Assembly: GCF_014193515.1 (NCBI RefSeq)
Contig: NZ_BLXX01000007.1
Coordinates: forward strand, 62,001 to 126,000
Reading direction: 5' to 3'
Length of the DNA: 64,000 nt
Origin: Geomonas silvestris
GTDB taxonomy: Bacteria; Desulfobacterota; Desulfuromonadia; Geobacterales; Geobacteraceae
Positions 1-64,000 of this stretch are shown here, piece by piece. Under the pieces are notes generated by a model. That model had not been told where the DNA came from and made no database searches. It worked only from the letters and a program-made list of their open reading frames with translations. How positions within the stretch are numbered: the first letter of the stretch is position 1; every line of letters begins with the position of its first letter. Made by a program: the position numbers and the translations under genes.

Positions 1-81
1 AAATTTCCTACCCCGAAATAAAACGCAAATCGGTGAGAAATCCGGGTGATACCGTGACCTTGGCCTTGCAAAATGAACTTT

Positions 82-110
82 TTCTGGTAGCTTCAAACCG
101 GCGTTATATT
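82..110 (+). promoter_or_regulatory. weak candidate sigma70 promoter of the cytochrome operon
   Basis: TATATT at 105-110 lies 17 bases downstream of TTCTGG at 82-87. The -10 is good and the -35 poor. It sits 62 bases before the first gene of the operon. The window starts just upstream, so another promoter may lie outside it. Confidence 0.25.
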
Positions 111-171
111 AAAGCTAAACATGGTGCCGACCGAAAGAAGAGAACACGCCAGAAGGCGAGGAGGCTGTCCA

Positions 172-723
172 ATGAAGAGTCACGTTTGGCGACCGCTCTA
201 CGTGGTGCTGCTGGTCGTCGGTACCGTGTTGCTGGTGCGCAAGGTCCTGGTGCCCGCCGACTTCGGCATCGGCAGCCGCGGCTACATGTACGGCTGGCAC
301 CGTCCCAGCAACGAGGCCGAGTGGCAGAAGGTGACCGTTAAGTACCGGACCGCCGAGTACTGCAAGGATTGTCACGCCGACAAGTACCAGGAGATCAAGC
401 AATCTCCCCATGCCGCCATCAGCTGCGAAAACTGTCACGGCCCCGCGCTGAAGCACCCCGACGATCCCCGGTCCCTCACCATCGACCGCAGCCGCGAACT
501 CTGCGCCCGCTGCCACTTCCGGCTGGAGTACCCGACCAGCGGCCGGGGCAAGATCCGCGGGATCGATCCGAAGACCCACAACCCGGGACTTGAGTGCGTC
601 ACCTGCCACTGGCCCCACGACCCGCGCAAGCAGGGGCACACCAAGAAAAGCGCCGCGGCTTCGGGCCTGCCGGGGCGGCCAGCATCGATCGGGCACAAGG
701 GGGGCGGCCATGATATCGCGTAG
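172..723 (+). CDS. membrane-anchored tetraheme cytochrome c, quinol oxidoreductase subunit
   Basis: A 183-residue c-type cytochrome with four CxxCH heme sites at residues 64-68 (CKDCH), 85-89 (CENCH), 111-115 (CARCH) and 142-146 (CVTCH). One uncleaved-looking transmembrane segment at about residues 8-24 would anchor it on the periplasmic face, like NrfH/NapC-type partners. The ATG at 172 is chosen over the in-frame ATG at 121 because GAGGAGG (158-164) sits 7 bases upstream. The 3' end overlaps the ferredoxin gene by 14 bases, so the two are probably translationally coupled. The order cytochrome, ferredoxin, NrfD-like protein resembles the Cbc menaquinol oxidoreductase complexes of Geobacter (Cbc4 type, from memory). 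Electrons would pass from menaquinol toward periplasmic carriers. The exact Cbc class is not proven. Confidence 0.85.
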   Translation: MKSHVWRPLYVVLLVVGTVLLVRKVLVPADFGIGSRGYMYGWHRPSNEAEWQKVTVKYRTAEYCKDCHADKYQEIKQSPHAAISCENCHGPALKHPDDPRSLTIDRSRELCARCHFRLEYPTSGRGKIRGIDPKTHNPGLECVTCHWPHDPRKQGHTKKSAAASGLPGRPASIGHKGGGHDIA

Positions 724-1495
724 GAACTTCTGCAAAAAGTCGCTCCTGGTGGCCGGCGGTCTCGCCATTCTGCTCTCGGCACTCGAGCTTTTCGACCCCC
801 GCCGCCTCGAGGCCGAAAAGGGGGACGGCAAGAAGGTGCGCTGGGTCTTTCTGGTGGATACCCACAAGTGCGTGGGGTGCGGCTTCTGCGTCAAGGCGTG
901 CAAGATCGAGAACGAGGTCCCCTACGACGCCAACGTGACCCGGACCTGGGTGGAACGCTACGTGGTCACCAAGGACGGCAAGACGCACATCGACTCCCCC
1001 AAGGGGGCGCGCGACGGCTTCGAGGACACCCGGATCGACATCGGCGAAGGGAAATTCCAGGAGATCAAGAACGAGGAGATCAGCAAGGCGTTCTTCGTCC
1101 CGAAGCTCTGCAACCAGTGCGACAATCCCCCCTGCGTCCAGGTCTGCCCGGTGGGCGCCACCTACCAGACCGCGGACGGCGTGGTGCTGGTGGATCGGAA
1201 GTGGTGCATCGGCTGCGGCTACTGCGTGATGGGGTGCCCCTACGGGGTGCGCTTCTTCCACCCGGTGTACCACGTCGCCGAGAAGTGCAACTTCTGCTAC
1301 CACCGGATCTCCCAGGGGATGCAGACCGCCTGCGTGGACGCCTGCCCCTTCGGTGCCCGCAAGGTCGGCAACATCCGTGATCCCCAAGACCCGGTCACCA
1401 AGGTGATCACCACCGATCGGGTCAACGTCCTCAAGGAGGAGTACGGGACCACGCCGCAGGTCTTCTACCTTGGGCTCACCAAGGAGGTGAAATAG
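710..1495 (+). CDS. Tat-exported ferredoxin subunit with four [4Fe-4S] sites
   Basis: A 261-residue DmsB/NrfC/HybA-like electron-transfer subunit. The N-terminus has a twin-arginine signal (SRRNFCKKS) followed by a hydrophobic stretch at about residues 12-25, indicating folded export to the periplasm. Four cysteine clusters follow in the usual order: CVGCGFCVKAC, CNQCDNPPCVQVCPVG, CIGCGYCVMGCPYG, and CNFC with a later CVDACPFG. The start at 710 lies inside the end of the cytochrome gene and begins exactly at the Tat motif. The stop is 2 bases before the next ATG. It probably bridges the NrfD-like quinol site and the tetraheme cytochrome. Confidence 0.9.
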   Translation: MISRRNFCKKSLLVAGGLAILLSALELFDPRRLEAEKGDGKKVRWVFLVDTHKCVGCGFCVKACKIENEVPYDANVTRTWVERYVVTKDGKTHIDSPKGARDGFEDTRIDIGEGKFQEIKNEEISKAFFVPKLCNQCDNPPCVQVCPVGATYQTADGVVLVDRKWCIGCGYCVMGCPYGVRFFHPVYHVAEKCNFCYHRISQGMQTACVDACPFGARKVGNIRDPQDPVTKVITTDRVNVLKEEYGTTPQVFYLGLTKEVK

Positions 1496-1497
1496 CC

Positions 1498-2745
1498 ATG
1501 GTGCACGGAGAAGCCTGGACCCTCAAGGAGTTTTTCACCTACCCCAACGAGTACATCTACTGGACCATCCAGATCGTCATGTACCCGTTCATGACCGGCC
1601 TCGTCGCCGGGGCTTTCGTACTCTCCTCGCTGTACCACGTCTTCGGCGTGACGCAGCTCAAGGGGATCGCCCGCTTCTCGCTGGTGTTCTCCTTCGCCCT
1701 CTTGCCGGTCGCCATGCTCCCCCTGATGCTGCACCTGCAGCAGCCGCAGCGCGGCATCGAGGTGATGATGACGCCGCACTTCACCAGCGCCATCGCCGCC
1801 TTCGGCATCGTCTTCTCCACCTACGGGATGATCGTCGCCTCCGAGCTCTGGTTCGTCTACCGCAAGCACTTCGTGGAGAGCGCGCTCAGGCTGAGGGCCA
1901 TCCCCCAGCGCAGCGTTCCCGAAAACCTCTGGCACCTGCTCTACTCGGCGCTCACCCTGGGGGCGACCGACATCAGCCACGAGGCGCTCGAGGCGGACGA
2001 GCGGGCGGTGAAAAAGCTCGCCGCGGCGGGAATTCCGGTCGCCTGCTTCCTGCACGGCTACGCCGGCTTCATCTTCGGCTCGGTGAAGGCGAACGCCCTC
2101 TGGATGACGCCGCTTATGCCGGTCATCTTCATCTGTTCGGCGGTCGTCTCCGGGATCGCCCTGTGCATCCTCACCTACATCCTCACCATGGAGATCAGGA
2201 AGGTCCTGGCCGCGCGCCGGCGCCGCGAGTATCTGGAACTCCCCTCTACCGAGGAGCTCAAAAGCGCGGAGCTGCACGTGGTGACCATGACCACCAAGTA
2301 CCTGGTGATGTTCCTGGTGGCGGCGATCACCCTCGAGCTTCTCGACCTCATCTTCCGCGGCTACACGGCGATGAAGTCCTGGGACATCTTAAGGAGCGTC
2401 ATCTACGAGCGCGACTTCGTGAACATCTTCGTGATCCAGTACGGCCTGGGGAACCTGGTGCCGTTCATCATCTTCCTCACCCCCGGGCTCACCATCCGGC
2501 GCGCGCTTTTGGGGACCTCCCTGGTCCTTCTGGGGGTCTTCATGATGCGCTGGAACGTGGTCATCGGCGGGCAGGCCTTCTCCTCGTCGCTCTCGGGCTT
2601 CATGCACTACGTCCTCCCCATCTGGCCCGACAGCATGGAGACCGCCAAGGAGGGGCTCGTGGGTGCGCTCACCGTCGCGGTGGTCCCCTTCTGCCTGTTT
2701 TACCTGCTCAACAAGGTGATGCCGGTCTTCAAGGACACCCACTGA
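1498..2745 (+). CDS. NrfD/PsrC-family integral membrane quinol-oxidising subunit
   Basis: A 415-residue polytopic membrane protein with about ten hydrophobic segments, matching NrfD/PsrC/HybB-type subunits that bind quinone and pass electrons to a four-cluster ferredoxin. It starts 2 bases after the ferredoxin stop, and GGAGG lies at the end of that gene. No heme or FeS motif is present, as expected for the family. It is the last gene of the three-gene operon, followed by a strong terminator. CbcU is the likely Geobacter counterpart; this is inference from gene order. Confidence 0.85.
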   Translation: MVHGEAWTLKEFFTYPNEYIYWTIQIVMYPFMTGLVAGAFVLSSLYHVFGVTQLKGIARFSLVFSFALLPVAMLPLMLHLQQPQRGIEVMMTPHFTSAIAAFGIVFSTYGMIVASELWFVYRKHFVESALRLRAIPQRSVPENLWHLLYSALTLGATDISHEALEADERAVKKLAAAGIPVACFLHGYAGFIFGSVKANALWMTPLMPVIFICSAVVSGIALCILTYILTMEIRKVLAARRRREYLELPSTEELKSAELHVVTMTTKYLVMFLVAAITLELLDLIFRGYTAMKSWDILRSVIYERDFVNIFVIQYGLGNLVPFIIFLTPGLTIRRALLGTSLVLLGVFMMRWNVVIGGQAFSSSLSGFMHYVLPIWPDSMETAKEGLVGALTVAVVPFCLFYLLNKVMPVFKDTH

Positions 2746-2771
2746 ACCGACGGTTCCCGATAGCCGAAATA

Positions 2772-2808
2772 AAAAAGGCCTCCCCTGTCACCGGGGGAGG
2801 CCTTTTTA
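2772..2808. terminator. bidirectional rho-independent terminator
   Basis: An AAGGCCTCCCC / GGGGGAGGCCTT stem has an A-run on the left and a T-run on the right. It lies between two convergent genes (the NrfD-like gene and era) and can serve both. Confidence 0.9.
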
Positions 2809-2830
2809 TTGTTCGGGAGACACCAGGAGT

Positions 2831-3727
2831 TTAGGAGCTGTAACCGAACTCCTTGAGCATCCGGCTGTTCTCGCTCCACTCGCCGCTTACCCGCACGAAG
2901 AGCTCGAGGAAGACCTTGGTGTCCAAAAGCCGCTCGATTTCCTGGCGCGACTGCATGCCGATGCGCTTGAGCATGTCGCCGCGCTTGCCGATGATGATCC
3001 CCTTCTGCGAGTCGCGCTCCACGTTCACCGTCGCCTGGATAGCCACCAGTCCGTCCGGCCGCTCCTTGAAGCTGTCCACCACCACGGCTACCGAGTAAGG
3101 TACCTCGTCGCGGGTCATCCGGAAGATCTTCTCGCGGATGATCTCGGCCACGATGAAGCGCTCGGGGAGATCGGTCAGGATATCATCGGGGAAGTAGCAG
3201 GGGCCTTCCGGAAGCAGGCCATGCACCAGTTCCACCACTTGCTCAACGCCATCGCCGGTCTGCGCGGAGATGGGGATGATCTCTTTGAAGGGATAGACAT
3301 CGCCGTAGGCCAGCAGGCGCTCCAGGAGGTCCGATTTGGGGAACAGGTCGATCTTGTTCAAAACCAGGATGACCGGCGCCTCGACACCGGAGAGCACCTC
3401 CTTGATCATCCCGGTCTCCTTGGCGGGATCGGCCGCGCCGTCCACCAGGTAGAGGATGACGTCGACCCACTGCACCGCCGAGAGGGCCTCCTCGACCATG
3501 AACTTGTTGAGCCGGGACTTGGCGCGATGGATGCCGGGGGTGTCGATGAAGACAATTTGCCCGCCGGGGACGTTGTGGATCCCCTGGATCCGGTTCCTGG
3601 TGGTCTGCGGCTTATCCGAGGTGATGACGATTTTCTCGCCCAGGATCTTGTTCAAGAGGGTCGACTTGCCGACGTTGGGCCGGCCGACGATCGCTACGAA
3701 CCCGGAGCGGAATGCTGCTTGTGACAT
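2831..3727 (-). CDS. era: GTPase Era, 30S ribosome assembly factor
   Basis: A 298-residue essential GTPase that binds the 3' end of 16S rRNA during 30S maturation. The G1 loop GRPNVGKST is at about residues 16-24, followed by the DTPG G3 box and the NKID G4 box. A C-terminal KH RNA-binding domain contains the [15 protein letters not shown] segment. Length is typical. The ATG at 3727 is preceded by a GGAGATACCC-type ribosome site. The era / rnc neighbourhood is common in bacteria; here an Elp3-like radical SAM gene sits between them. Confidence 0.97.
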
Positions 3728-3876
3728 GGGTATCTCCTAGAATCTTCTGCGTGCTTGCTACGTTTCACCATACGGGAAAAGCAGCGGGATGAAAAGTCCT
3801 CTTTACGTGCTCTCCCCGGCAGCGCGGGCCCGGCGTCGCCTTTTGAGGCCGACGCGGCAGCGCTCACCTCACCCGG

Positions 3877-4920
3877 TTACCGATCGGCAAGGGACCGGAA
3901 ACGCTCGCCGTGGGGGCCTTCCAGCACGATGACATCTCTTCCCAGGGTGTCGTCCTCACGAACCTTGAGGATCCGGACCTCAAAGCGTTCCGCAAGCCGC
4001 CTCAGGTTGCAGCGGCGCTGTCCGACCAGGTCCGAGGTCCGCCCCGGAGCGGCCCGGAAACCGACCTCGCTCCCCGGCGTGGCTCCCTCCAACAAGCTGG
4101 CCATCACCTCGAAGCAGATTTCCGACTCGACCAGTTGCCCGAAGGCGGGATGAAAGGGACCCGCGAGGATCACGCCGGGTGTCTCGAGTTCTTCCGTCGG
4201 CTGCAGGCCGAGGCGGACCACCGGCACGCCGGCCTGCCGCGCCAGCTTGAGCAGCTCCTTGCACCAGGTTACCGCCTCACCAAGGGCAAGCGGCCGGTAG
4301 CGCCCATGACGATAGAGCTCGGCAAGCTCGGTCCCTGCGACCACGACCGTCGGATAGATCCTCAGGAAGGACGGCTTATCCTGCAGCACCCGCTTCAGCG
4401 AGGCAACGGAGCGTTCCAGGGTGTCGCCGGGAAGCCCCGGCATGAGCTGCACGCCGACTCTGAAACCGAGCTCCTTGAGGGTTGCCAGCGCCTGTTCGCT
4501 GTCCCGGCCACCGTGGCCGCGCCCCGCCAGACGGAGCACCTCGTCGTTCATCGACTGGACTCCAAGTTCCACGGTGCCAACCCCCATGCGCTTTAACAGG
4601 GATCCTGCAGCGTGATCGACAGCGTCTGGCCTGGTGGAAATCCGGAGCGAGGTAACAGTGCCGCCAGCGAGATACGGCTGCACCGCGCCGAGGAGCTTGA
4701 GCTGGACTTCCTCAGGCAGTGCGGTGAAGCTCCCGCCGTAAAAAGCGACCTCGAGCTGGCGGCCGGGTGCGCTGGCTCGGAACTCTTCAATCTTGTCCAG
4801 GATCGCCTGGGTGTCGGGGAGAGCTGTCCGGCTGCCGGAAATCTTCTCCTGGTCGCAGAAGATGCAGCGATGCGGACAGCCCAGGTGGGAGATGAAAAAG
4901 GGGACGACAACCGGCCTCAA
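3877..4920 (-). CDS. Elp3-like radical SAM protein (no acetyltransferase domain)
   Basis: A 347-residue radical SAM enzyme. The cluster-binding triad is CPHRCIFC (C15, C19, C22), followed by the (beta/alpha) barrel core with a YGGSFTALP motif. The sequence resembles the SAM half of Elp3, but the C-terminal GNAT domain is missing. The only workable start is TTG at 4920, which overlaps the rnc stop (TTGA), so translation is probably coupled to rnc. A substrate cannot be named; tRNA is a guess from the Elp3 kinship and the rnc/era context. Confidence 0.85.
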   Translation of the reverse strand: MRPVVVPFFISHLGCPHRCIFCDQEKISGSRTALPDTQAILDKIEEFRASAPGRQLEVAFYGGSFTALPEEVQLKLLGAVQPYLAGGTVTSLRISTRPDAVDHAAGSLLKRMGVGTVELGVQSMNDEVLRLAGRGHGGRDSEQALATLKELGFRVGVQLMPGLPGDTLERSVASLKRVLQDKPSFLRIYPTVVVAGTELAELYRHGRYRPLALGEAVTWCKELLKLARQAGVPVVRLGLQPTEELETPGVILAGPFHPAFGQLVESEICFEVMASLLEGATPGSEVGFRAAPGRTSDLVGQRRCNLRRLAERFEVRILKVREDDTLGRDVIVLEGPHGERFRSLADR

Positions 4921-5615
4921 GGAGTCCCCTCGAGCCGTTGCCAGGCTTCCTTGGCGGCCGCCTGTTCCGCTTCCTTCTTGCTGCGCCCGGCACCCTCGCC
5001 CATCAGCTCGTCGCCCAGGTAGATCTCCACGGTGAAGTGGCGGTCGTGGTCAGGACCGGTTACCTGCTTTAGCTGGTAGCGCGGGAGAACGCCGCGCACG
5101 TTGCGGGCACGCTCCTGCAGTGCCGTTTTAAAGTCCCGGCCGGCGAGCGCTGAGCCGGAAACCAGCTGCGCACCGAACTGTTCGAGCACCACCCGCCTGA
5201 CCGCCTCGATGCCGCCGTCGAGATAGAGCGCCGCGAGGAGTGCCTCGAAGGCGTCGGCCAGCAGGGACCTTTTTTCCCGCCCGCCCCCTTTTTCCTCGCC
5301 GCGCCCCAGGCGCAAAGCGGCACCGAGGTCGAGGGTCGCGGCAATGCGGGCGAGGCTCACCTCGTCCACCAAGGAGGCGCGGATCCGGGTGAGTTCTCCT
5401 TCGCGGCTGGCCGGGAACTGGACCATGAGCATCTCGGAGAGCAGGAAGTCGAGCACCGCGTCGCCGAAGAACTCCAGGCGCTGGTTGTCCTTGCCGCCAC
5501 CAGCCTCATTGGCATAGGTGCGGTGCGTCAATGCCTCTTCCAGCAGTTCCTTGTTGGCAAAGGTATAGCCGAGAGCTTTTTCTATGCGACTGAGTCTATC
5601 GTGGTCGAGATCCAT
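4917..5615 (-). CDS. rnc: ribonuclease III
   Basis: A 232-residue double-strand-specific RNase that processes rRNA precursors and structured mRNA. The catalytic signature NQRLEFFGDAVLDF is present in the N-terminal half, with a second acidic site around DAFEALLAALYLDGG. A dsRNA-binding domain occupies about residues 155-228 and ends in the usual GxGxSKKEAEQAAA helix. The ATG at 5615 is chosen because GGAAGG sits just upstream; the longer frame to 5642 would need a TTG without a ribosome site. It overlaps the radical SAM start by 4 bases. Confidence 0.97.
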   Translation of the reverse strand: MDLDHDRLSRIEKALGYTFANKELLEEALTHRTYANEAGGGKDNQRLEFFGDAVLDFLLSEMLMVQFPASREGELTRIRASLVDEVSLARIAATLDLGAALRLGRGEEKGGGREKRSLLADAFEALLAALYLDGGIEAVRRVVLEQFGAQLVSGSALAGRDFKTALQERARNVRGVLPRYQLKQVTGPDHDRHFTVEIYLGDELMGEGAGRSKKEAEQAAAKEAWQRLEGTP

Positions 5616-5901
5616 AGAGCCTTCCGATGGGTGAAAGTCCAAACACTATAGCCAATGCACTGCTCCATGGCAATAGCCAAGGCTGCGGTGTGAGTATATG
5701 TCGCTCATACAGTGGCGACAGCGGGATAAAACGCACTAAAACAGTCAGTTGGCCGTTTTACGAGCTTCGCGACCTGGCGTGGCTGCTCTACCTGTATGGA
5801 AGAGCCAAACGCAAGCTGGCAGATCGCCGCGCTCCCCGCAGCACCGTCGGACAACCTTACGTATTTATGGTCTTATTTTATCGGGTACAGGCGACATGCT
5901 C
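5616..5901. other. intergenic region without a recognisable gene
   Basis: The divergent region between rnc and the small sigma54-driven gene. A 112-codon open frame crosses it on the plus strand, but it lacks a ribosome site and family features. No tRNA-like or riboswitch-like pattern was seen. Confidence 0.5.
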
Positions 5902-5917
5902 TGGCATGCTACCTGCT
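5902..5917 (+). promoter_or_regulatory. sigma54 (-24/-12) promoter
   Basis: TGGCATG-CTAC-CTGCT fits the RpoN consensus TGGCACG-N4-TTGCW, with the invariant GG and GC exactly 12 bases apart. It lies 44 bases before the ATG at 5962. An enhancer-binding activator would be required; its site was not identified. Confidence 0.6.
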
Positions 5918-5961
5918 AATGGAATATCAGGAATGAAATGCAGCGTTGCAGGAGGGGTGTC

Positions 5962-6177
5962 ATGAGAGCCATTACCTTAGGAGTTGCTATCGCAGCAATG
6001 ACAACGACAGCGGTTACCGCCAATGGTGCGTTGCAGAATGGGCCGGGTGGAATGCTGAACTGGCTGGCCTTGGGCCTGTGCGCCGCGGTGCTGGTCGGGC
6101 AGACCCTGCCGGCCATCAGGATGATGCTGAACTATCCCAATATCACCAACCGCCCGAGCACAGCCGACCCGCGCTAA
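5962..6177 (+). CDS. small membrane protein with WLxLGxCA-VGQxLP motif
   Basis: A 71-residue protein with two hydrophobic segments (about residues 5-20 and 33-52). GGAGG lies 6 bases before the ATG at 5962, and a sigma54-like promoter is upstream. Residues 33-56 match residues 188-211 of the protein encoded at 6598-7290 (shared W-L-x-L-G-x-C-A, V-G-Q-x-L-P and R), so the two are related by domain sharing. Family unknown to me. A role in the envelope is suggested only by membrane topology and RpoN control. Confidence 0.7.
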   Translation: MRAITLGVAIAAMTTTAVTANGALQNGPGGMLNWLALGLCAAVLVGQTLPAIRMMLNYPNITNRPSTADPR

Positions 6178-6207
6178 GGCAGCGCCCCACAAGTTGTCCA
6201 AACAACC

Positions 6208-6291
6208 GTCCAGGTGGCCGTTCAAGTGGGCGTTCTGGTGGCCGTTCTGGTGGCCGTCCAAGTGGCAGTCCAAGGGACCGTTCAAGCGGCC
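6208..6291. repeat. seven-copy degenerate 12-bp tandem repeat
   Basis: Seven consecutive 12-mers follow the pattern GTYCNRGTGGCC; copies 3 and 4 (6232-6255) are identical. The array begins 31 bases after the stop of the small membrane protein. It stays open in several frames, giving four-residue protein repeats, but no frame has a ribosome site. It is probably a non-coding slippage array in the 3' UTR. Confidence 0.8.
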
Positions 6292-6411
6292 GTCTGAGTA
6301 TGCCTGCCAGCCTGTCTGCAGCTTCAGCGTTTATGGCTACGACAGGTGTCGATTACCCCCCTCCGCACAGAGCTCATTACCATCAGAATTATCATGCCCC
6401 GGCGTGCGCCT

Positions 6412-6440
6412 CACGTTCACTAACTGAACGTGGGTTTTTT
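6412..6440 (+). terminator. rho-independent terminator
   Basis: A perfect 8-bp stem CACGTTCA / TGAACGTG (6412-6419 with 6425-6432), a 5-base loop and TTTTTT at 6435-6440. It probably ends the transcript of the 5962-6177 gene, including the 12-bp repeat array. Confidence 0.8.
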
Positions 6441-6597
6441 GGTTTGTAAGGCGCGTGGCGGGTTTGCTTTGATGGTTTATTTTGTGTGGAAAGTGGGGGA
6501 AGGCAGAAGGGGCACTACAACCGTCACCCGACGCCGGGCCGGTAGGCGGCCCGAGCGACGGTGTCTGGTTGCAACAGCTGAAGGGTGAGGGTTGTGG

Positions 6598-7290
6598 TTA
6601 TTTCCCGCTGCGCGAGGATTCGGAAACCTGCTGCCGGCGGGCCGCACGTCCCAGGGCGAGCCGGATGCGGAATATCGGCAGCAACTGCCCCACGACGATC
6701 ATCGCGCAGAACCCGAGGAACAGCCAGATCGCGAAGTCACTCCCTTGCTGGGCGGTACTTGCAGCGCGGCGCGGAATGGCATCGGTGCAGAGCACCAAGG
6801 CGAGCAAACCGACCATCCACGGGAGCAGTTGCACCAACTGCGGGCGCACCTTTTCGTGATGCGCCGCAGCAGGAAGCAGATAGTGGCCACGACTGCGCCT
6901 GGCGTCGGCGGCCTGCTTCTCGAAGGCGCAGGCGACCGCTTGGCCCAGTTCCGCGGCCTCGCACTCCGAAGCAGGCTTCAAGGCGTGGTAGAAGATCCCC
7001 TCCTGCCTGACTTGCCGTTCCTGATCCAGGGTTACCTCGTCACAGACCATGATGATCTGCAACTGCCGGTTGCACTTTTTAAGGAGCCGAACCAACTCCG
7101 GCGAAGGGACCTCGCTGCCGAACGCACTTCCCAGCAGAAGGACCGGCGCCCGGCGCTCCCGAACGCTGCGCAGGACTTGATCGGCGGAGGCGGTTGCCTC
7201 GACGCGGTACCCTGCCCTTCTGAAGAAGACGGCGATGGTACCGCAGTAGTCGAGATCTCTGTCAGCGATGATGATGGTTTTCTCGTCCAT
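6598..7290 (-). CDS. degenerate receiver domain fused to two transmembrane helices
   Basis: A 230-residue protein. Residues 4-125 look like a CheY receiver: acidic D10 and D12 and the conserved lysine in HALKP (K105) are present. The phosphoacceptor position reads LLLGSAFG, so the aspartate is missing, and phosphorylation is unlikely. Two membrane helices follow at about 157-173 and 187-206. The second carries the motif also found in the 71-residue protein at 5962. The ATG at 7290 follows GAGGTGGG; the longer frame to 7326 has no such site. It lies 39 bases after the 88-residue gene and is probably co-transcribed with it. Function unknown. Confidence 0.75.
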   Translation of the reverse strand: MDEKTIIIADRDLDYCGTIAVFFRRAGYRVEATASADQVLRSVRERRAPVLLLGSAFGSEVPSPELVRLLKKCNRQLQIIMVCDEVTLDQERQVRQEGIFYHALKPASECEAAELGQAVACAFEKQAADARRSRGHYLLPAAAHHEKVRPQLVQLLPWMVGLLALVLCTDAIPRRAASTAQQGSDFAIWLFLGFCAMIVVGQLLPIFRIRLALGRAARRQQVSESSRSGK

Positions 7291-7329
7291 AACCCACCTC
7301 AAACACTTCTCTTGCTGGCGAGCCAACGT

Positions 7330-7596
7330 CTAGTGAGCGTGCTCCGCTTCGCGGTTCGCATTTCTCTTGAAAATCATGCCGTAGATGCCTTTGAACATGG
7401 CGCCCAGCAGCATGAGCCCGGGAACGACCTGCAGTACGATCACGGCACCAATGAACAGGATGAAAAGTTTCGCGCTGGAGCCCCCTGCCTCTGAGACGTC
7501 GGCAACACCCGAGATGGCAAAGGCGCCCGCTACGACTACTGCTACGATGAACCAACTTGCGATCTTGCCGGCGGTTTTGCTGGATTTCGCTTTCAT
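7330..7596 (-). CDS. small two-helix membrane protein
   Basis: An 88-residue protein with helices at about residues 11-30 and 43-64 and a basic, histidine-containing tail. GGGAGGG stands just upstream of the ATG at 7596. The second helix (LFILFIGAVIVLQVVP) resembles, with a one-residue gap, the helix shared by the two neighbouring small-protein genes. It is the first gene of a two-gene minus-strand operon under a sigma54-like promoter. No known family recognised. Confidence 0.7.
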   Translation of the reverse strand: MKAKSSKTAGKIASWFIVAVVVAGAFAISGVADVSEAGGSSAKLFILFIGAVIVLQVVPGLMLLGAMFKGIYGMIFKRNANREAEHAH

Positions 7597-7653
7597 GGTT
7601 TCCCTCCCTGACGCTAGTATTTGGATGCCGAATCGTTCTCTTGACCTGGTAGT

Positions 7654-7669
7654 AGCATCAACCGTGCCC
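7654..7669 (-). promoter_or_regulatory. sigma54 (-24/-12) promoter of the two-gene membrane operon
   Basis: Read on the minus strand, GGGCACG-GTTG-ATGCT matches TGGCACG-N4-TTGCW closely, with correct GG-GC spacing. It lies 58 bases upstream of the ATG at 7596. The facing locus at 5902 has a similar site, which suggests co-regulation. Confidence 0.65.
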
Positions 7670-8024
7670 GATTTCACCCAAGAGCGTAAGGCACTGTTTC
7701 TTCGTCGGTTTCAGACTCTTCAAGGCGACAGTCCCGGCACTGAGGTTCCCCAGGAAGTATGTTTTCCCAATACACCCCCACGATGCGGCTGCCGGCCGGC
7801 AACGCCGTCTATTGGCTAAGAGGCCTAAAATACGGTAATTTTTTCGCGTTACAGAACTGTATATACACGATGTACGTTCGGTCGGGGGCGCTGCATGAAA
7901 CACCAGGGACGGGAAATATGGGTGAGTTTGCGCAGCTCTGTCAAAGGGTACATCGTCATTTGAACTAATGGCAGGGGATCTTGAACAAGCGTCTGAACCT
8001 AAACAATACAAATCCTGAACTTGG
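7670..8024. other. intergenic region without a recognisable gene
   Basis: An AT-richer stretch between the divergent sigma54 operon and the OmpA-like lipoprotein unit. Open frames here lack ribosome sites and family features. No further structure was identified. Confidence 0.45.
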
Positions 8025-8052
8025 TTGCTTTGCCGCAGCACAAAGATATGAT
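8025..8052 (+). promoter_or_regulatory. candidate sigma70 promoter of the OmpA-like gene
   Basis: TTGCTT (8025-8030) and TATGAT (8047-8052) are separated by 16 bases. It lies upstream of the 48-residue frame at 8096 and the lipoprotein at 8255. Confidence 0.4.
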
Positions 8053-8095
8053 GTAAAAAGATAATGCCCTGGTTTTGCCAGTTAAGAGGCTGCCG

Positions 8096-8242
8096 ATGAG
8101 CATTCCGGTCTTTCAAATTGATCTGCTACAGAGTGAGCACCCTCAAAGGCTCGAAAGCGACCTTGAGAAAGTGGCACTCTCTGAGTCTGTGACACCCCCT
8201 CAAGCTGGATGTCCAGCCTGGGTTCAAGACATCTGGGTGTAA
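8096..8242 (+). CDS. possible 48-residue leader peptide
   Basis: An ATG frame of 48 codons starts after AAGAGG and stops 12 bases before the lipoprotein start. The predicted peptide begins MSIPVFQIDLLQ, is soluble and acidic, and has no recognised relative. Spacing to the next gene would allow coupling. It could equally be a chance frame in the 5' UTR. Confidence 0.3.
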   Translation: MSIPVFQIDLLQSEHPQRLESDLEKVALSESVTPPQAGCPAWVQDIWV

Positions 8243-8254
8243 AGGAGAGACAAC

Positions 8255-9403
8255 ATGCATCCTACCTATCGAGTTCTCAATCTTCCGGTTGCGCTGGCGC
8301 TGGTCGGGGCGTTGTCTGGCTGCGCCCACTACGAAGTGAACAACGGACACGGCAACATCCCCGGCTACTACATCCATTCCGAAATGCAGGACGCGGACCG
8401 CGCGGTGGAATCCGCCCGCCAAGCCGGGAAAGATCAGGCGTGCCCGGCCGATTTCAAAGCCGCCGAGGCCGCCAAGGACAAGGCCTACGACGTCTACCGC
8501 GCCTGCCACACCGAGGAAGGGATCGCCCTTGCCAAAGAGGCCACGGCCAAGGCCAACGCGCTCTGTCCGCCGCAACCGGCCAAGGCCGCCGAGGCTCCCC
8601 CGGCGCCCCCTGCCGCAGCTGCTGTCGAGACGCCCCTTGAACCGGTACCCGCCAGTGAGCCGACCCCCGAACGTTTCAAGTACTGCGTGTCCCTCAACAT
8701 GGAGTTTGACATCGGCAGCGCCGAGGTCCGCCCCCAATACCGCGATGAAATAGGGAAGGTCGGGGAATTCATGAAGAAGTATCCGACCACCACCGCCGTC
8801 ATCGAAGGGTATACCGACGAGGTCGGCTCCGACGAGGTCAACATGCAACTCTCCCAGCAGCGCGCCAAGAGCGTCGTGAAGTACCTCGAGGAGAATTTCG
8901 GCATCGAACCTTCCCGGCTTTCCGCCAAAGGGTACGGCAAGAGCCGGCCCATCGCCGCCAACAGCAACGACACCGGACGGCAGAAAAACCGCCGCATCGA
9001 CGCAGTCATCGACTGTGCCTTCGACGTCCAGGAGGTTACCGCACCTCCGGATCGGCTCTGTATCGCCCTCAACGTGGAATTCGCCACGGACAGCGCCGAG
9101 ATCAGACCTCGCTACTTCGAGCGCATCGATAAGGTCGGCGAGTACCTGAAGAAGTATCCGACCACCACCGCTGTCATAGAGGGGCACACCGACGGGACCG
9201 GCGACCTGGGGCACAACATGAAACTCTCCCGGCAGCGCGCCGAGAGCGTCGTACACTACCTGGAGACCAAGTTCGGCATCCAGGGCGACCGGCTCTCCGC
9301 CAAGGGTTACGGCCCGACGCGGCGCATCGCCTACGACAGCACCGCGGAAGGACGGCAGAAAAACCGCAGGATCAACGCCATCATCGACTGCGTGGTGAGA
9401 TGA
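8255..9403 (+). CDS. outer-membrane lipoprotein with two tandem OmpA peptidoglycan-binding domains
   Basis: A 382-residue protein. The signal peptide ends in a lipobox LSGC (C23). An Ala/Lys-rich helical region with a Pro/Ala linker extends to about residue 140. Two OmpA C-terminal domains follow, at about 147-250 and 268-378. Each carries the NMxLSxxRAxSVVxYLE signature and ends in GRQKNRRI. The two domains are clear internal duplicates, visible also at DNA level. OmpA domains bind meso-diaminopimelate in peptidoglycan, so the protein probably tethers the outer membrane to the wall. AAAGGAGAG precedes the start. Most Pal/OmpA proteins have only one such domain. Confidence 0.88.
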   Translation: MHPTYRVLNLPVALALVGALSGCAHYEVNNGHGNIPGYYIHSEMQDADRAVESARQAGKDQACPADFKAAEAAKDKAYDVYRACHTEEGIALAKEATAKANALCPPQPAKAAEAPPAPPAAAAVETPLEPVPASEPTPERFKYCVSLNMEFDIGSAEVRPQYRDEIGKVGEFMKKYPTTTAVIEGYTDEVGSDEVNMQLSQQRAKSVVKYLEENFGIEPSRLSAKGYGKSRPIAANSNDTGRQKNRRIDAVIDCAFDVQEVTAPPDRLCIALNVEFATDSAEIRPRYFERIDKVGEYLKKYPTTTAVIEGHTDGTGDLGHNMKLSRQRAESVVHYLETKFGIQGDRLSAKGYGPTRRIAYDSTAEGRQKNRRINAIIDCVVR

Positions 9404-9426
9404 GACTGGTAACATCCCTCTGAACT

Positions 9427-9460
9427 GGCAGGCGCACCTCTCACGCGGGGTGCGCCTGCC
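9427..9460 (+). terminator. strong hairpin after the OmpA-like gene
   Basis: A perfect 12-bp stem GGCAGGCGCACC / GGTGCGCCTGCC (9427-9438 with 9449-9460), 23 bases after the stop codon. There is no clear T-run, so it may stabilise the mRNA end or act as a weak terminator. The rest of the 9404-9658 gap shows nothing else recognisable. Confidence 0.55.
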
Positions 9461-9658
9461 ACCGTCTGTTGTACCCCACCCACTTCGCTGCAGGGACCAC
9501 CCGAGGTTTCAGAACAAACCGCCGGCTTTTCTTGAATGAACCTAGCGAGGTTCACCTGCACGCGCCGCTCACTGCCAGGACCTGAGACAGTTTCATTTTC
9601 CGCCTCGCACATACCCCTCAAAGCTCAGTCGTGACGCGGCCTGGGGACCATTAAAATG

Positions 9659-9687
9659 TTGCATATTTACCCCCCCTCCCCTATAAT
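9659..9687 (+). promoter_or_regulatory. sigma70 promoter of tmk operon
   Basis: TTGCAT (9659-9664), a 17-base spacer and TATAAT (9682-9687). The expected transcription start is about 33 bases before the tmk ATG. Confidence 0.75.
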
Positions 9688-9726
9688 TCGGTGATTTTAT
9701 AAAAAGGTTAGAACAAGGGCATCGGC

Positions 9727-10398
9727 ATGTTCATTACATTTGAAGGCGTCGAAGGGTGCGGCAAGACCACCCAGCTAAGACTCTTGAAGGAGCGCCTTCA
9801 GGCACGGGGGCACCGGGTGACGGCGACCCGTGAGCCAGGTGGCTGCCCGATTGCCGACCAGATGCGTGCCATTCTCCTGGACGCCCAAAACAGCGCGATC
9901 ACCCCGCTTGCGGAGTTGCTGCTCTACGCCGCGGCCCGCGCCCAGCACGTTCAGGAGGTGATCGTTCCGGCACTCGAGCGCGGCGAGGTGGTACTCTGCG
10001 ACCGCTTCACCGACGCGACCGTGGCCTACCAGGGGCACGGCAGGGAGCTGGATCTCGCCACCATCGAACAGTTGAACCGGCTCGCCACCGGCGGGCTGGA
10101 GCCGCAGCTTACCCTGCTCATCGATTGCCCCGTCGAAACCGGCCTATCGCGAGCCAGGGCGCGCATCGAGGCCGCCACCGGTGCTCGAGAAGAGAGATTC
10201 GAACTGGAGAGCATCCTCTTTCACGAACGCGTGCGCCAGGGATACCTGGGCCGTGCCGCCGCAGCGCCGCAGCGCTTCCTGGTGATCGACGGCTCGGGCG
10301 ACGTCGCGGCGACCGAAGAACGCGTGCTCGCTGCCCTGTCCGGCAAGTTATCTGTGCTTGGGGAGGCTGTCTCGGTGCCGCAACAGGCGGAACGGTAA
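9727..10398 (+). CDS. tmk: thymidylate kinase
   Basis: A 223-residue enzyme converting dTMP to dTDP. The P-loop is GVEGCGKTT (about residues 7-15), followed by the DRF motif (LCDRFTDATVAYQG) and an arginine-containing lid region around SRARARIE. Length is near normal. An AAGGG site precedes the start. It is first in the tmk-holB-ricT-metG operon and overlaps holB by one base (TAATG). Confidence 0.96.
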   Translation: MFITFEGVEGCGKTTQLRLLKERLQARGHRVTATREPGGCPIADQMRAILLDAQNSAITPLAELLLYAAARAQHVQEVIVPALERGEVVLCDRFTDATVAYQGHGRELDLATIEQLNRLATGGLEPQLTLLIDCPVETGLSRARARIEAATGAREERFELESILFHERVRQGYLGRAAAAPQRFLVIDGSGDVAATEERVLAALSGKLSVLGEAVSVPQQAER

Positions 10399-11369
10399 TG
10401 CCCTTTTCAGAGATCATCGGCCAAGACCGTGCAATCGGCGTATTGCGCCGCTCCATCGCCATGCAGCGGGTGGCGCATGCCTATCTCTTCTCCGGCATCG
10501 AGGGGTGCGGCAAGCGCAAGACGGCGCTTGCCTTCGTACAGGCGGTCTTCTGCGGCCGGGACGAAGCCTGCGGAACCTGTTCCTCGTGCCGGAAACTGGC
10601 CAGCGGACAGCATCCCGACCTGCACATCCTGGAACCCGACGGCGCGTTCATCAAGATCGACCAGGTGCGCGAGCTGCAGAAGGAGCTCTCCTACCGGCCC
10701 TTCGAGGCGCCTAAGAAGGCCTGCATCATCGACGGCGCCGAAAAGCTGAACGCCTCGTCGGGAAATGCACTCCTGAAAACCCTGGAGGAGCCGCCGGGAA
10801 ATGCGCTGATGATCCTGATCGCCCCGGAGCGCTCCGCGGTGCTGCAGACCATCCTGTCCCGCTGCCAGTCCCTGGCCTTCCAGCCGCTGTCGGCCGAGCT
10901 CATCGAGGAGCGACTGGTGCGCGACGGCTTTGCCGGCGAGGCCGCGCGCGTCGCGGCGACCCTGTGCGGCGGCAGCCTGAGCCGCGGCCTGGAGATCGCC
11001 GCCGACGGGGTACTCGAGGGGCGTGCAGCCTTCCTCACCCGGATCACCTCGCTCTCGCTGAAAGACGTGGGGGCGCTCTTCGCGGCCGCCGAGGAGTTCG
11101 CCGCCAACAAGGACGGGCTGCCGGAACTCCTCGAACTGCTGCTGTCGTTTCTGCGCGACATACTGATCTACCGCAGCACCCCTGAGTCCCTGGTGAACAG
11201 CGATCTCGCCCCCCTGGTTGCCAAGGAATCGGCACGGCGCAGCGACAGCCAGATCATGGAACTCATCGAACAGCTGATGGCGATGCGCCACATGTTCGTT
11301 CGCAACGTAAACGCGAGGCTGGCGCTGGAAGTCTTCTTCATGCGCTTTTGCACCTTGCGCCTGGCCTAG
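10398..11369 (+). CDS. holB: DNA polymerase III delta' subunit
   Basis: A 323-residue clamp-loader subunit. The AAA+ fold begins PFSEIIGQDRAIGVL, and a four-cysteine zinc module (C-x5-C-x2-C-x2-C around CGTCSSC) follows. The Walker A loop reads GIEGCGKRK, so the serine/threonine after the lysine is replaced by arginine, consistent with a subunit that need not hydrolyse ATP. The sensor region has the expected TLEEPP motif. The ATG at 10398 overlaps the tmk stop; a longer frame from 10125 lies inside tmk and is rejected. Confidence 0.93.
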   Translation: MPFSEIIGQDRAIGVLRRSIAMQRVAHAYLFSGIEGCGKRKTALAFVQAVFCGRDEACGTCSSCRKLASGQHPDLHILEPDGAFIKIDQVRELQKELSYRPFEAPKKACIIDGAEKLNASSGNALLKTLEEPPGNALMILIAPERSAVLQTILSRCQSLAFQPLSAELIEERLVRDGFAGEAARVAATLCGGSLSRGLEIAADGVLEGRAAFLTRITSLSLKDVGALFAAAEEFAANKDGLPELLELLLSFLRDILIYRSTPESLVNSDLAPLVAKESARRSDSQIMELIEQLMAMRHMFVRNVNARLALEVFFMRFCTLRLA

Positions 11370-11550
11370 TCAGCACGCAGTGCTGTCCCCTCCCCTTGCG
11401 GCGTCGAGTGGGGTGGCGAAACGACAGAATCGGCGCCGGCATCGTGATAACGTCGGGGCTCTTCCCGACAACCCGCAGCACACGACCCCACGGATCGAGG
11501 CTCCACGCACCTTCCCCTCGACAGATCCGTCTCAGTAATCGGAGGCATGT

Positions 11551-12495
11551 TTGGCAAGAATAGTACGGATACAGTTCAGCACCGCCGGTAAACTCTATGA
11601 CTTCACGGTCGGCAAAGTCGAGCCGAAACCGGGTGACAAGGTCATCGTCGAAACCGAGCGTGGCAAAAGCATAGGTCACGTCGTCGCCGGCCCCATCGAG
11701 GTGGACGACTCGCTGTTGCCGGAGGGGACCAAGCCGGTACAGCGCATGGCAGAGCAGTCCGACCTGGCCATCCAGGCCGCGAACGTGCTCAAGGAGCGCG
11801 AGGCACACAAGTTCTGCCTGAGCCGCATCAAAGAACGCGGCATGGACATGAAACTCGTCAAGGTGGAGTACCTCTTTGACGGGAGCAAGGCGATCTTCTA
11901 CTTCACCGCCGACGGCCGCGTCGACTTCCGCGAACTGGTGAAGGACCTGGCCCACGCCTTCCACACCAGGATCGAGATGCGCCAGATCGGCGTGCGCGAC
12001 GAGTCGAAGATGGTGGGCGGCATCGGCATCTGCGGCAGGGAACTCTGCTGTTCCTCGTACCTGCGCGAATTCGAGCCGGTCAGCGTGAAGATGGCCAAGG
12101 AGCAGAGCCTCGCTCTCAACCCGAGCAAGATCTCCGGCCAGTGCGGCCGGCTTTTGTGCTGCCTCTCCTACGAGTTCGAGACCTACTGCAGCCTGAGAAA
12201 AGGGCTCCCCAAGTGCGGCAAGCGGGTGCAGTGCGGCTGCGTGGACGGCGAGGTGGTCAAGGTGAACGTCTTGGCCGGCACCGTGACGGTGAAGCAGAAC
12301 GACGACAGCCTGGTGCAGTTAAACGGTGACCAAATCGCTCCGGAGAACGTAAGCGACCGGATCAAGAAGCCCCAGGGGCAGCCCGGCGACAAGGGCAAAG
12401 GGCAGCAGGGCCAGGCCCAGGGCCAGGGGCAGAAAAAGCCGCGTCGCGACCGCCCCCAGGACGTCAAGGAAAGAAAAAAGGAGAAACCACAATGA
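11551..12495 (+). CDS. ricT: PSP1-domain protein, RicT/YaaT family
   Basis: A 314-residue PSP1 protein. The PSP1 C-terminal domain carries clustered cysteines (CGRELCCSSY, CGRLLCCLSYE, CGKRVQCGC), which in Bacillus RicT take part in FeS binding within the Y-complex. A Gln/Gly/Lys-rich basic tail of about 40 residues follows. The start is a TTG at 11551 with GGAGG 5 bases upstream; the ATG four bases earlier is out of frame and short. Position between holB and metG mirrors Firmicutes gene order. The Geobacter role is unknown. The gap upstream (11370-11550) holds small hairpins but no gene. Confidence 0.88.
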   Translation: MARIVRIQFSTAGKLYDFTVGKVEPKPGDKVIVETERGKSIGHVVAGPIEVDDSLLPEGTKPVQRMAEQSDLAIQAANVLKEREAHKFCLSRIKERGMDMKLVKVEYLFDGSKAIFYFTADGRVDFRELVKDLAHAFHTRIEMRQIGVRDESKMVGGIGICGRELCCSSYLREFEPVSVKMAKEQSLALNPSKISGQCGRLLCCLSYEFETYCSLRKGLPKCGKRVQCGCVDGEVVKVNVLAGTVTVKQNDDSLVQLNGDQIAPENVSDRIKKPQGQPGDKGKGQQGQAQGQGQKKPRRDRPQDVKERKKEKPQ

Positions 12496-14018
12496 AACCC
12501 GCGTTCTACGTCACCACCCCCATCTACTACGTAAACGACGTCCCGCACATAGGCCACGCCTACACCACGCTCGCGGCCGATGTCCTGGCCCGTTACAAGC
12601 GGCTCAAGGGTTTTGACGTCTTCTTTTTGACCGGCACCGACGAACACGGGCAGAAGGTGGAGAAGGCGGCCTACGCCGCAGGCGAGACCCCGCTGGAGCT
12701 GGCAGACCGCGTCATGAAGCGCTTCCAGGCCCTGTGGGAGAAGCTCGAGATCTCCAACAACGACTTCATCAGGACCACCCAGGAACGCCACAAGAAGGGG
12801 GTCACCGAACTCTTCGAGCGGGTGATGGAGAAGGGTGACATCTACCTGGGCGAGTACGAGGACTGGTACTGCACCCCGTGCGAGACCTTCTGGACCGAGA
12901 CCCAGCTCATCGACTTCAAGTGCCCGGATTGCAACCGCCCCACCGAGAAGCTCAAGGAGGAGTCCTACTTCTTCAGGATGAGCAAGTACCAGGAGCAACT
13001 GCTCGCGCACATCGAGGCGAACCCGGAGTTCATCCAGCCCAAGAGCCGCAGAAACGAGATCATCGCCTTCGTGAAAGAGGGGCTGAGGGATCTCTCCGTC
13101 TCCCGCACCACCTTCCAGTGGGGGATTCCGGTTCCCGGCAACGACAAACACGTGGTCTACGTCTGGTTCGATGCGCTCACCAACTACATCACCGCGCTCG
13201 GCTACCCGGACGAGGCGGGGAACTTCGGCAAGTACTGGCCCTGCGACGTGCACCTGATCGGCAAGGACATCCTGCGCTTCCACACCGTCTACTGGCCGAC
13301 CTTCCTGATGGCGGCCGGTCTCCCCATCCCGAAGCGGGTCTTCGCCCACGGCTGGTGGACCGTCGAGGGGCAGAAGATGTCCAAGAGCCTGCAGAACGTG
13401 GTCGAGCCGAACATGCTGATCGACAAGTACGGCGTGGACGCGGTGCGCTACTTCCTGTTGCGCGAGGTCCCCTTCGGGCTCGACGGCGACTTCTCGCATC
13501 AGGCGCTCATCCACCGCATCAACTCCGACCTGGCGAACGACCTGGGGAACCTTTTGAACCGCTCCACCGCGATGCTCGGCAAGTACTTCGGCGGCGTGCT
13601 GCAGGCGCCGGGCGAGGAGACCGAGCTGGATAAAAACTACCGCGAGAAGACCGTGGCCCTGCTGGAGCAGGTCGAGAAGCACATCGAGGATCTCGCCTTC
13701 AGCCGCACCCTCCAGGCGATCTGGGAGGTGATCTCGGCCGGCAACAAGTACATCGACGAGACCGCGCCGTGGACGCTTGCCAAGGACCCGGCCCAGAAGG
13801 AGCGGCTGGGAACCGTCATGTACTACATGCTGGAGTCGCAGAGGATCGTCTACCTGCTGCTCTCCGCCTTCATGCCGAAGACCGCGGAGAAGGGGCTTGG
13901 CTACCTGGGCTGGACCCAGGTGGACGACGCCGCACTTGCCTGGGGCGGGCTCAAGCCCGGCAGCAGCATCGCGAAGGCCGAGGCGCTCTTCCCGCGCATC
14001 GAGGAGAAGGCGGAGTAG
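12492..14018 (+). CDS. metG: methionyl-tRNA synthetase
   Basis: A 508-residue class I synthetase. The HIGH signature is HIGHAYTT (about residues 17-24) and the KMSKS loop is QKMSKSLQN. A knuckle with two CxxC pairs (CTPC and CPDC) in the connective peptide suggests a zinc site. The C-terminal tRNA-binding (EMAP-like) domain found in longer MetG proteins is absent, as in shorter forms. The start overlaps the ricT stop (ATGA), indicating coupling. It is the last gene of the operon, followed by a strong terminator. Confidence 0.97.
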   Translation: MKPAFYVTTPIYYVNDVPHIGHAYTTLAADVLARYKRLKGFDVFFLTGTDEHGQKVEKAAYAAGETPLELADRVMKRFQALWEKLEISNNDFIRTTQERHKKGVTELFERVMEKGDIYLGEYEDWYCTPCETFWTETQLIDFKCPDCNRPTEKLKEESYFFRMSKYQEQLLAHIEANPEFIQPKSRRNEIIAFVKEGLRDLSVSRTTFQWGIPVPGNDKHVVYVWFDALTNYITALGYPDEAGNFGKYWPCDVHLIGKDILRFHTVYWPTFLMAAGLPIPKRVFAHGWWTVEGQKMSKSLQNVVEPNMLIDKYGVDAVRYFLLREVPFGLDGDFSHQALIHRINSDLANDLGNLLNRSTAMLGKYFGGVLQAPGEETELDKNYREKTVALLEQVEKHIEDLAFSRTLQAIWEVISAGNKYIDETAPWTLAKDPAQKERLGTVMYYMLESQRIVYLLLSAFMPKTAEKGLGYLGWTQVDDAALAWGGLKPGSSIAKAEALFPRIEEKAE

Positions 14019-14041
14019 CCCAAGGTCCGAACGTGGCAATG

Positions 14042-14076
14042 AAAAAGGGGACGCTCGCAGGAGCGTCCCCTTTTTT
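14042..14076. terminator. bidirectional terminator between metG and the DUF218 gene
   Basis: A perfect stem GGGGACGCTC / GAGCGTCCCC with a 4-base loop, AAAAA before and TTTTTT after. It serves the two convergent genes. Confidence 0.92.
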
Positions 14077-14119
14077 GGTGGTTCGGAATGGGGGAATAGG
14101 GGCCGCTGTTTTCTCCTCC

Positions 14120-14710
14120 TCAGCTCCCGCCGGGGAGCGGTCGCAGCTCTCCGGGCGCCAGCATGAAGAAGAAGCGGAACCCGCAGTACTTGTAGAACTC
14201 CGTGAAGAGGAGCTTGAAGCTGCCACCGTGAATCCACCAGTCTTCCTTGAGGTTGCGGGAATCGACCGGATGCGGATAGATGGCGATGTCCTTGGCAAGC
14301 GCGTTTCTGAAAATAAGCGTGGCCCGCTTCATGTGGTAGCGCGAGGTGATGAGCGAAATGGAGGTCACCTTGTGCCTGGTGATCAGATCGCGGGCGTAGA
14401 TGGCGTTCTCCAGGGTGTTGCGGGAGACGTTCTCCAGGTAGACCTGGTCCGGCTTGGTGCCGCGGTAGAGTTCCCCCTTTTTGACCAGCGGATCCACCCC
14501 GATGAGGAGTAGCAGGCGCCCCTGCCCCTCCTTGTACATCTTGATCCCCTCCTCCACCCGTCCACGCCCGCCGGCGAGCACCACGATGGCATCGGTGTGC
14601 ACCTCGCGCGGGGTAACGGAGAAGGTTTTATAGACGAAATCGACAAAGAGCACGCTCAAGACGAGGAGCGTGACGATCAGCAACGAGAAGAGACCTTTTA
14701 TCAAACCCAT
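14120..14710 (-). CDS. DUF218 (SanA/YdcF/ElyC-like) membrane-anchored protein
   Basis: A 196-residue protein with one N-terminal membrane helix (about residues 6-24) and a DUF218 domain. The domain shows DAIVVLAGG near its start, then ENVSRNTLENA and a SLITSRYHMKRA segment typical of the family. ElyC and SanA relatives affect envelope integrity in E. coli. The ATG at 14710 is preferred, but a GTG at 14755 in frame cannot be excluded because neither has a strong ribosome site. It is divergent from rpmB and convergent with metG. Confidence 0.82.
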   Translation of the reverse strand: MGLIKGLFSLLIVTLLVLSVLFVDFVYKTFSVTPREVHTDAIVVLAGGRGRVEEGIKMYKEGQGRLLLLIGVDPLVKKGELYRGTKPDQVYLENVSRNTLENAIYARDLITRHKVTSISLITSRYHMKRATLIFRNALAKDIAIYPHPVDSRNLKEDWWIHGGSFKLLFTEFYKYCGFRFFFMLAPGELRPLPGGS

Positions 14711-14749
14711 GATTGCACCGTTAAATCCATCACCACCGGTATTTTTTAC

Positions 14750-14778
14750 TTGCACCTGGTGGTTTCATCTGCTATAAG
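14750..14778 (+). promoter_or_regulatory. sigma70 promoter of rpmB
   Basis: TTGCAC (14750-14755), a 17-base spacer and TATAAG (14773-14778), about 29 bases before the expected first codons of rpmB. Confidence 0.7.
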
Positions 14779-14813
14779 TGACGACTTCAGTAAACACCGG
14801 AGGGTAGAAAGAA

Positions 14814-15005
14814 ATGTCCAGAATATGCGAGATTTGCGGTAAGGGCCCTAGCTTCGGGAATAACGTCAGCCACGCTAACAACAAAACCAGCAAAATCTGG
14901 CGCCCGAACCTGCAGAAGATCAAGGCCGTGAGGAACGGTACCGTCAGGAGCATCAAGGTCTGCACCCGCTGCATCCGCTCCGGACACGTAACCAAAGCCC
15001 TCTAG
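14814..15005 (+). CDS. rpmB: 50S ribosomal protein L28
   Basis: A 63-residue L28 with the normal [19 protein letters not shown] start and a second CxxC (CTRC). The two CxxC pairs make a zinc-binding (C+) form. The body contains the conserved RRWxPN-like stretch as [17 protein letters not shown] lies 9 bases upstream of the ATG. Monocistronic, with its own promoter and terminator. Confidence 0.97.
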
Positions 15006-15029
15006 GATCTGACCCTCTGCAAAGAATCT

Positions 15030-15068
15030 AAAGCCGCTCGCGCCTCAAGGCGCAGCGGCTTTATTTTT
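15030..15068 (+). terminator. rpmB terminator
   Basis: An AAAGCCGCT / AGCGGCTTT outer stem with an inner GCGCC / GGCGC stem, then TTATTTTTG. It lies 25 bases after rpmB. Confidence 0.85.
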
Positions 15069-15093
15069 GTCCGGAGCGGGCTTGCCCTAAAGC

Positions 15094-15477
15094 CTATCGG
15101 CAAAGGGCGGTCACCTCGATCTCGACCAGCGCGGCGCGCGGCAGCCCCTTGACCTCGACGGTGACCCGCGCCGGCGGGTTCTCCGGGAAGAAGCGCCCGT
15201 AGATGGCGTTCACGGTGGCGAAGTCCCCCATGTTGGCCAAGTAGATGACGCTCTTCACCACGTCGCCGAACCCCAGGCCGGAAGCCTCCAGAAGTGCCCC
15301 GATGTTCTTCATGACCAGCTCGGTCTCCGCACTGACTCCACCGCCGCACATCTCGCCGGTCGCCGGATCGAGCGCAATGGCGCCGGAAAGGAACAGGAAG
15401 CCTCCCGCCTTCACGCCCTGCGAATAAGGCCCGATCGCCTTGGGTGCCTGCTCGGTGCTGATGATCTCCTTGCTCAT
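15094..15477 (-). CDS. ridA: RidA-family enamine/imine deaminase
   Basis: A 127-residue RidA/YjgF protein that would hydrolyse reactive enamine intermediates from PLP enzymes. It shows the family start (AIGPYSQGVKAGGFLFLSG), the mid motif SVIYLANMGDF and the substrate-binding arginine in NPPARVTVEV near the C-terminus. GAGGAGG precedes the ATG. It lies 103 bases downstream of spoT on the same strand and may be read through from it. Confidence 0.93.
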   Translation of the reverse strand: MSKEIISTEQAPKAIGPYSQGVKAGGFLFLSGAIALDPATGEMCGGGVSAETELVMKNIGALLEASGLGFGDVVKSVIYLANMGDFATVNAIYGRFFPENPPARVTVEVKGLPRAALVEIEVTALCR

Positions 15478-15580
15478 GGTTCCTCCTCAAAATAATGCGG
15501 GTTCCGGACCCGTGAGATTATCAACGTACGAAATCTTTTTGTAGCTACTACCCGCTTCAGGCGACTCACGCCGACTCACC

Positions 15581-17731
15581 CTAGCTCTTCAGCCTTTCCA
15601 CCTTCAATACGCCGCGCACCTTGTTGATCGAGGCGAAGACCCGCTTCAGGTGATCCAGGTCGGTCACGTCCACCTCGAAGAGGTTCTCGCCGCGCTTGTC
15701 CATAGTGCTCTGGATGGAGGCGCTGGAGATGTTCGCCTCGCTGTTGGTGATGGCCGTGGCGATGTGCGCCAGAATCCCCTTCTCGTCGTTGCAGATGACC
15801 CGGATCTTGACCGGCAGCGCGCTCTTCCGGCCCCGGTTCCAGGCCACCTCGATGCGGCGCTCCGGTTCGAGGGCAGCCGCGAAGGGGCAGTCGGCGGTGT
15901 GTACCGTGACGCCGCGGCCGCGGGTGATGAAGCCGGTGATCTCGTCGCCGGGCAGCGGATTGCAGCACTTGCCGAAGCGGACCAGCACGTCCTCCACACC
16001 GTCGATCTGGATCGCGCTGGAGGACTTCCCCTTCAGCTTGTCGATCACCTTCCCGATGCGGGTTTCCTTGCGTTCCTGGGCCGCCTCCAGCTTCTCGGCC
16101 GGCACCAGTTTGCCCAGGATCTGGTTCGCCGAGAGCTTACCGTACCCAACCGAGGCCATCAGGTCGTCCTCGGCCTGGAAGCCGAACTCGACGGCCACCC
16201 GCTTCATCTCGCCCGTCTTTTGCAGCTTGGCGTAGTTAAGCGAATAGCGGCGGAACTCCTTCTCGCAGATCTCGCGCCCCAGCTGGATGCTCTTTATGCG
16301 CTCCTCGGTCTTCACCCAGGCCCGGATCTTGTTGCGCGCCCGGGAGCTCTTGACGATCTTCAGCCAGTCCTTACTGGGGGTGTGGTGCGGCGAGGTGATT
16401 ACCTCGACGATGTCGCCGGTCTTAAGCTCGTACTTGAGCGGGACCAGCTTGCCGTTCACCTTGGCCCCCACGCAGCGGTGCCCGACGTCGGTGTGCACCG
16501 AGTAGGCGAAGTCGATGGGGGTGGACCCCTTGGGGAACCCCTTCACGTCCCCTTTCGGGGTGAAGATGAAGACGTCTTCGGGGAAGAGTTCCACGCGCAC
16601 CGTGTCCATGAACTCCTTGGAGTCGGCGAGCTCCTGCTGCCACTCGAGAAGCTGCCTGAGCCAGGTGAAGCGCTTCACTTCCTTCTCGTCGTACCCCTTC
16701 CCTTCCTTGTACTTCCAGTGCGCCGCGATCCCCGCCTCGGCCACGCGGTGCATCTCCGAGGTGCGGATCTGCACCTCCATCCGCTCGCCCAAAGGCCCGA
16801 TCACCGTGGTGTGCAGCGACTGGTACATGTTCCCCTTGGGCATGGCGATGTAGTCCTTGAAGCGCCCGGGGATCGGCTTCCAGGTGGAGTGAATGATCCC
16901 CAAGACCTCGTAGCACTCGCGCACGTCCTCGACGGTAACCCTGATGGCGATCAGGTCGTAGATCTCGTCGATGTCCACGTTGCGGCTTTGCATCTTGCGG
17001 TAGATGGAGTAGAGGTGCTTGCTTCGCCCGGATACCTCCCCCTTGATGCCGTGTTCGGAGAGCTGGTTCTTGATGATCTCCTTGACGCTCGCCACGTAGC
17101 TCTCGCGCTCCTGCTTCTTCTTGGCCACCTTGCCGGCCAGGTCGTAGTAGAGCTGCGGCTCCAGGTAGCGGAAGGAGAGGTCCTCGAGCTCCCCCTTCAC
17201 CCAGGAGATCCCCAAACGGTTGGCGATCGGGGCGTAGATGTCAAGGGTCTCGCGGGCGATGGCGCGCTGCTTCGCCTCGGGCTGGTACTGCAGGGTGCGC
17301 ATGTTGTGCAGCCGGTCGGCAAGCTTCACCAGGATGACCCGGATGTCGTTTGCCATGGCGAGGAGCATCTTTCTGAAGTTCTCGGCCTGGCTCTCTTCCT
17401 TGGTCTTGAAGTGGATCTTGCCGATCTTGGTGACGCCGTCCACCAGGCGCGCCACCTCGCCCCCGAACATCTCGGCGAGTTCCTGGTGCGTGGTCAGGGT
17501 GTCCTCGACGGTGTCGTGCAAGAGACCGGTGACCACGGCCGGGATGTCCAGGCGCAGGTCGGCCAGGATCCCTGCGACCTCCATGGGGTGGATCAGGTAC
17601 GGCTCTCCGGAGAGCCTGGTCTGCCCCTGGTGCACCTTGGCGCAGAAGACGTAAGCCTTTCTGATCAGATCGAGGTCGGCACCCGGATTGTACGAGGCGA
17701 CCTTCTCAAGTATGTCGTTGAGTCGTATCAT
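15581..17731 (-). CDS. spoT: bifunctional (p)ppGpp synthetase/hydrolase
   Basis: A 716-residue Rel/SpoT-type stringent-response enzyme. The N-terminal HD hydrolase has the HDTVEDT motif, indicating active hydrolysis. The synthetase domain has GRSKHLYSIYRKM and VQIRTSEMH segments. A TGS domain (about 385-450, VFIFTPKGDVKGFPKGSTPIDF... region) and a C-terminal ACT domain follow. Full length for the family. It lies downstream of rpoZ, as in many bacteria, separated by a terminator-like hairpin that may reduce read-through. Confidence 0.96.
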   Translation of the reverse strand: MIRLNDILEKVASYNPGADLDLIRKAYVFCAKVHQGQTRLSGEPYLIHPMEVAGILADLRLDIPAVVTGLLHDTVEDTLTTHQELAEMFGGEVARLVDGVTKIGKIHFKTKEESQAENFRKMLLAMANDIRVILVKLADRLHNMRTLQYQPEAKQRAIARETLDIYAPIANRLGISWVKGELEDLSFRYLEPQLYYDLAGKVAKKKQERESYVASVKEIIKNQLSEHGIKGEVSGRSKHLYSIYRKMQSRNVDIDEIYDLIAIRVTVEDVRECYEVLGIIHSTWKPIPGRFKDYIAMPKGNMYQSLHTTVIGPLGERMEVQIRTSEMHRVAEAGIAAHWKYKEGKGYDEKEVKRFTWLRQLLEWQQELADSKEFMDTVRVELFPEDVFIFTPKGDVKGFPKGSTPIDFAYSVHTDVGHRCVGAKVNGKLVPLKYELKTGDIVEVITSPHHTPSKDWLKIVKSSRARNKIRAWVKTEERIKSIQLGREICEKEFRRYSLNYAKLQKTGEMKRVAVEFGFQAEDDLMASVGYGKLSANQILGKLVPAEKLEAAQERKETRIGKVIDKLKGKSSSAIQIDGVEDVLVRFGKCCNPLPGDEITGFITRGRGVTVHTADCPFAAALEPERRIEVAWNRGRKSALPVKIRVICNDEKGILAHIATAITNSEANISSASIQSTMDKRGENLFEVDVTDLDHLKRVFASINKVRGVLKVERLKS

Positions 17732-17814
17732 CGAATCTTGACGTCCCGGTAAGCAAAAGGGCCAACGGCGGGACCTTCCCCCAAAAAGCCGTCAGCCCCT
17801 TAAGTCGAGCGAAA

Positions 17815-17839
17815 CAAAAAGGGGAGACGCGCTCCCCTT
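17815..17839 (-). terminator. terminator after rpoZ
   Basis: Minus-strand stem AGGGGAG / CTCCCCT with a short loop followed by TTTTTG, starting 6 bases after the rpoZ stop. It separates rpoZ from spoT. Confidence 0.75.
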
Positions 17840-17844
17840 CTTAA

Positions 17845-18051
17845 CTAACGACCTTTCTTGCCAATTTCACAGCCGATCTTGCCGGCGGCGATCTCCCTTA
17901 GGGAAACCACCACGTTCTTGTTGGCACCGCGGTTGTCGATGAGCGGACGGGCGCCCTTGAACAGCTGCTTGACCCTCTTGCTGGCCAGCATGACGAGGAG
18001 AAAGCGGTTATCCACTTTTTCCAGACAATCTTCTACGGTAACCCTTGCCAT
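17845..18051 (-). CDS. rpoZ: RNA polymerase omega subunit
   Basis: A 68-residue omega protein with the conserved [20 protein letters not shown] start and the [14 protein letters not shown] segment. It lies 37 bases after gmk, the usual bacterial arrangement gmk-rpoZ-spoT. GGTGTTAC-type sequence precedes the ATG. Confidence 0.95.
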
Positions 18052-18088
18052 AGTAACACCTCTTTGTCGTGGTATCGTGTCGTTTTTT

Positions 18089-18697
18089 CTAGATATTGAA
18101 CTGCGCCGAGAGCCCCTGGATGACCCTGAAGGCCCGGCACTGTTCGGCGACCAGTACGCTTTTCAGCTGTTCCAGCGCCACGGGAAACTCGTCGTTGACG
18201 ATGATGTAGTCGTACCAGCGCGATTCCTTGATCTCGCCCGCGGCATTCTGGATGCGGCGCTCGATCACCTCTGCGGTATCGGAGGAGCGGCCGTTCAGAC
18301 GCCGCCTGAGCTCTGCGATGGAGGGGGGCAGGATGAAGATATAGACGCCTCCGTCGAAGCGTCCCTTCAGCTGCTGGGCTCCCTGGCAGTCGATGTCCAG
18401 GATCAGGTCGATCCCCTGGGAGCGGCATTCCTTGAGGGTGGCGAGCGATGTGCCGTAGAGGTTGCCATGAACTTCGGCCCACTCTGCGAATTCCCCGGCC
18501 TCAATCATCCGGGAAAATTCCTCCTTACCCACAAAAAAATAATCACGACCAGGCACCTCTCCGGCTCTGGGGGCGCGCGTCGTGTAGCTGACAGAATGCC
18601 GCAACTCCGGGAATTTGTCAATAATTTCCTTGCAGAGCGTGGTCTTGCCGGCACCGGAGGGGGCCGAGATGACAAAGAGCACTCCTTCGCGTTTCAT
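18089..18697 (-). CDS. gmk: guanylate kinase
   Basis: A 202-residue enzyme phosphorylating GMP to GDP. The P-loop is [14 protein letters not shown]-binding residues lie in [21 protein letters not shown]. The second in-frame ATG (18697) is used because GGAGGG lies just upstream of it; the ATG at 18709 sits before this site. It follows yicC by 17 bases. Confidence 0.96.
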
Positions 18698-18714
18698 GGT
18701 TCCCTCCATTTTTG

Positions 18715-19593
18715 CTACTCGACGTTTTGCACCTGTTCGCGGATCTTCTCGAGCTCGCCCTTAAGCTCCACCACGCAGGCGGCGATCTCGGCGTCGTTCG
18801 CCTTGGATCCGATGGTGTTCACCTCGCGGTTGATCTCCTGCAGGAGGAAGTCGAGCTTGCGCCCCACCGGTTCGCTGCGCTCCAGGGTCTCGTCGAACTG
18901 GCGCAGGTGGCTCTCCAGGCGGACCAGTTCCTCAGTGATGTCACACTTATCGGCCAAAAGCGCCACTTCTAGAGCGACCCGGTCCTCCGGGAGGCCGCTT
19001 TCCTGGGTGAGCGCCTGGATGCGTTCCTTGAGCTTCGCCGCGTATTCGGCCACCACCGACGGTGCGCGCTTTTCCACCCGGGCGATCAGCTCGGCAAGCG
19101 TCTCGCGGCGTTTTCTGAAGTCCGCCCTAAGCGACTCCCCTTCGAAGCTGCGCATCTGGTCCACCCGGGCAAGTCCCGCCTCGAGCGCCTCGACCAGTTC
19201 CGCCGGGATCTCCTCGATGGCCGCTTCGGCCTCGGCACTCACCGTGATGACGTCGCGCTGAGAGGCGATGAGGGCGAGATCAACCTCCTCCTCGAGCCCC
19301 AGCGCCTCGCGGATGCTGGTGAGGGCGCGGTGGTAGCCGCGCGCCAGCGGCAGGTTCGCAGTGGGAACCCCGGCTTGGGCGGCCGACTCGAGCTGGATGA
19401 AGACATCGATCTTGCCGCGGTTCAGCTTCTCGGCGACCCGCTTCTTGATCTCGTTTTCAAACGGCATCAGCACGCGCGGCAGCTTCACCGAAATCTCGCC
19501 GTAGCGATGGTTCACGCAGCGCAGCTCCACGACGATACGCCCTCCGGCGTACGCCGCCTCACCCTTGCCGTAACCGGTCATGCTCTTGATCAT
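18715..19593 (-). CDS. yicC: YicC/YloC-family endoribonuclease
   Basis: A 292-residue YicC protein with the family start IKSMTGYGKGEA and conserved VNHRYGEISVKLP. The C-terminal DUF1732 part ends in FLLQEINREVNTIGSKAND, a hallmark of the family. YicC members are reported as RNases that affect small RNA stability. Two adjacent ATGs exist; the one at 19593 is better spaced (5 bases) from GGAGG. It sits between galE and gmk, as yicC-gmk pairs often do. Confidence 0.93.
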   Translation of the reverse strand: MIKSMTGYGKGEAAYAGGRIVVELRCVNHRYGEISVKLPRVLMPFENEIKKRVAEKLNRGKIDVFIQLESAAQAGVPTANLPLARGYHRALTSIREALGLEEEVDLALIASQRDVITVSAEAEAAIEEIPAELVEALEAGLARVDQMRSFEGESLRADFRKRRETLAELIARVEKRAPSVVAEYAAKLKERIQALTQESGLPEDRVALEVALLADKCDITEELVRLESHLRQFDETLERSEPVGRKLDFLLQEINREVNTIGSKANDAEIAACVVELKGELEKIREQVQNVE

Positions 19594-19616
19594 CATATCC
19601 TCCAGGGCGAGCGCCC

Positions 19617-20606
19617 CTAGCGTTTAGCCTCGAAAAGTTTCTTTTCCCAGCGCCAGGCGTCCTGGACGATGGTGGTGAGATCCGCGTAACGCGGGGTCCA
19701 GTCCAAAAGGGTGCGGATCCGGTCGGCGCCGGCCACCAGGTTGGGCGGGTCGCCGGGACGGCGCGGCCCCTCCAGTACCTTGAAGTCCACCCCGCTCACC
19801 TGCTTCACCACCTCGATCACCTCGCGGACGCTGCTCCCCTTGCCGTACCCCACGTTGATGGTGCTGGAAGTCCCCCCCCCGGAAAGGTAGTCGAGCGCCC
19901 TCAGGTGCGCCGAGGCGAGGTCCTCGATGTGGATGTAGTCGCGGATCCCGGTGCCGTCGGGGGTGTGGTAATCGGTGCCGAAGATGGAGACCGCGTCGCG
20001 CATCCCGAGGGCAGCCTGGCAGCAGACCTTGATGAGGTGGGTGGCGTCCGGGGTACGCTGCCCCATGCGGGCCTTCGGGTCGGCGCCGGCCACGTTGAAG
20101 TAGCGCAGGGCGACATACGAGAAGCCGTGGGCAAAAGCGGCATCGCGCAGCATCCACTCGCTCATCAGTTTCGAGGTGCCGTAGGGGTTGATGGGAACGG
20201 TCGGCGTCGTCTCGGAGGCCTCGCCCCCTTCCGGGATGCCGTAGACTGCGGCGGTCGAGGAGAAGATGAAGCGCTCCACCTGGTGCTCGACGCAGGCCTG
20301 CAGGAGGTTCAGGGTGTTGCGGGTGTTGTTGCCGTAGTACTTAAGCGGCAGGTGCACCGATTCCGGGGCCACGATGGCCGCGGCGAAGTGGAGCACGCTC
20401 TTGCACCCGGTCTCCTTGAGCACCCGGTCCAGGTGTTCCCGGTCCGCGAGATCCCCCACGATCAGGCGCTCGCCGTGAATCAGGGCATCCGCCGAGCCCG
20501 TGGAGAGGTTGTCGAACACCACAACCTGGTGCCCCGCTTCGGAAAGCTGCCGCACCACGTGACTGCCAATGTAACCGGCACCTCCGGTCACCAGTATTGC
20601 TCCCAT
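19617..20606 (-). CDS. galE: UDP-glucose 4-epimerase
   Basis: A 329-residue short-chain dehydrogenase that interconverts UDP-glucose and UDP-galactose. The NAD motif GGAGYIGSH is at residues 8-16; the catalytic YGTSK (Y-x3-K) and SSTAAVYG serine are present. GAGGAGG precedes the ATG. It heads the galE-yicC-gmk-rpoZ operon rather than the gal cluster at 26-34 kb, yet it would complete the Leloir pathway with galK and galT. A promoter and a terminated leader RNA lie upstream. Confidence 0.95.
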   Translation of the reverse strand: MGAILVTGGAGYIGSHVVRQLSEAGHQVVVFDNLSTGSADALIHGERLIVGDLADREHLDRVLKETGCKSVLHFAAAIVAPESVHLPLKYYGNNTRNTLNLLQACVEHQVERFIFSSTAAVYGIPEGGEASETTPTVPINPYGTSKLMSEWMLRDAAFAHGFSYVALRYFNVAGADPKARMGQRTPDATHLIKVCCQAALGMRDAVSIFGTDYHTPDGTGIRDYIHIEDLASAHLRALDYLSGGGTSSTINVGYGKGSSVREVIEVVKQVSGVDFKVLEGPRRPGDPPNLVAGADRIRTLLDWTPRYADLTTIVQDAWRWEKKLFEAKR

Positions 20607-20647
20607 CGGGTCCTCCTCGTTCGTTGCAGTGGCAAGCGCGATAAAAA

Positions 20648-20795
20648 CGAAACAAGGGCCTAGCCTTTGGACTAAACCCTCGAGTCTGGCAGAGCGTGCC
20701 GGCAGGGGTCCCCATCAGGAACCACAGCCTTGCCGGGTGGCTGCTGCAAACCGGCCCGTCGTACAGGATCTGGCTCCCGCAGGACAAGCATTAGT
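20648..20795 (-). ncRNA. terminated leader RNA or small RNA upstream of galE
   Basis: A 148-base transcript is predicted from the promoter at 20830-20802. It contains a long hairpin (CCGGCA / TGCCGG closing GGTTCC / GGGACC). It ends in a 10-bp stem (20670-20679 with 20656-20665) followed by a U-rich tail (20655-20643), a classic terminator. A competing pairing GCAGCC / GGCTGT would disrupt the central hairpin, as in attenuators. The galE ATG is 42 bases further on. It matches no riboswitch class I recognise. It may be an attenuated galE leader or an independent small RNA. Confidence 0.45.
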
Positions 20796-20801
20796 TCGAC
20801 A

Positions 20802-20830
20802 TATATAGCACTTGGCCCCGCTCCATGCAA
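20802..20830 (-). promoter_or_regulatory. sigma70 promoter upstream of galE
   Basis: Minus-strand TTGCAT (20830-20825), a 17-base spacer and TATATA (20807-20802). It would start the leader RNA at about 20795. Confidence 0.65.
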
Positions 20831-20923
20831 CAGCTAATCTGTTTCGAATCCGGCACACAGTGGGTGCGTCGACAGCTGGATGAGCGAAGTCGCCTCATGG
20901 TAGATACTTATTGGGTGGGGGAA

Positions 20924-21289
20924 TCAGTTCCTGGTGCGTCTGTCGTTACTCCAGGCCATGCGCAACTCGTAGGGGAGGCAACTGTTGATGTTCAGTACTT
21001 CTGCGGCAAGCACATGACTGTGATAACGGATCGAGAATTCTTCCAGGCGGGTTTTCAGCTGGAACAGCACGTCGAAGCTTTGGTGACGCAGGTACTCCCG
21101 GTGCAGGGACATGATCTCGTCAAAGACCCGCTGGGTCTCCGATTCGGTGGGAAGGTCGCTTTCCGCGGCCCTGTCAAAGGCTCCGGAGGGGATGGTAAAC
21201 CGACCGCGCGCTTCCTCGATGAACGAGTCGAGCGTCTCCGGATCGAAATGGTACTTGCCGCTGCCAATCCCAAAGATGTGTTTCTGCAT
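20924..21289 (-). CDS. hypothetical 121-residue cytoplasmic protein
   Basis: An acidic, mostly helical protein with no membrane segment, no signal peptide and no cysteine pair. The start (MQKHIFGIGSGKYHF) has AAGGGGCGGG just upstream, which supports translation. No family recognised. It stands alone on the minus strand, downstream of a long non-coding region and upstream of galE's leader promoter. Confidence 0.65.
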   Translation of the reverse strand: MQKHIFGIGSGKYHFDPETLDSFIEEARGRFTIPSGAFDRAAESDLPTESETQRVFDEIMSLHREYLRHQSFDVLFQLKTRLEEFSIRYHSHVLAAEVLNINSCLPYELRMAWSNDRRTRN

Positions 21290-21541
21290 TTCCCGCCCCT
21301 TGAACCATTCAATTGAATACTCAAAGCAAATGTGACACGCCGGAGTCTGGAAAAAAGCCTGATACTCTCAGGAGCGTTTGTCACGGAATCTATTGCAGCA
21401 CCGTCAGTCATAGCAGACCGGTACTGACAGTGTGCAGTCTCTTTAGACCATTCCGTACCATGCTAAAAGACATATCGGTGTGTGGTGTTGCAGACTTTAA
21501 TAATTATTGTTGGCTCCCTCAGCCGTTCCCGTCCCGGACGC
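21290..21541. other. intergenic region without a recognisable gene
   Basis: AT-richer sequence with one small inverted repeat GTCAGT / ACTGAC (21403-21408 with 21423-21428). No coding or known RNA feature was seen. Confidence 0.4.
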
Positions 21542-21574
21542 AAAAAGGCCGCGTCCCCTGCGGGAGGCGGCCTT
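21542..21574 (-). terminator. hairpin with minus-strand T-run
   Basis: A stem AAGGCCGC / GCGGCCTT (21545-21552 with 21567-21574). On the minus strand it is followed by TTTTTG. It could stop leftward transcription coming from the histidine kinase region. Confidence 0.6.
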
Positions 21575-21701
21575 GAGGTGTCGTTAGGGAGCGGTCACAA
21601 CGCTAAGCCGCCCCAGGAGTCGCTCCAAACTCGGTTAAGCCGTCCGGTGAGGTGGCAGCGCCGCTTCCCCTCGGGGCTCCCGCCAGGCAGACGAGAGGGG
21701 G

Positions 21702-21730
21702 TTGACAGCCTGCCGGGCAATAGTTATAGT
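21702..21730 (+). promoter_or_regulatory. sigma70 promoter of the 54-residue gene
   Basis: TTGACA (21702-21707), a 17-base spacer and TATAGT (21725-21730). It lies 34 bases before the GTG start at 21764. Confidence 0.8.
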
Positions 21731-21763
21731 ACGTTAATAAAAATTTTCTGGAGGAACTGCGCA

Positions 21764-21928
21764 GTGAGCAAGGTAAATCCCTTCGACTTGGCCTACGAAC
21801 AGTACCGACTTCTCAAAGAAAAACTGACCGCGACCGGCGACCCCAAGGAAAAAAATCAACTCTTCAAAAGGCTTCTCAACCTGCTGGCGGTAATGGAGTT
21901 CCTCACCTCACTCAACAAGGTCCCCTGA
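21764..21928 (+). CDS. small conserved-looking cytoplasmic protein (54 residues)
   Basis: A GTG start with GGAGG about 9 bases upstream and a near-consensus promoter. The protein is helical and amphipathic (NPFDLAYEQYRLLKEKL..., FKRLLNLLAVMEFL). A longer reading frame from 21482 lacks a ribosome site and runs through the promoter, so it is rejected. Function unknown. The transcript ends in a tight hairpin at 21956-21971. Confidence 0.7.
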   Translation: MSKVNPFDLAYEQYRLLKEKLTATGDPKEKNQLFKRLLNLLAVMEFLTSLNKVP

Positions 21929-21948
21929 ACATAACGAGAGCCGCCCCC

Positions 21949-21980
21949 CAAAAAGGCCTGCACCTGCAGGCTATATTTTT
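21949..21980. terminator. bidirectional terminator overlapping the kinase stop codon
   Basis: A perfect stem GCCTGCA / TGCAGGC with a 2-base loop, an A-run on the left and TATATTTTT on the right. It ends the 54-residue gene and overlaps the stop of the convergent histidine kinase. Confidence 0.8.
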
Positions 21981-24900
21981 GGCGCCGTAAGGTCGAGCCG
22001 GCTCAGCAATTCCCGCAGCGCCCCGAGCGTGTAGGGCTTCTGCATGAACCCCGCCAGGCGCCGCCCGGGAAACTTGCCGGCCACCTCCTGCTCGGTGAAA
22101 CCGCTGGAGAGCACCACCCGCACGCCGGGATCGAGGCGGATCAGCTCCCGGAAGGTCTCCTCGCCGTTCAGGTTTGGCATGGTGAGGTCCATGAGCACCA
22201 GCGAGATCTCGTCCCGGCGCTCCTGGTAGCGTTTGAGCGCCTCCGCCCCGTCTTCCGCGCAGATCACCGCAAAGCCCAGGGCGCGCAGCAGTTCACGCCC
22301 CACCTCGCGCACCGCTTTCTCGTCGTCCACCAAAAGAACCGTTCCGCTGCCGCGCCAGGCCTGCGAGGTCTCGACTTTGCTCGTCTCGCAGCTTGTCTGC
22401 CTGCTGGCCGGCAGGTAGATCCGGAAGCAGGTCCCCCGCCCGGGCTCGCTCTCAACCGAGATGGCACCCTTGTGGCCGCGCACGATGCCCAAAATGGCGG
22501 CCATCCCGAGGCCGCGCCCGGTGAACTTCGTGGTGAAGAACGGCTCGAAGATCCGGGCAAGTGTATCGGCATCCATGCCGCAACCGGTATCGCGGACCTC
22601 CAGGAAATCGTAGAACCCCGGCGGTAGGTCGTCGTTGAGCCAGGTGCTGGCCAGCAAGCTCCGGTCGCACTCCAGGCAGCCGGTCCGGATGGTGATGTCA
22701 CCGCTTTGCTCTCCGATCGCCTCCGTGGCATTGATGGCGAGGTTCATCACGATCTGGCGCAGCTGGGTGGCATCTGCCACCAGGCACGGGATCCCCTCGT
22801 CGAGCTCGAAGTGAAGGGTCACCTTCTTGCTGAGCGAAACCTCGAGCATCGCAGTCATATCCTGCACCAGCCGGTTCAGGTCGACGGCCTGCAGTACGAA
22901 GTGCCCCTTGCCTGAGTAGGCGAGCATCTGGCGGGCCAGGTCGGCAGCCTTGTCCGAGGCGTGCTCGATCTGCTCAAGGTGGTACTGCGCCGGAGAGTCG
23001 GGGGGGAGCCGGTGCAGGGCGAGGCTTGCGTTCCCCATGATGGCCAAAAGGATGTTGTTGAAGTCGTGGGCGATCCCCCCCGCCAGCACCCCCAGGCTCT
23101 CCAGCTTCTGCACGTGGAGCATCTGCTGCTCCATCCTGAGCCGCTTCTCCTCGGCGCTTTTCAGCTCGCTGAGGTCGGTCACCGTGCCGACCATGGTAAC
23201 CACCCCTCCCCCTCCGCTAACCACGCGCCGCGCCGTGAGGTAGCCCCAGAACGGGGAGCCGTCGGCGCGGCGGTAGTGGCGCTCGGTACTCAGGCATTCG
23301 GTTGCGCCGCTAAAGAGCTGCCTCAGGTTCTCCGTGGCGGGTTCCACCTGGTCCGCGCCGATCAGGGCGCGGTAGTCGCTCCCCAGCAGCTGTTCTGGGG
23401 CAAGCCCCAGCATCTCGGCCATGCGCGGGTTGGCGAACCGGACCACCCCCTGGTCGTCGAGCTGGATGATTCCCGCCTGGGTCACCTCGAACAGCACCCG
23501 CAGGGTCCGCTCGCTCTCCTTGAGCGCCTCCGCCGCCTGCTGCTGTTCGAGCCTCGCCTGGTGCAGATCCTCCTCCACCAGTTTGCGCTCGGTGATGTCG
23601 CGGATGCTGCTCAGGCACGCCGGGCGGCCCCGGTAGTCGATGATGCGCGCCGTCACCTCGACCAGGCGGCGCTCGCCGTTCTTTAAGAGGTGTTCCGATT
23701 CGAAGACGGCGCTGCCGGCGCTGAAGATCTGCTCCAGCCGCTTGAGTGCAGGGAACTCCCTGTTGCTGCTGAAGTCGGCGAGGTTCAGTTCGAGCAGCTC
23801 CTCGCGGCTTGAGCCGTACCAGCGCCAGGCGGTCTCGTTGGCGTCGAGGATCTTCCCCCCGCGGTCGAGAACCAGTACCGAGTCGCTTACGCAGTTCAAG
23901 AGTTCGGCCCGCACGGCGAGTTCCTGCTCGTGAAGTTTCTGCACGGTGATGTCCCGGTTCGAGATCCGGCGCCCCTGGTAGTTTCCGGCCGAAAAGACCG
24001 GACGGCAGGCATGGTGGATCCAGCGCAGGGTACCGTCGCGGGCGATGATCCGGAACTCGTGGGTGCCCGCGCACTCCTTGGGTTGCAGACGGCTTTGCCG
24101 GACATGATGCACATAGGCCTCCCGGTCCTCGGGGTGCACCAGTCGCGCCAAGAGATCCGGATCCGCCAGGAAGGCGTCGGGAGGGTGACCGGTGTGTTCC
24201 TCACACGACGGGGAGAGGTACCTAAGCTCCCCCGAGGCGTCGATCCAGTACTCCCAGTCCTGGGTCCAGTCGCAGATGGTCCGGAACTTCTCCTCGCTGG
24301 CGCGCAGTCTCTCCTCGTAACGGGTCCGCTTCCGGGAGCTGGCACCAATACCGACGGTCCCGGCGAACCAGAGGGCGAGGTAGCCGGCCACGAGGTCGTT
24401 GCGGGTTTGGGCCTCGGAGGCGAGGTAGGGAGCGAGCGGGATGGCGATGGTGATGCCGCCGCGCACCTCGCCGGTCCGGTACCCCTGAACACCGTGACAG
24501 GTGAGACAGGGAGGGAGCGTGGTGAAGCGCGAGATGTAGCGCAGATAAGGCTGGCCGTTGATGCTGGAGAGCTGGGTGCGTTCGGTCGCACCCTTGCGGA
24601 TGAAGGCCTCGATTGCCTCCCGTTCCCAGGGATCGGGTGCATTGGCGGGGTTGAGCGGCCGGTCGCTGACCAGCTTACTGATCACCGGGGTGGCCGAGGA
24701 GTGCCGGATCGCCTCGAACACCATCCGGGTCATGTAGGCGGGGTTTACCAGGGTGAGCTCTTGACCGTCCTCGGTGCGCAGGTCGCGGCGCGGCGTGGTC
24801 AGGTAGGGGTTGGGGGCCACCTTGTCGGCCGGGGCGTAGACACCGCCCAGCCGCGCCGCCCACCCGCGGTAGAACTGGTTCAAAAGGAAGTAGTTGCGCG

Positions 24901-25126
24901 CCTCGCTCTCGGCCTCTTTCAGGGTGTCCTGGTGGTGGAAGTAGAGCGTCGTCAGAGTGAGCGACACCATGAACGCGGTCCAGGCGGCGATGTAGCCGAC
25001 CCCGTAACGGGAGAGCGACGCGGAGAGCCTCGTGATGCGGGATGTTTTCCCGGCCTGGGCGGCCGATGGCGAAGGGGGCAACTGAGCACCTCGATTCCGT
25101 GGTAAGGATCGGCTGTGACATACCAC
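21971..25126 (-). CDS. hybrid histidine kinase with heme-motif DUF3365 sensor domain
   Basis: A 1051-residue sensor kinase. Order: TM1 (about 43-62); a periplasmic DUF3365/Tll0287-like domain carrying CLTCH (207-211), a c-type heme attachment motif; TM2 (about 246-262); three or four PAS domains (about 275-650); HisKA with GGIAHDFNNILL; HATPase; and a C-terminal receiver with LVDDEK, the phosphoacceptor in LVLMDLTMP and KPYT. It probably senses redox state or a gas through periplasmic heme. The GTG at 25126 has no clear ribosome site; a TTG at 25081 follows GAGGTG and may be the true start. No response regulator is adjacent. Confidence 0.9.
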   Translation of the reverse strand: MVCHSRSLPRNRGAQLPPSPSAAQAGKTSRITRLSASLSRYGVGYIAAWTAFMVSLTLTTLYFHHQDTLKEAESEARNYFLLNQFYRGWAARLGGVYAPADKVAPNPYLTTPRRDLRTEDGQELTLVNPAYMTRMVFEAIRHSSATPVISKLVSDRPLNPANAPDPWEREAIEAFIRKGATERTQLSSINGQPYLRYISRFTTLPPCLTCHGVQGYRTGEVRGGITIAIPLAPYLASEAQTRNDLVAGYLALWFAGTVGIGASSRKRTRYEERLRASEEKFRTICDWTQDWEYWIDASGELRYLSPSCEEHTGHPPDAFLADPDLLARLVHPEDREAYVHHVRQSRLQPKECAGTHEFRIIARDGTLRWIHHACRPVFSAGNYQGRRISNRDITVQKLHEQELAVRAELLNCVSDSVLVLDRGGKILDANETAWRWYGSSREELLELNLADFSSNREFPALKRLEQIFSAGSAVFESEHLLKNGERRLVEVTARIIDYRGRPACLSSIRDITERKLVEEDLHQARLEQQQAAEALKESERTLRVLFEVTQAGIIQLDDQGVVRFANPRMAEMLGLAPEQLLGSDYRALIGADQVEPATENLRQLFSGATECLSTERHYRRADGSPFWGYLTARRVVSGGGGVVTMVGTVTDLSELKSAEEKRLRMEQQMLHVQKLESLGVLAGGIAHDFNNILLAIMGNASLALHRLPPDSPAQYHLEQIEHASDKAADLARQMLAYSGKGHFVLQAVDLNRLVQDMTAMLEVSLSKKVTLHFELDEGIPCLVADATQLRQIVMNLAINATEAIGEQSGDITIRTGCLECDRSLLASTWLNDDLPPGFYDFLEVRDTGCGMDADTLARIFEPFFTTKFTGRGLGMAAILGIVRGHKGAISVESEPGRGTCFRIYLPASRQTSCETSKVETSQAWRGSGTVLLVDDEKAVREVGRELLRALGFAVICAEDGAEALKRYQERRDEISLVLMDLTMPNLNGEETFRELIRLDPGVRVVLSSGFTEQEVAGKFPGRRLAGFMQKPYTLGALRELLSRLDLTAPKI

Positions 25127-25400
25127 GTATCGGGTCGCGAGTGAATATCTTTTAGCATTTTGTGGTGATTGGGACCGCCTCCCTGAGTTGGTCGTTAATA
25201 CATTAACGAGCCCTTACCATAGAAACGGCTATTGGATCAGCAACCGAGGTCATCCTAGAAACCGACGGCCTTCCCCTTTTTTTTCCCGTCAAGGCTGTTA
25301 ACATTACCTGAAAAGATGAGCTAAACCACATTAAACCAGCGCCGGTATCGCCTATTAATGATAGATCCACCGCGCTTCCCCGACCAGGAGCCTCCAGACC

Positions 25401-26528
25401 ATGCACGAATCCATCGTCGTCTTTTCGCACCTGCGCTGGGACTTCGTCTACCAGCGCCCCCAGCACCTCCTGGCCCGCATGGCCAAACTCCGACCGATCA
25501 TCTTCATCGAGGAGCCGATCCACCAGGAAAACAGCGCCCCCTTTTTCGAGCTGAGCCGGCCCGAACCGGGGGTCCTGGTCTGCAAACCGGTCACCCCGAG
25601 CTCTCAGGGCGGTTTCCATGACGAGCAGATCCCCTGGATTGCGGAGCTCCTCGGAGAGCTTCTGGCCAAGGAGCAGATCAGCCACTACCTCGCCTGGTTC
25701 TACACCCCGATGGCGCTGCCGCTGTTGCGCCACCTCAGGCCGCAGCTGGTGGTCTACGACTGCATGGACGAACTCTCCGGGTTCCTGAAGGCACCACGAC
25801 AGCTCACCCAGCGCGAGGCCGCCCTCTTGAAGTCCGCGCACCTCGTCTTCACCGGCGGGCGGAGCCTCTACGAGGCGAAGAAGGGGCTGCACCCCGCGGT
25901 GCACTGTTTCCCGAGCAGTGTCGACGCCGCCCACTTCGCCAAAGCGCTGGACCCCGCCCTGGACCACCCGCTGCAGCGCCCCCTCCCCCGGCCGCGCCTG
26001 GGGTTTTACGGGGTACTGGACGAGCGACTCGACCTCGCCTTGCTGCACGCCCTGGCCAAGACGCACCCGGGCTGGCAGATCGTCCTGGTGGGCCCGGTGG
26101 TCAAGATCGCCCCCGAGACGCTCCCCAAGGCCCCCAACATCCACTACTTCGGGAAAAAAGAGTACACCGAACTCCCCGCCTTTCTCTCCGGCTGGGATGT
26201 CTGCATCCTCCCCTTCGCATTGAACGAAGCGACCCGCTACATAAGCCCCACGAAGACCCTCGAGTACATGGCCGCGGAAAAGCCGGTGGTCAGCACCCCC
26301 ATCACCGACGTGGTGCGCCCCTACGGCGAGGTGGTCTTCATCGGCCGAAGCATCGCGGAGTTCATCACGGGGTGCGAGCAGGCGCTCAGGCAGGATGCGG
26401 AGCAGAAGCGTCGCATGGTGGCCGGCATGCGCCGCATCCTTTCCAGCACCTCCTGGGACAGCACCGTGGAGGCGATGGACACCCTGATCCGGCAGGCGCT
26501 CCGCGAGAGAACTGCCGCGCCTCGTTGA
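25401..26528 (+). CDS. GT4-like glycosyltransferase
   Basis: A 375-residue GT-B fold glycosyltransferase. The N-terminus (VVFSHLRWDFVYQRPQHLLAR) is typical of a glycosyltransferase group often found beside UDP-galactopyranose mutase genes. The C-terminal half has the nucleotide-sugar region (FALNEATRYISPTKTLEYMA, an E-x7-E-like segment). No membrane segment. It is convergent with the GH1-RmlD gene and shares a terminator with it. Donor and acceptor are unknown; a galactose-derived sugar is inferred from the surroundings. Confidence 0.82.
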   Translation: MHESIVVFSHLRWDFVYQRPQHLLARMAKLRPIIFIEEPIHQENSAPFFELSRPEPGVLVCKPVTPSSQGGFHDEQIPWIAELLGELLAKEQISHYLAWFYTPMALPLLRHLRPQLVVYDCMDELSGFLKAPRQLTQREAALLKSAHLVFTGGRSLYEAKKGLHPAVHCFPSSVDAAHFAKALDPALDHPLQRPLPRPRLGFYGVLDERLDLALLHALAKTHPGWQIVLVGPVVKIAPETLPKAPNIHYFGKKEYTELPAFLSGWDVCILPFALNEATRYISPTKTLEYMAAEKPVVSTPITDVVRPYGEVVFIGRSIAEFITGCEQALRQDAEQKRRMVAGMRRILSSTSWDSTVEAMDTLIRQALRERTAAPR

Positions 26529-26551
26529 GGCAGCGCCCGCTTCAGCACCAG

Positions 26552-26577
26552 AAAAAGCCCCGAACCGGGGCTTTTTT
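26552..26577. terminator. bidirectional terminator between convergent genes
   Basis: A perfect stem AGCCCCG / CGGGGCT with loop AAC, AAAAA before and TTTTTT after. Confidence 0.9.
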
Positions 26578-26641
26578 CGTTTGCGGCACCACCGTCGGGG
26601 TGTCACAGCAAGGGCTTTAGCGCGGGAAAACCGTTCCGGCG

Positions 26642-28834
26642 CTAGGGGAGACGGGGGAGAGCCGCGTCACGGAAGTAGCGCTCTAACGCGTCGTCCAGCT
26701 CGGGAAGGGATCCGCCGCGCACGGTGGCGAGGGGGACGAAGGAGGGACGCAGCGCGGGAAAGCCGAAGCTCGCCGCGGGGCGGGGGAGGACGCCGGCGGG
26801 GTCCAGGCCGGCCAGCGCCGCGAACCGGCGGGCGAACTCGGCCCAGCTCACGGCACCCAGGTTGGAAAGGTGCCAGATCCCCCGCTCCCGGTCCAGCAGG
26901 AGATCGAGGCTCGCGCTCACCAGGTCCGGGACGTAGGTGGGGGAGACGTAGAGGTCGCACGCCGCGGGTACCCCCTCTCCGCGGCGCAGCTCGCGCAGGG
27001 TCGTGGTGACGAAGTTGTAATCGTCCCAGGGGCCGAAAAAGGCGCTGGTTCGCACCACCAGCGCCTGCGGGTGGAGGGCGAGCACCCGCCGCTCCGCCTC
27101 CGCCTTGCTGTGACCGTAGGTATTGAGGGGGGCCACGGGGTCGTTTTCGTAGTAGGCCGTCCCTTTCTTGCCGTTGAACACCATGTCTGAGGAGAAGGTG
27201 AGCAGGGCGATCCCCCGCTTGCCGCACTCCCCCGCCAGGAGTGCGGGACCGGTGGTATTCTCGCGAAAGCAGTTCTCCCGATCCGACTCGGCCTGGTCGA
27301 TGCGCACGAATCCGGCGCCGTTTACCACCGCCCAGGGGCGGAAGCGCTCCAGCGCCGCGGCCACCGATTCGGGAGAGGCGATGTCCAGTTCCTGGCGGCA
27401 CAAAAGCCGGTAGTGGATGCCGCGCTGCTGGCAGAGCCGGGCGAAGGCCTGCCCCAGCGTCCCGGTCTTGCCGGTTATGAGCACCCCGCAGGCCGCCTCG
27501 CCGTCGAAGTGGCGCGGACGCCACCCCGCAGGGCGGCACTCGGGGAGAAAGCGCTCCGGCCGGCGCCACCACCCCGGGGTACCGAGACAGGGGTCGCTGA
27601 GCCCGCCGGTCTGCGAAAGCTCCCTGAGTGCCGCTCCGATGGCGGTCCGGCGCGGGCGGGGGCCCCGGATGTCGAAGGCGCCGGGCTCGTAGCAGCCGGT
27701 CTGCCGGGTGAACAGCGAGTCCCAGTCGAACGACCCCAAAAGCGCCCAGGAGGTCACCGCCTCAAGTGCCACCCCCTGGCGCCTCAGGGCGAGCGCGGCC
27801 TGCCAGGCCTCGTTGAGCCAGCGCAGCTGCTCCTCGCGGCTTGAGCCGAGGTGCACCTCGGTGATGGCGAGCGACCTGCCGTAGCGGGCCCACGCCTCGC
27901 GCAGGTGCTCCTCGTGACCCACGATCCCCTCGGGCCGGACCCGGACCGCCTCCACGTCGGCATAGCGGTCCCGGCCGTTGCCCCCCCTGACCCACTCGGG
28001 GTAGCGCTCCAGGCGGTGATCCAGGAAACGGTCGCTGGTCAGGTAGTAGTTGACGCCGATCACGTCGGGGGGGGAGGGGCGCTCGCAGAACTCGTCCAGC
28101 TCGGCGGGGCTTGCGCCGTGCAGCTCCAGCCACCACCTGAGCGGGTGCTGGTCGTTCACCCTGCCGCAAAGCAGGTCGTAGCTGAGCCAACGCCGGTGGT
28201 TTTCGAACTCCGCCTGGTAGCGCAGCCGCCCGGTGGCGAAGGTGCAGCCCAGATCCTCGGTGGCGACCAGGCGGGCCTGCGGGTTCACCTGGCGTATGGC
28301 GCGCATGGCGCGGGCAATGGCGCGGCACTGCAACAGGAGCGCGCGCACGAAGCTCAGATCGTCGGCGGCGTGGGGGTACCAGTGCCCGTAGAGGGCGCTG
28401 AAACGTGCGGTGGTGAGCGGTTCGTTGATCGGGGTGTAGGCGGAGATCCAGGGGTAGCGGCGGGCCACCTGGGCGGCATAGCGGGCGAGCTTGTCGGGGA
28501 AACCGGCATCGAGCAGGCTCGTGTAGGCGGGGCCGCTGCCGTGATGCAGCAGCCCCGCGATGGGAGCGATCCCCAGCTCCCTGAGCCTGGCCAGGCGCTC
28601 GTCGCACCAGGACCAGTCCGTCTCCTCCGGGGTGTTTGGCGCCACCAGCTCCCACAGTACCGGGTAGCGCAAGGTCTTAAGCCCCAGTCCGGCGATGAGC
28701 TCCAGGTCCGCGGGGCGGTTTAGGTGGCCACTTAGGGCCAGCTGGTTCTGGTAGGTATCTCGCACGCGGTTCACGGTGCATTCAATGCCGCCCCACAGCT
28801 CGGGAGGTTCGGTCAAACTTCTGCGGGATTCCAT
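26642..28834 (-). CDS. GH1-like glycoside hydrolase fused to RmlD-like sugar-nucleotide reductase
   Basis: A 730-residue two-domain protein. Residues about 12-405 form a family 1 glycosidase-like barrel with the acid/base pair NE at 137-138 (TPINEPL) and a candidate nucleophile E326 (ITEVH). Residues about 448-730 form a dTDP-4-dehydrorhamnose reductase-like Rossmann domain with GKTGTLG (455-461), a serine in FSSDMVF and the catalytic YGHSK (Y573, K577). No signal peptide, so cytoplasmic. The ATG at 28834 follows GAGG; the GTG at 28840 would lie too close. It is the last gene of the gal operon, 18 bases after galK. Substrates are not known. Confidence 0.85.
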   Translation of the reverse strand: MESRRSLTEPPELWGGIECTVNRVRDTYQNQLALSGHLNRPADLELIAGLGLKTLRYPVLWELVAPNTPEETDWSWCDERLARLRELGIAPIAGLLHHGSGPAYTSLLDAGFPDKLARYAAQVARRYPWISAYTPINEPLTTARFSALYGHWYPHAADDLSFVRALLLQCRAIARAMRAIRQVNPQARLVATEDLGCTFATGRLRYQAEFENHRRWLSYDLLCGRVNDQHPLRWWLELHGASPAELDEFCERPSPPDVIGVNYYLTSDRFLDHRLERYPEWVRGGNGRDRYADVEAVRVRPEGIVGHEEHLREAWARYGRSLAITEVHLGSSREEQLRWLNEAWQAALALRRQGVALEAVTSWALLGSFDWDSLFTRQTGCYEPGAFDIRGPRPRRTAIGAALRELSQTGGLSDPCLGTPGWWRRPERFLPECRPAGWRPRHFDGEAACGVLITGKTGTLGQAFARLCQQRGIHYRLLCRQELDIASPESVAAALERFRPWAVVNGAGFVRIDQAESDRENCFRENTTGPALLAGECGKRGIALLTFSSDMVFNGKKGTAYYENDPVAPLNTYGHSKAEAERRVLALHPQALVVRTSAFFGPWDDYNFVTTTLRELRRGEGVPAACDLYVSPTYVPDLVSASLDLLLDRERGIWHLSNLGAVSWAEFARRFAALAGLDPAGVLPRPAASFGFPALRPSFVPLATVRGGSLPELDDALERYFRDAALPRLP

Positions 28835-28852
28835 GACCACCTCGCGGAAAAC

Positions 28853-29935
28853 CTAGCGGGGGACCAGCAGGGTCCCCAGTTGCCCCTTCTCACGGTACCG
28901 GTCGAGCACCCATTCGCCGAGTTGGGTGCCCCACCCCTCCCGAACCAGCGCGACGCAGGCGCCGCCGAATCCGGCCCCGGTAAGCCGGGCTCCGAAAACC
29001 TCCTCTTCCCCCTGCAGCAGTTGCACCATGAGGTTCAGGGCGGGAATCGAGACCTCGAAGTCGTCCCTGAGGCTGCGGTGCGAGAAGTTCATGAGCTCGC
29101 CGAAGCGCCGGGCGTCGACCCCCTGGGCCGCCTCGAGGACGCGCAGGTTTTCGGTCACCACGTGCCGGGCCCTTTTGGCCAGCTCCTCGGGGAGCGCGGC
29201 CAGCTCCCCCGGATCCCCGACATCCCTCAAAGCCGCTACCCCGAGAAGCCGCGCGGCCTCCTCGCACTCCCGGCGCCGCTCGTTGTAGCCGCTCTCCTCG
29301 AGCCGGCGCGGGACGCCGCTGTCCAGGACCAAAAGCTCCGCCCCCTCGGGGAGCGGCAGGAGCCTCCGCTCCAGGGTCCGGGTATCGAGGAAGAGCATGT
29401 GGTGCTCGTCGGCGAGGCTTGCCGCCATCTGGTCCATGATGCCGCAGTTCACCCCCGCGTACTCGATCTCCGCCCTTTGGGCCAGCCGCGCCACCCGGAC
29501 GTCGTCCAGGTCCAGGTGGAACAGCTCGCGCAGCGCACGCAGCACGGCAACCTCGAGGGCGGCGGAACTGGAAAGGCCGGACCCCATCGGGACCTGGGAG
29601 TCCACCCTCATGAGCACCGGCGGGATCACCGCCCCGCCTTGCCGCACCAGGGTAAGGCAGCCGTGCAGGTAGGCGGCGAAACCCGGCGGTGTCGGCCCGA
29701 CCGGCTCGCAGTCGACCCGCTGCCCCAGGTCCTCCGCCGCGAAGTGGTCCAGCCGGTCCGGGCTCAGCGCCATCTCCACCCGGGTCTTTTGCGGTATCGC
29801 GCAGGGTAGCACGAACCCGTCGTTGTAGTCGGTGTGCTCGCCGAGCAGGTTCACCCGTCCGGGGGCCTGGGCTACGGCTTTGGGTTCCACGCCGAAGAGT
29901 TCCAGAAACGATCGAGGCATGAGGCGCTGCTCCAT
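28853..29935 (-). CDS. galK: galactokinase
   Basis: A 360-residue GHMP kinase phosphorylating galactose at C1. It has the galactokinase signature GRVNLLGEHTDYNDGFVLP (about residues 26-44), the ATP loop PMGSGLSSSAALEVA and a C-terminal GAGFGGACVALV motif. The first ATG is kept, with GGAG at the end of the upstream gene; the ATG at 29920 is an alternative. It follows the M24-like gene by 3 bases. Confidence 0.95.
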   Translation of the reverse strand: MEQRLMPRSFLELFGVEPKAVAQAPGRVNLLGEHTDYNDGFVLPCAIPQKTRVEMALSPDRLDHFAAEDLGQRVDCEPVGPTPPGFAAYLHGCLTLVRQGGAVIPPVLMRVDSQVPMGSGLSSSAALEVAVLRALRELFHLDLDDVRVARLAQRAEIEYAGVNCGIMDQMAASLADEHHMLFLDTRTLERRLLPLPEGAELLVLDSGVPRRLEESGYNERRRECEEAARLLGVAALRDVGDPGELAALPEELAKRARHVVTENLRVLEAAQGVDARRFGELMNFSHRSLRDDFEVSIPALNLMVQLLQGEEEVFGARLTGAGFGGACVALVREGWGTQLGEWVLDRYREKGQLGTLLVPR

Positions 29936-29938
29936 GGC

Positions 29939-31030
29939 CTAGCGCTCCAGGACCTGGGGCCGGGGGATGCCGGCCACCGGCACCGTGGGCCAGGCGGGGT
30001 CGAGGGTGAGGTTTTCCAGACCGCTCTCGGTGATGAGGAAGGTGTCCTCCACCTTGGCACCGGGAAGGCTCGGGTTCCAGGCCACCGCGCTTGCGGCGGC
30101 AAGGGTCTGACAGCTGTCGGGGGTGGCTATCACCTCGCGGGAGAGGTAGCCGGTGCTCCCCCCCTGGTGGTGCTCCCGGATCGCCTCGGGGTGCCCGAGC
30201 GCCGCGTACGCCTTGGAGAGTTCCCGGTACACGGTGCGCAGCCGCGCCCCCGGGCGCGAGAACTCGAGGGCCCGCGCCTCCACCTGCTGCACCAGGCGGT
30301 GCCGCTCGAGGGTCGCGGCGGGGAGCGCCCCGAAGCTTAGGAAACGGGTGAGGTTCGCCCACAGCCCAAAGCCCCGGGCACAGAAGACCAGCATCGCGTA
30401 GCGTCCCAGGGGGGCCGTGGTCGGCATCGGGTGGCGGTAGAGCTCGAGGCGCCGCTCCCCTGCCGCCATGACCAGCCCCGGCTCGAGACCGCGCCGCAAA
30501 AGCGCCTGCGCCCCTGCCCCCGCCAGGTCCAGCTCGCTCCACTCGGGACGCGCCAGGTTCAAGACCTCGGTCATCGCGAGCGCCGCCTGGCGCCCCACCT
30601 CCCGGTAACGCTCGACCTCGCCCGGGACCAGGGCCCACCTGGCATGCAGGAGCTCCTCGGGAAGCGGCTCCTCTCCGGGCACCGGCCGATCCGAAAAGAC
30701 CCGACACCTCTGGGTCAGCTCGCGCACCAGCGCCTCGCGCGCCTCCGGATAGGCCCAGGGGGTGGGGCGGACCGGGAACCCCACCGGGAGCTCCTCGTCC
30801 ATGAGGCGCGCCGCCTCGATCTCGTCGGTAACGACGCACCCCCCCTGGGCGGTCACCACGACCTCGGCGATCCCGGTCTCCGCAGCCAAAAGTACCGCGC
30901 TGGAGCCGCCGGCACTGATCCAGGCAAACCAGTCGATGCCGCGCAAGCGGGCAGCCCCCCCCTCCCCCAGCACCCGCTGCACGGTGCGGACCTTCTCCTG
31001 TACCTCCTGGTAGCGCGAGCTGCCGGTCAC
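29939..31030 (-). CDS. degenerate M24 (prolidase-like) protein in the galactose operon
   Basis: A 363-residue protein with the layout of M24 peptidases: an N-terminal creatinase-like domain, then a pita-bread domain. Of the five metal ligands, the second Asp is replaced by Asn (N226 in ANLTR), the first Asp position holds Ala or Cys, and the first Glu position is Asn (N319 in WNPSL). A His (HHQGG, 287-291) and the last Glu (E328 in VEDT) remain. Catalysis as a metallopeptidase is therefore doubtful. It overlaps galT by 4 bases and precedes galK by 3, so it is made together with Leloir enzymes. Role unknown. Confidence 0.75.
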   Translation of the reverse strand: MTGSSRYQEVQEKVRTVQRVLGEGGAARLRGIDWFAWISAGGSSAVLLAAETGIAEVVVTAQGGCVVTDEIEAARLMDEELPVGFPVRPTPWAYPEAREALVRELTQRCRVFSDRPVPGEEPLPEELLHARWALVPGEVERYREVGRQAALAMTEVLNLARPEWSELDLAGAGAQALLRRGLEPGLVMAAGERRLELYRHPMPTTAPLGRYAMLVFCARGFGLWANLTRFLSFGALPAATLERHRLVQQVEARALEFSRPGARLRTVYRELSKAYAALGHPEAIREHHQGGSTGYLSREVIATPDSCQTLAAASAVAWNPSLPGAKVEDTFLITESGLENLTLDPAWPTVPVAGIPRPQVLER

Positions 31031-32112
31031 AGGGTCACCGCCACGGCCCGCAACTCCTCGGCCTTTTCTTCGGGAAGGGCGTCGTTGGCGAACATCCCGG
31101 CGGCGAGCTCGGTCCCCGCCAGGTACTTGAGCCGGTCACTCGAGCGGTACGGGGGGAAGAACTCGGCATGCAGGTGCGACTCGGGGTGCGCCTTGCCGTC
31201 CACCGGCCCCTGGTACCAGGCCATCAGGTAGGGGAAGGGGCGCTGCCAGAGCCCGTCGTACTTGAGCAGGGTGGTCTTCAGAGCCCGGGCCAGGTCCGCG
31301 CGCACCGGCGGGGTGAGGGCCCGGAAGTCCGGCACCGCCTTGATGGGGGCGAGCCAGACCTCGTAGGGATAGCGGGCCCAGGCGGGGACGAAGGAGATGG
31401 CGTGCTCGCCGCGGTAGATGACCCGGGTGTCGGCCGCGAGTTCGGCGGCGATCAGGGTCTCCAGGAGCGGTTTCCCCTTCTTCTCGAGGTAGCTCTTCTC
31501 CTGGTGGTTCATGCGCTTGGGGACCGGAGGGATGAACGGGTAGGCGTAGATCTGTCCGTGCGGGTGGTGCAGGGTGACCCCGACCTCCACCCCCTTGTTC
31601 TCGAAGGGGAGCACGTACTTGATCCTCGGGTCCTGCGCGAGCACCGCGGTGCGGCTCCCCCAGACCTCCATGAGGAGCTCCAGGTGGTCGAGCGGGAGCC
31701 CGGCCAGCGAGGTTGCGGGATCCTTGGTGAAGACCACCACCTCGCACTTCCCCAGTCCCGGCATGGTGTCGACGATGCTCTTCGGGGCATCGTGGGCCAG
31801 GGGGCTCAAGGAGGGGAACCGGTTGTCGAACACCGCCACCTCGTAGTTCCCCTGGGGCAGCTCGGTGGGATTCTCCGGATCGGTAGTGACCGCGAGCGGG
31901 TTGTACTCCGGCGGCGGCATGAAGGTGCGTCCCTGGCGGTAGCTTGCGTAGGCGATCCACTCGCGGCGCAGGGGGTGCCAGCGCAGGTGCGGGTTGGCCT
32001 CCAGCGGTTCCCGGTTCGGACTGGGGACCGGGCCTGCCACCTCGATGGGGCGCCGGCCGTACAAGGTCAGGCTGCGTCCGTCGGGTTTAACGAGCTCGTG
32101 CCGGTAGAGCAT
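31027..32112 (-). CDS. galT: galactose-1-phosphate uridylyltransferase
   Basis: A 361-residue HIT-superfamily enzyme exchanging UMP between UDP-glucose and galactose-1-phosphate. The active-site motif HPHGQIY follows VGVTLH; the N-terminus has the family RREWIAYASYRQGR segment. GGAGG precedes the ATG at 32112. It overlaps the M24-like gene by 4 bases. With galK here and galE at 20 kb the pathway is complete. Confidence 0.95.
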   Translation of the reverse strand: MLYRHELVKPDGRSLTLYGRRPIEVAGPVPSPNREPLEANPHLRWHPLRREWIAYASYRQGRTFMPPPEYNPLAVTTDPENPTELPQGNYEVAVFDNRFPSLSPLAHDAPKSIVDTMPGLGKCEVVVFTKDPATSLAGLPLDHLELLMEVWGSRTAVLAQDPRIKYVLPFENKGVEVGVTLHHPHGQIYAYPFIPPVPKRMNHQEKSYLEKKGKPLLETLIAAELAADTRVIYRGEHAISFVPAWARYPYEVWLAPIKAVPDFRALTPPVRADLARALKTTLLKYDGLWQRPFPYLMAWYQGPVDGKAHPESHLHAEFFPPYRSSDRLKYLAGTELAAGMFANDALPEEKAEELRAVAVTL

Positions 32113-32197
32113 ACGACCTCCAGGTCACGGCACGGCGGGACGCCGGCCGGAAAAGGCAAAACGATTCGGGTTCACTTAGGGGGGATGATCGGGGGGG

Positions 32198-33985
32198 TCA
32201 GACACTCTCCCAGGAGAGGGCCCCCTGCGCCCGGGTGCCGCGCACCGCCTCGGCGATCTTTTCCAAGGGGATCTTCGGGGTGCGGTCGGCGAAGAGCAGG
32301 CCGTTTGCCTCCTGGAAGGTGTCGGCGAACTGGGTGTAGCAAAAGCCGCTGAACATCGCGGTGGTGCGTGCCACCTCGATGAGCGTGAGCACCACCCGTT
32401 CGAACTCGTCGATGTCGTCGTGGCGCACGTAGCCCCAGGCGCTGTGGTGCAGCTCGTCCACCGGCCGCACGTAGGCCACGCCGCCGAACTCGGTCAACAT
32501 GATCGGCTGGCCGCGGTGCGGAAAGCCGTCCAGGGTGAGGATCCGCCCTCCGGGGCGCCGCCTGTCGAAGAGCTCTTCGGGCTTCACCTGCGGGCCGTAG
32601 CGCTCGCGCAGGGTCTGCGGGTTGTGGTCGTAGTCGTGGATGCCGATGATGTCGGTGGCGGAACTCTCCCAGCCGTCGTTGCCGATCACCGGCCGGGAAG
32701 GGTCCAAGGTCTTCGAGAGGTGGTAGAAGGCGTGCACGGCGTCGCGGTGCGGCTGGCTCGCGGTCAGATCCGGCCCCCCCCAGGACTCGTTGAAGGGGAC
32801 CCAGACGATGATGCAGGGGTGGCTGTAGTCGCGCTCGATGGCCTGGATCCACTCGCGCATCAGCCTCTTGATGGAGCGGGTGGTGAAGCGGTAGGCGCTG
32901 GGCATCTCGGACCAGACCACGAGCCCCAGGGTATCGGCCCAGTAAAGGAAGCGGGGATCCTCCAGTTTCTGGTGCTTGCGCACGCCGTTGAAGCCCATCG
33001 CCTTCACCAGTTCCACGTCGCGCCGGAGCGCCTCGTCCGAGGGTGCGGTCATCAGCGAGTCGTGCCAGTACCCCTGGTCCAGAACCAGGCGCAGCGGGTA
33101 GAGCCTGCCGTTTAACAGGAATCGATCCCGGTGCACCTTCACGGAGCGAAGCGCGGTGTAGGAAAGGAACTCGTCCAGTACCTCCCCACCTTGGGTGAGC
33201 TTCACCTGGGCGTGAATCAGCCGGGGATGCTCGGGAGACCAGAGCAGGTCGTTGCGGTAGTCCTCGATCCCGGGGTCGGCCAGCGCCAGGCGGCGGTGCA
33301 TCTGGTCCCCGATCACCCGGTAGCGGTCCTCGACCAGGAGCTGGTCCGCCGTGGTGAGCTTCACGTAGAGCTCCATGCCCTCGGCGATCTCCCCCTCGAG
33401 GAGAGCCTCGAAGCCGACCTCCCAACGCTCCAGGTGAGGGGTCCAGCGCACCCTTTTCACGTAGGTCCTCGGTACCGTCTCGAGCCACACCGTCTGCCAG
33501 ATCCCCGTGGTGCGGTGGTACCAGATCGAATGCGGTTCAAGAGCCCAGTCCTGCTTGCCGCGCGGCTTTTCGAGGTCTTCGGGATCGTCCTCCACCTGCA
33601 CCGTGATGCGCTGGGTTCCCGAGGGGTCGAGGGCGTGGGTGATGTCGATGAAAAACGGGGTGAAACCGCCGCTGTGCCGGGCTACGTGGATGTCGTTGAC
33701 CCAGACCAGGGCGTGGTAATCGACCGCACCGAAGTGCAAAAGCACCCTCCCCGCTTCGGGGATCTGGTACTGAAAGTCTCTGCTGTACCAGCACTCCCGG
33801 TGGAAGGTGGTGTCTTCGATACCGCTACGCTTGCTCTCCGGCACGTAGGGCACCTCGATGGTCAGGGGCCACTCCCTGACGTCGGCGGGAACCCGGTAGT
33901 TTTTACCGTCGGCAAAGGTGAACCGCCAGGGACCGTTCAGGGAGAACCAGTTGGAGCGCTGCAACTGTGGACGCGGGTAGTTCAT
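32198..33985 (-). CDS. cytoplasmic family 2 glycoside hydrolase (beta-galactosidase/glucuronidase type)
   Basis: A 595-residue GH2 enzyme with an N-terminal jelly-roll sugar-binding domain (FSLNGPWRFTF...), an immunoglobulin-like domain and a TIM barrel. The acid/base is in VPFNESWG and the nucleophile in MLTEFGG. No signal peptide, so it acts on imported or internal glycosides. It is the first gene of the minus-strand gal operon, and GAGGG precedes the ATG. Beta-galactosidase activity is suggested by the neighbours but not shown by sequence alone; beta-glucuronidase is possible. Confidence 0.88.
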   Translation of the reverse strand: MNYPRPQLQRSNWFSLNGPWRFTFADGKNYRVPADVREWPLTIEVPYVPESKRSGIEDTTFHRECWYSRDFQYQIPEAGRVLLHFGAVDYHALVWVNDIHVARHSGGFTPFFIDITHALDPSGTQRITVQVEDDPEDLEKPRGKQDWALEPHSIWYHRTTGIWQTVWLETVPRTYVKRVRWTPHLERWEVGFEALLEGEIAEGMELYVKLTTADQLLVEDRYRVIGDQMHRRLALADPGIEDYRNDLLWSPEHPRLIHAQVKLTQGGEVLDEFLSYTALRSVKVHRDRFLLNGRLYPLRLVLDQGYWHDSLMTAPSDEALRRDVELVKAMGFNGVRKHQKLEDPRFLYWADTLGLVVWSEMPSAYRFTTRSIKRLMREWIQAIERDYSHPCIIVWVPFNESWGGPDLTASQPHRDAVHAFYHLSKTLDPSRPVIGNDGWESSATDIIGIHDYDHNPQTLRERYGPQVKPEELFDRRRPGGRILTLDGFPHRGQPIMLTEFGGVAYVRPVDELHHSAWGYVRHDDIDEFERVVLTLIEVARTTAMFSGFCYTQFADTFQEANGLLFADRTPKIPLEKIAEAVRGTRAQGALSWESV

Positions 33986-34242
33986 GAGCAGGACCCTCGG
34001 TTTAATTTTTATAATTACAGGATGCTAACAGGTCTCTCATAAATTTCAACCTGACGATAAAGCCTTGCCAGGCGCCTTACAGCAAACCGCCGGGCCGGTC
34101 GGGCGAGGACGCTTTATTAGTGAACGCCATTTCACGACCCATGCGCCCTCCTGGCACGGCGAGAACAAAGGGCGGCCTGCGCTGCCCTCGAACGTCCCGC
34201 GTCAATCGCCTCCCTGGAAAAGCCGGCTTTCCGCGTTCCTCA
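33986..34242. other. divergent control region of gal operon and nifJ
   Basis: About 260 bases between the GH2 gene and the nifJ promoter. No gene, tRNA or known riboswitch was seen. It presumably contains the gal operon promoter, but no convincing -35/-10 pair was identified on the minus strand. Confidence 0.4.
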
Positions 34243-34270
34243 TTGACACCCAACGTCGATTAGGTATCTT
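34243..34270 (+). promoter_or_regulatory. candidate sigma70 promoter of nifJ
   Basis: TTGACA (34243-34248), a 16-base spacer and TATCTT (34265-34270). It gives a leader of about 100 bases before the ATG at 34381. Confidence 0.5.
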
Positions 34271-34362
34271 TAACATTTCAAAACACCGGGGATCGCTGGC
34301 GCAGGGAAAAGACCAGCAAAGCCGGGCGAGTTACGCTAGTCCTAAAACGGCTGTACAGCTAA

Positions 34363-38097
<3,735 letters not shown>

Positions 38098-38194
38098 AGG
38101 AGAAGCTGCGGAGCACACGTCACCGCGGCCCCGCAGCCCCCCTGGCGCCGCCATGCACCACTGGCATTTACATTAGTGGGCCGACCCGGGAGAT

Positions 38195-38243
38195 CCCCCC
38201 TCCCCCTGCGGGAGGGGGTTAGGGGGTGGGGAAGCTGCCACGA
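38195..38243. repeat. G/C palindromic repeat, copy 1
   Basis: CCCCCTCCC (38196-38204), a 5-base loop and GGGAGGGGG (38210-38218), then TTAGGGGGTGGGGAAG. The same structure and flank recur at 43761. A related CCCTCCCTC / GAGGGGGG pair follows at about 38277. It may also act as the nifJ 3' hairpin. Confidence 0.7.
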
Positions 38244-38339
38244 AGAACAACAGCCTGTCACCTCAGCGGCAACCACCCTCCCTCAAAGAGGGGGGAAGAC
38301 GCTAACCAAACGGCAGCGTCCCTGCAGTCGGAGTGAGTC

Positions 38340-39494
38340 ATGAGCACGTTCGACATCGTCGTCATCGGAGCCGGCATATCCGGGGCCACCTTGGCCGAGC
38401 GCTACGCCGCCTTGGGCAAGAAGGTGCTGGTGCTCGAGAAGCGGGACCATATCGGGGGGAACTGCTACGACTACTACGACGAGGCGGGGATCCTGGTCTC
38501 CAGGTACGGGGCGCACCTCTTCCACACCAACTACGAGGACGTCTGGCGCTACGTGAACCGCTTCTCTAACTGGTACCCCCACGTGCACCGCGTGCTGGCG
38601 CGCGTGGACGGCCTCCTGGTCCCCATCCCGGTCAACATCGTCACCGTGAACCGGATCTTTAAACTGAACATCCAGTGCGAGGAGGCGATGCAGGCCTTTC
38701 TGGACCGGGTCCAGGTGAAGAACCCCGCCCCCCAAAACGGGGAGGAGGCGGCGCTCGCGCGGGTGGGGCAGGTCCTCTACGAGAAGATGTTCAAGCACTA
38801 CACCAAGAAGCAGTGGGACAAGTACCCCCACGAGCTGGACGCCTCGGTGCTGCAGCGCATCCCGGTGCGCAGCAACTTCGACGACCGCTACTTCGAGGAC
38901 ACCTACCAGGCGCTGCCGCTCAACGGCTACACCCGGCTCTTCGCCGCCATGCTCGACCACCCGAACATCACGGTCAGGCTCAACACCGACTACTTCGAGG
39001 CGAAGGAGACCCCCGAGGTGCGGGGGTGCCACAAACTCTTCTACGCCGGCCCCATCGACCGCTTCTTCGATTACCGTTTCAGTCTCGAGCGCAAGCTGCA
39101 GTGGCGCTCCATCCGCTTCGAGTGGCAGACCCTCGACCAGGAGTACTTTCAGGAGAACTCGGTGGTGAACTACCCCGACCCCCAGGACGGGACCTTCACC
39201 CGCATCGTCGAGTACAAGCACTTCACCGGCCGGAAGAACCCGAAGACCACTATCTCCCGCGAGTACACCACCGACGAGGGGGATCCCTACTACCCGGTCC
39301 CCAACCCGCAGAACGAGGCGATCTGCCAGCGCTACCGCGAGGAGGCGGACAAGCTTGCGAACATCTACTTCGTGGGGCGCCTTGCCAACTACAAGTACTT
39401 CAACATGGACCAGGCCTTCAAAAACGCCCTCGACCTCTTCACCCGCCTCGAGGGTCCCGCCGCCGCGGAGATCAGCGAACCATCTGCGGCATGA
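38340..39494 (+). CDS. glf: UDP-galactopyranose mutase
   Basis: A 384-residue flavoenzyme that converts UDP-galactopyranose to UDP-galactofuranose. The FAD motif is GAGISGATLAER, followed by EKRDHIGGNCYD and the RYGAHLFHTN active-site segment; the C-terminus has NYKYFNMDQA. GGAGTGAG precedes the ATG. UDP-galactose from galK/galT/galE would be its substrate, and the glycosyltransferase at 25.4 kb is a possible user of the product. Confidence 0.95.
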   Translation: MSTFDIVVIGAGISGATLAERYAALGKKVLVLEKRDHIGGNCYDYYDEAGILVSRYGAHLFHTNYEDVWRYVNRFSNWYPHVHRVLARVDGLLVPIPVNIVTVNRIFKLNIQCEEAMQAFLDRVQVKNPAPQNGEEAALARVGQVLYEKMFKHYTKKQWDKYPHELDASVLQRIPVRSNFDDRYFEDTYQALPLNGYTRLFAAMLDHPNITVRLNTDYFEAKETPEVRGCHKLFYAGPIDRFFDYRFSLERKLQWRSIRFEWQTLDQEYFQENSVVNYPDPQDGTFTRIVEYKHFTGRKNPKTTISREYTTDEGDPYYPVPNPQNEAICQRYREEADKLANIYFVGRLANYKYFNMDQAFKNALDLFTRLEGPAAAEISEPSAA

Positions 39495-39541
39495 CCGGAT
39501 CATTGCTCGCCCCTACCCCGATTCCCGGATGCACCTACAAC

Positions 39542-39577
39542 AAAGGCCCTTGGCAGTGAAGCCAAGGGCCTTTCTTC
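39542..39577. terminator. glf terminator
   Basis: A perfect 13-bp stem AAAGGCCCTTGGC / GCCAAGGGCCTTT (39542-39554 with 39561-39573) followed by CTTCTTT. It lies between convergent genes. Confidence 0.85.
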
Positions 39578-39657
39578 TTTCCGGCTGTTGTTACGTGTCA
39601 GGCCGAACCCGTGTCACAAGGTTCGCGGCTGGTTTGTCCCGTTTTGCCTGAGTCCAG

Positions 39658-39852
39658 CTAGACCGGGGCCACGGCGAGTGCGGTCCCCTCTTCGTCCCAC
39701 TGGTAACCGCAGATCGGACAGATCCCCTTCCCGGTCCCGAAGTAGTCCTCGCCGCACTCGGGGCAGGTGAGGTTCGGCTGTGGCCCGCACATGCTGCAGC
39801 TGTCTCCGCCGTTTAGATCGTGCCCGCACCAAAGACAAGTGGTTCGTTTCAT
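39658..39852 (-). CDS. small zinc-ribbon protein with four CxxC pairs
   Basis: A 64-residue protein with CLWC, CSMC, CPEC and CPIC, enough for two zinc ribbons. The ATG at 39852 follows GGAGGG; the longer frame to 39873 lacks a site. It ends in an acidic/hydrophobic tail. No specific family was recognised; such proteins bind nucleic acid or partner proteins. It is a single-gene unit. Confidence 0.75.
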   Translation of the reverse strand: MKRTTCLWCGHDLNGGDSCSMCGPQPNLTCPECGEDYFGTGKGICPICGYQWDEEGTALAVAPV

Positions 39853-39930
39853 GGTTTCCCTCCTGGCAATCACGCTTGCTACCTTACCCTTTCTCGACCG
39901 CCGGGGGAATATCTTTAAGCGGTGCCTCCC

Positions 39931-40965
39931 TTATTGCGGGGAGACCCTTACCACGACCTTCCCGAGGTTCTTCCCGGCCAGCAGATCGATGAGCCCCTGC
40001 GGCGCCTGGTCCAGCCCCTCGATCAGTTGCTCGCGCGCCTGCACCTGCCCGTCGCGTACCCACTGCCCCATCTCCCTTGTGAAATCTGCCAGCCGGGTCT
40101 CGTAGTGGTCCGAGATGATAAAACCCTGGACCCTGATGCGCCTGGCCAGCACGGCCCCCATCAGCAGGGGGAGCCGGTCGGGTCCCTCGCCGGGGCCAAA
40201 CTGGTTGTAGTGGGCGATCAACCCGCACACCGGCACCCGCGCGTGCTGGTTGAGCAGCGGCCAGACCGCTTGGAACACCTTGCCGCCGACGTTCTCGTAA
40301 TAGATGTCGATCCCCTTGGGGCAGGCCTCCTTGAGCTGCGCTGCCAGGTCCGCACGGTGGTGGTCCAGGCAGCGCTCGAAGCCGAACTCCTCAACCGCGA
40401 TCCGGCACTTCTCCTCCCCCCCGGCGATCCCCACCGTCCGGCACCCCTTGAGCTTCGCGATCTGCCCCACCGCCGAGCCGACCGCACCGGTTGCCGCGGC
40501 AACCACCAGGGTTTCGCCTCCTTTCGGCGCCCCGATGTCCAAGAGCCCGACGTACGCGGTGAACCCCGGCATCCCCAGGACCCCCAGGGCGTAGGAAGGG
40601 TGCGGGAATTGGGCCGGGAGCTTGTTGAGACCGCTGCCGTCACATACTTCGTACTCCTGCCAGCCGCTGTAACCAAGGACGAGATCCCCGGGCTGGAAAT
40701 CCGGATGCCGGGAGGCCTCGACCCGGGATACCGTCCCGCCGACCATGACCTCCCCGAGCTCTACCGGCGGGGCGTAGGAGGGTCCCTCATTCATGCGGCC
40801 GCGCATGTACGGGTCGAGCGAGAGGTAGACCGTACGCAGCAGGACCTCCCCTTGGGCGGGTTCTGTTACCGGTTGTTCCTCGATGCGGAAGTTGTCCCTG
40901 GTCGGTGCCCCCGAGGGACGCGAGTTCAGCACGACGCGGCGGTTCATCCTCGTTTCAACACTCAT
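39931..40965 (-). CDS. zinc-free MDR-family NADP-dependent oxidoreductase (CurA-like)
   Basis: A 344-residue medium-chain reductase related to CurA/PTGR and leukotriene B4 12-hydroxydehydrogenase. Signatures are LSLDPYMRGRMN near the N-terminus, LGMPGFTAYVGLLDIG, the nucleotide loop AATGAVGSAVGQIAK and IDIYYENVGG. No catalytic zinc ligands, as expected. AAAGGAGTG precedes the ATG at 40965. It probably reduces alpha,beta-unsaturated ketones or aldehydes. Confidence 0.9.
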   Translation of the reverse strand: MSVETRMNRRVVLNSRPSGAPTRDNFRIEEQPVTEPAQGEVLLRTVYLSLDPYMRGRMNEGPSYAPPVELGEVMVGGTVSRVEASRHPDFQPGDLVLGYSGWQEYEVCDGSGLNKLPAQFPHPSYALGVLGMPGFTAYVGLLDIGAPKGGETLVVAAATGAVGSAVGQIAKLKGCRTVGIAGGEEKCRIAVEEFGFERCLDHHRADLAAQLKEACPKGIDIYYENVGGKVFQAVWPLLNQHARVPVCGLIAHYNQFGPGEGPDRLPLLMGAVLARRIRVQGFIISDHYETRLADFTREMGQWVRDGQVQAREQLIEGLDQAPQGLIDLLAGKNLGKVVVRVSPQ

Positions 40966-41127
40966 GTTCGCACTCCTTTGTCAGGTGAAAGAATTCCGGT
41001 GCTGGTCGCAACCGCACAAGCTTATCATGCTATTATCCTCTGGGGAGTGCGAGCGCTCGCGGAATACCGGCAACGCTGCTCCCGGAAGAAATCCCGCAAC
41101 AAGGAAATTTCTTTTTGGGAGGACGCG

Positions 41128-41577
41128 ATGATCGAGAAAGTGGTGTCGGGCGGGCAGACCGGCGTGGACCGGGCGGGGCTGGATGCGGCGCAGGCGGCGG
41201 GGTTCCCGATCGGCGGCTACTGCCCCAAGGGGCGGCTGGCCGAGGACGGCACCGTTCCGGAGTGTTACCCGCTCATCGAGCTGGAGAGCGACCGTTACGC
41301 AAGCCGCACCGAGAAAAACGTGGTGGAGTCCGACGCCACCTTGGTACTCAACTGCGGCGAGCTGAGCGACGGCACCCGGGCGACCGTCGAGTTCGCCAGG
41401 GAGCACCGCAGACCGCATCTCATCCTGCAACTGGACCAGGAGCCCGACCTCGAACTCTGCCGCGCCTGGATCGAGGAGAACGGGGTGAGGACCCTGAACG
41501 TCGCGGGTCCCCGGGAGAGCAAGTGCCCCGGCATCTATCAAAAGGCTCTGGAGTTCCTCAGGCGGCTCTTCGAGTAG
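41128..41577 (+). CDS. putative molybdenum carrier / cpYpsA-like nucleotide-binding protein
   Basis: A 149-residue protein with the motif SGGQTGVDRAGLDAA at its start and GGYCPKGRLAEDG, typical of the family annotated as putative molybdenum carrier (related to YpsA and LOG). It has a Rossmann-like fold. GGGAGG lies 6 bases before the ATG. A long frame starting at 39922 in the same phase is the shadow of the opposite-strand reductase and is rejected. Ligand and role are unproven. Confidence 0.82.
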   Translation: MIEKVVSGGQTGVDRAGLDAAQAAGFPIGGYCPKGRLAEDGTVPECYPLIELESDRYASRTEKNVVESDATLVLNCGELSDGTRATVEFAREHRRPHLILQLDQEPDLELCRAWIEENGVRTLNVAGPRESKCPGIYQKALEFLRRLFE

Positions 41578-41808
41578 CAGCGGGAGCCTCACGGTGCAGA
41601 TCCTCTAACCCTCTTCCGGTCCCCTCCCCTACCCCCGTCACGTAAACACCGATCCCCCCGATCACCGCTAAAGCTGTTGGCGATTCGTCCGATGAGCCCC
41701 CTGAAGATGCACCATGATCGTGCCGATGCAGTCGCCTTTCCCGCCCACGACTGCCAAAGGCCGGTCACGTCGATGCACCCCGCGCGTTACCACCTTCAGG
41801 AGAGCTGC

Positions 41809-43521
41809 ATGAAAACCACCTTCAGCATCAGATTCAAAGTACTGCTTGGAACCGCCGTCCTCGTGACACTGCTCGCCGTGATCCTTACCCTGCAGGGACG
41901 CAGCGCCATCCGCAGCCTCGCCCAAAGCGGCTGCGATACCCTGCGCGACAAGAGCGTGGAGTCCCGCAAGCAGGAGTTAAAGAGCGAGGTAGAGATCGCC
42001 CTCGGAATCATCAACGCGGTGTACCAGGAGGCCCAGGCCACAGGCGGCGACATGGCCCAGGCCCAGCAGCGGGCGCTCAGCCTGTTGCGCCCGGTTCGCT
42101 TCTTCGGCAACAAAAGCGGCTACTTCATGGTGCACGCCCTCTCCGGCGAGCGCGCCAAGGCCGTCCTCATCCCGGTGAAACCGGAGCTGGAAGGAAAAGA
42201 CATCACCGAGCTCAAGGATAAAAAAGACAAGCTCTTCGTCCAGGAGTTCATGAAGGCGGCTCGCGCCGGCGGCGGCTGGGTCGAGTACAGCTTCCCGAAG
42301 ACCCCGGACGGCCAGCCGCTCCCCAAGACCACCTACATCGGCCACTTCGCCCCCTGGGACTGGGAGGTCGGCACCGGGGTCTACACCGACGACCTCGAGG
42401 CAGAGGTCGGCGCGCTGAAGAAGGTGGAGCTTGGCAAGGCCGACGGCCAGTTTTACCGGATGCTCGGGGTCTCGGTGCTGGCACTGGTGCTCATCGTCTC
42501 TTCCCTGGGTTACCTGGTAAGCACGGCGCTCAGGCCGCTCAAGAGCATCGGCGACCTCGCCAGCGAGCTGGCCGCCGGCGAGGGGGACCTGACCCGGCGC
42601 CTTCCCGAGGGGACCCATGACGAAGTCGGCACCCTTTCCCGGGCCTTCAACCGCTTCATCGACAAGATCCAGCACATCATGCTCGAGGTGGTCGAGGAAA
42701 GCCGCCAGGTGAGCCGCTCAAGCGAACAGCTCTCCCGCACCTCGGACAGCATCGCCGTCGATTTCGACCACCTGGCGACCAAGTCCTCCTCGGTCGCCAC
42801 GGCCAGCGAGCAGATGGCGGCGACCACCAACGACATCGCCGCCAACTGCATGAGCGCCGCCGAGGGTGCCCAGCTCGCCAGCCGCAAGGCGAGCACCGGA
42901 CAGGCACTCTTGGACAACACCCTCACCTCGATGCATCGGCTGGCACAGCAGGTGACCGAATCGGCCCAGACCGTTGAGGGGCTGGGTTCCCGCTCCGACC
43001 AGATCGGGGCCATCGTCAGCACCATCGAGGACATCGCCGACCAGACGAACCTCCTGGCCCTCAACGCGGCCATCGAGGCGGCCCGTGCCGGGGAGCAGGG
43101 GCGTGGTTTCGCGGTCGTGGCGGACGAGGTCCGGGCGCTTGCCGAGCGGACCGCCAAGGCGACCCGCGAGATAGGCGAGATGATCAAGGGGATCCAGACC
43201 CAGACCAGGCTGGCGGTCGGGGTGATGGAAGCGGGGGTGCGCGAGGTGGAGACCAGCTCCGGCGAGGCCGAGCGCAGCGGCACGGCATTAAAGGAGATCC
43301 TCGAGCAGGTGGACCGGGTGACCGGCCAGGTGAACCAGATCGCCACCGCCGCCGAGGAGCAGAGTGCGGCGACCGGCGAGATTGCGGGGAACGTGCAGCA
43401 GGTGAATGAGGTCTTGCAGCAAAGCGCCGAGCTGTTGAGAAGCTCCTCTGCGATGGCCGGTTCCATGAAGGAGCGCTCCGACGCCCTGAACCGCGTGATA
43501 AGCCGCTTCAAGCTGGCCTGA
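41809..43521 (+). CDS. methyl-accepting chemotaxis protein with single-Cache sensor
   Basis: A 570-residue chemoreceptor. TM1 about 9-28, a periplasmic Cache-type domain (about 40-215, with [17 protein letters not shown] and GTGVYTDD segments), TM2 about 226-248, a HAMP domain, and the long MA signalling coiled coil. The hairpin tip is close to the class consensus ([20 protein letters not shown]). No C-terminal CheR-docking pentapeptide. AGGAG precedes the chosen ATG; upstream in-frame ATGs have no ribosome site. Ligand unknown. A lone cheX gene lies 3 kb away. Confidence 0.92.
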
Positions 43522-43543
43522 TCCCGCGCCGGGAAACGTCACC

Positions 43544-43606
43544 GAGCACCTGGCAGGTACAACCGAGGGGGGCTACCGGCACTACGAGATCTCCAACTTC
43601 GATTTA
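43544..43606 (+). pseudogene. short remnant resembling HemW/HemN-like radical SAM protein
   Basis: One frame reads TTEGGYRHYEISNFDLEQ. This closely resembles the GYxHYEISNFAxPG signature of HemW-type coproporphyrinogen oxidase-like proteins. Nothing else of the gene remains: there is no start, no SAM cysteine motif and no downstream part, and the frame then runs into a terminator-like hairpin. It is probably a deletion relic or a fragment carried in by recombination. Confidence 0.5.
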
Positions 43607-43612
43607 GAGCAG

Positions 43613-43707
43613 AAAAAAACGCGGCGGGATCTACCGGACCCGGCGGCTGAAGGAAGATGACCTTTCCAGCCGCCGGTTCCGGCAGATCACCAGGTCCGCG
43701 TTTTTTT
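43613..43707. terminator. long nested hairpin with A-run and T-run ends
   Basis: The outer stem AAAAAAACGCGG / CCGCGTTTTTTT (43613-43624 with 43696-43707) encloses an inner stem CCGGCGGCTG / CAGCCGCCGG. It can terminate the chemoreceptor transcript in one direction and the HD-gene side in the other. The stem is much longer than usual. Confidence 0.7.
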
Positions 43708-43760
43708 GTATGGTATTCCGGTTTTCCGGGATTCATTTCATCAGTAACGGGAACACATCC

Positions 43761-43808
43761 CCCCCTCCCTTGACGGGAGGGGGTCGGGGGGTGGGTGAAG
43801 GCAGTCAC
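43761..43808. repeat. G/C palindromic repeat, copy 2
   Basis: CCCCCTCCC (43761-43769), a 5-base loop and GGGAGGGGG (43775-43783), followed by a flank similar to copy 1 at 38195. The remaining stretch 43809-43957 shows no recognised gene. Confidence 0.7.
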
Positions 43809-43957
43809 CGGCAATGACGTCGCGCCCTCCCCCTCAGGGGACCCCACCTGCGCGCCTTTCTCGAATTCCAGCAAGAACCGTTTCTTTTCGGCTCCAGCTC
43901 CGGCGGAATTCCCGATCCGGCGCCGTTTCTGCTCCTTAACTAGTTTCGCGGTGTCGG

Positions 43958-44563
43958 CTAGCCGTTCGCCCCGAACCACCCCTTGCGCTGCTCCTCTTCG
44001 ATGCGCTCCGCCAGGTAGTCCCAAAGCGCCGGGCACCCCGCCTTGATCGGCGGGCCGATCCGCCCGATCACCCGCTCGTAGCTGATCCCGTTTTCGCGCC
44101 AGCTCTGACCGTCGTTGGCCAGGTTCAAAAGCGGCGGCATGGCCCGGTCCACCGCGTTGGCGAAGACCGCCTCCGGCGTGGTGCCGGCCTCGAACTCCTC
44201 CCAAAGTTCCAGAAAGTACGCCCCCGGGTCCTCGGGGAGCATCCCGAAGATGCGCCGGGCGGCGGCGAGTTCCGCAGCCTTGCGCTCCTCCCAGCCGTCC
44301 TGGACGAACACCATGGTATCGCCGGTGTCGATCTCGCCTATGTCGTGCACCAAAAGCATCTCCACCACGCGGTTGATGTCCACCGGGGCCTGGGCGAAGC
44401 GCTCCAGGGAGAGTGCCAGCATGGCGATCTGCCAGCTGTGCTCGGCGGAGTTCTCGAAACGCTCGAGCCCGAGCGGGCGGTTTTTGCGGGTCACTCCCTT
44501 TAGTTTGTCCAACTCGAGTATGAAGGAGACGATCTGGGAAAGCGGGCTGTTCTCTGGCGTCAT
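43958..44563 (-). CDS. HD-domain hydrolase (HDDC2/YfbR-like)
   Basis: A 201-residue metal-dependent phosphohydrolase. Metal ligands are visible at H42 (SAEHSWQIA), H73-D74 (LVHDIGE) and the acidic DTGD segment. The ILELDKLKGVTR start is typical of HDDC2/YfbR 5'-nucleotidase-like proteins, which act on deoxynucleoside monophosphates. The ATG at 44563 fits the family start; the GTG at 44626 would add an unlikely N-terminal extension. It is adjacent to and on the same strand as the beta-helix gene, 90 bases downstream of it. Confidence 0.85.
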   Translation of the reverse strand: MTPENSPLSQIVSFILELDKLKGVTRKNRPLGLERFENSAEHSWQIAMLALSLERFAQAPVDINRVVEMLLVHDIGEIDTGDTMVFVQDGWEERKAAELAAARRIFGMLPEDPGAYFLELWEEFEAGTTPEAVFANAVDRAMPPLLNLANDGQSWRENGISYERVIGRIGPPIKAGCPALWDYLAERIEEEQRKGWFGANG

Positions 44564-44653
44564 GGCGGTTAAGGGTCCTCTCGTTCGGGGTGTGGTCGGC
44601 TGGTCTGCCGGCGCCGACCATAGCACAGCTTGCCCCCCAAGACAAACGCTCGG

Positions 44654-46663
44654 CTACTGTCGCGCCCCGTCTGGCTGGGGCCCGATCCGCTCCAGCGGGA
44701 TCCGCTTGAAGCCGAGCTTGAAGGCCGGCGCCCCTTTCTTCAGCTGGAAATTGCCGGCCGCCCGGTCCACGAACCCCGGGTCCCGGTTCTCCAGGTTGTC
44801 CGCAAGCCTTACCATCTCGCGGGTGACCCCCTCCTTCAGTTCGACCAGGCGCCCCCCTACGCTTATGTTGCGCAGGAAACTGTTTCCTTCCGGCAGCGCC
44901 GGGTCCTTTTCGTAGAGGCGCTTCAGCTGCGGGTAGCGCGTGCTGTAGGGGGGTTCCCGGTAGCGCACCGCGGCCAGCCGTTCGGTGAGCGTCGTGTCGG
45001 TGCCGTCGAAATACTTGCGGTACCAGCTGGTGCCGCGGGCATCGAAGAACGAGGCTTCCTTGCAGTCGATGAAGATGTTGTTCTCCACGCGGTTGTCCCG
45101 CCCACCTCCCACCTGGATGCCGCGCCCGGCCCGGTAGACCAGGTTCCCGAACACCGTGGTCCCGCTGGCGAAGTCGTCCAGGTAGATCGCCTGCACGTCC
45201 CCCTGGTTCAGGTCGTGGAAGTAGTTGAAGCGGACCACGTTGCCCCGTTCGGAATAGTCGCGCCCCATGTAGAAGGCACCCGCGTCGCTGGTCTCCAGGC
45301 AGACGTGGTGGATCTCGTTGTACTCAACCAGGTGGTCGTTGCCGTGCAGGAGGATGGCGGTGTGCGGCGCGTCGTAGATCAGGTTGTGCGCCACCCGGTT
45401 CCCCACCCCGAAGAGGTCGATTCCCGGGGTGTAGGTCCTTACCCAGCGGCTGAAGTCGTGGATCCGGTTGTTGAGGGCGTAGTTGGCGCCGGGGGTGAGG
45501 CTTTGCCGGTCCCCCCCCGCGAGAAAGATCCCCCCCTCGCCGCAGTGGCTGATCTCGCTCCTTTCCACCCCGCTGTGGCTCGCCCACTCGATGCGCACCC
45601 CGGTGTTCCCGGCGTTGCGCACGGTGAGCCGGGACAGGCGGACGTGGCTGCCGCCGTTCACCACCACGGCGCTGCCGCGGCAGCACTCGACGGTGAACCC
45701 CTCGAAGTTCACGTGCGCTACCCGGAACAGGGAGACCACCGTGGGAAGCAGCGAGACCGAGGCCCCCTGGCTCCCCTGGCGCGCCGGCGGCCAGAAGTAG
45801 AGGAGCCCCTTTTTCCGGTCCAGGTACCACTCGCCCGGTTCGTCCAGCTCCTCCAGAAGGTTCAGGGCGCGGTAGCGGGCCTTCGCCTTGTAGCCGAAGA
45901 GGTGCGGCTCCCTCAGCACCAGCTCGCGGCGTTGCGGCTTGATGTTCTGCACCCGCACGTAGCCGTCGGCCCAGTCCCAGGCCCAGTAGCCGTGCAGCCA
46001 GAGGTCCTCGGCATCGAGCCAGCGGCGCGGCCGGTCCCCCTCGTAGGTGATCCTGGTCTCTCCGGGCTCGCCGCTCGCCGCCGCAACCCGGGCCCAGCCG
46101 CTGTTCGGCCAGCGCGCCAGCTGCATCGGCCGGCCGTCGAAGAAAAGCTCGAGGCCGGCCGGGATGTTCGCCTTGGCGAAGCCGCGCGGCTTCATCTCCC
46201 CGAAGTCGCGGATGCCGAGCGCCCAGAGGTCGACCTGGAGCACCTTGCCCCGAGCCGAAGCCGGGAGCCGCTCCAGTACGGCGGGATCGACCACCGGAGT
46301 GAACCCGGCGATCTCCCGCCCCCCCGTGAGACGCACCTCCTCGTTCTTGTAGGGGCGGTAGCTGACCGGTGCCTCGGGCGAGCCGGAGTCCGGCTCCGAG
46401 AGTTCAAAGGTGCGCGCCAGCTGGTAGGTGCCGCCGCGCACCAGCACCTGGACCGGGCCTGCCGGCGCAGCGCTGCGCCGCCCTTCCCGAATCGCGTCAC
46501 GGGCCCGCTCCAGGGTCCTAAACGGTTGTTCCAGGGTCCCCGGGCCCCGGTCGTCACCACCGGGTGCCACGAAGAAGAGGTTGGAACCAGCTGCGGCAGG
46601 GTGCGAGACCAGGGAGAACCAGAGCATCACCAGGAGCGGGACGAGTCGTCGCACAGGGGACAT
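44654..46663 (-). CDS. secreted right-handed parallel beta-helix protein
   Basis: A 669-residue protein with a cleavable signal peptide (cleavage near HPAAAG, about residue 25). The N-terminal region (FFVAPGGDDRGPGTLEQPFRTLERARDAIR, then VRGGTYQL) is typical of secreted carbohydrate-active beta-helix proteins. The centre (about 280-560) has repeated N/G-rich turns such as NRVAHNLIYD and NVVRFNYFHD. It is probably a polysaccharide-binding or -cleaving protein of the periplasm or surface. A class cannot be assigned. GCAAGGAGG precedes the ATG, with a stem-loop directly upstream. Confidence 0.8.
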   Translation of the reverse strand: MSPVRRLVPLLVMLWFSLVSHPAAAGSNLFFVAPGGDDRGPGTLEQPFRTLERARDAIREGRRSAAPAGPVQVLVRGGTYQLARTFELSEPDSGSPEAPVSYRPYKNEEVRLTGGREIAGFTPVVDPAVLERLPASARGKVLQVDLWALGIRDFGEMKPRGFAKANIPAGLELFFDGRPMQLARWPNSGWARVAAASGEPGETRITYEGDRPRRWLDAEDLWLHGYWAWDWADGYVRVQNIKPQRRELVLREPHLFGYKAKARYRALNLLEELDEPGEWYLDRKKGLLYFWPPARQGSQGASVSLLPTVVSLFRVAHVNFEGFTVECCRGSAVVVNGGSHVRLSRLTVRNAGNTGVRIEWASHSGVERSEISHCGEGGIFLAGGDRQSLTPGANYALNNRIHDFSRWVRTYTPGIDLFGVGNRVAHNLIYDAPHTAILLHGNDHLVEYNEIHHVCLETSDAGAFYMGRDYSERGNVVRFNYFHDLNQGDVQAIYLDDFASGTTVFGNLVYRAGRGIQVGGGRDNRVENNIFIDCKEASFFDARGTSWYRKYFDGTDTTLTERLAAVRYREPPYSTRYPQLKRLYEKDPALPEGNSFLRNISVGGRLVELKEGVTREMVRLADNLENRDPGFVDRAAGNFQLKKGAPAFKLGFKRIPLERIGPQPDGARQ

Positions 46664-46674
46664 GGCTGCACCTC

Positions 46675-46724
46675 CTTGCTTTGGGTTGTGGCAAATCCAG
46701 ATTGGATTCTACAACCAAAGCAAG
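46675..46724 (-). promoter_or_regulatory. stem-loop abutting the ribosome site of the beta-helix gene
   Basis: The minus-strand leader has CTTGCTTTGG-TTGT pairing with ACAACCCAAAGCAAG (46711-46724 with 46675-46689, one bulge). An inner ATCC / GGAT stem is also present. The 3' arm runs straight into the GGAGG site. It could be an operator or a translational control hairpin. Confidence 0.5.
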
Positions 46725-46792
46725 ATTAGGCCAGTCTCATCCAGCCATCCCCACCTTCCCGAGTTGCCGGGCGCCCGAAGCCGCGGCCAGGA

Positions 46793-47296
46793 TCAATTCT
46801 GCTCCACCGCCAGCGCGACCATGAACCAGTCCTCGTCGGAGTCGAAGAGGAGCGTGGTCACTTCCGGCTTCCGGGTCATGTGGATCACGTACTTGGTACC
46901 GGAGACGACCGAAGGGGTGGCGAGCCTTATGTCCAGGCTCCTCTCGCACAGGTACGGCTTGAAGGTGCCGGCCAGGATGTTGGCGAGTTCCCCGAGGGCG
47001 TCCTCCACCTCCTCCTCGCTCGGCTCCAGGGTGACCAGGAGCTGGGCCGCGATGCTCTGCGCCAGCGACCGCGAGGCGTGCAGGCTGACCACCCCGTTGC
47101 AGGTTCCGGCAAAGCCGACCAGTGCGCTCAGGCAATCGGTGAAGTTGGAGGCAGGATCGATGGACAGCGGCAGGTGCAGCAGGTGATCCATCCCGACAAA
47201 GGAGGTGAAGACCCGCTTCACCTCGTGGATCAGTGATTTCTCCAGCGCGGGTCCGGTAGTTTTAAGCTTCGTGAGAAGTTCGGCCGAAAATGTCAT
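46793..47296 (-). CDS. CheX-like chemotaxis phosphatase
   Basis: A 167-residue CheX/CheC-type protein. The active-site ExxN pair is E103 and N106 (GELANILAG), as in CheX that dephosphorylates CheY-P. No CheC-like second site was seen. GGAGGG precedes the ATG at 47296. No other che gene is adjacent, so it may act on a dedicated receiver elsewhere. Confidence 0.82.
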   Translation of the reverse strand: MTFSAELLTKLKTTGPALEKSLIHEVKRVFTSFVGMDHLLHLPLSIDPASNFTDCLSALVGFAGTCNGVVSLHASRSLAQSIAAQLLVTLEPSEEEVEDALGELANILAGTFKPYLCERSLDIRLATPSVVSGTKYVIHMTRKPEVTTLLFDSDEDWFMVALAVEQN

Positions 47297-47581
47297 GACT
47301 CCCTCCTTGGTGCTAGTCGCGGGCTGTACCCGGCAAGGACAATCTGCCGGCATACCGGCGCGGGTACCAAGGAGATTACAGGATCGGTGCCAAGAGGATG
47401 AACGGCGTTCCCACGCGGGGTTAGCGTGCCGGGGCCCCGGCGGGGTGTCCCGGGAGGGGACACGGTGTTTCTCCGGGGGACAACAACGCGTGTCCGAAAC
47501 GCCGCAAAGGACTTGGGTGCCGGGCGCCTTGGTGGTATAGTCCCTGGCGACTCACCACGTCACACTTCCCGGAGCAGACAC

Positions 47582-48487
47582 ATGGTAGCGATCATCGGCG
47601 CCGGAGCCTTGGGCGCCATCTACGGTTCTCTTCTGTTTCAGGCCGATCCCGCATCGGTCTACTTCATCGCCGGCGGCGAGCGCGGCCAAAGGCTCTCACG
47701 CGACGGCGTCGTGGTAAACGGCAGCCGCTTTGCCATTCCCGTGCGCACCCCGGATGAGGCGACCCCCGTCGAGCTGGTGATCGTCGCGGTGAAGTACCAC
47801 CAGCTCCCGCAGGCCCTGGCCGAACTGAGGCGGGCGGTCGGTCCGCACACGGTGATCCTCTCGGTCATGAACGGCATCGACAGCGAGGAGCGCCTGGGGG
47901 AGGAGTTCGGTCCCGAGAAGCTCCTCTACGGGCTGTCGCTCGGCATCGACGCGGTCCGGGTCGGCAACGAGGTCAGCTACCGTAACCTTGGGCGCATCGT
48001 CTTCGGCGAGAAGCGCAACGAGGAGCACAGCGACCGGGTGCGCCAGGTCGCGGCGCTCTTCGACCGGGCCGGGATCGCCCACCATACCCCGGTCGACATG
48101 ATACGCAGCCTCTGGTTCAAGTACATGATCAACGTCGGGGTGAACCAGGTATCGGCCCTTTTGGGGTTGAGCTACGGTGGGGTGCGCAACGATCCGGCGG
48201 CGCGCGAACTCATGGAGGCCGCCATGCGCGAGGTGATCGCCCTGGCGCAGGCGCTCGAGGTCGACCTTTCCGAGCCGGACATCCAGGAGTTCTACCGGGT
48301 GCTCGAGACCCTGGACGCCGACGGCAAGACCTCGATGCTGCAGGACGTGGAGGCGGGCCGCAAGACCGAGGTGGAGATGCTGGCGGGGACCGTACTGGCC
48401 CTGGGGGAGCGCCACGGCGTCGCCACCCCGGTGAACCGCCGGCTCTTCGAGGAGTTGAGGCGGCTGGAGGCGGGCTTCACGCCGTGA
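47582..48487 (+). CDS. panE: 2-dehydropantoate 2-reductase (ketopantoate reductase family)
   Basis: A 301-residue NADPH-dependent reductase. The nucleotide loop is IGAGALGAIYG; the mid-protein VKYHQLPQAL and VMNGIDSEE segments and the catalytic lysine in WFKYMINVGVNQ match the KPR family. GGAG precedes the ATG at 47582; the longer frame from 47426 has no ribosome site. It would make pantoate for CoA, though the family also contains other 2-keto acid reductases. It is convergent with the DUF2147 gene, 18 bases apart. Confidence 0.88.
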   Translation: MVAIIGAGALGAIYGSLLFQADPASVYFIAGGERGQRLSRDGVVVNGSRFAIPVRTPDEATPVELVIVAVKYHQLPQALAELRRAVGPHTVILSVMNGIDSEERLGEEFGPEKLLYGLSLGIDAVRVGNEVSYRNLGRIVFGEKRNEEHSDRVRQVAALFDRAGIAHHTPVDMIRSLWFKYMINVGVNQVSALLGLSYGGVRNDPAARELMEAAMREVIALAQALEVDLSEPDIQEFYRVLETLDADGKTSMLQDVEAGRKTEVEMLAGTVLALGERHGVATPVNRRLFEELRRLEAGFTP

Positions 48488-48505
48488 CGCACGGTAAGGT
48501 GGGAA

Positions 48506-48970
48506 TCAGGGGCGGGTCCAGACCGTGGTCCGGCCGAAGAGCGGGACACCCACATAGCCGCGGATCTTGAGCTTCGTGGCGTTCACCAGGGTCATCTTGC
48601 AGGAATAGGTCTTCCCGGAGTCGGGGTCGTAGATCTCCCCGTGTTCCCAGCTCTCCCCGCCGCCGTAGCTGAAGCCCTGCATGATCTTCAGCCCGAGCAG
48701 GGAGCGCCCTTTCAGTTTCGGGTCCGGGTTCTCCCGGTCCACCCGCGGCTTCCCCGCCATTCCCTGGGGATCGTCCGGCGGATACACCGGGCGTCCCAGC
48801 CAGGCGAGCCTGCCGCAGTACTTCCCGTCGCAGTGATAGATCTCGATCTGCGCCCTGCCGTCCTCGTTCTTCCAGGCCCCCAGGATGTCGTCCGCCGCGC
48901 CGTAGGCCGCAGCCGTCAAAATAAGAAGAACCGGCAGCGAGCCAAGCACCCGCCCAAGTACCTTTTTCAT
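48506..48970 (-). CDS. DUF2147 periplasmic protein
   Basis: A 154-residue exported protein: signal peptide to about residue 25 (ALA-like cleavage at AYGAA), then a DUF2147 domain (ILGAWKNEDGRAQIEIYHC, GLKIMQGFSYGG, GKTYSCKMTL, LKIRGYVGVPLFGRTTVW). Function of the family is unknown. It lies 9 bases after the lipoprotein gene and is probably in the same operon. Confidence 0.88.
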   Translation of the reverse strand: MKKVLGRVLGSLPVLLILTAAAYGAADDILGAWKNEDGRAQIEIYHCDGKYCGRLAWLGRPVYPPDDPQGMAGKPRVDRENPDPKLKGRSLLGLKIMQGFSYGGGESWEHGEIYDPDSGKTYSCKMTLVNATKLKIRGYVGVPLFGRTTVWTRP

Positions 48971-48979
48971 AACTTCCCC

Positions 48980-49630
48980 CTATCTGACGTTCAGGACGGC
49001 CTCTCCGTCCGATTTCGCCAGCAGCGCGACCAGCTCGGGCACCGCCTGCCGGGCGACGATCTCCACCAGGTCAAGCAGCGTCTGGTCGAACACCTTCGAG
49101 TCGCTGCGCAGCGCCTCCGCCGACGAGGTCCCCTCGTACTTGAACGTCTTCACCAGCTTTCCGGCCTTAAAGACGTCGATCGTCACCTTGAGCGAGCCGT
49201 TCACCTCGCGCTTCACCAGGTGGTCCACCCCATCCAGCTTCGCCTCGATGCGGCTGAAATCGATGCCGCGGCCGGCTCCCTCGGGAAGCCTGGCTGCCAG
49301 GTTCACCCGGTAGCCGGCCTGTTCGAGTTCCCTGATCAGCGACTCGGCCACCATCTCCCTCGGGTTGCGGTCGGTGAGCAGTTTTCCCTGCACCTCACCG
49401 TCCGCGTCGCGCAGCTGCCCCAGGACCCAGGCGACCTCGCCGCTCTGAGCTGCGTGGTCGGCGGAGACCGCGGCGTAGACCTCGCCACGTCCTCCCGAAG
49501 CTCCCACGACCGGCTGGTAATCGAGCCGTACCGTCCGGTCCTGCCCGGCGCACCCCGACAGGAAAGCCACAAGCACCAGGACCGCGAGGACAAGTCCGCC
49601 CCGCTTGAACCCATTCTTTTTCTCAATCAT
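48980..49630 (-). CDS. lipoprotein, possibly YajG-like
   Basis: A 216-residue protein with a type II signal peptide and lipobox LSGC (about residues 24-27). The body has a layout like YajG lipoproteins: a central REL-x-x-AGYRV segment and a C-terminal helical part. AAAAGGGGGG precedes the ATG at 49630; the frame continuing to 49906 has no signal or ribosome site. It is first of a two-gene operon with the DUF2147 gene. Similarity to YajG is judged by eye only. Confidence 0.72.
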   Translation of the reverse strand: MIEKKNGFKRGGLVLAVLVLVAFLSGCAGQDRTVRLDYQPVVGASGGRGEVYAAVSADHAAQSGEVAWVLGQLRDADGEVQGKLLTDRNPREMVAESLIRELEQAGYRVNLAARLPEGAGRGIDFSRIEAKLDGVDHLVKREVNGSLKVTIDVFKAGKLVKTFKYEGTSSAEALRSDSKVFDQTLLDLVEIVARQAVPELVALLAKSDGEAVLNVR

Positions 49631-49958
49631 GGTTCCCCCCTTTTCAGAAGATTCTTCCCGGAAATTACGCGTGCGGATGTGCAGGCGAAGATCATTCGCC
49701 CGGCGCGCCGGCAGGCACGAAACAAGCGCCACCATCTTCCCGGCACCACCTTCCGGACCTCGCACCTGGCAGATCAGGGTGTTCCCTTCCGCCGGAGCAA
49801 AAGCCGGATCGGCAACGCAGAAAATGGTGCCACAGGATTGCGGACTGGCAACCGGCACCGGAAGTCCGGCACCGGGAAACACGCATCGGATGCTGCGCAG
49901 CGGCACCCGGGACCAGGAACTTTAACCGGCCCGCATGAGATGTGAGATAACCACCCGC
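49631..49958. other. intergenic region without a recognisable gene
   Basis: Upstream region of the lipoprotein operon. Plus-strand frames here have no ribosome site. No promoter of good quality was identified on the minus strand. Confidence 0.4.
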
Positions 49959-49996
49959 AAAAAAGGAGCTGCCGGCCCACCGGCAACTCCTTTTTC
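49959..49996. terminator. terminator after the His-rich gene
   Basis: An AAAAAGGAG / CTCCTTTTT stem, a C-A mismatch, then TGCCGG / CCGGCA with a 4-base loop. It ends the minus-strand riboswitch transcript 24 bases after the stop codon and is symmetric enough to work both ways. Confidence 0.85.
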
Positions 49997-50019
49997 CTTT
50001 CCGGTGCACTTAGGCAGCG

Positions 50020-50307
50020 CTAGTCGTGCTTGCCGTGGTGCTTGCCGTGCCCCTCGCCCTCGTGCTTGCCGTGGTGCTTCGGCCCGTGCCCTTTCTCCTT
50101 GTGGTGGTGGCCGCGGTCCCGTTCCAGGTAGACGATCCTCCCCCCTTCACGGTAGCAGGGACGCCCCCCGACGTAGACCACCTGCACCCCTGCGGGAGCC
50201 GGCAGGTAGCCGTTGATGTTGACGCTGACAGCGGTGCCGGCATAGGCGCTGCCGGCGCTTAAGACCAAAGCTGCGACCGCCGCCAGACGGCCTGCTCGAT
50301 GTTTCAT
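50020..50307 (-). CDS. secreted His/Lys/Gly-rich small protein under riboswitch control
   Basis: A 95-residue protein. The signal peptide (about 1-23, ending GSAYA) is followed by a short folded-looking part (GTAVSVNINGYLPAPAGVQVVYVGG) and a C-terminal tail from about residue 65. The tail is made almost only of His, Lys, Gly and Glu, with 12 histidines in 30 residues. The tail suggests metal or heme binding in the periplasm or outside the cell. AAGGAGG precedes the ATG. It is the only gene between the GEMM riboswitch at 50.5-50.6 kb and the terminator at 49.96 kb. Confidence 0.8.
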   Translation of the reverse strand: MKHRAGRLAAVAALVLSAGSAYAGTAVSVNINGYLPAPAGVQVVYVGGRPCYREGGRIVYLERDRGHHHKEKGHGPKHHGKHEGEGHGKHHGKHD

Positions 50308-50510
50308 ACAACCTCCTTGAAAACCGGGAACCCCGGTCAGTTGCGGGACAAAAGCGGTTGTTCCGCCTCCCGGGAGAAAATGCGATAGATGGTACCTGGC
50401 CGGCTCTTTGCTGAGCTGCCGGAGGCGTGTTCAGGGACACCTGCCGGAAGAGCCCGTCGACCGGCGGCGGGTGGTGACACTACGACTTCGTTGCCTCCTT
50501 TTTGGCCACG

Positions 50511-50625
50511 AAAAAAGCCGGGGCCAAGATATCGGTTAGATATTTCGGCGACCCGGCTGTCTCGGTGAGACCCTGTAGGCTTTCCGTCCCATCCTCGCGG
50601 ATGGTTTAGTAGTATCGTTTATCTC
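50511..50625 (-). promoter_or_regulatory. GEMM-I riboswitch, cGAMP-type (GEMM-Ib), with terminator platform
   Basis: Minus-strand RNA. After a GATA P1 strand (50616-50613) come CTAAACCATC, a GCGA-type tetraloop, GATGGGACGGAAAGCC, then GGGTCTC / GAGAC and AGCCGGGTCGCCGAAATATC, the full GEMM-I layout. The segment before AAACC reads TACT rather than GGGC, placing A at the position equivalent to G20 of the Vc2 aptamer; this marks the 3',3'-cGAMP-binding variants known in Geobacter. The 3' aptamer strand AGCCGGG (50558-50552) also pairs with CCCGGCT (50522-50516), followed by TTTTTT, giving a mutually exclusive terminator. Ligand binding should free the gene, so an ON switch is inferred. Confidence 0.88.
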
Positions 50626-50646
50626 ACGCTTGTTGTACTGGCCGTC

Positions 50647-50675
50647 TTGATACCTTCCCCACGCCTTCCTGTCAA
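50647..50675 (-). promoter_or_regulatory. promoter of the riboswitch transcript
   Basis: Minus-strand TTGACA (50675-50670), a 17-base spacer and TATCAA (50652-50647). The expected start is near 50640, a few bases before the aptamer. Confidence 0.65.
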
Positions 50676-50974
50676 GAAAAAACCCTCCCGTCAACCCGAA
50701 GGCCGTTCATGCGTTTAGCGTTGGTGCGCCCCCGCGTGCCCGCACCGGATCTCCCTGCGGAGCTACTCGCCGCCCCAGCTGTTCTGTACCGCACCGTGAC
50801 AGGCCCTGTACCGAAAACGAACAGCCAGGGGAGGCTGCCGGCCTGCGACCCGCTCCCCGCGCGGTTTTAGCTTGGCACAGAGTTGGCTTACCTGAACCAT
50901 CCAGTACGAGGGTGGGCCGTTCCCCGCCGTCAGATCGGAGTCGGCCTGGCCCGAACCGGATCCGGAGGTTTCCC
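50676..50974. other. intergenic region without a recognisable gene
   Basis: Divergent region between the riboswitch unit and the receiver-Hpt gene. No convincing frame or RNA structure was seen. The 200-base leader between the riboswitch terminator and the His-rich ATG (50510-50308) likewise has no recognised element, apart from an unused AAGGAGG at about 50500-50494. Confidence 0.4.
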
Positions 50975-51862
50975 ATGAGCAGACAACAGCATTCCTTACA
51001 CCAGCAAGCTGCCGCCGAGGCGGGGCTGCGGGTTCTTTTTGTCGATGACACCGAGATCAACCGGGAACTGGGTGCGACCGTACTCAAGAGGCTCGGGCAC
51101 CAGGTGACAATCGCCGCAGATGGTGCAGAGGCAATCGCGGCCCTCTCGTGCGCTACCGCATTCGACGCGGTCTTCATGGATCTCCAGATGCCGTTACTCG
51201 ACGGACTGGAGGCGACCCGGCGCATCAGGCAGATGGCGGGACTGGACAAGATCCTGATCGTGGCGATGGCCGGTTCCCTGCAGCCGGGGGAGCGTGATAA
51301 GATCCGGGCGGCGGGAATGGACGACTGGGTGAGCAAACCGATCCGGCGCGAAGAACTCCAGGCAGTCCTCGAGCGTCGTCTCGGCTCCCCCACGGTGCCC
51401 GCAGCGCCCGTCCCGGCCGAAGAGCCGCTTCCCCCCGTCTTCGACCGGCAGGGGCTTTTAGACCGCCTGGGTCGCGATGCCGGGCAGCTCAGGCGTTTTC
51501 TCGAGATGTTCTTCCGGTCCGCCGCGGCAAGCCTGGCCGGCCTGGAAGCCGCCCTTATCGCGGGAGATCGGGACAGTCTCCGACTCTACGCCCACACCTT
51601 GAAGGGAACCTCCCTCAACATCGGTGCCCAGCGCCTCGCCTCCCTTTCCCGGAACCTGGAAGAGAGTGCCGCGGCCGGCCAGCCCGAGCAGCTTCGGGTG
51701 CAGTTCGCCGCGCTGCGCGAGAGCTACCGCGAGTTTGCCCAGTTGCACGGGAGCTTTCCCGATCAATCGTCCGTCGTGGCAGAGCGTCGCGAGGCGACCC
51801 GTTCCTCCGCCCCGGCGGCGTCCGGCGAGCAGGTCCCCGTGGGCAGGACAGCACGGCTCTGA
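50975..51862 (+). CDS. stand-alone receiver-Hpt phosphorelay protein
   Basis: A 295-residue protein with an N-terminal receiver (about 19-140: VLFVDDTEIN, phosphoacceptor in AVFMDLQMP, lysine in WVSKPI) and a C-terminal Hpt domain (about 170-260) with the phosphorylated histidine in YAHTLKGTSLNIGA. The usual receiver Thr/Ser appears replaced by Ala (VAMAGS). GGAGG precedes the ATG at 50975. It has no kinase or output domain, so it would shuttle phosphate between other proteins. The Pro/Ala linker at about 150 separates the domains. Confidence 0.87.
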   Translation: MSRQQHSLHQQAAAEAGLRVLFVDDTEINRELGATVLKRLGHQVTIAADGAEAIAALSCATAFDAVFMDLQMPLLDGLEATRRIRQMAGLDKILIVAMAGSLQPGERDKIRAAGMDDWVSKPIRREELQAVLERRLGSPTVPAAPVPAEEPLPPVFDRQGLLDRLGRDAGQLRRFLEMFFRSAAASLAGLEAALIAGDRDSLRLYAHTLKGTSLNIGAQRLASLSRNLEESAAAGQPEQLRVQFAALRESYREFAQLHGSFPDQSSVVAERREATRSSAPAASGEQVPVGRTARL

Positions 51863-51920
51863 GTGCAGGTGACTTCGGTCCCGCTCCCTAGCCGGTCCTC
51901 GCCTCGTTACGATACAAAGG

Positions 51921-52042
51921 TTCCAGCCTTTCCCCGCCGTTGCCGTTCCTCTGTGCCCCTCCGTGTCCTCGGTGGTGAGGGAAGTCGTTTTCCGCTCTCT
52001 GCTTTTCTCCGTGTTCTCCGTGTCTCCGTGGCAGAATTCAGG
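51921..52042. repeat. dispersed CTCCGTG-type repeat, two abutting units
   Basis: The first part (51921-51978) begins TTCCAGCCTTTCCCCGCCG and continues with CTCTGTG/CTCCGTG motifs. It is nearly identical to 59701-59756 and 60237-60294. The second part (51997-52042) is a TCTCCGTG run ending CCGTGGCAGAATT, like 55473-55506 and 61685-61712. Non-coding. Confidence 0.75.
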
Positions 52043-52111
52043 ATTTTCTTCTGTTGCCCAAACCCCCGTCCCTGCGTTATAACATCTGAAAAATTTCTCA
52101 AGGCGGAAGAC

Positions 52112-53053
52112 ATGGGGAAAGCAGCAAAAGGTTCCGGCGGCGGGCCGATGAACGCGCTGGAAATAGAGATCGCCATTGCGGCGCTCCACTCGACCGGAGA
52201 CTTCCAGGTATTGCGCAGGCTCGACCTGGAGCGCGAGACCCGTTTCGCCCGCGCCTCCCAGCAGGGGAAGATCGCCATCTGCCTCGACACCGAGACCACC
52301 GGCATCAACCACCTCCAGGACAAGGTGATCGAGCTCGGCATGGTCGCCTTCGAGTACCTCCCCGAGACCGGCGAGATCACCCGTGTCCTCGGTCGCTACA
52401 ACGGTTTCGAGGATCCCGGCTTCCCGCTTCCCGACGAGATCAAGGAGATCACCGGGATCACCGACGACATGGTCGCCGGCCAGAGCTTCGACGACGCCGA
52501 GGTGCAGAACCTTGCCGCCTCCGCCAGCCTGGTCATCGCCCACAACGCCGCCTTCGACCGCAAGTTCGTCGAGACCCGTTTCCCCGTATTCCGCGATACC
52601 CCCTGGGCCTGCACCGTCTCCCAGATCGACTGGAAATCCGAGCGGATCTCCTCGCGCACCCTCGATTACCTTCTCTTCAAGATCTGCGGCCTCACCATCC
52701 ATGCCCACCGCGCCCTCGACGACGCCGAGGGGGTCCTCGGGCTTTTGCTCGGCCGCTTGCCGGTGACCGAGTTCCCCATCTTCAAGGCCCTGCTCGAAAG
52801 TGCCACGCAGACCACCTCCCGGCTGAGCGCCGTAGGTGCGCCCTTCGACAAGAAGGATCTCCTGAAGGACCGCGGCTATCGTTGGAGCGACGGCACCCAG
52901 GGGACCGCGAAGGCGTGGTGGCGCGACGTCCCGTCCCACGAAGAGCGCCAGGAGCTCGAGTACCTGGCGCGCGAAGTCTATCCTCGCGGCAACGCCGACG
53001 CGGTGCAGATCAAGCGCATCGACGCCTTGACCCGGTTTTCGGTAAGGGAATAA
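52112..53053 (+). CDS. DEDDh 3'-5' exonuclease (DnaQ/epsilon-like)
   Basis: A 313-residue exonuclease. Exo I: ICLDTETTG; Exo II: IAHNAAFDRKF; Exo III: HRALDDAEG, giving the DEDDh set. A C-terminal part of about 90 residues (DKKDLLKDRGYRWSDG..., then WWRDVP) is an extra domain found in some stand-alone exonucleases. The ATG at 52112 follows AAGGCGGAAG; the frame back to 51863 crosses repeat DNA and is rejected. Not next to dnaE; probably a repair or RNA-processing nuclease. Confidence 0.88.
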   Translation: MGKAAKGSGGGPMNALEIEIAIAALHSTGDFQVLRRLDLERETRFARASQQGKIAICLDTETTGINHLQDKVIELGMVAFEYLPETGEITRVLGRYNGFEDPGFPLPDEIKEITGITDDMVAGQSFDDAEVQNLAASASLVIAHNAAFDRKFVETRFPVFRDTPWACTVSQIDWKSERISSRTLDYLLFKICGLTIHAHRALDDAEGVLGLLLGRLPVTEFPIFKALLESATQTTSRLSAVGAPFDKKDLLKDRGYRWSDGTQGTAKAWWRDVPSHEERQELEYLAREVYPRGNADAVQIKRIDALTRFSVRE

Positions 53054-53251
53054 GGCAGGGGCTAGGGGCTGGGGACCAAGGACCAGAGTCCCGGGCTCGC
53101 CAAAAGCCCATCGGTTCTCCTTCCGTCCTTTGTGTCCTTTGTGTCATTCGAAAGCCGGCAGGCACTCTAAGGAATATCGAAGCCTTCCAGCGCTTGCTTA
53201 ATGAACCGTGGGAGGTAAGCTCTCTTCCAAATCCTTTACCAGGGGTACCGG

Positions 53252-53440
53252 ATGAAGAAAAAAGCCTACTGCCCTGCCTGTGGCAACCGCGAACTCAACA
53301 AGCTCTTCATCACCACCAACCGGGGGAAGTCGCTCTCGCTGCTGCTCACCTCCCAGTCCGACCTGCGCAAGTCCTCCGGTGACGTCTGCTGCATCCAATG
53401 CCAGCACGTCTGGAGGATCAGCCACCTCCACAAGGACTAG
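53252..53440 (+). CDS. small zinc-ribbon protein
   Basis: A 62-residue protein with CPAC near the start and CIQC near the end, spaced as a single zinc ribbon, and basic overall. AGGGG lies before the ATG. No family recognised. It is convergent with the NimA-like gene. Confidence 0.6.
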   Translation: MKKKAYCPACGNRELNKLFITTNRGKSLSLLLTSQSDLRKSSGDVCCIQCQHVWRISHLHKD

Positions 53441-53608
53441 CGGCGCACGCAGATCCCGCGTCGCCTCCGCCACGACTCCCCACACCGAAGGGCACCCGGC
53501 CCCCACCGGGCAGCCAACTCCGCTGACGAGCGCCTTCCCCCGTTTGTTCCCCCGTGGTGTGCCGATACTACCCGCCCGAGCCTGTATTACCAAGCGCCAG
53601 TCCGACGT

Positions 53609-54145
53609 TTACTGTTCCGGCAAGATCTCCTTTTGAAATCGGTTCACGACCACCGTGTGGGCGGGGGAAAGCGCCTGGGCCTTCCCGGTCATGGTCTCGA
53701 TGGCGATCTTTACCAGGGCGGTGTTGGCGAGGTTCTCCTCGTTCATCGGAGAGACCGGGTAGCTCGCCGGGACGTACTTCTCGATCATCTTGACCAGGAT
53801 CGCACGTTTTTCGGCAGGATCCTCGATGAAGCTGGCGCTGCCGAAACAGAGAACGCTCCGGTAGAGCTGGCTTATGCCGCAGCCGCGCGCCGAAAGGACC
53901 TGGGGACCGGCCTCATCCACCTCGAAACAGACCCGGCCATCGGCCTTGAGGGCGTCGAACTTGCGCCCCGCCCGCGCGCTGTGGACGTAGATGGCTCCCG
54001 GCAGGAACAGGAAGTTGACCGGGACCAGGTAAGGCCCCTCCTTGGTTGCCAGCGCGAGCCGGCCCACTGCCGCCTGTTCCAGAAGCTCTTCCATCTGCTG
54101 AGGCGATTCCATAACGCGATCCTTACGCCGCACTTCCCTTGTCAT
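53609..54145 (-). CDS. pyridoxamine 5'-phosphate oxidase-like protein (NimA type)
   Basis: A 178-residue split-barrel flavin- or heme-binding protein. The pattern VGRLALATKEGPYLVPVNFLFLPGAIYVHSA followed by GRKFDALKADGRVCFEVDE is typical of NimA-like members. GGAG lies upstream of the ATG at 54145, which begins MTREVRRKDR as family members do. Possible roles are nitro-compound reduction or stress defence. A terminator separates it from fba upstream. Confidence 0.85.
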   Translation of the reverse strand: MTREVRRKDRVMESPQQMEELLEQAAVGRLALATKEGPYLVPVNFLFLPGAIYVHSARAGRKFDALKADGRVCFEVDEAGPQVLSARGCGISQLYRSVLCFGSASFIEDPAEKRAILVKMIEKYVPASYPVSPMNEENLANTALVKIAIETMTGKAQALSPAHTVVVNRFQKEILPEQ

Positions 54146-54249
54146 GACCTGCTCCGTTACGAAGTTTGATGGCAATTCCTGCCACCTTATACCCCAACCG
54201 CCCTGGCCGGCCAACCAATTAAAGGTTGCAGCGCGCTTCCCGGACCAGG

Positions 54250-54288
54250 AAAAAGAAGAGGCACCGGAGCTTTACGTTCCGGCGCCTC
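54250..54288 (-). terminator. fba terminator
   Basis: Minus-strand stem GAGGC-CCGGA / TCCGG-GCCTC (one mismatch) followed by TTCTTTTTC, about 60 bases after fba. Confidence 0.8.
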
Positions 54289-54349
54289 ATACGTCAACGA
54301 CCTTGTGTCGGTTAGGACCTTCGACCCTTTCTTCGTAGCTCCTCTAAGC

Positions 54350-55333
54350 CTACACCCTTCCCGCCGAGCCCAGCACCGCCTCGTTCTTGTGCCGGACCAG
54401 CTTGGCGAACTCCGAGCGTGCCTCGCCCAGGTACTTCCTCGGGTCGAACTCCTGCGGGTTCTTGGCCAGGTGCTCGCGGATCTTCGCGGTGAAGGCGAGA
54501 CGCCCGTCCGAGTCGATGTTGATCTTGCAGACCGCACTTGCCGCGGCCCGGCGCAACTGCTCCTCGGGGATCCCCACAGCGTTGTCCATCTTGCCGCCAA
54601 AACTGTTGATCATCTCCACGTACTCCTGCACCACGCTGGAGGCGCCGTGCAGCACGATCGGGAACCCGGGGATGCGCCGCTCGCACTCTTCCAGGATGTC
54701 GAAGCGCAGAGGAGGCACCTCCTCCCCCGGGGCCAGCCGGAACTTGTAGGCCCCGTGGCTCGTGCCGATCGAGATGGCCAGCGAGTCGACCCCCGTTTTC
54801 TTCACGAAATCCTCCACCTGTTCCGGGTTCGTATAGGTCGAGTGTTCCGCCGAGACCTCGTCCTCGATTCCCGCCAGCACCCCTAGTTCCCCCTCAACCG
54901 TCACCTCGAAGCGGTGCGCAAACTCCACCACCTTCCTGGTCAGCGCCACGTTTTCCTCGTAGGGGAGGTGCGAGCCGTCGATCATAACCGACGAGAAGCC
55001 GCTCTCGATGCAGGCGACGCAGAGTTCATAGGAGTCTCCGTGGTCCAGGTGCAGCGCGACCGGGATCTGGGATCCCTTCTCCCTGATCATCTGCAGTGCG
55101 CCCTGCACCATGTGGCGCAAGAGCGTTTCATGTGCGTAGCTGCGGGCCCCCTTCGAGACCTGCAGGATGACCGGCGAGCCCGTATCGGCGCAGGCGGTGA
55201 GAATCGCCTGGAGCTGTTCCATATCGCTGAAGTTATAGGCGGGAATTGCGTACTTGCCGGCCATCGCCTTGGCGAACATCTCGCGGGTGTTGACCAGCCC
55301 GAGTTCCTTGTAATGCACCATCTCGCCAGCCAT
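54350..55333 (-). CDS. fba: class II fructose-bisphosphate aldolase
   Basis: A 327-residue zinc-dependent aldolase joining DHAP and glyceraldehyde-3-phosphate. It has the FAKAMAGKYAIPAYNFSDMEQ start, the zinc/His motif HLDHGDS, the GELG...E...YTNP loop and IVLHGASSV near the C-terminus. GGGGAGGGG precedes the ATG at 55333. The longer frame up to 55429 runs into repeat DNA. It works mainly in gluconeogenesis in acetate-using Geobacter (inference). Confidence 0.94.
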   Translation of the reverse strand: MAGEMVHYKELGLVNTREMFAKAMAGKYAIPAYNFSDMEQLQAILTACADTGSPVILQVSKGARSYAHETLLRHMVQGALQMIREKGSQIPVALHLDHGDSYELCVACIESGFSSVMIDGSHLPYEENVALTRKVVEFAHRFEVTVEGELGVLAGIEDEVSAEHSTYTNPEQVEDFVKKTGVDSLAISIGTSHGAYKFRLAPGEEVPPLRFDILEECERRIPGFPIVLHGASSVVQEYVEMINSFGGKMDNAVGIPEEQLRRAAASAVCKINIDSDGRLAFTAKIREHLAKNPQEFDPRKYLGEARSEFAKLVRHKNEAVLGSAGRV

Positions 55334-55380
55334 GTCCCCTCCCCTTTTCTCTTTCGACGTGCGGAAAAACATAAGGATAG

Positions 55381-55510
55381 AACACAATGGACAATTGACA
55401 ATGGACCATTGGCAATGACGACAAGGCAATTCACAATGGCCCCTTGCCCCAGGTTCTCGTTGTCAATCGATTCTCTCCGTGTCCTCCGTGCCTTCGTGGC
55501 AGAATCAGAG
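55381..55510. repeat. composite of GACAATGG-type and CTCCGTG-type repeats
   Basis: Degenerate tandem units of ACAATGGAC / CAATTGAC type cover 55383-55438, then a CTCTCCGTGTCC unit ending TGGCAGAATC (55473-55506). The same GACAATGG units recur at 56022-56053 and, inverted, at 56092-56120. Confidence 0.7.
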
Positions 55511-55599
55511 GCATTGGGAGGGAACAACGCAGCGTGGTAAAATCAGGTGGTGCCGGTTGAGGGAGCAGCAGAAAGAGAACAGCCAGAAGGGAGTAAGCC

Positions 55600-56031
55600 G
55601 TGCGCAAGATCACCTACAGCACCAACATCCGGGCGCGGTTGGAGACAGTGTGGAGCCTCATGGTGGACCGGATCGAGCATCCGTCCCTTCCAGGAGTAAA
55701 AGAAGTGCGGGTCACCGAGCGCGGCGAGGGGTACCTGGTCCGCGAGGTGCGGGCGCGTTGGCTGATGATCCAGGAGCGGGTGATCGTCGACCAGGGGAAG
55801 CACGAGATCACCTTCAAGATGGAAGAGCACCCGCTTTTCAACGGCAGTGCCGTCATGCGAGCCGTGGCCCTCTCCCGGCAGAGCCCCGTCGCGCCGGTCC
55901 AACTGACCATGGAAGTTAACTGGATACCGAAGCACGAGGAAGCCGAGCGCACCATCCTCGAGACCATGCCCTCCGAGATCCAACAGGAAGTCCTGGGCAT
56001 AAAGGAAGAAGCGGAGGCGATTGACAGTTGA
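55600..56031 (+). CDS. DUF1857/SRPBCC-like protein
   Basis: A 143-residue protein with a START-like (SRPBCC) fold pattern: ARLETVWSLMVDRIEHP, a central REVRARWLMIQERVIVD strand pair and a long C-terminal helix. It resembles the DUF1857/AtaL-like family. The GTG start follows GGGAG. Its last codons and stop (ATT GAC AGT TGA) are made by the GACAATGG-type repeat, so the repeat appears to have set the C-terminus. Confidence 0.78.
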   Translation: MRKITYSTNIRARLETVWSLMVDRIEHPSLPGVKEVRVTERGEGYLVREVRARWLMIQERVIVDQGKHEITFKMEEHPLFNGSAVMRAVALSRQSPVAPVQLTMEVNWIPKHEEAERTILETMPSEIQQEVLGIKEEAEAIDS

Positions 56032-56134
56032 CAATGGACAATTGACAATTACAACCTTAACTGCGGCCGGCAGAACAGCCTGCAGTCGTTTTCACTGTCA
56101 AATGTCAATCGTCCATTGCAGTACAGGAGATGTC

Positions 56135-56422
56135 ATGACCAAGCACAAGCATGCAGAGAAAGAGGTTCCGAGAACACCCGAGCAGTTGACCGAGACCGAT
56201 CTGAAGGAGATCGATGCAGCTCTCTTGGAGAACGCCTCCGAGAACTGGAGCAAAGTCTCCCGGATCGTGCTGGCCACGATGATCGAGCGCGGCGAAGGCA
56301 CGACCGGTCTCCCCACCGGCTTCTACGCGGAAAGGGTTGCCGGCCTGGTAAAAGCCGGATCTCTCGAGGCGCAGGGCGACCTCAGCGACATGCACCTCAG
56401 CGAGGTCCGGCTGAAAAAATAG
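56135..56422 (+). CDS. hypothetical 95-residue protein
   Basis: A charged, helical protein without membrane segments. AGGAGA precedes the ATG at 56135. The C-terminal stretch RVAGLVKAGSLEAQGDLSDMHLSEVRL looks like a winged or helical domain seen in DUF3658-type proteins, but I am not sure. It follows the DUF1857 gene, separated by repeat DNA, and may be co-transcribed. Confidence 0.65.
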   Translation: MTKHKHAEKEVPRTPEQLTETDLKEIDAALLENASENWSKVSRIVLATMIERGEGTTGLPTGFYAERVAGLVKAGSLEAQGDLSDMHLSEVRLKK

Positions 56423-56503
56423 CCGTCGCCCCTGTTCGCGGTACGTCCCTTTCGTCGATTATGTCCCCTGCGTCCTATTCGTCCTTTGCTGGTGCAACCC
56501 TGG

Positions 56504-56965
56504 CTAGCGCCACGGCATGATCGGCACACTGGAGATGCTGTGCTTGGGCGAGCCGTTCACCAGCTTGTCGGTGAAGGCGAGGTACACCAGGACGTTTCGC
56601 TTGCGATCCAGAAACCGTACCACGTGGAGCTTCTTGAAGAGCACCGAGCGCGATTTCGAGAACACCTCCTCCCCCTCCTTCAGATTTCCCGGCAGCGCAA
56701 TCGGTCCGATCTGCCGGCAGGCGATCGACGCCTCCGAGCGCTCCTCCACCAATCCCAGCGCTCCCTTGATCCCGCCCTTCGTCGGATAACTCACGTGGCA
56801 GGTAACGCCCGGCACCAGAGGATCGTCGAACGCCTCGATGACGATCTTCGAGTTCGGTCCCGTCATGATGAACTCAGTGCTCACCTCCCCGACCTTCTCC
56901 GCAAAAGCCGGAGCCGCGGCCAACAGCAAAGCCAATCCAGCCAGCGCAACCATCGAACATTTCAT
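56504..56965 (-). CDS. creA: CreA family periplasmic protein
   Basis: A 153-residue protein with a signal peptide (cleavage after APAFA, residue 22) and the CreA pattern: EFIMTGPNSKIVIEAFDDP, GVTCHVSYPTKGG, SEASIACRQIGPI and VYLAFTDKLVNGSPKHSISSVPI. The family's function is unknown. An ACCTCC complement (GGAGGT) precedes the ATG. Single-gene unit. Confidence 0.92.
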   Translation of the reverse strand: MKCSMVALAGLALLLAAAPAFAEKVGEVSTEFIMTGPNSKIVIEAFDDPLVPGVTCHVSYPTKGGIKGALGLVEERSEASIACRQIGPIALPGNLKEGEEVFSKSRSVLFKKLHVVRFLDRKRNVLVYLAFTDKLVNGSPKHSISSVPIMPWR

Positions 56966-57169
56966 ACAACCTCCCTGGGCAGCATAAGAGATACGTCCGA
57001 AGACGCCATCACCAGTCGGACCGGAAGCGATCCCTTCTGCGGAATAAGAAGATACCCCAACAAATCCCCCCCGTCATCCCCAGATTGCTCCGCGGTTCGC
57101 TTCGCGCGGTTCTAGCCTTTACTGCGTCCTGAGAATGTATCATCATCCAGTAATCGAGGAGAGCAGGAA

Positions 57170-57511
57170 GTGAAGAAGACCGACCAGTACCTGAAAATTG
57201 TTGAATGGTCAGAGGAAGACGGTTGCTATGTAGGCAGCTGCCCCGGTGTCATCTACGGTGGCGTGCATGGCCAGGATGAATCTGAGGTGTACCGGGAACT
57301 GTGCCAGGCCGTTGCGGAAGCTGTGGAACTTTACGAAGCAGACGGTAAGCCGCTTCCGGTACAAACTGCGCATAAGGATTATTCTGGTCGTTTCCTCTTG
57401 AGGGTCGATAAGGAGTTGCACCGAGAACTCGCCATCCGTGCCCTCAGATCCGGCGAGAGCTTGAACAACTATTGCCAAAACGTCCTGAAGAAGGCGATCC
57501 GTCAAGGGTAG
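57170..57511 (+). CDS. HicB-like antitoxin domain protein, no HicA partner
   Basis: A 113-residue protein with an N-terminal HicB partial-RNase-H fold (YLKIVEWSEEDGCYVGSCPGVIYGGVHG) and a C-terminal ribbon-helix-helix-like part (RVDKELHRELAIRALRSGESLNNY). The GTG start follows GAGGAGAG. HicA toxin genes are normally adjacent, but none is present on either side, so it is an orphan regulator or a decayed system. Confidence 0.82.
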   Translation: MKKTDQYLKIVEWSEEDGCYVGSCPGVIYGGVHGQDESEVYRELCQAVAEAVELYEADGKPLPVQTAHKDYSGRFLLRVDKELHRELAIRALRSGESLNNYCQNVLKKAIRQG

Positions 57512-57544
57512 ATCGGGGAGGAGAATCCTTTTCCCGCCCCCCTT

Positions 57545-57700
57545 TTTCCGTGTTCCTCCGTCTTTCGTGTCTCTCCTTCGTGTGCGATTTCGATCAGCTT
57601 AGCGTGCTTAGCGATTTCGGTTCAAACCGTTTGCCTTTCCCGGTTTGCCTTTCCTCTGTGTTCCCCTGTGTCCTCTGCGGTGAAGCTTTTCATTTTTGAA
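57545..57700. repeat. dispersed CTCCGTG/CTCTGTG-type repeat cluster
   Basis: Several degenerate CCGTG, TCTCTCC and CCTCTGTG units between the hicB-like and LysR genes. Similar in composition to the units at 51.9, 55.5, 59.7, 60.2 and 61.7 kb. Confidence 0.6.
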
Positions 57701-57774
57701 GTTGTTTCTGCTTTGCGGTTCAGCTCCCATTCATGGTATCTGTTACCGAAATTCCGATGCCCAAGGAGAGCACC

Positions 57775-58650
57775 GTGTCCCTGCGCAGCCTTCGCATCCT
57801 CACCTCCATCGCCAGCAAAGGAACCTTCGCCGCCGCGGCCGACCAGTTAGGGCTCACCCAGTCCGCCATCAGCCTGCAGGTCAAGAACCTGGAAGATGAA
57901 CTGGGCGTGCAGCTCTTCGAAAGGACCGGCCGCAGTCCCAGGCTCAACATGAACGGACGCTACGCGGTGGAGCGCGCCAGAGAGATCCTCCAGATCTACG
58001 ACGAGATGAAGGCCCGGCTCTCCCCCTCCGATGGGGTGCAGGGCGTGCTGACCCTGGGCGTTGTACCGACCGTCATCACGGGTTCGCTCCCCCCCGCCCT
58101 CGGCCGGCTGCGCTCCCGCTACCAGGAGATGCACGTCAAACTCGTCTCCGGCCTCTCCAGCGAACTGGTGCGCCAAGTCGAGGAGGGGGATCTCGATGCC
58201 GCCCTCACCACCGAGCCCCCTTACCTGGTGCCGGCACAGTTCGAGTGGATCCCCTACGACGAAGAGCCTTTCTACGTCGTGGCCCCCAAGGGGGTCGGCA
58301 CCCACAACGTCAGCGAACTCTTCGAGCGGTTTCCTTTCGTGCGCTTCGACAAGATGGCCTGGGCCGGCGCCATCGTAGACCGCGAGTTGCTGGCCCGGCA
58401 GATCAATCCCCGCGAGGTGATGGAATTCGACTCCCTCGAGGCGGCCCTCGCCCTCGTTGAAGAAGGACTCGGCATCGCCGTGGTGCCGCTCAGCAAAGCC
58501 CGCCGGGCGCGCGTTTCGGACCACATCACCCTCACCCCTTTCGGCTCGCCGCAACTGACCCGGCGCATGGGGATGTTCCAGAAGCGGCAACACCCGCGCC
58601 TCTCCCTCACCGGCGCGATCCTGGACGAACTGCGCCGGCCCCACACTTAA
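57775..58650 (+). CDS. LysR-family transcription regulator
   Basis: A 291-residue LTTR. The N-terminal winged helix reads SLRSLRILTSIASKGTFAAAADQLGLTQSAISLQVKNLE; a periplasmic-binding-like effector domain follows. The GTG at 57775 is chosen because AAGGAG lies 6 bases upstream; the ATGs at 57733 and 57757 have no such site. The AEC transporter gene begins 95 bases downstream in the same direction, so the regulator probably controls that transporter. Confidence 0.9.
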   Translation: MSLRSLRILTSIASKGTFAAAADQLGLTQSAISLQVKNLEDELGVQLFERTGRSPRLNMNGRYAVERAREILQIYDEMKARLSPSDGVQGVLTLGVVPTVITGSLPPALGRLRSRYQEMHVKLVSGLSSELVRQVEEGDLDAALTTEPPYLVPAQFEWIPYDEEPFYVVAPKGVGTHNVSELFERFPFVRFDKMAWAGAIVDRELLARQINPREVMEFDSLEAALALVEEGLGIAVVPLSKARRARVSDHITLTPFGSPQLTRRMGMFQKRQHPRLSLTGAILDELRRPHT

Positions 58651-58745
58651 GTAAAACTCAAGCTTAGAGAAAGTATTATCAACTTTTTGTAAAAGCAATC
58701 TCGTGCTACCCTCTCTCCATTCATCAAAGTGGAAGAGGTTTCAGC

Positions 58746-59666
58746 ATGGTTGCCATCGTAAACGCCCTCACGCCGGTCCTGGCGTTGATACTTTTAGGCT
58801 TCATCATCAAGCGCAGCGAGTTCATCCCGAACTCCTTCTGGCCTTCCGCCGAGAAACTCACCTACTATCTGCTGATGCCGGCCACCCTCATTCACAGCCT
58901 GGCCGGCAAAGATATCGGCTCCTCCCCCTGGTTCAACATCCTGCTCACCATCTGGGGCGCGGCGCTCGCGAGCGTGGTCTTCGTGGGCCTGAGCTGGCTC
59001 ACCCACCGGCGCATGGGGGGGCCCGTCTTCACCTCACTCTTTCAGGGCGGAGTCCGCTTCAACACCTTCGTGGCACTCGCCCTTGCCGAAAGCCTCTTCG
59101 GCAAAGAAGGACTCTTCCTCGCCTCCTTGGGTGCAGGTTTCATGATACTCATCGTGAACGTGTTGACCGTCAGTGCCTTCTCAGTGGCAGTCGGCAGCGG
59201 CGGACTCGATGTGAGGCGCATCAGCCGCGACCTGATGCGGAACCCGCTGATCTGGGGGTGCGTCCTGGGGATCGGGTTGAACATTTCCGGGTTGAAACTA
59301 CCCGTAGCGCTTGACGGTTCGCTGGTCCTTTTGGGCAAGGCAGCCTTTCCCGTCGGGTTGTTGGCAGTCGGGGCGGCGTACCAGGCCGGGAACATAGTCC
59401 GGCACTGGCAGCCGATAGTGGCGAGTTGTGGCATCCAGTTCTTTTGCAAGCCCGTCGTAGCCTGGTGGTTGGCGGCGGCGACCGGGCTGTCCGGGGTAGC
59501 CGCCGGAGTAGCCGTGCTCATCTTCAGCGTACCGACCGCGCCGACCGCCTACATCCTTTCCCGGCAGATGGGAGGCGACCACGACAGCATGGCCGTGATC
59601 ATCACCATCCAGACCTGTCTCTCCTTCGTAACCCTCCCCCTCACCCTCTGGCTCTTGAGCTCATAG
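58746..59666 (+). CDS. AEC-family transporter (auxin efflux carrier type)
   Basis: A 306-residue membrane protein with about ten hydrophobic segments in two fivefold blocks, matching the AEC/BART family. It begins IVNALTPVLALILLGFIIKR and has the family pattern LLMPATLIHSL. Bacterial relatives export or import dicarboxylates and similar anions. GAAGAGG lies upstream of the ATG. Partner of the preceding LysR gene. Confidence 0.9.
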   Translation: MVAIVNALTPVLALILLGFIIKRSEFIPNSFWPSAEKLTYYLLMPATLIHSLAGKDIGSSPWFNILLTIWGAALASVVFVGLSWLTHRRMGGPVFTSLFQGGVRFNTFVALALAESLFGKEGLFLASLGAGFMILIVNVLTVSAFSVAVGSGGLDVRRISRDLMRNPLIWGCVLGIGLNISGLKLPVALDGSLVLLGKAAFPVGLLAVGAAYQAGNIVRHWQPIVASCGIQFFCKPVVAWWLAAATGLSGVAAGVAVLIFSVPTAPTAYILSRQMGGDHDSMAVIITIQTCLSFVTLPLTLWLLSS

Positions 59667-59700
59667 GACCGGTTACCACAGAGAGGACGCAGAGGTAAGA

Positions 59701-59756
59701 TTCCAGCCTTTCCCCGCCGTTGCCTTTCCTCTGTGCCCCTCTGTGTCCTGTGGTTG
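59701..59756. repeat. dispersed repeat, TTCCAGCCTTTCCCCG family
   Basis: Nearly identical to 51921-51978 over the first 50 bases. An inverted CACAGAGAGGACGCAGAGG unit at about 59678-59694 precedes it, so the two form an imperfect inverted pair. Confidence 0.75.
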
Positions 59757-59814
59757 CGGATTTTAGCTTTTGACGTCACCCTCACGAATTGTGCAAGAAA
59801 TGTGAAAATAACAG

Positions 59815-59844
59815 TTGTAGGAATTCGCCGATCACAGTTATAGT
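59815..59844 (+). promoter_or_regulatory. candidate promoter of the 33-residue peptide gene
   Basis: TTGTAG (59815-59820), an 18-base spacer and TATAGT (59839-59844). It leaves a leader of about 105 bases with a GC-rich inverted segment (CGCCCC ... GGGGCG). Confidence 0.45.
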
Positions 59845-59954
59845 GTAAACAAATGGGCGCCCCAGTCGTCGTAATCCGGATCCGCCTCCCGTTAACGGGG
59901 CGTGCGGCAAAAGAACAGCCACCTTCATCTACCCCATGTACAACGAGGTAAATC

Positions 59955-60056
59955 ATGCTGACTGTCCTCATCGTCCTTGTAGTAGTAGCCGTAGTCGTTG
60001 CAGCGATTCAGTTTGCCTGTATGCCGTCCAGCAAGAGCAAGAACAAAGGCCACTAA
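59955..60056 (+). CDS. 33-residue single-helix membrane peptide
   Basis: An ATG frame with GAGG 7 bases upstream encodes a peptide with one hydrophobic helix rich in valine (residues 2-22), followed by a short basic tail (KSKNKGH). The stop codon runs into a very strong terminator, and a promoter-like sequence lies upstream, so this is a self-contained gene. Function unknown. Such peptides often regulate membrane complexes or belong to type I toxin systems. Confidence 0.6.
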   Translation: MLTVLIVLVVVAVVVAAIQFACMPSSKSKNKGH

Positions 60057-60097
60057 AAAAAATGTGCCGCTCCTGGGCGCGGAGCGGCACATTTTTA
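60056..60097 (+). terminator. strong terminator of the small peptide gene
   Basis: A perfect stem AAAAATGTGCCGCTCC / GGAGCGGCACATTTTT with a 7-base loop, immediately after the stop codon. Confidence 0.92.
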
Positions 60098-60236
60098 AGC
60101 AGTTGTAATTGTCGTTCCACAGCTAGTGATTCAAGCCAAAGACTCCTGATCCAACAACCGATGCCCTCCCCCGATTGTCCCCACCGTTCCTTCGTAGCCA
60201 AATCTTGTCCGAGTACTTCAGTCGTAAGTAAAGAGA

Positions 60237-60294
60237 TTCCAGCCTTTCCCCGAAGTTGTCTTTCCTCTGTGCCCTCTGTGTCCTTGTGGTGAGG
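60237..60294. repeat. dispersed repeat, TTCCAGCCTTTCCCCG family
   Basis: Third copy of the element at 51921 and 59701, with a few substitutions (CCCCGAAGTTGTC). It ends 23 bases before the arsR-type gene stop. Confidence 0.75.
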
Positions 60295-60316
60295 CTTTTT
60301 GGAGCCGACCGTAACG

Positions 60317-60631
60317 TCACCGGTTCCCAGCCGCGATGATCGTCTCCAGCACACCCGGGAACCGTGCCTCCAGGTCATCCGAGCGCAGGAAGTTCATAAG
60401 TTCGTTCCCCTCCCGCCTGCTCGCGACCACCCCCGATTCCCTAAGCACCCTGAAGTGATGCGACAGCGTGGACTTCGGCATCGGGATGTCAAAGGCACCG
60501 CAGGCCACCTCCCCTGCCCTGGCGATCTTCAAGACGATCTCCATGCGCACCGGGTCGCTCAGCGCGTGGAGCACCTTGGGCAACGAGATTTCCTCCCGTA
60601 CCGGCTGTCGAACCTCCGTTTTACAGACCAT
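60317..60631 (-). CDS. ArsR-family winged-helix repressor
   Basis: A 104-residue regulator. The HTH core is VLHALSDPVRMEIVLKIARAGEVACGAFDIPMPKSTLSHHFRVLRESGVV, typical of ArsR proteins. No obvious metal-binding CxC in the alpha3 helix, so it may sense redox change or a small ligand. GAGG lies upstream of the ATG. Divergent from the flavoprotein gene, with palindromic sites between them. Confidence 0.9.
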   Translation of the reverse strand: MVCKTEVRQPVREEISLPKVLHALSDPVRMEIVLKIARAGEVACGAFDIPMPKSTLSHHFRVLRESGVVASRREGNELMNFLRSDDLEARFPGVLETIIAAGNR

Positions 60632-60793
60632 CTGCCGCCCTCACTCTGGTTCTTCCGAAAATGATGAAAACATCGAACCGTCTCCCCGCAGCGCCGCAGC
60701 AGCCCGCGCGTCCCCCCCTTTGCGAAGGGGGACAGGGGGGATTTGCCTTAGCATTCCCGGATGAACCTCATTTTTTGCCCATCATATAGAAAC

Positions 60794-60854
60794 CATCTTG
60801 ACAGCGCAAGATGGTTCGACTATTTTCGAACAACTCGTTCGAGATTTATCGAAC
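60794..60854. promoter_or_regulatory. promoter overlapped by three perfect operator palindromes
   Basis: CATCTTG-N6-CAAGATG (60794-60813), GTTCGA-N6-TCGAAC (60814-60831) and a second GTTCGA-N6-TCGAAC (60837-60854). A near-perfect promoter, TTGACA (60798-60803), 17 bases and TATTTT (60821-60826), drives the flavoprotein gene and lies inside the first two sites. The two GTTCGA sites repeat every 23 bases, about two helical turns. Binding by the divergent ArsR protein is the obvious inference. Confidence 0.8.
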
Positions 60855-60920
60855 TACTTTCCCGTCAGAAAAGCCCATACCGGCGCGGGGAAAACCTACA
60901 GTCGCAGGAGGAGAGAAGAG

Positions 60921-61571
60921 ATGAACGTGATCGGAATCAACGGCAGTCCGCGTCAGCAGTGGAACACCGGAACCCTGGTGGCCAAGGCCCTGGAAGGAGC
61001 CGCAGCGCAGGGGGCGACCACCGAGTTGGTGCATCTTTACGAGCAGGATTTCAAAGGGTGCAAGAGCTGCTTCGCCTGCAAGGCCCGCGGCGGGAAAAGT
61101 TACGGCAAATGCGTGCTGAACGACGACCTGGCGCCGGTGCTGGAGAAGATTGCCGCGGCCGACGCCCTGGTTATCGGTTCGCCGATCTACTTCGGTTCCG
61201 TAACCGGCGAGACCCGCAGCTTTCTGGAGCGCCTGCTGTTTCCCTACCTCACCTACACCGTCCCCTACGGCACCCTGTTCGACCGCAAGATGAAGGTCGG
61301 CTTCATCTACACCATGAACGTCCCCGAGGAAGTAAGCGTCCAGTACGGTTACGAGAACCTCTTTGCGGCCAACGAGCGTTACGCCAAGCTGCTTCTGGGC
61401 GATGCCGAGTCCATGTACGCCTTCGACACCTGCCAGGTAGAGGACTACTCCAAGTTCGTGATCGAGAGCTTCGATCCGGTGCACAAAGGCAAGCGCCGCA
61501 CCGAACAACTCCCCCTCGAGTGCCAGAAGGCCTTCGACATGGGCCGCCGGCTGGCGGGAGCAGAAGCATAG
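60921..61571 (+). CDS. flavodoxin-fold NAD(P)H-dependent oxidoreductase / iron-sulfur flavoprotein-like
   Basis: A 216-residue FMN protein. It starts VIGINGSPRQQWNTGTL, the FMN phosphate loop of this family. A cysteine group C-x2-C-x2-C-x9-C (CKSCFACK ... KCVLNDD) resembles the compact motif of iron-sulfur flavoproteins, though the last spacing is longer. IGSPIYFGSVTGETRSFLERL is also typical. GGAGGAG precedes the ATG at 60921. Controlled by the operator region upstream; probably a reductase for a toxic or redox-active compound. Confidence 0.87.
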   Translation: MNVIGINGSPRQQWNTGTLVAKALEGAAAQGATTELVHLYEQDFKGCKSCFACKARGGKSYGKCVLNDDLAPVLEKIAAADALVIGSPIYFGSVTGETRSFLERLLFPYLTYTVPYGTLFDRKMKVGFIYTMNVPEEVSVQYGYENLFAANERYAKLLLGDAESMYAFDTCQVEDYSKFVIESFDPVHKGKRRTEQLPLECQKAFDMGRRLAGAEA

Positions 61572-61593
61572 CAGCGTAGCTTCAAAAAAAAAC

Positions 61594-61636
61594 GGGCCAT
61601 CTTAGGTATCTCACGTTGATCTACCTAAGGTGGCCC
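61594..61636. terminator. 15-bp hairpin after the flavoprotein gene
   Basis: GGGCCATCTTAGGTA (61594-61608) pairs with TACCTAAGGTGGCCC (61622-61636) with one wobble. A run of nine A precedes it, so the T-run is on the minus strand; as a plus-strand terminator it is imperfect. Confidence 0.6.
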
Positions 61637-61865
61637 ATATATTAAACCGCTCGGCAGGTTTCAAGTTCCGTCGTCAGGGTCCAGTCTCCGTGTCCTCCGT
61701 GCCTCCGTGGCAAATTACAGATTATTCGCCCCCACCACCACAGCAGAAACTTAATCGAACCTGGCACGCCCCCCCGCAGCGAGTCCCCATTTACCACTTT
61801 ACCGCCGTATCGATTACTGGGTATAGTTTTCACATCTTCGCTGCGAGTACCCCAGGGGGCAGCTT

Positions 61866-62453
61866 ATGGGCAAGAACCGACTCGAAGCCTTCAGCGACGG
61901 GGTCATGGCCATCATCATCACCATCATGGTGCTGGAAATGAAGGTCCCCACCGGGACCGACCTTGCGGCCCTCAAGCCGATCCTCCCCATATTTTTGAGC
62001 TACCTGCTCAGCTACGTGTACATCGGCATCTACTGGAACAACCACCACCACATGCTGCACACGGTGCGTCAGGTAACCGGAACCATCCTGTGGGCCAACC
62101 TGCACCTTTTGTTCTGGCTCTCGCTTTTCCCCTTCGTGACCGGGTGGGTCGGCCACAACCACCTGGAGCCCGCCCCGATGGCGCTCTACGGCGTGGTGCT
62201 GCTCCTGGCGGCGCTCGCCTATTTCCAACTGCAACGGGCGATCATTCGGAGCCAGGGGGCAGATTCGCTGCTGGCCAAAGCGGTGGGGCGCGACATCAAG
62301 GGGAAGATCTCGCCCATCCTCTACGCCTCCGCGGTGCCGCTTGCCTACCTGAGCCCCTGGTGCTCCGCCGGCCTCTACATCGTCGTGGCCCTCATGTGGC
62401 TCATCCCCGACCGGCGCATAGAGAGGGCACTGATGACGGGCGAACACGTGTGA
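61866..62453 (+). CDS. TMEM175/DUF1211-family membrane protein (K+ channel-like)
   Basis: A 195-residue protein with about six membrane helices. The first helix carries the family signature RxxxFSDGVxAIxxT (RLEAFSDGVMAIIIT), which lines the pore in TMEM175 channels. Bacterial members are single-repeat proteins that assemble as tetramers. GGGGG lies before the ATG. No partner gene. The upstream gap (61637-61865) holds one CTCCGTG-type repeat at 61685-61712. Confidence 0.88.
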   Translation: MGKNRLEAFSDGVMAIIITIMVLEMKVPTGTDLAALKPILPIFLSYLLSYVYIGIYWNNHHHMLHTVRQVTGTILWANLHLLFWLSLFPFVTGWVGHNHLEPAPMALYGVVLLLAALAYFQLQRAIIRSQGADSLLAKAVGRDIKGKISPILYASAVPLAYLSPWCSAGLYIVVALMWLIPDRRIERALMTGEHV

Positions 62454-62547
62454 GCCCTGCCGAAGCTGCCTCTGCGCGAAAATTCCCCCAATCCGCGTCA
62501 TCCGCACTCTCTTGAAGTTGCCGTTCCCACCACCTCAACGGAAAACA

Positions 62548-62580
62548 GGCTTGAGGGTATCGATACCCCCAAGCCCGTCC
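62548..62580 (-). terminator. hairpin after the five-heme cytochrome gene
   Basis: A stem GGCTTG-GGGTATC / GATACCC-CAAGCC centred on 62561. On the minus strand it is followed by TGTTTTCC, so it is a plausible terminator of the cytochrome gene, whose stop is at 62604. Confidence 0.55.
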
Positions 62581-62603
62581 TTGCTGTCCTTGCTGTCCTT
62601 CCG

Positions 62604-63785
62604 TTACTTGCTCGTTATCAAGAGTGCCGCGCTCCCCATCACCTTCTCGTCGTCAGCTACCGGCGCTGCGAAGCGGTCCGTCGTGTACCTCAGCTGGGCT
62701 TTGACCGTGTAGAGGCCGGGGGCCAAGGCGGGGTCCCAGTTCACCAGGCGCTCCTCACCGGCCCGCACCGGGGCTTCATGCACCCCCTGGGCGTCGGCCC
62801 GCGTCTGGGCGTACCCCTCGTAGCCGGAGAGCTTCTTGTCGGCTTCCAGGAAAGCCTTGTCATCGGGACGCGCGCTGAAGTTCGGCGCAAAGAGCCACTC
62901 TTTACGGGCCCTGCTCACTCCCTGCCGATCCAGGACATCCACCGAAAGGTACACGCCGCGGGCATTGGGACCGGTCGGGACCGAGTGTCCGGCACCGATG
63001 TTGGTCACGCTGAAGGAGAGGTTCGCTTTCTCCTTGTCCCGCTGGATGATCGCGAGGCTCAGCGAGCCGCCCAGGCGCTGCCCGGAGTGGCCGCCGGTCC
63101 AGAGATGGCGCCCGACAGCCACGGGAGCACCGTCCGAGTCCTCGGCGAGTTTACGCAGCGTGCGCGGCATGTGGCAGTCCTGGCACTGCTGCGCACCGAG
63201 CCCCGGCTTGTTGAAGTCCTCGCGCCACTCCATGAAAGTCTGGTACTGCCCGCCGACGATCCTCTTGTCCGTGGTGTCGACGTGGCAGTGGGCGCAAATG
63301 GCAGAGCTCTGCAGGGCAGGCTCCGCGACAGAGGCATGGGGTGCATTTCCGGTTTTATGCACGCCCCTCACCTTCCCCTCCGGTGTCAGGTGGCAGGTCG
63401 CACAGGTAATCGAGATCTCTCCGGCATTCGCCACGTTGGGAAGCTGTTTCCCCAGCTCGCCCTTCGCGGGAATGTTGAAAGACCCGGCGAAATGGCAGGC
63501 GCGGCACCATTCGACGTCCCCGCCGGAGGCAAGCGGCGTGAACTTCGAGGTGGCATGGGCCGTCGCGGCAGAAGAGACCGTCGCGGGTATCGAGTGGTTG
63601 GCGGAACGGTTGTCGCTCCCCACGCCCAGGGCGTATTCGCGATAGAGGGTCTGGTGACACTCTCCGCAGGTCTCCGACGGGGTCGCGGCACCCTTGGGAA
63701 AGGAGACCGGTTCCGCAAGAGCGATGGATGCAAGTGACATAAACATGGTGAAAACCGTGCCTGCGAGCTTCAGACTACATTTCAT
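62604..63785 (-). CDS. periplasmic five-heme c-type cytochrome
   Basis: A 393-residue exported cytochrome. The signal peptide ends near residue 24 (IALA). Five CxxCH sites are at residues 40-44, 94-98, 128-132, 164-168 and 201-205, all in the N-terminal half. The C-terminal 180 residues are heme-free and beta-rich, with VTNIGAGHSVPTGPNARG, a motif seen in cytochrome c554-like proteins. GAGAGGG precedes the ATG at 63785. It probably accepts or donates electrons in the periplasm or at the outer membrane. No partner genes are visible before the window ends. Confidence 0.88.
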   Translation of the reverse strand: MKCSLKLAGTVFTMFMSLASIALAEPVSFPKGAATPSETCGECHQTLYREYALGVGSDNRSANHSIPATVSSAATAHATSKFTPLASGGDVEWCRACHFAGSFNIPAKGELGKQLPNVANAGEISITCATCHLTPEGKVRGVHKTGNAPHASVAEPALQSSAICAHCHVDTTDKRIVGGQYQTFMEWREDFNKPGLGAQQCQDCHMPRTLRKLAEDSDGAPVAVGRHLWTGGHSGQRLGGSLSLAIIQRDKEKANLSFSVTNIGAGHSVPTGPNARGVYLSVDVLDRQGVSRARKEWLFAPNFSARPDDKAFLEADKKLSGYEGYAQTRADAQGVHEAPVRAGEERLVNWDPALAPGLYTVKAQLRYTTDRFAAPVADDEKVMGSAALLITSK

Positions 63786-64000
63786 GGTTACCCTCTCGAT
63801 GCGTTTCTTGGTTTTTTCCGGCTTGCGCATTTGCCGGCCTGACATCAGTGAGGGGAGCATAGGCCGGATGTGCAACCATTCACAGCCGCAGTTATCGTTT
63901 TTTTTATGGTGGCAGATCCGATTGTATGCGAGTATGCGGAAAACGCCGGCGAGGTTAGTTGGCAGGCAAAGCGATCATCAAAAGCAGAGGATCGGGGACA
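63786..64000. other. window end without a recognisable gene
   Basis: Upstream region of the five-heme cytochrome. A T-run at about 63898-63905 is the only notable feature. No start codon with a ribosome site was seen. Confidence 0.4.

Follow-up and report, generated by a model that had tools for sequence, protein, structure and literature searches.

The closest described relatives of the locus analysed here are the GEMM-Ib riboswitches pilM of G. metallireducens and pgcA/Gs1761 of G. sulfurreducens. In the excerpted text of PMC9262584, the pilM cGAMP riboswitch carries a G-U pair in its lower P2 (U15-G38), its aptamer and terminator exclude each other, and it acts as an ON switch whose terminator captures the ligand-pairing C75. 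The G20-equivalent position is described in the same excerpts as a selectivity factor and no hard filter. Excerpts of a second study (PMC6456294) tie cGAMP to growth on Fe(III) particles, give cytochromes and pili as the best-described targets of cGAMP riboswitches, other targets being filed as hypothetical genes, and report that the omcST riboswitch of G. sulfurreducens senses both c-di-GMP and cGAMP. Neither the class of riboswitch nor its ON mechanism nor the regulon is new.

In the window, i.e. the whole stretch of 64,000 nucleotides of DNA that was analysed, a GEMM-I aptamer precedes a gene for a small His-rich protein. We consider it likely that this GEMM-Ib-type riboswitch is a cGAMP-induced ON switch for this one gene; the encoded protein, for which export is predicted, would bind metal at the cell envelope. 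What is new is the conserved pairing of the two, and the uncharacterised protein family that it adds to the known regulon is the point of interest. In the literature covered, to which the 2015 founding papers (Nelson, Kellenberger) do not belong, we found no account of this family as a conserved cGAMP target or of its operon link with DUF4382 and hemerythrin, and no paper tying a histidine-rich protein or DUF4382 to the Geobacter cGAMP regulon. The excerpted text of one paper that treats both hemerythrin and a Geobacter riboswitch (PMC2996986) does not link the two.

The transcription unit and its conservation

The elements of the unit are all located on the minus strand and are collected in Table 1. 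An earlier note on this DNA had claimed a TTGACA-N17-TATCAA promoter, which is indeed present. Its hexamers match the consensus at 10 of 12 positions, a score that came up 10 times when the 80 nt upstream were shuffled 2000 times, and the pattern TTGACA-N17-TAT occurs three times in the window versus 0.06 expected. This promoter is absent from the list of a general promoter and terminator scan, which requires a T ending the second hexamer. Neither of the two minus-strand terminators is in that list, and the palindrome part 49970-49985 is listed on the plus strand only. Since the His-rich gene is followed by an inverted repeat and a T run, its transcript is probably monocistronic. The same note had proposed a single small exported protein behind the riboswitch, and one such ORF was found, its export being predicted from the signal peptide.

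Table 1. Elements of the transcription unit, with their positions in the window
Feature	Positions	Strand	Basis or detail
Sigma-70-type promoter	50647..50675	-	TTGACA 50675-50670, 17-nt spacer, TATCAA 50652-50647
GEMM-I aptamer	50544..50620	-	RF01051, 42.6 bits, cut-off 35
Intrinsic terminator hairpin and T run	50511..50558	-	5' arm is the aptamer 3' strand; computed fold
Leader, 203 nt, with AAGGAGG at 50318-50312	50308..50510	-	No promoter-like pair above shuffles
CDS, 95-aa predicted exported His/Lys-rich protein	50020..50307 (ATG 50307, stop 50020)	-	ORF
Inverted repeat then T run, likely terminator	49959..49990	-	Sequence

Searched directly with the protein, 48 genomes of the family yielded 31 matches, distributed over 26 of them. 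Three of these matches were dropped as spurious: L053, located inside a transporter-like ORF; L057, whose frame lacks the family core; and a match on G017:C10, which has two stops and no locus. Among the 28 homologs retained, in 25 genomes, 24 have a GEMM-I-type aptamer upstream, which agrees with the regulon membership claimed earlier. The homologs devoid of an aptamer are L031 and three second copies (L054 of this genome, L055 and L056); counted by genome, a riboswitch-linked copy is present in 24 of 25. An alignment search added three family genomes with weak matches (G008, G009 and G010) in which the stretch examined has no aptamer, and the count thereby becomes 24 of 28 genomes; it leaves out four weak matches, namely second matches in G010, G011, G013 and G016.

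The layout is conserved along with the pairing. All 24 linked loci have a TTGAC[A/T]-N16-18-TA[T/C] promoter ahead of the aptamer, and in all of them the minimum-energy fold contains a terminator hairpin built with the 3' strand of the aptamer. The best listed model at these loci is RF03167, at 41-50 bits and thus below its cut-off, overlapping clan matches being omitted; when the same loci are taken as named records, the aptamers preceding the gene score above the RF01051 cut-off, at 39.9-45.5 bits. GEMM-I matches were found in 48 of 48 family genomes, with at least 798 in total. Since this amounts to about 17 per genome, as a lower bound, chance adjacency to the His-rich gene would be rare; no p-value is attached to the pairing because the loci are related by descent. 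Relatives with a name come from Geomonas species, Citrifermentans bremense and a Geobacter MAG, among others, and an aptamer is located upstream on the gene's strand in 15 of the 27 named loci. As the homolog in 24 of these 27 is identical to one from the searched genomes, they provide names only and no independent counts.

Outside the window's family, the pairing is mostly absent. At the order level, the alignment search matched 60 of 141 genomes, 28 from the window's family and 32 from sister families. One stretch was examined from each of the 32 sister-family genomes and from G008, G009 and G010 (L116-L150). At the gathering threshold only, a GEMM-I on the strand of the gene precedes it in 3 of 32 sister-family loci (L122, L126 and L136) and in none of the three stretches from G008, G009 and G010, although GEMM-I is present somewhere in 34 of 34 genomes checked (two of them from the window's family). 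Since linkage is this scarce in genomes that do possess GEMM-I, riboswitch control is a trait of the window's family and not of the protein itself, whose own function does not depend on cGAMP control.

The His-rich protein and its neighbours

The 95-residue protein starts with an N-terminal signal peptide, recognized by eye, and continues through the core VNINGYLPAPAGV...GRPCYREGGRIVYLE into a His-rich tail. The core pattern of the family is VNINGYLPAPxGV...GRPxY, and seven residues (P36, P38, G40, G48, P50, Y52 and Y60) are invariant in 112 aligned members. A dN/dS of 0.10-0.13 was obtained for the window gene compared with its sister-species orthologue. The His-rich tail described earlier is real, but the count of about 12 His in 30 residues has to be corrected to 11 His in the last 33 residues. 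The family alignment matches 442 database proteins, with the window protein as a member, and in the best 120 of these 442, every protein that carries a name is annotated as 'hypothetical' or 'uncharacterized'. A single-sequence protein search returned nothing besides the window protein itself. Pfam and NCBIfam gave no match over cut-off for the family, whether to a known metal- or heme-binding family or to any other. Heme handling, which had also been suggested, was rejected as unsupported, the protein carrying no CxxCH heme-binding motif. Two AlphaFold runs gave models of low confidence (pLDDT 56 and 59) with a three-strand meander at residues 42-60, and a fold search of the PDB found 199 matches at E <= 10 but none at E <= 0.001; because of the low pLDDT and the lack of a significant match, no fold is claimed.

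Judging from its composition, binding of metal ions at the cell envelope is a probable role of the His-rich protein, a point that we hold less firmly. It is possible, if somewhat doubtful, that the tail acts instead as a polycationic anchor for polysaccharide, DNA or mineral surfaces and is no metal chelator, His being tolerated there and not selected for metal. Indeed, in the tails of the 112 members, Lys/Arg (median 0.32) exceeds His (13-35%, median 0.22), with Gly at 0.13, and the partners of the gene are surface-like, namely a DUF4382 lipoprotein, outer-membrane barrels and OmpA. On the other hand, His never falls below 0.13 of the tail in any of these members and accounts for one third of the window tail.

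The partners were examined in the linked loci. Genes for a DUF4382 lipoprotein and a hemerythrin come next in 15 of the 24, and a gene for an outer-membrane barrel stands between riboswitch and His-rich gene in two; none of these partners was found in seven, within flanks of 1.5 kb (less for L044). A Ysc84 gene is located further downstream in seven named loci, in five of which it is preceded by a second GEMM-I. No partner accompanies the His-rich gene of the window genome, where relatives of these genes are found elsewhere: DUF4382 (L025, 53% identity), hemerythrin (L018, 49%) and Ysc84 (L023, 74%), each 76-107 nt behind an A20 aptamer of its own. Two of these A20 GEMM-I units, driving the Ysc84 and DUF4382 genes, are only ~2.8 kb apart (G000:C9:117919-120782; L023 and L025); in Geomonas relatives, unlike here, both genes are clustered with the His-rich gene.

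A different neighbour, CL4, is a predicted exported protein of about 350 aa that has no Pfam match. Its gene is present in 22 of the 35 stretches, one of these matches being weak, and next to each of the three second copies, versus 0 of the 24 linked loci. For instance, the second His-rich copy of this genome (G000:C14:105396-105644; L054, L152) adjoins CL4 and has no riboswitch at the gathering threshold. In sister families, CL4 recurs beside members of the His-rich family, as seen at L101 (4410-5453) and 36 other loci, several of which represent the same genome twice. One or the other of two outer-membrane barrel queries was matched in 18 of the 35 stretches, in some only partially.

We tentatively suggest that this undescribed exported family of His/Lys-rich, metal- or mineral-binding proteins could constitute, with the DUF4382 lipoprotein and the bacteriohemerythrin, a surface module that is switched by cGAMP and serves growth on Fe(III) particles; this module would be split in the window genome, each part standing behind its own cGAMP-type riboswitch. 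The cGAMP programme for life on metal surfaces is likely to include this protein as a conserved component that has so far gone undescribed. Its place behind the switch in 24 of 28 family genomes makes it a strong candidate for a functional component of that way of life, and it is small enough for direct purification and testing. Its conserved partners (DUF4382 lipoprotein, hemerythrin and, in some loci, Ysc84) provide a concrete set of genes for joint study.

Ligand class and switching

A covariance-model search against Rfam corroborated the GEMM aptamer announced by the earlier note: RF01051 is the only match in the window at the gathering threshold (E 5.6e-5). In this aptamer, GAUA (50623-50620) pairs with UAUC in P1, C50609 and U50608 of the lower P2 are paired with GG, and a GCGA tetraloop is present. 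An A occupies position 50610, which we take to be the equivalent of Vc2 G20. This A and the G-U pair at the bottom of P2 (C-U with G-G) are both features of the GEMM-Ib/cGAMP subclass. Among 55 distinct aptamers from the analysed loci, where the aptamer of sister locus L029 is the same as that of the window and was counted together with it, the C-U/G-G arrangement is found in 48 of the 49 A20 aptamers versus 0 of the 6 G20 aptamers. The window aptamer is thereby predicted to be of GEMM-Ib type (cGAMP-class) and to bind 3',3'-cGAMP selectively.

The Rfam label of the aptamer is c-di-GMP-I, and the cGAMP assignment relies instead on the sequence features above. In a permissive search, c-di-GMP-I-GGC (RF03167) reached 43.5 bits, slightly above RF01051; membership in this family was rejected, as the score is far below its gathering score of 59. 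The same ranking is observed for A20 aptamers at window positions 50619-50543 and at 23 homolog loci, where RF03167 outranks RF01051 in the permissive search and yet stays below cut-off. Since both families are named for c-di-GMP, automatic annotation can give the wrong ligand.

The ligand choice had been deduced from the A at the G20-equivalent position. The A is there, but it does not fix the ligand by itself, given that excerpts of PMC9262584 treat this position as a selectivity factor and that a C is found at 50612, two bases before A20, where A is usual. This C, present in 2 of the 55 distinct aptamers, could alter ligand affinity. The only other aptamer that carries it is that of L122, and both are located upstream of His-rich homologs. 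The aptamer might instead respond mainly to c-di-GMP, or to both dinucleotides as reported for omcST (excerpts of PMC6456294), and the gene would then belong to the c-di-GMP network; the Rfam class is in line with this, and the rare C could weaken the preference for cGAMP. We regard this as unlikely, since the combination of A20 and C-U/G-G in the window aptamer recurs in 47 other A20 aptamers but in no G20 aptamer out of six, 22 of the 27 GEMM-I aptamers of this genome are A20 (the other 5 being G20), and a gene for a GacA-type synthase is present.

This gene, L076, was found in a survey of the GGDEF proteins of the genome, in which 30 of 34 matches were examined, 4 of the 30 having no readable motif. 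It is the only readable GGDEF with Ser in the Asp position (residue 344), and this Ser aligns with that of GmGacA 6d9m, the best-matching chain with 231 bits versus 150 for the next. L076 is thus a GacA-like Hypr GGDEF, predicted to be of the cGAMP-synthase type. No second synthase of the GSU1937 kind was found among the readable motifs of the 30 matches examined out of 34.

Other GEMM-I units of this genome precede proteins with 4 to 8 CxxCH motifs (first genes of L002, L003, L008 and L026) and fn3/Ig-type surface proteins (first genes of L015, L017, L020 and L022). A GEMM riboswitch ahead of fn3-protein genes was noted earlier in G. bemidjiensis, according to excerpts of PMC2996986. At G000:C6:214121-214569 (L009, L012 and L013), three tandem GEMM-I aptamers precede the gene of a Pro/Thr-repeat protein that has a single CxxCH.

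The minimum-energy fold (-44.9 kcal/mol, z = -3.2) was matched in stability by 1 of 200 shuffles. The terminator said to share the aptamer 3' strand was recovered in this computed fold, AGCCGGG and GCCGA being paired into the hairpin, and its 5' arm corresponds to the aptamer strand AGCCGGG..GCCGA..AUAUC. Since the hairpin takes this strand, aptamer and terminator are mutually exclusive. A terminator made from the aptamer 3' strand, seen here in computed folds, is a further feature of the GEMM-Ib/cGAMP type and the arrangement expected of an ON switch. ON action is also supported by analogy with the pilM riboswitch of G. metallireducens, as described in excerpts of PMC9262584. By analogy with G. 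sulfurreducens (excerpts of PMC6456294), cGAMP should switch the His-rich gene on.

In the mechanism that we propose, the terminator would, in ligand-free RNA, capture the aptamer 3' strand including the ligand-pairing C, and transcription would stop. During growth on Fe(III) particles, the GacA-type enzyme would make cGAMP, which would hold the aptamer fold and let RNA polymerase read through to the His-rich gene. Outside the inner membrane, the His/Lys-rich tail may then chelate transition metals or adhere to mineral or polymer surfaces, and the protein may have two other products of its regulon, the DUF4382 lipoprotein and the hemerythrin, as working partners; both of these last steps are put forward with less confidence.

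It is most improbable that a promoter in the leader, a possibility raised in the earlier note, drives the gene and leaves the riboswitch as a relic: although the window leader (about 204 nt from T run to start codon) is longer than in most directly linked relatives, it gave no promoter signal, its best promoter-like pair (7/12) being equalled by 489 of 500 shuffles, whereas the aptamer-terminator block is identical in sister locus L029, where the leader has diverged, and L037, with only about 35 nt from T run to start codon, leaves no room for a further promoter.

Comparison with described systems

Within its own protein family, which covers Geomonas, Citrifermentans and other Desulfuromonadales, the window copy is distinguished by a Cys where at least 90% of the 112 members have Tyr (GRPYY). 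Its aptamer belongs to the same clan as the c-di-GMP-I-GGC aptamers of RF03167 but falls below the cut-off of that family. The synthase candidate L076 shares with the GacA/Hypr GGDEF (6d9m, Gmet_1914) the Ser in place of Asp and matches it best by about 80 bits, although it has GGDEY where 6d9m has GGDEF. The pilM and pgcA riboswitches presumably carry an A at the G20 position, as the window aptamer does. According to excerpts of PMC9262584 and PMC6456294, the GEMM-Ib riboswitches pilM (G. metallireducens) and pgcA/Gs1761 (G. sulfurreducens) have in common with the window unit the aptamer class, the G-U pair at the bottom of P2, a terminator that captures the ligand-pairing C, and the ON logic. 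Compared with them, the window aptamer, whose cGAMP ligand is a prediction, has a rare C two bases before A20. The main difference resides in the target, which is a cytochrome or pilus operon for pilM and pgcA and a His-rich protein for the window riboswitch.
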